Virus record (IMG/VR): IMGVR_UViG_3300022868_000112 | Location: 1-21,893 of that record | Strand: one strand, 5' to 3' | Length of the DNA stretch: 21,893 nucleotides | Source of the DNA: a virus | Shown: piece after piece, positions 1 through 21,893 of the stretch | Layout of the letters: each line of letters opens with the position of its first letter | Position numbering within the stretch: the first letter of the stretch is position 1 | Position numbers and translations under genes: made by a program | The notes under the pieces: model-generated | What the model saw: only the letters and a program-made list of their open reading frames with translations | What the model was told of the DNA's origin: nothing | The model's database searches: none

Positions 1-14
1 CGTATTTCATTTTA

Positions 15-443
15 TTATATAATTCCTCTTCTTTTTAAATCTTGACTTATACTTTTTCTTATCTCTTTATTCTTTGCTCTCTGTTCATCTGTCAGTGGTT
101 TGTTTTCTTCTTTCTCCTGTTCGATCCTTTCCCCCTCTTTTTTCCTCTCTTGAATTCTTCTGAAGCAATCACAGACTTCTCTCTTTTTATGCCACCTGCC
201 ATATACACATTTTCTTTCTCCTCGTTCGATTCTTCTTTTGTCATCCATCTGAGATGGTGTGCAAATCTCTACGATATCAGCTGTGTTTAATTCTCTATCT
301 AATTCACTGATATAAATTAATATACTTCCCCCGGCTTCTTCTTTTGCTTTTCTAAATTTCTGATATGTTTCTTCAGTGACCCATATCTCATTTCCGTTTC
401 TCAAGCAGATACACCTTTTTTGTATTTCTATTTCATTACTCAT
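15..443 (-). CDS. Conserved phage hypothetical protein, charged C-terminal coil
   Basis: About 142 residues, function not recognised. I chose the start at 443 rather than the upstream in-frame ATG at 485 because the 443 ATG overlaps the stop of the replication-like gene as ATGA, the coupling used throughout this operon. The N-terminal half has a short cysteine pair (CIC), and the middle (about residues 75-95) has a basic stretch with CxC (VCDC), so metal binding is possible. The C-terminal third is strongly charged, rich in Lys, Glu and Arg, and probably helical. It lies at the distal end of the early operon, so a replication or takeover role is likely but unproven. Four bases after its TAA, an ATG at 10-8 starts a further minus-strand reading frame that leaves the window after three codons. 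Confidence 0.8.
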   Translation of the reverse strand: MSNEIEIQKRCICLRNGNEIWVTEETYQKFRKAKEEAGGSILIYISELDRELNTADIVEICTPSQMDDKRRIERGERKCVYGRWHKKREVCDCFRRIQERKKEGERIEQEKEENKPLTDEQRAKNKEIRKSISQDLKRRGII

Positions 444-1144
444 ATTGTTACATTCTTTTTTACTCCTATTGTTGGCTTCGACCATTTTGCTTTGTTATCC
501 ATCCATTTTAATAATCGCCTTTTGACATCAAATGTTTTTTCTGTTTCCCACCGTTCTTTAGTTCCTGATTTGTTTGGCTCAGTCCAGTAAAGAACGAACT
601 CCTGAATGTCTTTTCCTGTGATCGTTATCTTTTTCTGATCTATCCATTCTTTTATTTCCCACACAGGACTGTCTGCTCCATATGATATTTCTCCATCTTT
701 AATATTTGCAAATGTATCTTTTAAATCATTAAAAAATTTCTTATTGAAAAGCCCGGGTGTTATCGCTTTCTTTGCTTTTTCTATTACCTTACCGACATTT
801 TTTTGATTGACTATGAATCCATCTTTATCTATATATTTTTCTATCAGTTCGATTGTCTTGTCGATATCTACTCTAAAATTGACTTTAGGCGGTACTCCTC
901 TCACTTCGCTTTCTAGTACTCCAAGCTTGTTTCCTATCTTGCGAGCGGTCTCCTGCTCTTTTCTCGACAGACCTGTTTCTTCAAAAACTTCTTTTTGTGT
1001 TTTATAAATCCACCCATCTTTATCTTTCGTTCGATCTGACCAATAATACATTTGCGACCAGAGTATTCCTAATTTAACCGATCCAAAAGTTTTGGCGATT
1101 ATCGGATTATATGCAATCGGTCTTTTTAATAATTCTTTGATCAT
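440..1144 (-). CDS. Phage replication-initiator-like winged-helix protein
   Basis: 234 residues. The N-terminal 100 residues look like the helix-turn-helix domain of phage replication proteins (lambda O N-terminal / DnaD-type replisome organisers): an N-terminal RPIAYNP segment, then LGILWSQMYYWSD, then KDGWIYKTQKEVFEETGLSR, in which a 'wing' is followed by a recognition-helix-like stretch. The C-terminal half is basic and helical. Such proteins bind the phage origin and recruit helicase loaders. A leader of about 65 bp carrying an early-type regulatory element lies directly upstream (1145-1214), so this gene probably starts a new transcript. Its leader also contains 10 bases complementary to the loop of the putative small RNA at 8564-8638. 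The family is judged by pattern only; the origin-binding role is inference. Confidence 0.65.
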   Translation of the reverse strand: MIKELLKRPIAYNPIIAKTFGSVKLGILWSQMYYWSDRTKDKDGWIYKTQKEVFEETGLSRKEQETARKIGNKLGVLESEVRGVPPKVNFRVDIDKTIELIEKYIDKDGFIVNQKNVGKVIEKAKKAITPGLFNKKFFNDLKDTFANIKDGEISYGADSPVWEIKEWIDQKKITITGKDIQEFVLYWTEPNKSGTKERWETEKTFDVKRRLLKWMDNKAKWSKPTIGVKKNVTI

Positions 1145-1214
1145 AATTGTAGTGTGTGTTATCTATAATAATACCCTATTAAAAATATAAATCTATTCCA
1201 ACCTGTTGGTTACT
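1145..1214 (-). promoter_or_regulatory. Leader/promoter region of the replication-like gene
   Basis: On the minus strand this interval starts with a divergent copy (1214-1200) of the AGTTACCAACAGTT element seen next to two other early promoters, followed by an AT-rich stretch and GGGTATTATTATAGATA, which resembles the GGGTATGATAAGATA of the promoter at 7954-7925. A plausible pairing is -35 TTTATA (1191-1186) and -10 TATAGA (1167-1162) with an 18-bp spacer, which is weak. The last bases before the ATG contain CACACTACAA (complement at 1147-1156), identical to the complement of the loop of the putative RNA2. No Shine-Dalgarno sequence is present. Confidence 0.45.
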
Positions 1215-1674
1215 CGTCGTACTCTGCTTCGTATGGTTCAGGAATATACATTCCATCTTCGCAGAGATTCCCTGGAACAGCACACCACATTCTAACCTTA
1301 GAACAATACTCCTCAAATTCTCCAGCTGGCATTTCCGATGTCCCTTTTGCGATTTCAGTTCCATCAGGCATTACCTTTGTGTTCCCTACTTTTATTTGTA
1401 TCCAATCGTGGAGTTCTTGCTTCGTGAATTGATCTCCAAATTCATCCATTATAATCCTGATTGGTATTCCCCAATAATAACCGTTCTGATTCGTTTCTTC
1501 GTCAGGTTGTTTGGATGTTCTCTTTTTGAATTTGTTTTTAATTGTTATCTCAATTTCTTGATCCTCTCTAAAAGTATGGACATACCCATCATAGTATTCC
1601 TTATCGGTCGGATACATTGTTGCCCTACCGTTTAGAATTCTTCCAAAAAATTTAGGATGTATTTTTTTTACCAT
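1210..1674 (-). CDS. NinB-like recombination-associated protein
   Basis: 154 residues. The central part has the layout of NinB/Orf-type phage proteins, which bind single-stranded DNA and help recombination: an EIEITIKNKFKKRTSKQ beta-strand and basic loop, NGYYWGIPIRIIMDEFG, a QELHDWIQIK helix, a short hairpin ending in KGTSEMPAGEFEEYCSKVRMW, then a terminal IPEPYE motif. In the family the segment 'T..m...eFe.Y...ir.w' is the conserved helix. It sits downstream of NinG- and Bet-like genes, which fits a recombination role. The start follows the preceding stop by two bases with no Shine-Dalgarno. Similarity is recognised by eye and is distant from lambda NinB itself. Confidence 0.6.
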   Translation of the reverse strand: MVKKIHPKFFGRILNGRATMYPTDKEYYDGYVHTFREDQEIEITIKNKFKKRTSKQPDEETNQNGYYWGIPIRIIMDEFGDQFTKQELHDWIQIKVGNTKVMPDGTEIAKGTSEMPAGEFEEYCSKVRMWCAVPGNLCEDGMYIPEPYEAEYDE

Positions 1675-1676
1675 AG

Positions 1677-2006
1677 TTATTCACACTTTATTTTAATATC
1701 CAATTGCCCGGGTGCATGACATCTATCTATCGGTGTCGCTGGATTATACCCATCAAACGGCCTCACCCATTTGACAGGTTCTTCTTCGACCTTTTCCTCT
1801 ACCAACACACTACGAGTTGGTATAGACTCCGATTGCATCCCCTCGAGTTCGAGAATCAATGCTTCAACTTTCTGCATTAATAATTCAATCAATTGAATTA
1901 TTGATTGTCGGTATTGACTTTCGATTTCATTTCTACTCATCGCTGATGCTGATATCGGAGACATCAAAATCCCTATAAATAAAAATGTTAAAATAATTTT
2001 TTTCAT
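1677..2006 (-). CDS. Secreted coiled-coil protein with signal peptide
   Basis: 109 residues. Residues 1-22 form a clear signal peptide: KK, then a hydrophobic core (IILTFLFIGILM), then an SASAM cleavage region. Residues 24-60 are a predicted amphipathic coiled coil (IESQYRQSIIQLIELLMQKV...). The C-terminal half has a proline- and acid-rich linker and a terminal domain with two Cys residues. Secreted proteins with a short coil of this type after the signal peptide are common in Parcubacteria, so this gene supports the host guess. Its position inside a replication operon is odd; a cell-surface role such as superinfection exclusion is possible, but only by inference. Its ATG overlaps the previous stop (ATGA). 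Confidence 0.7.
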   Translation of the reverse strand: MKKIILTFLFIGILMSPISASAMSRNEIESQYRQSIIQLIELLMQKVEALILELEGMQSESIPTRSVLVEEKVEEEPVKWVRPFDGYNPATPIDRCHAPGQLDIKIKCE

Positions 2007-2209
2007 TTTATTTCTTTTAAATTAAATCTCTCTTGTTGAGATATCCCTTTGTCAAACCAATGCTCTTCATCATATTGAAAAGCCCACTCCTTACCAAATT
2101 TTTCAAACATTCTTCTTCTTGCCTCTCTTCTATTTTCTGCTGTAATAACAGTAAAACAATTCTCATGTTTTTGATTAAAACCAAATGTAAAATAATATTT
2201 TTCTTTCAT
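2003..2209 (-). CDS. Small conserved phage protein
   Basis: 68 residues. It begins with a beta-strand-like YYFTFGFNQKHENCFTVI, then AENRREARRRMFEKFGKEWAFQYDEE. This 'FGFgQkH ... ARrrMfe.FG.kWAFqYdEe.w' pattern recurs in small hypothetical proteins of many phages, where it sits among replication and recombination genes; I know of no assigned function. The gene overlaps both neighbours by ATGA junctions, so it is translated as part of the ninG-ninB-like run. Confidence 0.75.
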   Translation of the reverse strand: MKEKYYFTFGFNQKHENCFTVITAENRREARRRMFEKFGKEWAFQYDEEHWFDKGISQQERFNLKEIK

Positions 2210-2592
2210 TTTTTTAATTGTTTTAACTTCTCTTTGTAATAATCTAAGACCTCCTGCCAGTCCTTTATGGGATCAATTTTGTGTCTTCTCGCTCTCAAAT
2301 CTTCAACGAACTTTTTCCCATTTCTTTTAATCAAAACCTCTGTGAATTTCTCCCCCCATCCTCCTCGCCACACATTGCACTGCATACATTGTCCGTACAC
2401 ATTATCCTCGTCCCAAGCCAGTCTGTTATTTGATCCTGTCACACCTACTGGAATAAAATGACCAGCATGATATCCGCTTCCTTTGGCTGGTCGTCCGCAT
2501 GTAATACATACACCCTGATCTCTCGCTCTGATATATTTACTGAACATAGTCCAAGCCTTGCCTTTTATTCCTTTGTATCTTTGGTATGACAT
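2206..2592 (-). CDS. ninG: NinG/Rap-family recombination endonuclease (HNH-like zinc fold)
   Basis: 128 residues. The sequence carries the NinG (Rap) signature in order: KAWTMFSKYIRARDQ, CITCGRP (first Cys pair), HAGHFIPVG (the AGHF histidine motif), RLAWDEDNVYGQCMQCNVWRGG (second Cys pair and Asn), then ALIKR-like EVLIKRNGKKFVEDLRA. Lambda Rap is a structure-specific nuclease that cuts Holliday junctions and D-loops during Red recombination. Here it lies just downstream of the nuclease/Bet pair, which supports the same pathway. Length is close to the shorter, C-terminal form of NinG homologues. Both Cys pairs and the His are present, so the fold looks intact. Confidence 0.85.
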   Translation of the reverse strand: MSYQRYKGIKGKAWTMFSKYIRARDQGVCITCGRPAKGSGYHAGHFIPVGVTGSNNRLAWDEDNVYGQCMQCNVWRGGWGEKFTEVLIKRNGKKFVEDLRARRHKIDPIKDWQEVLDYYKEKLKQLKK

Positions 2593-2597
2593 TGTCT

Positions 2598-2783
2598 TTA
2601 TATCAAATCTTTTTCGATTAATACTTGTTGTTTTCTATTTTCTTCTAACAAAAAACCCTTAAACTTCTTATCACTCTGTTTGGTTCCACCATAAATCTTC
2701 TGATATTCTTTCCATGAACTATTGACATACAATTTCATACCCTTATTAATCTTTAATGAAAACTTTTTTGATGCTTCATCCAT
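2598..2783 (-). CDS. Small hypothetical protein in the recombination operon
   Basis: 61 residues, basic, with no motif I recognise. It lies between the nuclease gene (2 bases downstream of its stop) and ninG (5 bases upstream of that start), which is the tight spacing of a real operon member, and it has no competing frame of quality. Content: a KINKGMKLYVNSSWKEY stretch followed by a KQSDKKFKGFLLEENRK basic segment. A DNA-binding accessory role is conceivable but unsupported. Confidence 0.6.
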   Translation of the reverse strand: MDEASKKFSLKINKGMKLYVNSSWKEYQKIYGGTKQSDKKFKGFLLEENRKQQVLIEKDLI

Positions 2784-2785
2784 GA

Positions 2786-3382
2786 TTATGTTAGTTCTTT
2801 TTCACACATCTCGCCGATCTCTTTCCAAGCTTTTTTCATTCTCGTTGCCATGACGAGAACATCTTTCATCTTGATTTCGACATTAAATGTGATGACCTCT
2901 CCTTTGGCTTCGACTTGCCCGAGGTCGTTTTTAATTGTTGGTACGAATGAGAGTCTCGCTTTCGGGATCTTCTTCGTCTTGAAATAGATTGATGTCCCAT
3001 AAAAACAAAGTTGTCCTTTCTCCGCTGATTGATTTGCTTTGTTTTGATTCCACGATTTCTCTACCCCTGTTTTGTATTCATCGATTAAAGACAAATCTTT
3101 CTTTGCATGATCTATCTTTCCAAAAATCGGCACCCCCATCACTTTCCAGTCGATTTCTTTTTCACTCATTCCTGCTTTCGGCAGGAGACTCATTGCGAAG
3201 TCTAATGCTATATCCCCTGTGTTCTCGTCTTTCTCCATCGCATCAGCCATTTTTGAGCCGTAGGCCATCCCCCTGTTTATTGGGAGTTTCTCTCCCATCA
3301 CATATAATCTCTTGTATGTTTCAGGTGAAACCTCCCACAGATTCATTTGGCTCCAGCTTAGATATGGTCTAGGCCTGATCAT
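2786..3382 (-). CDS. PD-(D/E)XK-fold nuclease, likely exonuclease partner of Bet
   Basis: 198 residues. The N-terminus (YLSWSQMNLWEVSPETYKR) is typical of the Cas4/RecB-like branch, which begins 'SxSqln.w..cP..Yk'. Active-site motifs of the fold are visible: Glu in the MADAMEKDENTG helix, the Asp in GKIDHAKKDLSL, then DEYKTGVEKSW, the E-x-K of motif III, followed by QLCFYGTSIYF (the Q-x3-Y helix of motif IV). Such nucleases resect double-stranded ends to feed an annealase. The start overlaps the end of bet by 14 bases, a strong sign of a two-gene recombination module equivalent to lambda exo-bet, with a nuclease smaller than lambda Exo. Confidence 0.75.
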   Translation of the reverse strand: MIRPRPYLSWSQMNLWEVSPETYKRLYVMGEKLPINRGMAYGSKMADAMEKDENTGDIALDFAMSLLPKAGMSEKEIDWKVMGVPIFGKIDHAKKDLSLIDEYKTGVEKSWNQNKANQSAEKGQLCFYGTSIYFKTKKIPKARLSFVPTIKNDLGQVEAKGEVITFNVEIKMKDVLVMATRMKKAWKEIGEMCEKELT

Positions 3383-4331
3383 GATTTTCTTTTGATTCTA
3401 TTTCAGCTGACCTTTCACTAATCATTCCGCTCAGTTCTGTTTTCTGTTTTGCTGTATATTTATCTGACTTTTTAATCTTTTCTTCAAAATCAAATAATGT
3501 ACCGACCTTTGTTTCTTTTGTGATCATCGACTTCGCAATTTGTAGAGTGGTTCTTTTTGGTTTTCCCTTTGCTGACGGTCCCGCCTGATCCATTTCTTCC
3601 GGTGCATAGACCCCCCCTAATACCTTTGGAAATGCCTTTCTAAGAGCCTGTGCCTCTGCACACTTGCCGAGCATCACATTCGGCATTTTTCTCCACATGA
3701 ACCCCATTTTGTCCCCTGGGTAGAACTCATCCCACCTTGCCGTAGCGACAAAAACACATTTCAATCCTTGCACCATTTTGTAAACCGTCACTGTCGCTGT
3801 GCATGGAACATTCATTTTGCCTATTTCTTTCCCTTGGGTGAATGACATCTCCTTATCTTCTCCCATCACAGGGTCATCGTTTCCTGCATATGCTCCTGTG
3901 TTCTCGGCGATGGATCTAAATCCATCTATTCCAACTTGGATGCTTGCGACTTCTCGACCAAGTTTTGAGTTCCACCTTTTAACCATGTGGACTTGTTTTA
4001 AGAACGGACTCAACCCCATCCCTGTACAAACATTGATAAACATTTTTAATTCATCATCTGTCGCACCTTGTGCTATCGTTGCTTTCAGTAATTCGATCTT
4101 TCCCCTGTCGAGAGTTAACTCTGATATCCCAGTTGGATTTTGAACTACCACTTCTTGAATTAATTTAACCGCCTCTTCTTTTTTCCCGGGGTCAACCTCT
4201 TCAGGTTTTTTTTCTTCTTTCTCGTCTTTCTTTTTTGCCTTTGGCTTTTTGACAGAATATTTCAGAGGTTTTTTTGCTCCTTTTTTCACAGGAGTCTCTC
4301 CTATCATTTTGTTTGATTCTGTAGTTTTCAT
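3369..4331 (-). CDS. bet: Phage recombination protein Bet (RecT/Red-beta family annealase)
   Basis: 320 residues. After a Lys/Glu-rich disordered N-terminus (1-50), the family core is clear: TDDELKMFINVCTGMGLSPF, KQVHMVKRWNSKLGREVASI, VGIDGFRSIAENTGAYAG, CTATVTVYK, WRKMPNVMLGKCAEAQALRK and AFPKVLGGVYAPEEM. These match the Bet annealase domain, which coats single-stranded DNA and anneals complementary strands. The C-terminal 70 residues are helical and charged. The low-complexity basic N-terminal extension is longer than in lambda Bet (about 261 residues). The gene lies between the coiled-coil gene and the nuclease. Its leader (4332-4378) carries a motif shared with the gene at 7878 and complementary to the putative small RNA1. 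Confidence 0.92.
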   Translation of the reverse strand: MKTTESNKMIGETPVKKGAKKPLKYSVKKPKAKKKDEKEEKKPEEVDPGKKEEAVKLIQEVVVQNPTGISELTLDRGKIELLKATIAQGATDDELKMFINVCTGMGLSPFLKQVHMVKRWNSKLGREVASIQVGIDGFRSIAENTGAYAGNDDPVMGEDKEMSFTQGKEIGKMNVPCTATVTVYKMVQGLKCVFVATARWDEFYPGDKMGFMWRKMPNVMLGKCAEAQALRKAFPKVLGGVYAPEEMDQAGPSAKGKPKRTTLQIAKSMITKETKVGTLFDFEEKIKKSDKYTAKQKTELSGMISERSAEIESKENHDQA

Positions 4332-4378
4332 AATATAAAAATATTATTGATTGATAATCTCCTCGACCCTTTGACCTT
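4332..4378 (-). promoter_or_regulatory. bet leader with shared GGAGATTATYAAT motif
   Basis: On the minus strand this short gap contains, in order, GGTCG, AGGAGA, TTATCAATCAAT, then an AT tract and the ATG of bet. TTATCAATCAAT (complement at 4346-4357) is exactly complementary to part of the putative RNA1 (8706-8717), and the preceding GGTCG (4364-4368) is complementary to the adjacent 8701-8705, leaving AGGAGA as a bulge. The purine-rich AGGAGA lies about 27 nt before the ATG, too far to be a Shine-Dalgarno. A regulatory target site is my inference; the shared sequence is directly visible. Confidence 0.5.
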
Positions 4379-4972
4379 TTATCTACTCGCCATTGATGGA
4401 GTCTCTTTCACTTCCACCCCAGCGATTTCAATCCCAGCTTTTACAGCCTTATTGATTTTTACCATATCCAGCTGTCTTGGAATCCAGTATTCTTCAGGTA
4501 CTTTTTCTTCATCTATCGCACCTGCTGATTTGATCATTCTCATTGAGAGAGTTGATTTTCCTGTCTTCGCAGTTTTCTGTGCTTCAGGTACTTCTTCCAT
4601 CTTATCGATTGCGGTTTCAGGTTTCATGTATCCACTCTCCACTTTGTTAGCCAGTTTTTCTTTCTCATCATCTTCTTTCTTTTTCTCGGCTAACATAAAC
4701 ACCTCGGCTTTTTTCTTAAGCCCTGCCTCTGCTGACTTACAGTCTTCTAAGAAAGGATTAAATCTTTCTTTGGTTGCTTCGACTATCGCTTTCGCAGGAT
4801 CGATGGTTTTTGCCATCTCAAACTTAATCACTTTAATAACCTTTTTCACTTCCTTGATTTTATCACTCACACTGTTTAGTTGATCGTGATTTTCTACTAC
4901 GGTTTCTTCTACCATAGTTTGTAGTTCTCCAACTTGTTTTTGAACTACTTGAATTTCTTTATTTTCATTCAT
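4379..4972 (-). CDS. Coiled-coil recombination-associated phage protein
   Basis: 197 residues. Residues 1-120 are almost entirely helical and charged with heptad character. The C-terminus has the hallmark 'VPEEYWIPRQLDMVKINKAV', then 'AGIEIAGVEV' and a PSMASR end, a closing domain common in coil proteins encoded next to RecT/Bet genes in many phages. Its exact function is not known to me; it is thought of as an accessory of recombination. It overlaps the preceding gene by 8 bases. The sequence around its ATG (AAAAAAGACATGAA) is nearly identical to that of ssb and to the gene at 7878, although no Shine-Dalgarno is present. Confidence 0.8.
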   Translation of the reverse strand: MNENKEIQVVQKQVGELQTMVEETVVENHDQLNSVSDKIKEVKKVIKVIKFEMAKTIDPAKAIVEATKERFNPFLEDCKSAEAGLKKKAEVFMLAEKKKEDDEKEKLANKVESGYMKPETAIDKMEEVPEAQKTAKTGKSTLSMRMIKSAGAIDEEKVPEEYWIPRQLDMVKINKAVKAGIEIAGVEVKETPSMASR

Positions 4973-5240
4973 GTCTTTTTTGTCTTTGGGATTGGAATGA
5001 TATTCCTAGCCCATAATTATTTATAAAATTAATAATGTTTCGACCTTTTATTTCGTATCGGATACCTCGACCCTCACCAGTGATCTTTGTCTGCATGATT
5101 TTCTCGTTCCTGTAATCATGCATTATGATACTGATGTATGATCTGAAATCTTTTACCCACCAAAACATTCCGACTTCAACCATCTCGCTGATGTCGTATG
5201 TCCTTTTGGGATCTATCTTTTTAATCGTATCCTTTAACAT
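4965..5240 (-). CDS. Small HTH (excisionase-like) protein, leaderless start
   Basis: About 91 residues from the ATG at 5240. An upstream in-frame ATG at 5279 overlaps the SNF2 stop (TAATG) and would add 13 residues. I prefer 5240 because it lies exactly 6 nt after a perfect TATAAT with a -35 TTAACA at 17 bp, matching four other start sites here. The body (DISEMVEVGMFWWVKDFRSYISII, then GEGRGIRYEIKGRNIINFIN) resembles MerR/excisionase-type helix-turn-helix modules: a helix pair, a basic hairpin, then the 'RY.IKG.NIi.Fi' closing helix. It may be a DNA-binding regulator or replication accessory. Domain assignment is moderate; no regulatory target is known. Confidence 0.65.
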   Translation of the reverse strand: MLKDTIKKIDPKRTYDISEMVEVGMFWWVKDFRSYISIIMHDYRNEKIMQTKITGEGRGIRYEIKGRNIINFINNYGLGISFQSQRQKRHE

Positions 5241-5246
5241 ATTCTT

Positions 5247-5294
5247 ATTATATACTCTTATCATACCTTTGTTAAGCATTAACTGTTGGTAACT
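5247..5294 (-). promoter_or_regulatory. Sigma70-type promoter with upstream 14-bp element
   Basis: Read on the minus strand: AGTTACCAACAGTT (5294-5281), 5 bp, -35 TTAACA (5275-5270), a 17-bp spacer, -10 TATAAT (5252-5247), then 6 nt to the ATG at 5240. The 14-bp element is identical to that at 7973-7960, where it is also exactly 5 bp from a -35 hexamer. It overlaps the last codons of the SNF2 gene, so it was kept despite coding constraint. It is likely an activator or repressor site. The predicted start of transcription is at or next to the ATG. Confidence 0.7.
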
Positions 5295-6715
5295 CTTTGG
5301 CTCATTCTTCTCAAGAATTCTTCTGCCACACTTGTCTTTGTGATTTTATCTTTCTTTCCATCCAGTATCTCATCTATGATTTTTTTCTTTTCTATTAAGA
5401 GACCAATAATATCTTCTTCTATGGTTTCAGGTACCATGTAATAATAAACATTTACCATACTGTTCTGTCCGATCCTGTGTGCTCTATCCTCCGCTTGAGA
5501 ATGAACTTCAGGCGACCAATCCATATCTGCGAACATAACTATCGACCCAGCCGTCAGATTCAATCCGACTCCTCCTGCTTTTATGTTTGCTACAAATACT
5601 TTCGTTTCATCTCTTGTTTGGAATTGATCAATTGCGATCTGTCTTTTGAACATCGTATCTTTCCCTGACAATGTCACACATTCTACTTTTGTCATATTAC
5701 TTTTAATATAACTAGTCGTTTCGTTTATTTTCAATTTACGAACTTTCTCTGCGATCTGTTCCAATGTTTTAGTGTATTGAGTAAACACAATTATTTTCTC
5801 CCCCTGATCTATCGCATTTGAAATGTCGGCCACGATTCTATCTACCTTTGAATAAGAGCAGACCTGTTTTAATTTTTGCAGTTCCACGAGTTGTCTTGCC
5901 ATCATTATATTATCGATGTCTTTTTCAGGTGTGGGATACTCTGCTAAAAATAAAAGGTAATTGTCCCAAGCATTGTCGTACTCGATTCTCCAATCTCTAT
6001 CCATCGGTGACTCCATCACTGATATAATTTTATCAGGTAGATCGAGAACCTCTTCTTTTTTTCTTCTAATGATAGACCTTTTAATTAGTGATCTTAATTC
6101 TCCAAGATTTGTTGCTCCTTTCTCATCCATAAACCTGCGACCATTTTTAAGCACTCTTAAATAAGCACCACAGTATCTCTTTGAATAAAATGATCTTTTT
6201 TCTCCAAGAGGATGTTCGATTGCTTTTAAGATATTAAATAATTCTATCGGCCGATTCATTATCGGTGTTCCAGTTAAAGCATATACTCTTTTGATTTCTT
6301 TTCTCTGACACATTTCTATAACCAATTTTGCTCTCATTGATTTTCCTTTTATGTAGTGTGCTTCATCAAGGATGATTGTATCGATTCTATTAAAATCAAT
6401 CATCGTTTCAATTTCCTCTTTGAATTTTTTTAGAATATCATAATTGATAATATACCAACTTTTTTCTTCGTCGATGTTTTTTGTGGTCGAGTCTATGATT
6501 TGTGTTTTTTCTTCAGGATACACTTCGAGAATTTCTCTCTTCCAGTTTACTTTAAGCGATGCCGGGCATACAACCATTATTCCTTTTTCCGATTCTTCGC
6601 TTCCTGATATAACGGCTTGTCTTGTTTTTCCAAGACCCATTTCATCAGCTAAAATACATTTTTTAGTTTTCTTTAGGAACTCTATTCCTGTTTTTTGATG
6701 TTCGAATAATTTCAT
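5279..6715 (-). CDS. SNF2-family DEAD/DEAH-like helicase/translocase
   Basis: 478 residues from the ATG at 6715. A longer frame to 6760 exists, but 6715 follows the upstream stop by one base and places the family's 'KLFEHQKTGIEFL' at the N-terminus. All SNF2 motifs are present: motif I LADEMGLGKT (about 22-31), DEAH (117-120), TGTPI (motif III), FTQYTKT (motif IV), AGGVGLNLTAGS (motif V) and EDRAHRIGQ (motif VI). These ATPases move along double-stranded DNA; phage versions are placed with replication or recombination functions. There is no extra domain, so partner proteins must give specificity. The neighbours are zinc-ribbon and HTH proteins. Confidence 0.93.
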   Translation of the reverse strand: MKLFEHQKTGIEFLKKTKKCILADEMGLGKTRQAVISGSEESEKGIMVVCPASLKVNWKREILEVYPEEKTQIIDSTTKNIDEEKSWYIINYDILKKFKEEIETMIDFNRIDTIILDEAHYIKGKSMRAKLVIEMCQRKEIKRVYALTGTPIMNRPIELFNILKAIEHPLGEKRSFYSKRYCGAYLRVLKNGRRFMDEKGATNLGELRSLIKRSIIRRKKEEVLDLPDKIISVMESPMDRDWRIEYDNAWDNYLLFLAEYPTPEKDIDNIMMARQLVELQKLKQVCSYSKVDRIVADISNAIDQGEKIIVFTQYTKTLEQIAEKVRKLKINETTSYIKSNMTKVECVTLSGKDTMFKRQIAIDQFQTRDETKVFVANIKAGGVGLNLTAGSIVMFADMDWSPEVHSQAEDRAHRIGQNSMVNVYYYMVPETIEEDIIGLLIEKKKIIDEILDGKKDKITKTSVAEEFLRRMSQRVTNS

Positions 6716-6716
6716 A

Positions 6717-6944
6717 TTATAAATTAACTTTAGTCTTCGGATCATTCTCATACAGTCCACAATTCGGACACCAAGAATAATGATAATAATAACTCCCTCT
6801 TTTCTTTTGACCTTTGTTTGGTTCGATCACTTCTCTTTCTTCTATCAATGTCTTGCACCGGCTACAATTAATGTGTCCGATGACAACATAAACTCCTCCG
6901 CCTTGCCTACTAGTTTTGCTTACCTCTTTTCCTATATCATTCAT
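6717..6944 (-). CDS. Zinc-ribbon protein upstream of SNF2 helicase
   Basis: 75 residues with two Cys pairs, CSRCKT and CPNCGL, about 30 residues apart, forming a classic zinc ribbon. Between them lies a basic, Tyr-rich stretch (KKRGSYYYHYSW). It probably binds nucleic acid or a protein partner. It starts inside the end of the 33-residue zinc gene (8-base ATGAATGA overlap) and stops one base before the SNF2 ATG, so it is translationally coupled to both. No specific family is recognised. Confidence 0.75.
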   Translation of the reverse strand: MNDIGKEVSKTSRQGGGVYVVIGHINCSRCKTLIEEREVIEPNKGQKKRGSYYYHYSWCPNCGLYENDPKTKVNL

Positions 6945-7038
6945 TTTTTTTCGCTTTTTTATTTACTTCTCTCTTGCGACAAGATTTACATAATCCTTTT
7001 TTGGTCTTTCTTCTTTTTCCACATTTAATGCATTTCAT
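6937..7038 (-). CDS. 33-residue zinc-ribbon mini-protein
   Basis: The frame runs from an ATG at 7038, one base after the ssb stop, to a TGA at 6939-6937 that overlaps the next start. It reads MKCIKCGKRR, a basic stretch, then LCKSCRKRE: two CxxC pairs 11 residues apart in a very basic peptide. This fits a single zinc knuckle or ribbon that binds nucleic acid. Too short for ordinary gene callers, but the spacing (1 base after ssb, 8-base overlap downstream) and the paired cysteines make it convincing. It may act with SSB or the following zinc-ribbon protein; function unknown. Confidence 0.7.
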   Translation of the reverse strand: MKCIKCGKRRKTKKGLCKSCRKREVNKKAKKNE

Positions 7039-7039
7039 G

Positions 7040-7474
7040 TTAAAAAGGGATATCATCAGGATTAATTTCTTCTTCGTTGTCGACCCCGTCTGCATTGTCA
7101 ACCTTTTCGTCAACTTGACTATTCTCTAATGGCTCCGGTCTGTCTTCTTGGTTCTGTGGCTTTGCCCCGAACTCAAATCTTTCGAGAATAATTTTTGTGG
7201 AGTAATGTGTTTGGCCGTCCTTTTCCCATTTGTCAGTTTTCAATCGACCCTCTACGATCAATTGATTTCCTTTCCCAACATATTTTCCAATCGTTTCTGC
7301 CGTCTTTCCGAATGCTGAGATGTTATGGAATTCTGTTTGCTCCACCATCACTCCATCCTTATTCTTATATTTATAACCTGTCGCTAAACTAAATGAGCAT
7401 ACTTGATCCCCGCTTGGTAATGCTTTTAGTTCAGGCTGTCTTGTAGTTCTACCTACTAAAATAACTTTATTCAT
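7040..7474 (-). CDS. ssb: Single-stranded DNA-binding protein (SSB)
   Basis: 144 residues from the ATG at 7474; the frame to 7522 would add residues upstream of the invariant start MNKVILVGR and lies in the structured leader. The OB fold is complete: GRTTRQPEL, SFSLATGYK, EFHNISAFGKTAETIGKYVGKGNQLIVEGRL and TKIILERFEF. An acidic tail ends in PDDIPF, the tip that binds host replication and repair proteins. SSB coats single-stranded DNA made by the nuclease and helicase. The gene is preceded by a highly structured 138-nt element (7494-7631), which suggests RNA-level control. There is no Shine-Dalgarno; the start context AAAAAAGACATGAA is shared with two other genes. Confidence 0.95.
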   Translation of the reverse strand: MNKVILVGRTTRQPELKALPSGDQVCSFSLATGYKYKNKDGVMVEQTEFHNISAFGKTAETIGKYVGKGNQLIVEGRLKTDKWEKDGQTHYSTKIILERFEFGAKPQNQEDRPEPLENSQVDEKVDNADGVDNEEEINPDDIPF

Positions 7475-7493
7475 GTCTTTTTTATTATTTAAT

Positions 7494-7631
7494 TTGATAA
7501 CTGAGTTGTGGGTGCGAAGCATTATGTAGTTGTCTTCGCAGGGCTATTATTTGACGATGTTAATTAGAGGCATGAAAATGAACCTCTAGTGGCACCGCTA
7601 CATTACCCACTTCCCACAACTCAGTTATCAA
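7494..7631 (-). ncRNA. Structured RNA element in ssb 5' region with complementary loops
   Basis: A perfect 19-bp inverted repeat (7494-7512 with 7613-7631) encloses three hairpins: 7513-7519/7534-7540 (TGCGAAG/CTTCGCA, 14-nt loop), 7565-7570/7583-7588 (TAGAGG/CCTCTA with an inner 3-bp stem) and 7589-7592/7607-7610 (GTGG/CCAC, 14-nt loop). The two 14-nt loops contain ATGTAG (7524-7529) and CTACAT (7598-7603), so they could form a 6-bp kissing interaction. The hairpins pack against the closing stem with almost no linkers except one of 24 nt. It fills the gap between the 78-residue gene and ssb. Could be a cis-regulator of ssb, a processed RNA, or less likely an origin or a MITE. I do not recognise a known RNA class. 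Strand is inferred from the genes. Confidence 0.65.
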
Positions 7632-7641
7632 TGATCTAGAT

Positions 7642-7878
7642 TTATAATTCCATCTTCTTCTCGTACTTCGATGTGTCGCATTCCGGGTAGTGGCCGTTCG
7701 AGTTATAAAACTGTGTAGGTGTCACTCCGTACTCTGCTTCTACACAAATTTCGTAGACTTCTGCCCATGCCATTAATTCTACATCTCGTTTTTCAAAAAA
7801 TAATAGGATGCCTGCGATTAATGTAATTGCTAATACTATATAGAATATTGCAATTAAATATGGAGTTGTTTTTTTCAT
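7642..7878 (-). CDS. Small membrane protein, first gene of early operon
   Basis: 78 residues. Residues 6-28 form one transmembrane helix (LIAIFYIVLAITLIAGILLFF), followed by a 50-residue soluble part with two Cys residues (ICVEA and PECDT) that could make a disulfide outside the cell. Orientation by charge: Lys residues at the N-terminus inside, C-terminal domain outside. Its leader (7879-7920) follows a good promoter and carries motifs shared with bet. As the first gene of the early transcript, it might be a membrane-acting takeover or exclusion protein; this is inference only. Confidence 0.7.
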   Translation of the reverse strand: MKKTTPYLIAIFYIVLAITLIAGILLFFEKRDVELMAWAEVYEICVEAEYGVTPTQFYNSNGHYPECDTSKYEKKMEL

Positions 7879-7973
7879 GTCTTATTTTTTTTGATTAATA
7901 ATCTCCGACCTTTTTAAGTTATTTATATCTTATCATACCCTTGTTTTAAGTCAAATCAAAACTGTTGGTAACT
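7879..7973 (-). promoter_or_regulatory. Early promoter, 14-bp upstream element and leader
   Basis: Minus-strand order: AGTTACCAACAGTT (7973-7960), 5 bp, -35 TTGACT (7954-7949), 16-bp spacer ending in TGA, -10 TAAGAT (7932-7927, extended -10 type), predicted transcript start near 7920. The 42-nt leader contains AAAAGGTCG (7914-7906), GAGA, then TTATTAATCAA (7901-7891). These two blocks pair with the putative RNA1 as 9 bp plus 11 bp including one G-U, with GAGA bulged. The start context (GACATGAA) also matches the loop of an RNA1 hairpin. Hexamers and element are visible; activity is inferred. Confidence 0.65.
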
Positions 7974-7982
7974 TTTTGAGAG

Positions 7983-8109
7983 TGGATTTTCTATTCTATG
8001 TTGTATTTTCCTGTTGTAGTCTATGTATAGAAGATATGTCCATATCGCACAAACGGAATGCTTTAACATCTCATATCTAAATGTTCCAACATCACATATA
8101 GAAAATCCA
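7983..8109. repeat. 12-bp inverted repeat enclosing about 100 bp, possible structured element
   Basis: TGGATTTTCTAT (7983-7994) and ATAGAAAATCCA (8098-8109) are perfect reverse complements, and ATGT (7998-8001) can pair with ACAT (8094-8097) after a 3-nt bulge. The interior holds GATATG-TC-CATATC, a tight 6-bp dyad (about 8032-8045), and two direct copies of a motif like AACATCxCATAT near 8065-8100. It lies between the GIY-YIG gene stop and the early promoter. It may be a terminator region, an operator cluster or a second structured RNA. No gene is seen here. Confidence 0.45.
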
Positions 8110-8118
8110 ATAAAAAAA

Positions 8119-8529
8119 TTATATTAAAATCTCAAATACATTTTCTTTGTAATATTCATATTTTCCAATTTGAATTGTATCTTTATATTCTTTTATTTTT
8201 TTTAGTATTTGTCCTCTCTTGTATCCAAGTTCTTTTCCTTTATTGATTAATTCTGATTGCCCTATGTATCCAATGTTATTCGGATTTGTTAGACACTTAT
8301 TATATTTTGGTTTTTCTTTTACTATTAATTCAGACTCCAAAATCTCAGCTTCTTCTAAACTTTCACATTCAATAAATGATATCTTTTCGAACTCTTTGTT
8401 ATAGACATGTGCTGATATTCTTGTGAATAATTTTTCTTTACTTACACCTACATAAACAACGACATTATCAATGTCTTTTAATAAATAAACACATGGTTTT
8501 TTTGGGGTTTGTATTTCAATTTCTTTCAT
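8119..8529 (-). CDS. GIY-YIG-fold endonuclease domain protein
   Basis: 136 residues. The N-terminal 80 residues match the GIY-YIG fold: CVYLLKD (the GIY strand, with VYL in place of IYx), then VVVYVGVSKE (the YIG strand), FTRISAH (the conserved Arg/His helix), KISFIECESLEEAEILESELI with the catalytic-type Glu, and KPKYNK. These domains occur in UvrC-like nucleases and free-standing phage homing endonucleases. The C-terminal 50 residues are basic and may bind DNA. The gene has its own strong promoter with a leaderless start, and lies across a non-coding island from an HNH endonuclease. Homing-type mobility is the most likely reading. Confidence 0.75.
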   Translation of the reverse strand: MKEIEIQTPKKPCVYLLKDIDNVVVYVGVSKEKLFTRISAHVYNKEFEKISFIECESLEEAEILESELIVKEKPKYNKCLTNPNNIGYIGQSELINKGKELGYKRGQILKKIKEYKDTIQIGKYEYYKENVFEILI

Positions 8530-8535
8530 ATTTTT

Positions 8536-8563
8536 ATTATACCGCCATCCATTTTTTTGTCTA
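8536..8563 (-). promoter_or_regulatory. Leaderless-type promoter for the GIY-YIG gene
   Basis: -35 TAGACA (8563-8558), 16-bp spacer, -10 TATAAT (8541-8536), then AAAAAT and the ATG at 8529, so the predicted transcription start coincides with the start codon. It starts directly after the terminator-like hairpin at 8570-8592, so the nuclease gene appears insulated from upstream transcription. Confidence 0.75.
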
Positions 8564-8592
8564 TAACAAAACCGCCTATGATCTAGGCGGTT
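8564..8592 (-). terminator. Intrinsic terminator (end of putative RNA2)
   Basis: AACCGCCTA (8570-8578 on plus) pairs perfectly with TAGGCGGTT (8584-8592): a 9-bp GC-rich stem with a 5-nt loop. On the minus strand the stem is followed by TTTTGTT. The plus side is A-rich, also giving a fair U-poor tail there, so minus-strand use is preferred. Confidence 0.75.
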
Positions 8593-8638
8593 CTGTAAAA
8601 GAGATCACACTACAACAAATCTCTGACCTTGCGGTCGC
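8564..8638 (-). ncRNA. Putative small RNA 2 (about 75 nt), loop complementary to phage leaders
   Basis: On the minus strand a perfect extended -10 is followed by about 75 nt that fold into three hairpins: GACC-GCAA-GGTC (8636-8625; a GNRA tetraloop, which supports this orientation), AGAGAT/ATCTCT (8624-8619 and 8605-8600) with a 13-nt loop TTGTTGTAGTGTG, and a 9-bp terminator hairpin (8592-8570) with TTTTGTT. The loop and its flank are complementary to the leader just upstream of the tail-chaperone ATG: 11 bp, one bulged A, 8 bp. Shorter matches (9-10 bases) occur before the starts at 1144, 10461 and 17141. I infer a trans-acting antisense RNA. Alternative: an inverted remnant of a duplicated leader. 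Confidence 0.55.
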
Positions 8639-8643
8639 TCTTA

Positions 8644-8652
8644 ATTATAGCA
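8644..8652 (-). promoter_or_regulatory. Extended -10 promoter of putative RNA2
   Basis: TGC followed by perfect TATAAT, an extended -10 element. No good -35 hexamer lies 16-18 bp upstream; that stretch is the T-rich tail of the upstream terminator. Predicted start near 8638, right before the first hairpin. Confidence 0.6.
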
Positions 8653-8656
8653 TAAC

Positions 8657-8689
8657 AAAACAAAAACCACCCCGATAGATAAAGGGTGG
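8657..8689 (-). terminator. Intrinsic terminator (end of putative RNA1)
   Basis: On the minus strand CCACCC (8689-8684), an 11-nt loop, GGGTGG (8672-8667), then TTTTTGTTTTG. A 6-bp stem with five GC pairs and a long T tract is a standard rho-independent terminator. Confidence 0.8.
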
Positions 8690-8770
8690 AATTTGCAAAA
8701 GGTCGTTATCAATCAATTGGTGGCGACATGAAGAAACCACCTAGAGATAACTGTGCATTAGATAATACAC
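8657..8770 (-). ncRNA. Putative small RNA 1 (about 110 nt), complementary to early-gene leaders
   Basis: Bounded by an extended -10 promoter (8785-8777) and a canonical terminator (8689-8657). Internal fold: outer stem GTTATC/GATAAC (8751-8746 and 8710-8705) around inner stem GGTGG/CCACC (8741-8737 and 8723-8719) with loop TTTCTTCATGTCG. Bases 8717-8701 are complementary to the bet leader (12 bp plus 5 bp) and the 7878 leader (11 bp plus 9 bp). The loop contains the complement of GACATGAA, the start-codon region of the genes at 7878, 7474 (ssb) and 4972. GGTGG, CCACC, CCACCC and GGGTGG can also pair in a different order, so a transcription attenuator is an alternative. Function is inferred. 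Confidence 0.5.
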
Positions 8771-8776
8771 GATTTT

Positions 8777-8785
8777 ATTATAGCA
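8777..8785 (-). promoter_or_regulatory. Extended -10 promoter of putative RNA1
   Basis: TGC plus TATAAT, identical to the elements at 8652-8644 and 19151-19143. It lies in the 6-14 bases after the HNH gene stop. No convincing -35. Predicted start near 8770. Confidence 0.6.
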
Positions 8786-8790
8786 TCTAT

Positions 8791-9216
8791 TTATTTTCCT
8801 GTCTTTCTTAAAAATCTATTTGTTTTTTTGGCATGGCAATTTGGGCATATTGTTTGTAGATTTTTTAATTCGTCTTTTCCACCAGTTGATTTTTCTTTTA
8901 TGTGATCAACCTGCATTATTTCCTTATCTCTAAAACCACATTTTTGGCAGGTCCAATTATCTCTTTTCAATATTTCTCTCCTTAAAAAAGTTAATTCACC
9001 ACCTTTCCAAAATTGGTTATCTTTTCCTTTTTTGCAAAAATGTTTTTTATAGTACTCCTTAAAACATTTACGGCCACAATACTTTTTTGGATAGTTTCTT
9101 TTTGATTCCCATGGTGCAATCCAAACTTCTATTTTACAATTCTTGCATTTAATAAAATGGCCACGCTTTACAGCCTGACCTATTTTATCTTTATGTTCTT
9201 GAGTCATTTTATACAT
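8791..9216 (-). CDS. HNH homing-type endonuclease
   Basis: 141 residues. N-terminal MTQEHKDKIGQAVKRG resembles a NUMOD-type DNA-binding helix of free-standing homing endonucleases. Then a zinc finger, CKNCKIEVW...YCGRKC, a linker (QFWKGGEL), and a full HNH domain: LRREILKRDNWTCQKCG, VDHIKEKSTGGKDELKNLQTICPNCHAKKT (DH, N and H catalytic residues plus two Cys pairs). It has its own canonical promoter inside the preceding gene and a start 6 nt after TATAAT, so it behaves as an autonomous insert. It sits next to the lysis genes, a common homing-endonuclease site. Confidence 0.88.
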   Translation of the reverse strand: MYKMTQEHKDKIGQAVKRGHFIKCKNCKIEVWIAPWESKRNYPKKYCGRKCFKEYYKKHFCKKGKDNQFWKGGELTFLRREILKRDNWTCQKCGFRDKEIMQVDHIKEKSTGGKDELKNLQTICPNCHAKKTNRFLRKTGK

Positions 9217-9222
9217 AACTCA

Positions 9223-9251
9223 ATTATATTTTACTTTCCTAGATAAGTCAA
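9223..9251 (-). promoter_or_regulatory. Canonical promoter of the HNH gene, leaderless
   Basis: -35 TTGACT (9251-9246), 17-bp spacer, -10 TATAAT (9228-9223), then TGAGTT and the ATG at 9216. It is the best sigma70 match in the window and lies mostly within the last codons of the holin-like gene. Confidence 0.8.
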
Positions 9252-9413
9252 ATCTTTATCATCTCCTTTGTTTGCGAAGTAAAATGAGAATGCCATTGAA
9301 GCTAATATCATGAAGTCTTTTGGATCTAAAATACCCATAAAGAATCCAGCACTTGCTGACACTGTCATTATTAAAAAGACTATTTTTGATGCTGATCTAA
9401 ATATTTTATTCAT
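9231..9413 (-). CDS. Holin-like two-helix membrane protein
   Basis: 60 residues with two predicted transmembrane helices (about 9-29, IVFLIMTVSASAGFFMGIL, and 33-48, FMILASMAFSFYFA) and a short charged tail (NKGDDKDLT). Size, two helices and position directly after the lysin fit a class II holin, which makes membrane holes at lysis. Its ATG overlaps the lysin stop by 8 bases, so the two are co-translated. The lysin has no signal peptide, so a holin would be required. No family signature beyond topology; it could be another small phage membrane protein. Confidence 0.65.
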   Translation of the reverse strand: MNKIFRSASKIVFLIMTVSASAGFFMGILDPKDFMILASMAFSFYFANKGDDKDLTYLGK

Positions 9414-10461
9414 TATATATTTCGTTTAATTTTTCTAATGTTTTCGGGCCGACTTCTCGACCATCTAATTCATACAATTCATTATCCCCTGCCACCTTAT
9501 GTTTGAATTGAAATTTAAGAACTGCCCTGCGGGTAATCGACCCATAGTACCCTGTCACATCTACATTCACTGGGAATAAATTCTCATAGATTAATACTTT
9601 CTGAAGCCATTTAACTTCTTCATTAACATTAAACTCTGTTGAGAATTTCATTCTCTCTTTGAATTCGTGGTGGGGCTTTTCTCCATCCTTATCTTTTTCG
9701 TCTCTCCAATCGTTTTGGAGGTCTACGATGTATCCTGCGAATGTTAGTCTTTCTTTTAGGAATGATTCTGTGATAACTCTCTGTCCTTTTAATCCATAGA
9801 ACTCTCCCCATGAGTCGTCTATCACGATTGCCTTTTCTTCATTGTGCATTGTCGTATCTACTCCGACTACGGCATGGTGTAATTCAGGATTTTTTCCTGT
9901 GGTTTCAGGGTAGTCAGTCCACTCGTCTCGATTAAATTTAAAGAATAAAAGAACCCCTCTTCCTTTTTGGATTTGCTCCCCGATTAAATCTATATCAAAT
10001 GGAAGCACTACAAAGTTTTTCCCTTTGAAAATCTTAGCTATTTGATTTTTGTATTTGGTATAGTCTTCGACTTTGTTTATTTCTTCCTCACCCATGTTTT
10101 GGCTTGGGAATAAACTTTCCAGTGTCGCTCCGAATCCACATGCGATTTGTAATGCATCGATTCCCCACATTCCTCCTCCGTCATTGTTTCTTCTCATGTA
10201 GATATCTTTCGCAGATAATTCAACGAATTCTTTTTCTTCTAAAAAATTATTTATCCCTAGGACCTTGGCTATCGATTGAGCCACACAAGAACTTGAGCCG
10301 TCTTGGTTCCTGACAGGGAACTTCTTCCATTCGTCTTGGAGTTTTTCTACCCATTCAACTTTTATTTTTTTATCGCCTGAAGCGATTTCGCAATGTTTAT
10401 AATCCTTTTCTTTGTGTTCGTCTGTTCTTGGATCATTCACTACTCCGAGATTTGTTTGCAT
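9406..10461 (-). CDS. Lysin: papain-like (C1) cysteine peptidase fused to peptidoglycan-binding domain
   Basis: 351 residues. Residues 48-250 look like a C1-type peptidase: VRNQDGSSSCVAQSI gives the oxyanion Gln53 and nucleophile Cys59 (papain spacing Q-x5-C), ELHHAVVGVD gives His196, and VIDDSWGEFYG matches the papain N-S-W-G site with Asp216 in place of Asn. Residues 276-350 are a peptidoglycan-binding domain (EVKWLQKVLIYENLF, DVTGYYGSITRRAVLKFQ, VGPKTLEKLNEIY) of the type abundant in Parcubacteria. It probably cuts peptide cross-bridges; lacking a signal peptide, it relies on the holin-like neighbour. It has TATAAT 12 nt before its ATG and a CACACTA leader. It might instead process structural proteins. 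Confidence 0.8.
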   Translation of the reverse strand: MQTNLGVVNDPRTDEHKEKDYKHCEIASGDKKIKVEWVEKLQDEWKKFPVRNQDGSSSCVAQSIAKVLGINNFLEEKEFVELSAKDIYMRRNNDGGGMWGIDALQIACGFGATLESLFPSQNMGEEEINKVEDYTKYKNQIAKIFKGKNFVVLPFDIDLIGEQIQKGRGVLLFFKFNRDEWTDYPETTGKNPELHHAVVGVDTTMHNEEKAIVIDDSWGEFYGLKGQRVITESFLKERLTFAGYIVDLQNDWRDEKDKDGEKPHHEFKERMKFSTEFNVNEEVKWLQKVLIYENLFPVNVDVTGYYGSITRRAVLKFQFKHKVAGDNELYELDGREVGPKTLEKLNEIYNE

Positions 10462-10526
10462 AATATTAGTGTGATTATATTAATAATTTGATTTTAAATA
10501 AGGGAGTTCTTTTTATTCTGCTCCCT
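10462..10526 (-). promoter_or_regulatory. Hairpin and promoter-like leader before the lysin gene
   Basis: AGGGAG/CTCCCT (10501-10506 and 10521-10526) form a 6-bp hairpin followed on the minus strand by a T/A-rich tail: a weak terminator for the upstream cassette. Next comes TATAAT (10479-10474), 12 nt before the ATG, with CACACTA in between, identical to the motif upstream of the tail-chaperone start and complementary to the putative RNA2. The -35 is poor (TTATTT at 16 bp). Confidence 0.45.
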
Positions 10527-10562
10527 AAAAGAATATCATTAAATAGATTGAATGCAACAGTC

Positions 10563-10817
10563 TTACTGATTTCTAATTACTCCCGTTGATTGAAGTTTGG
10601 TTAAGATGTGAATACCTTTCCACTGACCTTTAGCGATTGATTTCGCTGTGCTGACTAATTCTTGAATTACTTTCAGCGAGGTAAAACTTTGGTCGTCAAA
10701 CTGACCAAGTCTACGAAACAGCTCTGCCTCTAAGAGATTTATCATCTCATAAAGTAGTCGCCATTCCTCCTCTGCATTTTTCACTTCTACAAGTGAAACG
10801 ATTTTTACATTTCCCAT
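10563..10817 (-). CDS. Hypothetical helical protein in Shine-Dalgarno cassette
   Basis: 84 residues, predicted all helical, with a conserved-looking core (EEEWRLLYEMINLLEAELFRR) and a basic C-terminus. Function not recognised. The start is set by AGGAGG 6 bases before the ATG, a perfect Shine-Dalgarno almost unknown elsewhere in the window. It follows the HNH-like gene with a 1-base gap. It uses more G/C-ended codons than the neighbouring tail genes, by eye. Likely acquired with the two genes upstream. Confidence 0.7.
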   Translation of the reverse strand: MGNVKIVSLVEVKNAEEEWRLLYEMINLLEAELFRRLGQFDDQSFTSLKVIQELVSTAKSIAKGQWKGIHILTKLQSTGVIRNQ

Positions 10818-10818
10818 C

Positions 10819-11034
10819 TTAACCTCCTCTCTTTATTTTATCGGCTCTTAGGAGCAACCTCGCTGCCTCCTCAAATGTTCTCGTTCCAAATAACAAGTGA
10901 TAGGCAGCGTGTCTGTTTTCGTCAAGTAAAATAAGGTTTTTTGGCTGTTTTGTTCCACCTCTTTTTTTGGCTAAGATGTGATGTCTGTTCCTATGACCTT
11001 TTCTTTCAAGAAATGTTCTATTCGCTTTTTTCAT
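10819..11034 (-). CDS. HNH-like small protein (RHHI...RGG motif)
   Basis: 71 residues. The motif RNRHHILAKKRGGTKQPKNLILLDENRHAAYHLLFG matches small HNH-related proteins: HH followed by a basic loop, N, then H-x3-H. Such proteins are common hypotheticals in Patescibacteria and Firmicutes genomes and lack the Cys pairs of full HNH nucleases, so activity is uncertain. AGGGAGGTGG lies shortly upstream of the ATG, a strong Shine-Dalgarno; the gene starts inside the end of the previous small gene (17-base overlap). Confidence 0.75.
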   Translation of the reverse strand: MKKANRTFLERKGHRNRHHILAKKRGGTKQPKNLILLDENRHAAYHLLFGTRTFEEAARLLLRADKIKRGG

Positions 11035-11179
11035 CTTCTTCCACCTCCCTCCACACTTTACAAAACCTACCCATTAAGGTTGGGAATTCAACTGGCTCAT
11101 TTTTCTCTTTACAGAAATTAACCAGTTCGCTTCCACCGACCACTTCTATTAAGTGGATACATCTTGCACAGTTTCTCAT
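11018..11179 (-). CDS. 53-residue Cys-rich (putative zinc) protein with strong Shine-Dalgarno
   Basis: The frame from the ATG at 11179 to a TAG at 11020-11018 is preceded by AAAGGAGGTGA, an essentially perfect Shine-Dalgarno, about 6 bases from the ATG. The product has Cys4, Cys7, Cys23 and Cys40 (CARC near the N-terminus), giving one plausible zinc site, and an acidic tail. It is shorter than usual gene-caller limits and overlaps the next gene. First gene of the cassette; no known family is recognised. Confidence 0.75.
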   Translation of the reverse strand: MRNCARCIHLIEVVGGSELVNFCKEKNEPVEFPTLMGRFCKVWREVEEDEKSE

Positions 11180-11219
11180 TTGGTTTCACCTCCTTTCAAA
11201 TCTATTTAATTTCAAAGAA

Positions 11220-11468
11220 CTACTTACTCCACAAACTTTTAATCATAAAAAATGCTGATCCTATTGTTACAATAAAACCTGCCGTATATAAAATCCCTGT
11301 CTTCACCCAATTCATATGTCCGAACCATACTATAATCGGTTCTATCTTTATATCTAATTCGTCAAATCTTTCATTCAATTTTTTGATATCTGAATTATCT
11401 TCTTTGAGAATTAAAGTTTCCAATGCATCGAACCTTTTATCTATATTGTTTTTTTCTTGTTCACTCAT
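11220..11468 (-). CDS. Coiled-coil plus one transmembrane helix (holin-accessory-like)
   Basis: 82 residues from the ATG at 11468, one base after the tail-hub stop; the upstream ATG at 11501 is less likely. Residues 1-45 are a heptad-type coil (SDIKKLNERFDELDIKIE), followed by a membrane helix near residues 55-76 (TGILYTAGFIVTIGSAFFMI) and a short basic end. This layout resembles XhlA-type proteins, which sit with holin and amidase in lysis modules, and also short anchor proteins in tail regions. It is placed between the tail hub and lysis genes, which suits a holin helper. Confidence 0.65.
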   Translation of the reverse strand: MSEQEKNNIDKRFDALETLILKEDNSDIKKLNERFDELDIKIEPIIVWFGHMNWVKTGILYTAGFIVTIGSAFFMIKSLWSK

Positions 11469-11469
11469 A

Positions 11470-12645
11470 TTAAACTGCTGTATAAGAGGTTGGTATTCCA
11501 TCCTTTTCTATTTGGTCGGTATCCCTCTTAAAATTAATTAATAAATCATCTATTCCCTCACGATCTATATCGACTTCCAAAATTGCACTGGTTGGATAGT
11601 AAGTGACATTTCTGATTAACATATTTTTACTTAAGAACGAACCTGACAATTCATCTATTCCTGTGATCCTACATGTTTGCCCGGGCTTTACACTTTCTAT
11701 ATCGTATCCTGCTAAATCTCCAAACTTTTCAAATTCGTTATTGTCGGCCAGCACGATTATAATTGATGATCTTGGATTCGCTTTTTCTCCTAGGATGCTT
11801 TGTGCTTGTTTGTCCATGGCATCGACTCCTGTTGCACTCGGCATTGTTTCTTTTTGTATTCTTCTTCCATATAATGCCTGACTATCTGTGTTCGCTATGT
11901 ATCTATACACCGTATCGTTGTCCCAAGTGAGAACTCCATTCACAATATTCTCCATTGAATAATCAATTTGAAGTGTTTCTATATGGCCCATTGAAAAATT
12001 ATGATCTGCCACTGCAGGTTTCTGACTAAAATTAAAAATATTATCTTGGTCAAGTTTCCAGAACCAATTTGCTGGACTTAAATCTAGCACTCTAGTTAAT
12101 GCTTCCAAGTAAGTATCTGATTCAAATTTTAAACTCACTGATTGATTTGTATCTTGGACACTGCTCGGAGTGTAATTCAAAAACGGAATATTCCCATCGG
12201 CACTGGCTCTTAATCTATCAATTATGTTTTTGAAAATTGTCGCTGGTTCTGTGGTTGTTTCAGTTATGCTTGTTGTAGTTCCATTCTTATAAACATCTGA
12301 ACCTAGTCTTGAAACAAATCCAAGGCAAGTCACCGTCACTGTTTTTTTAGTAGTACTTTGCAAAAAATTAATCCTTGAAATGTATCCTGAATAAACTCTC
12401 ACATAACTGCCAGCTGTGTCTGTATCGTTAACCCACAATTCAATAATTTGAGCCAAATCAAAAGTAAATCCTGTCGTATCATTATTCCAGTCTTGAAGAG
12501 TTCTTTCTACATCGAACACGAATTCTCCGAGTCCACTGTTTATTCTATCTTTATAATGTTTAATTCTTGCATCAGCAATTAAACCTATTTGAACATAGTC
12601 GATATCGTATACTTTTATTAAATAGTTTTTAGTTCCTATTTTCAT
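11470..12645 (-). CDS. Siphovirus tail hub / Tal-type N-terminal baseplate protein
   Basis: 391 residues. The fold signature of the gp27/Tal-like hub is visible: N-terminal YDIDYVQIGLI, beta-rich LAQIIELWVNDT, VYSGYISRINF, KTVTVTCLGFVSRL, then a helical insert (TIFKNIIDRLRA) and FESDTYLEALTRVLDLSPANWFWKLDQDN, ending in 'DSQALYGRRIQKE' and 'VKPGQTCRITG'. This is a tail-tip ring protein that sits under the distal tail protein. No peptidase or fibre domain is fused, unlike many Tal proteins, so receptor binding must lie elsewhere. Its ATG overlaps the Dit-like stop (TAATG). Confidence 0.8.
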   Translation of the reverse strand: MKIGTKNYLIKVYDIDYVQIGLIADARIKHYKDRINSGLGEFVFDVERTLQDWNNDTTGFTFDLAQIIELWVNDTDTAGSYVRVYSGYISRINFLQSTTKKTVTVTCLGFVSRLGSDVYKNGTTTSITETTTEPATIFKNIIDRLRASADGNIPFLNYTPSSVQDTNQSVSLKFESDTYLEALTRVLDLSPANWFWKLDQDNIFNFSQKPAVADHNFSMGHIETLQIDYSMENIVNGVLTWDNDTVYRYIANTDSQALYGRRIQKETMPSATGVDAMDKQAQSILGEKANPRSSIIIVLADNNEFEKFGDLAGYDIESVKPGQTCRITGIDELSGSFLSKNMLIRNVTYYPTSAILEVDIDREGIDDLLINFKRDTDQIEKDGIPTSYTAV

Positions 12646-13958
12646 TATAGATATCTTTTAATATAATCAATCACATAATCCACTACCCAGTCGGCTGATC
12701 CTCCTTGGCCTTGGTAAGTTTGAAAATACATATCACCACCAGTTTCTTCCCAATCATTAGGGTCTGATGGAGGTGATGTTGTAACAGGATTGTCATATTC
12801 TAGTAATCTACCATTTGAATACTGATCTGTTCCAGCACCATGTATTCTATAATAATTTCCTGAACTATCTCCAGTACTAAATACTAGCCAATATTTTACA
12901 CCTTTTCTTAAATAAATAGGTGCTCCACTATTCAATGTTTCCTCTACTCCTGTTGGTGTTGAACTAGCACTTGCTTCTGTTAAAGAAAAAATTAATCCCT
13001 GAGAACTTTCTGGTAATTCTCCGTTATCATTATATAAATGAATACTTAAATTATTTATTGGTGTCCCTACTTTATTTGCCCAAATTTTTATTTGCTCTAA
13101 ATATCCACTTTTACTTGGAATAAAACTTTGAGTCAGTGAGTTTTTTACTGCTCCAGTATTACCAACAGAATATCCAACATTTTTAACTGCTATCTGTTCT
13201 TGGTCGAGTGCATAAGTTGCCCCTTGATATGAAATGTGCAAATCGTTATCTCCTTTTAAAAATGTTGGAATGTTTCCTAAGAACGGCACATCAACCCCCT
13301 CCCTTTTCACTGTTTGGTTTTCTAAATCAACAACCACTTCGTCGCCGTTTGAATAGTCTCCGTCTATCTCAATACTCATTTCTTCTCCTGAGTCGTCATC
13401 GTTAATTGTTATCAAATCTAATTTCCCAATCGTATCGAGTGTGAATGTGATGTTCGGTTTAGGGTCGGCTGACCCTGCGAAGTTAATTGTATCTGATCCT
13501 GAAGCTGGGTCCCTTTCTAAAGTTGTATTTAAATTTGAGATTGCTGTTGTCGTTGTGGTGTCTTTTCCGACTCCCTCATAAACAAACAATTTCAATTTGA
13601 AAGGAACATAATCTATATTATAAAAATCACGGTTATATTCTACCGCTCCGATTAAACAAACCACATATCTCCTCGTAGAGCCACCGTCAGGGATGATGTC
13701 GAGGTTTACACCCTTTCTTGAGAATAACTCGTTGGCTGTGTCAATTTTTGTCTGCAGGTCGCTTTCTGATGCCCCGACTAGTATTCCTTTGATATCAATC
13801 GTCTTTGTTCCGAATCTATCACTAACAATTACGGCTCCATCTACACCCTCAGTTTCAATAAGATTTATAGTTCTTTGAGGTGTAGTGTCATCTAAAACTC
13901 TACTTACATTATAGGTTGAACTTATTAATTCTATTGAGTCAAATAATACACTATTCAT
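12645..13958 (-). CDS. Distal tail protein (Dit) with extra C-terminal beta domain
   Basis: 437 residues. Residues 1-130 have the Dit N-terminal layout (FDSIELISSTYNVSRVLD, KTIDIKGILVGASESDLQ, RRYVVCLIGAVEYNRD, YVPFKLKLFVY). Residues 140-265 are a second beta galectin-like part. From about 270 to 415 lies an added domain (SLTQSFIPSKSGYLEQIKIW, LSIHLYN, YLRKGVKYWLVFSTGD, GDMYFQTYQ), a beta-sandwich like those of carbohydrate-binding 'evolved' Dit proteins. It may be the phage's adhesin. It begins 4 bases after the tape measure stop. The purine run 14 bases upstream is part of that gene's coding end, not a designed Shine-Dalgarno. Confidence 0.8.
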   Translation of the reverse strand: MNSVLFDSIELISSTYNVSRVLDDTTPQRTINLIETEGVDGAVIVSDRFGTKTIDIKGILVGASESDLQTKIDTANELFSRKGVNLDIIPDGGSTRRYVVCLIGAVEYNRDFYNIDYVPFKLKLFVYEGVGKDTTTTTAISNLNTTLERDPASGSDTINFAGSADPKPNITFTLDTIGKLDLITINDDDSGEEMSIEIDGDYSNGDEVVVDLENQTVKREGVDVPFLGNIPTFLKGDNDLHISYQGATYALDQEQIAVKNVGYSVGNTGAVKNSLTQSFIPSKSGYLEQIKIWANKVGTPINNLSIHLYNDNGELPESSQGLIFSLTEASASSTPTGVEETLNSGAPIYLRKGVKYWLVFSTGDSSGNYYRIHGAGTDQYSNGRLLEYDNPVTTSPPSDPNDWEETGGDMYFQTYQGQGGSADWVVDYVIDYIKRYL

Positions 13959-13962
13959 ATTT

Positions 13963-15408
13963 TTATATTCCTACTCCTTTTAATTGCACACCCCGACCAA
14001 GTTGCATTTTAATATCATTCATGAACTGTTCTTTGTTTGTTATTGTGGCACCTGAAAAATCAAAGTTTATAGTTTGCCCTCCACCCAATCCACTCGGGTC
14101 CTTTGTCGCAATAATAAAATCATCATCAGCTGGTTGCACGATGTCTCCCCTTGGTGTAATTATTGCATCGTCTACATTTATAACTCTGCCAGCTAAATCT
14201 ATTGCCCCTGCTGTGACTTTCTCTTTGATGTCTTGGAATAAGAATTTCACTACATTAAATTTTTGAACTAACTTATCAATCCATCCTGTAATCGCCAAAA
14301 TAGCATCACTTGTATGTCCTATGATATCATCCCAGATTTCTTTCCAAGTCAACTCTACACCATAAAACTCGGCTATTAGATTTTTTAATTTGTCTGCTAA
14401 AAATATAACTCCAATTATTATTAACCCCCAAACACTTCCTGACATTAATGCTTTTGTAGTTATTCCTAATGTTTTCATTGCACTATTAACCGCCCATACA
14501 CCAACAGCTAAACCTCCAACTACTGCCACAAAACCAGTGACGACAGCAGTTGCTATAATTATTTTTTTTGTAAGTTCGGGATTCGCTTCAACCCACTCTC
14601 CCAGAGCCACAACTAATGGAATAACTTTCTCCAATAAATCTGCGACCATAGGTAAGAACTGAGTTCCTATTGATTGAGCCAATATCTGAACATTATCTTT
14701 TAATGTTGAAAATCTACCTGAAACCGTATCAGACATTTTCGTCATCAAGTCAAAAAATATTCCTCCCTCTTCTGACATAGATATTAATGAGTCTTGTAAA
14801 ATATCAAAACTTATTTTCCCCTCAGAAGCCATATCAAATATAGCACTTTCAGCCACTCCCATTTTTTTCGCTAGAACAGCAATAATCGGAACACCCCTAT
14901 CTGATAATTGTAGGAGTTCCTCCGTCATGGCTTTTCCTTTCGCTTTTGATTTACCAAAAATCGCCGCCATATCTGACAATGGAATATTTGCCCCCGCTGC
15001 GATATCTCCTAAGAATTTTAATTTGCCTTGTAAATCTTCACTCGAAACACCGAATGATAACAACTGCCTAGATGCCTTTGCGACTCCATCGAATTGAAAA
15101 GGAGTCTTTGCTGTAAAATCTCTTAACCCACGAATCGTTTCCTTTGCCTTATCCGCACTTCCTATCATCGTAGTAAAAGCCACCTCTAATGTTTCAAGTT
15201 TGGCGGCTTCAGCCACAGCAAATCCAAGGCCTGTCGCTATTCCAGTAAATGCAATTGCTCCAACATTTCTCATTGTTTTGAATGTTGATTGTAGACTTCT
15301 TGTTTTTCTTTCCAGTTCTCCCATTTGGCGACCTGCTTTTTCAAGTGCCTGCTTCCCACGGTTTTCTACATCAAAGATTATTTTTGCTTTTGTTTGAATT
15401 GTTGTCAT
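13963..15408 (-). CDS. Tail tape measure protein
   Basis: 481 residues. N-terminal helix (FDVENRGKQALEKAGRQMGE), then the tape-measure core: FTTMIGSADKAKETIRGLRDF, TPFQFDGVAKASRQLLSFG, GDIAAGANIPLSDMAAIFGK, LLQLSDRGVPIIAVLAKKMG and FSTLKDNVQILAQSIG. Two hydrophobic segments (about 282-308 and 328-345) fit the membrane-insertion region. Length sets tail length; about 1.5 angstrom per residue predicts a tail near 70 nm, short for a siphovirus. The C-terminus contains a GGGQTINFDFSGATI segment. The start overlaps the -1 frame extension of the chaperone by 38 bases. Confidence 0.92.
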   Translation of the reverse strand: MTTIQTKAKIIFDVENRGKQALEKAGRQMGELERKTRSLQSTFKTMRNVGAIAFTGIATGLGFAVAEAAKLETLEVAFTTMIGSADKAKETIRGLRDFTAKTPFQFDGVAKASRQLLSFGVSSEDLQGKLKFLGDIAAGANIPLSDMAAIFGKSKAKGKAMTEELLQLSDRGVPIIAVLAKKMGVAESAIFDMASEGKISFDILQDSLISMSEEGGIFFDLMTKMSDTVSGRFSTLKDNVQILAQSIGTQFLPMVADLLEKVIPLVVALGEWVEANPELTKKIIIATAVVTGFVAVVGGLAVGVWAVNSAMKTLGITTKALMSGSVWGLIIIGVIFLADKLKNLIAEFYGVELTWKEIWDDIIGHTSDAILAITGWIDKLVQKFNVVKFLFQDIKEKVTAGAIDLAGRVINVDDAIITPRGDIVQPADDDFIIATKDPSGLGGGQTINFDFSGATITNKEQFMNDIKMQLGRGVQLKGVGI

Positions 15409-15912
15409 TTTTTTGTGAGTCTATGCGATACATTTCTTGGATTAAATCTATGAAAGGTTGTGGCGATTCCATGTACTCGTAATATGTCCATCCGAAGTCT
15501 TTGCAAATCTGAACCATCATCATGTTCTCATCCAGTTGATTCTTTGTCCCATACTTTATTAAAGATCCGATGTATCGCCTTTGTCTTTTTTTGGGCTTGT
15601 AATTGTATTTATGTATTCAACTACTTCATCGTAATCGTCGGACGGCAAGTCTGAAACTGCTTCGAGCACTTTCTCTTTGCTTCCATTAACTGACACGATC
15701 AATGCTTCGATTGAGATGTCCTCGGCTTTACTAATAACCCCACCTTTAATTCCTGTTAGTGGGACATTGCCTTTTTTGAAATCGTTTACATTTACATCAG
15801 CTTCTCCAATATAACAGTCACGAATATTTCGCATTTCTCTCCCTGTTATATAAGCATTGGCTACGATTTTAAACCCTCCCTTTGTCTCAAAATCTTTTGT
15901 TTCTCTATTCAT
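15371..15912 (-). CDS. Tail assembly chaperone, -1 frameshift (G-T type) product
   Basis: If ribosomes slip at 15595-15586, residues 1-109 of the short chaperone are joined to 71 further residues, ending at a TGA at 15373-15371: about 180 residues. The extension reads in part GTKNQLDENMMMVQICKDFG, then WTYYEYMESPQPFIDLIQEM. A 'W.Y.ey...P..f' segment is typical of downstream T-type chaperones. The frame is open from the slip site to beyond the tape measure start and has no stop, although it has no own good start. Tail chaperones before the tape measure gene use such frameshifts in most long-tailed phages. This explains the apparent 150-base gap. Confidence 0.85.
15559..15912 (-). CDS. Tail assembly chaperone, short (G-type) product
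   Basis: 117 residues. Rich in beta/helix with TKGGFKIVANAYITGREMRN, then a charged helical tail (SDDYDEVVEYINTI) and a Lys/Asp end. It sits directly upstream of the tape measure gene and downstream of the tail tube, the fixed place of the G chaperone that coats the tape measure during tail assembly. Its leader has no Shine-Dalgarno but carries GATCACACTAACAACAAAT, the best target of the putative RNA2. The start at 15912 is the only suitable ATG. Confidence 0.82.
   Translation of the reverse strand: MNRETKDFETKGGFKIVANAYITGREMRNIRDCYIGEADVNVNDFKKGNVPLTGIKGGVISKAEDISIEALIVSVNGSKEKVLEAVSDLPSDDYDEVVEYINTITSPKKDKGDTSDL
15586..15595 (-). promoter_or_regulatory. Slippery site for programmed -1 frameshift
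   Basis: In the chaperone frame the codons AGC-CCA-AAA-AAA contain two overlapping heptamers of the X XXY YYZ form: C CCA AAA (15595-15589) and A AAA AAA (15592-15586). Both place P- and A-site tRNAs in perfect register for re-pairing at -1, and the -1 frame stays open for 71 codons. Confidence 0.85.
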
Positions 15913-15950
15913 AATAATTTGTTGTTAGTGTGATCTTTTAAGATCAGTTA
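15913..15950 (-). promoter_or_regulatory. Leader of the tail chaperone gene with hairpin and RNA2-complementary block
   Basis: Minus strand: hairpin arms TGATCTT/AAGATCA (15946-15931), then CACACTAACAACAAAT and TTATT before the ATG. AGATCACACTA and CAACAAAT match the complement of RNA2 (8602-8620), differing only by one extra A. Pairing would use part of the hairpin and reach to within 4 nt of the ATG. Immediately upstream, the end of the tail tube gene supplies GGAGATTATTAAT, also found in the bet and 7878 leaders. Confidence 0.5.
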
Positions 15951-17141
15951 TTAATAATCTCCTCCTGCTGTTTTGTTTACCAAACTAATTGCGATGGCTA
16001 ACCCATCTGTCTCGTCATATAGGACTTCGAGTTTTTGATCGTCCACAATGTATTGGCCGATTTCTAAGTTGTTACTATTTTCCATTAACTTAACATTATG
16101 GAATTTGAATGTCATTTGTTCAAAGGTTGAGAAGTCTGGATTGATATGTTCCCCTTTTACGATTAATGTCAATGCTTGTTTTCCGATATCCAAGAATTTC
16201 TGTCGTTGGTCTGCATTTTCCAATAATTGTTTCATCTCAATTTGTCCCTCAAGCATTTGTCTTTTTATGGCCACTGGATCTAATCTTCCACTTCTAGGGA
16301 TTGTTAGGATATTTCTATTAAGCACAATTGCAAAATCATGAACTGGTGTGGCTGTTGCGATTGCCCCAGCATTAGATGTTGCTGATGCTTCGTCTGCTCC
16401 TAATCCAATTAACATATTACCAAGGTTGAATGCTTTTCTTAGTCCTGTGTAAGATGGAGTCTGTGCTTTCAAATGGATTTCTTCTCCTGTTGAATAAGTC
16501 AACGATGCAGAAGTGATTGCCACTGTGACATCATCTGTGATTGCTGTGATCGTTGCTTCGTCTGTTCCGATTACCAATTTGTCTCCTACGGCCAATCCTT
16601 TAGTTGGTTCTCTATCGTATTTGTCATCTAACACGATTGAGGTCATTCCTGCCCCTGTCAAAGCTACTCCTAATGTAGCAACTGAAAATTGTCCTAATCC
16701 TTGAATTTGAGATTTTACTACCATTCGGTTATCTTGGAATTCCAATCTTAATTCGCTGGCTTGAACTCCTACTACTCTGATTGCATAAGCCCCACGATTG
16801 AATTCTACTGTGTAACTATCAGGGTCCCCCTGAAGAAATGGATGAGTATACCCATCTGTCGCATCCCCTGTGGTTGATCCTAGTTTAATAAGCATATTCA
16901 AAAAGTGTCCCAAGTTATCAGGGTCTGCTTCCACAGCAATTTCTCCCTCTTGAGTTCTAGCACCTTTTAATAAATCATTCGCTCCCCAAGTTCTTCCTTT
17001 CATTCTTTTATCGGTTGAAAGATTTTGGATTGTCTTGATGCTCTCGCTAATCAATGGCACGAAGTTTGTTGGGATCACAGCTGTCCCCGGGGTCCCCTCG
17101 GGAATCACTGCAAGATATCCCTGATCTGAAAAATAATTCAT
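15951..17141 (-). CDS. Major tail tube protein
   Basis: 396 residues. Starts with an N-terminal segment typical of siphovirus tail tube proteins: YFSDQGYLAVIPEGTPGTAV, then VPLISESIKTIQNLSTDKRM. The fold is beta-rich (EIAVEADPDNLGHFLNML, SYTVEFNRGAYAIRVVGV). About residues 160-235 look like an inserted beta domain (GLAVGDKLVIGTDEATITAI...), making it larger than many tail tube proteins (150-300 residues). It polymerises into the tail tube around the tape measure. The leader ends in ACAACAAATAAAAATATG, sharing ACAACAAAT with the chaperone leader. No Shine-Dalgarno. Confidence 0.88.
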   Translation of the reverse strand: MNYFSDQGYLAVIPEGTPGTAVIPTNFVPLISESIKTIQNLSTDKRMKGRTWGANDLLKGARTQEGEIAVEADPDNLGHFLNMLIKLGSTTGDATDGYTHPFLQGDPDSYTVEFNRGAYAIRVVGVQASELRLEFQDNRMVVKSQIQGLGQFSVATLGVALTGAGMTSIVLDDKYDREPTKGLAVGDKLVIGTDEATITAITDDVTVAITSASLTYSTGEEIHLKAQTPSYTGLRKAFNLGNMLIGLGADEASATSNAGAIATATPVHDFAIVLNRNILTIPRSGRLDPVAIKRQMLEGQIEMKQLLENADQRQKFLDIGKQALTLIVKGEHINPDFSTFEQMTFKFHNVKLMENSNNLEIGQYIVDDQKLEVLYDETDGLAIAISLVNKTAGGDY

Positions 17142-17145
17142 ATTT

Positions 17146-17337
17146 TTATTTGTTGTTATCGTTGGCTTTTAAAGTTTCGACTTCTTTATTTTCCCCTGTG
17201 TTTTCAGGAGTCTTCGCCACTATTAATTCAAAATTTGGATTGTTGATTTCATCCTTTGTTTTTACCGTTTCCCCTGCTTTCACAAGTCCGATTTCATTAA
17301 GGTATAAATCTTTTTTTGTTATATTTTTGTAATTCAT
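17146..17337 (-). CDS. Small protein next to tail tube
   Basis: 63 residues: a short beta domain (YKNITKKDLYLNEIGLVKAGETV) and an acidic, disordered tail. The first part follows the 'N.tkkdl...GlvkPGe.v' pattern seen in small phage proteins encoded beside tail or head-completion genes. The function is unknown to me. The start lies exactly 6 nt after a perfect TATAAT that is embedded after the tail terminator stop; the sequence TATAATAAATATATG is identical to that before the connector gene at 19136. Confidence 0.7.
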   Translation of the reverse strand: MNYKNITKKDLYLNEIGLVKAGETVKTKDEINNPNFELIVAKTPENTGENKEVETLKANDNNK

Positions 17338-17343
17338 ATATTT

Positions 17344-17349
17344 ATTATA
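17344..17349 (-). promoter_or_regulatory. Leaderless-type -10 before the small tail gene
   Basis: TATAAT directly after the TAG stop of the terminator gene, followed by AAATAT and the ATG. A -35-like TTGTAG lies 17 bp upstream. The 15-mer to the ATG is repeated at 19148-19134. Confidence 0.55.
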
Positions 17350-17790
17350 CTATGCAAAATTATTAACTACAACCACACAATTAATATCAAAACTTGCGAA
17401 GTTGTATGTACCCTTTCGATTATCAAAATCGAACCGCATCTCGACCACCTCAACGGTTTGGACTTCATTTCCAAGTGTCTTATCTTGATCAAATGCTATC
17501 AGTAATTTATCAACCACACTTTCCAAAATATCTGTTGCCTGTTCTTTTGTTTTACCTGCTTCAGACTGTTCTTGGTATAAATCAACTACGAATGAAAATG
17601 TCCTCTCGTTTCTCGCTGTGTCTACATATTCTCCTGCACCTCCCACTGGCCGAACCACTACGGCAGGATATTTTGTGAAGTCTCCTGTCGCATAATCTGT
17701 CACTTGGCCGAACACAGAATCACTCCCAACTTTTATGCTTTGGATTTTTGTGACTATTAATGCTTTTATATCTACGATTGTTGTTTTCAT
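17350..17790 (-). CDS. Tail terminator / tail completion protein
   Basis: 146 residues. Pattern of tail terminator (gpU / HK97 gp11-like) proteins: N-terminal helix, FGQVTDYATGDFTKYPAVVVRPVG (the 'yPa..v' strand), ERTFSFVVDLYQEQ, a helix (EQATDILESVVDKLLIAFD), then VEVVEMRFDFDNRKGTYNFASFDINCVV. It caps the tail and joins it to the head. It overlaps the gp10-like gene by ATGA and lies in the expected order. Confidence is high for role, moderate for family. Confidence 0.75.
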   Translation of the reverse strand: MKTTIVDIKALIVTKIQSIKVGSDSVFGQVTDYATGDFTKYPAVVVRPVGGAGEYVDTARNERTFSFVVDLYQEQSEAGKTKEQATDILESVVDKLLIAFDQDKTLGNEVQTVEVVEMRFDFDNRKGTYNFASFDINCVVVVNNFA

Positions 17791-18242
17791 TTTATTATTT
17801 TAGCTATTTTAATTGTTGCTCTTTCAAAAAATGTGTTGATTCTCCCCTCTGATTTTTTCAATGCTCTTTTCATATATGGATTTGCTTTGGTTCCGGGATG
17901 ACGAACTACTTTTCCAAAAATCTGACCTGTTCTTCTATTCGCCAATACTTTTTTTCTTCTCGCTCTAATTATATGTGGTCGAGTTCCCTCATGGACAAAT
18001 CCTGAATATTTTGCTTTCGAATCTATTTCTCCTTTTAACTTATTGATACGATTCTGTTTTATGTTCTGCCTTAGGTTTCCACCTCCACCTGCTTTATTTA
18101 CTGGTGCTTCTTTCAGTGCCTGATTGTGTGTAACTACCATAGACTTTCCGAGAGCAATTCCTAATTCTCTGACTACTACTTCAGGAGATTTTATCAATCC
18201 TTTTACTATCGTATCAAATCCTTTTATTTCTACTTTTAACAT
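17787..18242 (-). CDS. HK97 gp10-like head-tail joining protein
   Basis: 151 residues. Begins with VEIKGFDTIVKGLIKSPEVV and has the family's central Lys/Arg-rich loop followed by SKAKYSGFVHEGTRPHIIRA, where 'Y..fvh.GT.ph.i.a' is the hallmark, and 'PGTKANPYMKRALKK' near the end. This family joins tail and head in HK97-like phages. Its ATG overlaps the adaptor's stop as TAATG. Confidence 0.88.
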   Translation of the reverse strand: MLKVEIKGFDTIVKGLIKSPEVVVRELGIALGKSMVVTHNQALKEAPVNKAGGGGNLRQNIKQNRINKLKGEIDSKAKYSGFVHEGTRPHIIRARRKKVLANRRTGQIFGKVVRHPGTKANPYMKRALKKSEGRINTFFERATIKIAKIIK

Positions 18243-18556
18243 TATTCTATATATTCTCTGATTAAGATTTCCATGTGCTGTTCTTGTCTTTGGAAGTCAT
18301 TAAAGTTTTCAAATGCAACGACCCTGTAAACTTTCGAACTAAATGTTACACGATCCCCCTCTTTAATATCTTGAACTGCACAGAACATTAATCTGTCTTT
18401 TCCCATGCTCCCAGTTATGTCTTCGTTGAATGTATCATCTAGTGGTTGGATCGAAGCCCTGACACCAGTAAGATGCGAAGAATATTTTTCCCTATCATTC
18501 GTATCTTCAGCTAATCTAGAGACACTCACTATTTGGTTGTATTCAATATTAATCAT
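18242..18556 (-). CDS. Head-tail adaptor / head closure protein
   Basis: 104 residues from the ATG at 18556 (one base after the connector stop). The longer frame to 18607 would add 17 residues overlapping the connector gene and is less likely. It has the small beta-barrel features of head closure proteins: VSRLAEDTNDREKYSSHLTG, ASIQPLDDTF, LMFCAVQDIKEGDRVTFSSK and VVAFENFNDFQRQEQHMEI, i.e. 'i.p.. dRv.....y.v......q..h.e..'. It sits in the fixed order connector-adaptor-gp10-terminator. Confidence 0.8.
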   Translation of the reverse strand: MINIEYNQIVSVSRLAEDTNDREKYSSHLTGVRASIQPLDDTFNEDITGSMGKDRLMFCAVQDIKEGDRVTFSSKVYRVVAFENFNDFQRQEQHMEILIREYIE

Positions 18557-18557
18557 T

Positions 18558-19136
18558 TTAGAATGAAAACTTTTTATAAGATTTAATAATCGTATTGATC
18601 TGATCAAAGTCTTGCCATTGTTTTTTGTCTGTGTAAGTCACTGAGTACCTCCCAATTGTTTTTGTGGCTACTTGGCCCTGACTATCCTTGCTTGAATAAT
18701 TTATAATTCCAGCCACGAGAACTGTGGTTGCGAATATGATGTCGTTCGGTACTTCTGCACTGTAGCCCCATTTTGCCGTCACACCGATACTTTGGTCGTC
18801 TTTGGACCATATGCCCCCGCTCACTCGTTTTAATATGTTCTTTTTCTCTGTGTTGGCCGGGTAGACAAGATATTGATCGCTATCTAAAGCGACACCATTT
18901 ATTTCGATTGTCGGAGTTCCTATAAAATCATCCACCAATAATTCGTTCTCCCCATTTCCATCATAGAGTTTTTCAGTCGCTACCGTATCAGCAATGAAGT
19001 TTCTTCCTGTGATCTTATTGATGTGGGTTTCCATCATCGCTATCCAGTCATCTAGTTGATCATGAAAAATAGCATTGACCGTTGTCAATAAGTAATTTTC
19101 AATCTGACTTTTATTTGTATATCCTTTTGGTGTCAT
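18558..19136 (-). CDS. Head-tail connector protein (gp6-like)
   Basis: 192 residues. N-terminal helical segment (SQIENYLLTTVNAIFHDQLD), WIAMMETHINKITGRNF, a beta insert (TEKLYDGNGENELLVDDFIGT), and a C-terminal helix after 'VPNDIIFATTVLVAGIINYS'. The 'lY.G.G...l.vdd' and 'P.di..a...lv' features are those of gp6-like connectors, which form the ring below the portal. An extended -10 promoter (TGCTATAAT) directly precedes it with 6 nt to the ATG, so this may begin a separate head-tail/tail transcript. Confidence 0.82.
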   Translation of the reverse strand: MTPKGYTNKSQIENYLLTTVNAIFHDQLDDWIAMMETHINKITGRNFIADTVATEKLYDGNGENELLVDDFIGTPTIEINGVALDSDQYLVYPANTEKKNILKRVSGGIWSKDDQSIGVTAKWGYSAEVPNDIIFATTVLVAGIINYSSKDSQGQVATKTIGRYSVTYTDKKQWQDFDQINTIIKSYKKFSF

Positions 19137-19142
19137 ATATTT

Positions 19143-19151
19143 ATTATAGCA
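19143..19151 (-). promoter_or_regulatory. Extended -10 promoter with leaderless spacing before connector gene
   Basis: TGC plus TATAAT (19148-19143), then AAATAT and the ATG at 19136. The -35 is poor, but the extended -10 may suffice. The repeat-protein stop lies immediately upstream at 19156, so this promoter starts the connector-tail block. Confidence 0.65.
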
Positions 19152-19155
19152 TTAA

Positions 19156-20349
19156 TTAATAAAATGGTTTATACCCCTGTACCCCATAAGTATAAGGGAA
19201 TGATCTAACTTCGTATTGAAGTGATTTTGTTATTGCTATTCCAGTTATGATTTCATACTCTAATGATTTAGTTATTCCAGTCGGAGACAAAATATCATAC
19301 ACCAATCCTTTCTGAATTGTGCTTTCTGTTAAAATCTCATAGGCTAATGACTTTTGAATTTTAACTGGTTTTATTATTGTATATTTATCTGATTTTGTTA
19401 TTGCACTATCGGTTAAGATTTCGTATCTCAAACCTTTCGTGATAGAACTTGATGTTAAAATTTCGTATACCAAACTTTTGTTTATTCCAATACTTTTAAT
19501 CACTGTATATTTATCTGTCTTTGTGATTGCTGTGTCTGTTAAGATTTCATATTGGAGAGTCTTTTGGATATTAGTTGGAATCATTATTTGATATTCCAAT
19601 CCTTTCTCAACTTTAATTGGCATTGTAGACAAATAATAACTTAATGTTTTTTGAATTAATCCTGATGTCAGAACTGCATAATCCAAACCTTTTGTTTTTG
19701 TATCTTGATTAAAAATGTAGTATGCCAATGATTTCTCAATTGCTGACGGAGTGCTTGTTACAGTATACTTCAGAGATTTTTGAATTGCTGTGCTAGACAC
19801 TATTTCGTAGTTCATTTCTTTCTCTATTTTTGAACTAGTTAAAATTGTATATTGAATAGATTTTTGAACTATCTGTTCTGACTTCACAGAATAAATTAAA
19901 CCTTTTTCTATTACTGTTTCAATTACAATTCTATATTCCAAATCCTTTGTTATTTTTGAAGGAGTTTGTTTGATTGTATATTTTAAAGACTTCTGAATTA
20001 ATGCCTGACTTTCAACTTCATATTGAAGTGATTTTTCTATTTTTATATTTGTTAAAACTTGATACTCTAATCCTTTTTGAATGTTTGTATCTGTGATCAC
20101 AGAATAAATTAAACCTTTTTCTATTGCTGATGGTGTTTGTTTAACTGTATATTTTAAACTCTTTTGAATTGCTGTCCCACTCAATAATGTATATTTCAGA
20201 CTTTTAGTTTTTGCTGATGGTGTTTGAACTATGACATATTTAAGACTTTTTTGGATAACCTCATACGACAAATTTTCAAGTAAAATAAATTCACTTGTTT
20301 CTTTTAGAAGTCTATCGCCGTCCTCTTTGAGTAATTTATAAAACGTCAT
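19156..20349 (-). CDS. Tandem-repeat beta protein (about 25 repeats of 14-15 residues)
   Basis: 397 residues. After an N-terminal KLLKEDGDRLLKETSEFILLE segment, the entire protein is about 25 units of pattern [IV]xK[SGT]LxYx[IV] plus a 5-6 residue turn. Ile, Leu, Tyr and Val/Ile alternate as in a beta-strand per unit, so the protein likely makes a beta-solenoid or fibre. PSA and TDTA turns recur. A Tyr/Gly-rich tail (GVQGYKPFY) ends it. The N-terminal DG/LLLE motif resembles tail and head fibre proteins of uncultured phages. It lies between the LamG gene and the connector, so it may decorate the capsid. Function unknown. Confidence 0.75.
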   Translation of the reverse strand: MTFYKLLKEDGDRLLKETSEFILLENLSYEVIQKSLKYVIVQTPSAKTKSLKYTLLSGTAIQKSLKYTVKQTPSAIEKGLIYSVITDTNIQKGLEYQVLTNIKIEKSLQYEVESQALIQKSLKYTIKQTPSKITKDLEYRIVIETVIEKGLIYSVKSEQIVQKSIQYTILTSSKIEKEMNYEIVSSTAIQKSLKYTVTSTPSAIEKSLAYYIFNQDTKTKGLDYAVLTSGLIQKTLSYYLSTMPIKVEKGLEYQIMIPTNIQKTLQYEILTDTAITKTDKYTVIKSIGINKSLVYEILTSSSITKGLRYEILTDSAITKSDKYTIIKPVKIQKSLAYEILTESTIQKGLVYDILSPTGITKSLEYEIITGIAITKSLQYEVRSFPYTYGVQGYKPFY

Positions 20350-20357
20350 AAATAATT

Positions 20358-21119
20358 TTATTCTAATCCATTGATACTCTTAATACTCGCTATCGCTAAT
20401 CCATTCCTAGATTTGATTGATGCTTTTGCTAATCCGTTTATTGATTTTATTGATGAACCAACAAAAGGAACATCTGTGCTAAATGTTGCTGAATTATTAT
20501 TCGTTAAAGTATTTCCATTTCCTGTAGCGTCTACTAAAGAATTATTTAAATGCCATAGACCCATTGTATTTGCGTCTGTCGTAAATTCTTTTGTTTGGAC
20601 TGTAATAGTTCTAATAGTATCCGATATTCTTATTTCGTCCATAAGTCCGTCATAATAATGGCCTGTTCCCCATAAACTTCCTATATATAAATCTGCCCCT
20701 GCGTCTACTGTCCTTGTATAAGAAAGTGTTTGATTTTCTCCTTGCTGTGAACTACCTACATAGAATTTTACAGTGTTGGTTGCTATCGTAATACCTATTT
20801 TATACCAAACTCCCGTCGAAGGCGTCCACACTACCTCTACTCTTTCACCTTCGTCTGATGAGTTTCTATGAAAATATGCAAGTGTTAATCCTAATACTGC
20901 ATCTTTTCTTAACATTAAGAGATAATCATAATAACTACCAGTAGGATTACCGTGCATTATAATTATTTGTTGATCTCCGTCTACAGTTGGAACGCTTTCA
21001 AATTTTACTAACATCTCTAAAGAAATATCTCCGTCAATTCCTAAATCTGCTGAGGGGGTTAAATCTGAAAGATATTGAGATGAACTTAATTCTAAATCTA
21101 TAGATTTCGTATTTGCCAT
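20358..21119 (-). CDS. LamG/concanavalin-like lectin-fold structural protein
   Basis: 253 residues. Residues 25-200 show the LamG jelly-roll pattern: DISLEMLVKFESV, LLMLRKDAVLGLTLAYFH, VWYKIGITIATNTVKFYVG, ADLYIGSLWG and the closing YDGLMDEIRISDTIRT. Then WHLNNSLVDATGNGNTLT. The last 30 residues repeat IKS(I/R)NGLA three times, a short repeat also seen at the ends of many phage surface proteins and probably used for oligomer formation. It likely binds sugars on a host surface. It starts one base after a small membrane-like gene. The position in the head module suggests a head decoration protein. Confidence 0.8.
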   Translation of the reverse strand: MANTKSIDLELSSSQYLSDLTPSADLGIDGDISLEMLVKFESVPTVDGDQQIIIMHGNPTGSYYDYLLMLRKDAVLGLTLAYFHRNSSDEGERVEVVWTPSTGVWYKIGITIATNTVKFYVGSSQQGENQTLSYTRTVDAGADLYIGSLWGTGHYYDGLMDEIRISDTIRTITVQTKEFTTDANTMGLWHLNNSLVDATGNGNTLTNNNSATFSTDVPFVGSSIKSINGLAKASIKSRNGLAIASIKSINGLE

Positions 21120-21120
21120 A

Positions 21121-21237
21121 TTATACTTTTAAATAAATACCGATTAGTAATGCCGACCAGAGTAAAATAACTGGGATTATAAATAGAACCTCTAAGTGCC
21201 AAAATTCGCTGAACTTTTGTTTCTTTGGTAATTTCAT
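21121..21237 (-). CDS. 38-residue single-helix mini-protein
   Basis: From the ATG at 21237 (4 bases after the previous stop). A longer frame to 21351 runs through the upstream gene and is not preferred. Content: a basic head (MKLPKKQKFSEF) and one hydrophobic helix (LEVLFIIPVILLWSALLIGIYL). It could be a virion membrane or capsid-associated peptide; no family known. The stop is one base before the LamG gene start. Confidence 0.55.
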   Translation of the reverse strand: MKLPKKQKFSEFWHLEVLFIIPVILLWSALLIGIYLKV

Positions 21238-21241
21238 AATT

Positions 21242-21865
21242 TTAAGAGTGGACAATATAAGAGTTATCTGGGTTCCATAGAAGGTCTTCTGCTGTAACTG
21301 CATAACCGCAAACACGAATACAGAAATTGGCACTACTCGGCTGAGCCACAACTAAATCTCCTGCTGTATCTGAAAGATAAACTGGAGCTCCTGCTGTAAA
21401 TTCTGGGAAACCTAAACTTCTTACTTTTCCATAAAGTAACATTTCTGAAGCGTCTGTATCGTCCCCAGCAACTAAACAAATACCAAGTTGTTTGCTAAAA
21501 CCAGTGTCTGTTCCGTCTAGTATTCCGTCATTCTTATCCCACTTGCCGTCTGAAGCCAAGAAACATACCTCTCCTTGAGCAACTGTTGAGCCAAGAGTAA
21601 CTGCTATTACAATTCCTGACCAAGTTTCATCTTCTGAAAGAACTGCATCTAATTTAATATCTGTTTCTCCTAACTGGATATCTCCTGTCATTGTTCCACC
21701 TGCTAAAGACAAATACAAAGTATCAAAATAAGTTTTTAGAGTTGCTTTGATATTCGCCCAAGTCAATTTCTTTGTTACTCCTGAAACTGTGTCGACAATA
21801 GGGACAACATCCGCATCTATCGGAGGTGTATAATTGTCTAACTCTGTTATTTTTTGATCACTCAT
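21242..21865 (-). CDS. Structural protein: fibre-type N-terminus and DUF2190-like barrel
   Basis: 207 residues. N-terminus 'ITELDNYTPPIDADVVPIVD' then 'KKLTWANIKATLKTYFDTLY' and LSLAGGTMTGDI, the 'GG.mtG.i' motif of phage fibre proteins. From about 80, GSTVAQGEVCFLASDGKWDK and later LGICLVAGDDTDASEMLLYG fit a DUF2190-type capsid cement barrel. It may be a decoration or fibre protein. The start follows AT-rich leader TAAAATAAAATT, a -10-like TAAAAT 6 nt before the ATG. Upstream genes (capsid, portal) are presumably just outside the window. Confidence 0.7.
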   Translation of the reverse strand: MSDQKITELDNYTPPIDADVVPIVDTVSGVTKKLTWANIKATLKTYFDTLYLSLAGGTMTGDIQLGETDIKLDAVLSEDETWSGIVIAVTLGSTVAQGEVCFLASDGKWDKNDGILDGTDTGFSKQLGICLVAGDDTDASEMLLYGKVRSLGFPEFTAGAPVYLSDTAGDLVVAQPSSANFCIRVCGYAVTAEDLLWNPDNSYIVHS

Positions 21866-21893
21866 AATTTTATTTTAATTTAAATTGTGGTAA

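Follow-up and report, generated by a model that had tools for sequence, protein, structure and literature searches.

For the most part, known phage antisense RNAs either control a single gene of immunity or have host RNAs as their targets, and one of them, sar, is encoded opposite or beside the region that it targets. The phage small RNAs treated in one review include c4, sar, OOP, 24B_1, VpdS and PreS (PMC12197685). Closest in working, by analogy, to the two RNAs proposed here (RNA1 and RNA2) would be c4 of P1 and P7, as that review describes it: a structured phage-encoded RNA, about 77 nt long, with segments in its loops complementary to the region where ribosomes bind a phage mRNA, the translation of which is blocked (PMC12197685). 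It differs in having ant mRNA as its only target and a role in immunity, whereas here there are two RNAs with different sets of genes and no Rfam family. The sar RNA of P22, 68-69 nt in length, likewise comes from the phage, and it pairs around the start of ant, also a phage mRNA (PMC12197685). Unlike sar, RNA1 and RNA2 lie mostly kilobases from their putative targets and match them imperfectly, as trans-acting sRNAs do.

Two others described in the review, 24B_1 of Phi24B and VpdS of VP882, are trans-acting phage RNAs reported to affect both phage and host mRNAs (PMC12197685); compared by description only, they differ in that 24B_1 is a processed RNA of 20 nt and that both involve Hfq. PAK_P4as15 is antisense to an endolysin gene and has been proposed to delay lysis by blocking translation (PMC12197685), as RNA2 might do with the lysin of this phage, but it is a cis-antisense RNA of about 550 nt, while the RNA2 match is a weak one of 9 bp. 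No adjacent pair of RNAs that differ in their phage targets is described in the part of the review considered here, a reading that does not amount to a full survey of the literature (PMC12197685). I suggest that RNA1 and RNA2 may work as c4-type RNAs do, and claim for them membership of no family.

Two predicted small RNA genes in tandem

The window is the whole stretch of DNA analyzed, a linear viral record of 21,893 bases whose predicted genes lie on the minus strand. Tail genes occupy the high-coordinate end (tail tube PF18906, tape measure PF20155, Sipho_tail PF05709). After them come a papain/PG-binding lysin, HNH and GIY-YIG genes, and then SSB, an SNF2-type helicase, RecT and a replication-O-like gene, the SSB and helicase being identified from their own sequence. 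About 260 non-coding bases separate the HNH gene (ending at 8791) from the GIY-YIG gene (starting at 8529). Since homing-type endonuclease genes flank the locus, a group I intron was considered; the absence of an Rfam match and of any visible split gene rules against it.

Read on the minus strand, the gap appears to hold two sRNA genes, in which the layout of promoter, hairpins and terminator is found twice in tandem (Table 1). Both have the anatomy of an independent transcription unit, an extended -10 and a terminator hairpin, so far as this can be judged from the DNA alone, with a poor -35 in the case of RNA2. The promoter of RNA1 reads AAGACA-17-TGCTATAAT and its terminator CCACCC..GGGGTGGTTTTT. 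The -10 of RNA2 is one of three occurrences of TGNTATAAT on the minus strand, and its predicted start is near 8641. An automated terminator scan did not list the RNA2 terminator, because its T-run is interrupted. Both RNAs fold more stably than their shuffled counterparts (z-scores of -4.1 for RNA1 and -5.7 for RNA2, the latter equalled by 0 of 200 shuffles). Each has a partly single-stranded seed, the RNA2 loop and the RNA1 linker being unpaired in the MFE structure, and opening their pairing sites costs 2.2-5.9 kcal/mol. Neither matches any Rfam family at the gathering score, phage antisense RNA families included; the only hits were noise (E 2.7-4.2).

Table 1. Predicted features of the sRNA locus and its candidate targets
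Feature	Positions	Strand	Remarks
RNA1, second predicted sRNA gene	8662..8771	minus	about 110 nt, directly upstream of RNA2; promoter, terminator, fold
RNA1 antisense segment AUUGAUUGAUAACGACCUUUUG	8696..8717	minus	22 nt; complementary to two early leaders
RNA2 extended -10 TGCTATAAT	8644..8652	minus	no good -35
RNA2, predicted sRNA gene	8563..8641	minus	transcript of 76-79 nt; extended -10 upstream, three hairpins, terminator
RNA2 hairpin 1, GACC-GCAA-GGTC (GNRA)	8625..8636	minus	from the fold
RNA2 hairpin 2	8600..8624	minus	loop and inner arms (8602-8620) form the antisense segment
RNA2 intrinsic terminator AACCGCCTA-GATCA-TAGGCGGTT, then TTGTTAT	8570..8592	minus	strong hairpin
Putative RNA1 target, recT leader	4346..4373	minus	12+10 bp, mRNA AGGAGA looped out; -15 to -42
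Putative RNA1 target, leader of gene 7642-7878	7891..7914	minus	11+9 bp, GAGA looped out; -13 to -36
Putative RNA2 target, tail chaperone leader	15917..15936	minus	-5 to -24 from ATG; identical in contigs L002-L005
Putative second RNA2 target, leader of rep-like gene 440-1144	1147..1156	minus	-3 to -12; 10 bp perfect, -10.1 kcal/mol
Possible weak RNA2 target, lysin leader	10467..10475	minus	9 bp, -5.2 kcal/mol; overlaps TATAAT
RNA2 match before tail tube gene, probably not a working target	17148..17156	minus	9 bp, -2.6 kcal/mol
Tail assembly chaperone gene (gpG-like)	15559..15912	minus	between tail tube and tape measure; open -1 frame

Complementarity to the leaders of phage genes

The strongest match of RNA2 is to the leader of the tail chaperone gene. 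A preliminary description of this DNA had claimed that the RNA2 loop is antisense to that leader over 11+8 bases with one bulge, to an extent beyond chance. The match is there: 11 bases at 15926-15936 and 8-9 at 15917-15924/25, with one unpaired target A. By a strict antisense score this leader comes first among 38, with 37 against 24 for the next, and it is the best site for RNA2 outside RNA2 itself in the whole window, on both strands. (An earlier, permissive score was discarded because it favored long gapped alignments.) A score of 37 was attained by 1 of 5,000 dinucleotide shuffles of RNA2 (0.02%) and by 0.33% of random minus-strand segments, and it was matched in 3 of 2,000 sets of shuffled leaders. 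Interaction energies against the leaders, which the same description had suggested computing, also place the chaperone first of the 38 (0.4% of shuffles did as well), and the net energy with accessibility taken into account is -15.2 kcal/mol. The excess over chance thus holds at about 1e-3 to 1e-4, which is not astronomical. That the chaperone leader has an antisense sRNA gene, with pairing placed over the ribosome site, is well supported as a prediction.

The chaperone gene has no match of its own in Pfam or PHROG. Its identity is taken from its position between the tail tube and tape measure genes and from its open -1 frame, which runs from a slippery CCAAAAAAAG near 15594 to 15371. This is the usual gpG/gpGT arrangement, as in lambda, and CCAAAAAAAG with the open -1 frame is likely a programmed frameshift producing a gpGT-like tail chaperone. 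A GATCTT..AAGATC palindrome (15930-15945, minus strand) stands at the 5' side of the leader.

Further matches of RNA2 had been claimed before the rep, lysin and tail tube genes. All are found where they were placed, but energetically only that before rep convinces: the chaperone would be a strong target, rep a plausible one, the lysin doubtful and the tail tube unlikely, the last two being judged weak because their net energies are so small. Moreover, the lysin match overlaps a TATAAT, and if this is a promoter the match would lie outside the mRNA. A second promoter-like sequence, TTGCAT-16-TATTCT (read by eye), is found upstream of the lysin near 10,530. Considered together, five of the eight minus-strand matches to RNA2 of at least 9 bases fall in the 30 nt that precede a start codon (four different genes), a zone that makes up 5.2% of the sequence; the plus strand has no match of that length apart from the locus itself. 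Four leaders with such a match compare with a mean of 0.26 for shuffles. None of 2,000 shuffles of the RNA2 19-mer matched four leaders, and 0.2-0.6% of the 19-mers in the genome did so.

RNA1 was absent from the preliminary description, and its complementarity to early leaders is new here. The leaders of recT and of gene 7642-7878, the latter with a promoter of its own (TTGACT-16-TAAGAT at 7927-7954), are the two best sites for RNA1 outside itself in the window, both strands included. Two such scores jointly were found in none of 5,000 shuffles of RNA1, and none of 2,000 sets of shuffled leaders gave them either. Comparison of the two targets shows an indel that coincides with the looped-out segment and a C/T substitution that leaves a G-U pair intact, as might be expected if pairing is conserved, which with two targets only is no more than suggestive. 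The full dimer energies of RNA1 are ordinary, 13-29% of shuffles doing as well for its first three leaders, and they rank the chaperone leader first, not recT or 7642-7878. The case for RNA1 rests therefore on the strict antisense score, and confidence in it is lowered. The non-coding DNA of the window and of about 90 viral loci was scanned without bias for TGNTATAAT plus a terminator, which gave three candidates: RNA1, RNA2 and one other, with best leader scores of 37, 37 and 21.

Proposed repression in trans and its alternatives

I propose that RNA1 and RNA2 are phage-encoded sRNAs, independently transcribed and ended by terminators, that pair in trans with the leaders of the phage's own mRNAs and repress them. 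I put the probability of this at about two in three. The genes have the anatomy of sRNA genes, and their complementarity to the leaders of separate genes is imperfect and beyond chance, as that of trans-acting sRNAs is. That they are transcribed, pair within the cell, repress rather than activate, and do so at particular times are further steps that the sequence makes plausible. RNA2 would display its seed in the loop of hairpin 2, and pairing with the chaperone and rep mRNAs would block ribosome binding to each. Since the chaperone leader is covered from -5 to -24 and has no Shine-Dalgarno sequence, repression is the likeliest effect. The 22-nt segment of RNA1, half of it single-stranded, would pair with its two leaders and likely repress by occlusion or by cleavage of the duplex, an outcome less certain than the effect of RNA2.

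A different view is that both RNAs are real but truly act on RNAs or proteins of the host, or in packaging or some other phage process, the matches to leaders being incidental. Many characterized phage sRNAs do act on host RNAs, as PreS does on dnaN and DicF on ftsZ (PMC12197685), and the weaker sites of RNA2 have little energy. Yet the best sites of both RNAs in the window, themselves excepted, are phage leaders, and shuffles seldom equal these, which makes this view unlikely, if the best of the rivals. Less likely still is that a regulatory protein of the phage recognizes the shared sequences as DNA or RNA sites, with ATCACACTA and GGTCG..TTATYAATCAA boxes near start codons and copies inside RNA1 and RNA2. 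Such boxes are indeed common to the leaders of different genes, even among the leaders alone, and the GATC palindrome of the chaperone leader is preserved in a related contig despite an indel. On the other hand, the box is antisense in both RNAs and lies within a predicted transcribed unit that ends in a terminator, and the half-sites are contiguous in RNA1 but 4 or 6 nt apart in its targets, which fits bulged pairing better than a fixed footprint. Least probable of all is that structured non-coding DNA and AT-rich leaders are complementary by chance: random minus-strand segments do reach the score of RNA2 in 0.3-0.7% of draws and that of RNA1 in 1.0-1.5%, and the dimer energies of RNA1 are those of its shuffles, but two adjacent sRNA-like genes both find their best matches in the window at leaders, one of them twice, and no shuffle of RNA1 does so jointly.

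Repression in trans by the two RNAs might be extended, tentatively, to a post-transcriptional switch. A 250-bp locus between the late and early modules would produce RNA1, which silences early recombination genes, and RNA2, which silences the chaperone, rep and perhaps the lysin. I hold this extension to be somewhat improbable as it stands. The preliminary description had RNA2 holding back late genes, on the grounds that most of its targets are late. Its antisense match to the chaperone leader stands, and repression and timing would follow from it only by inference; a mostly late set of targets does not stand, the second-best being a replication gene and the other two late matches energetically weak. 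The chaperone leader is within the run of tail genes, 38 nt past the tail tube stop, so the effect of RNA2 may be to set the dose of chaperone and not to throw a global late switch.

If the two-RNA switch is real, the phage would rely on multi-target antisense RNAs, and not on proteins alone, to tune the order of infection. A pair of phage sRNAs, one with early targets and the other with structural or replication targets, would be a simple and portable means to time or balance phage expression, including the dosing of the tail chaperone. Small phages whose leaders have a weak Shine-Dalgarno sequence, or none, would then seem able to turn to RNA pairing for these ends.

Relatives and neighboring elements

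Four related contigs (L002-L005) carry the chaperone gene, and the RNA2 target in its leader is identical in all four; they end short of the sRNA locus. L005 is about 78% identical over 5 kb and has an indel beside the target, with the GATC palindrome preserved. Runs of identity up to 92 nt are found elsewhere in the same alignment, so conservation of the leader is not exceptional and is weak evidence. No other copy of the sRNA locus was found in the collections viral_contigs, genome_contigs and phages. Pattern searches with the exact loop and with a gapped loop and leader returned, apart from unrelated matches, only the chaperone leaders of the four related contigs, and no related phage came up with a pattern built on the RNA1 segment and its targets. 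The SNF2 helicase, lysin and rep proteins as queries, and the tape-measure alignment, gave no relatives; a RecT search gave distant relatives, in which no helicase relative turned up.

Several other elements lie on the minus strand of the window. A structured non-coding stretch at 7960-8125 (z-score -3.1) contains ACTACAACA (8012-8020), which matches the RNA2 loop over 9 bases and may be a sponge or chance. At 7494-7631, between gene 7642-7878 and SSB, a perfect inverted repeat of 19 bp closes a multibranched structure of 138 nt with a fold z-score of -8.3. The structure matches nothing in Rfam and may be a third structured RNA; an upstream start codon of the SSB ORF sits inside it. The start codons at 8529, 9216, 17337 and 19136 are preceded at about 6-7 nt by TATAAT, which suggests leaderless mRNAs. 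Finally, 19156-20349 encodes a repetitive protein built from some 20 degenerate copies of a repeat like IQKSLKYTV.. (read by eye).
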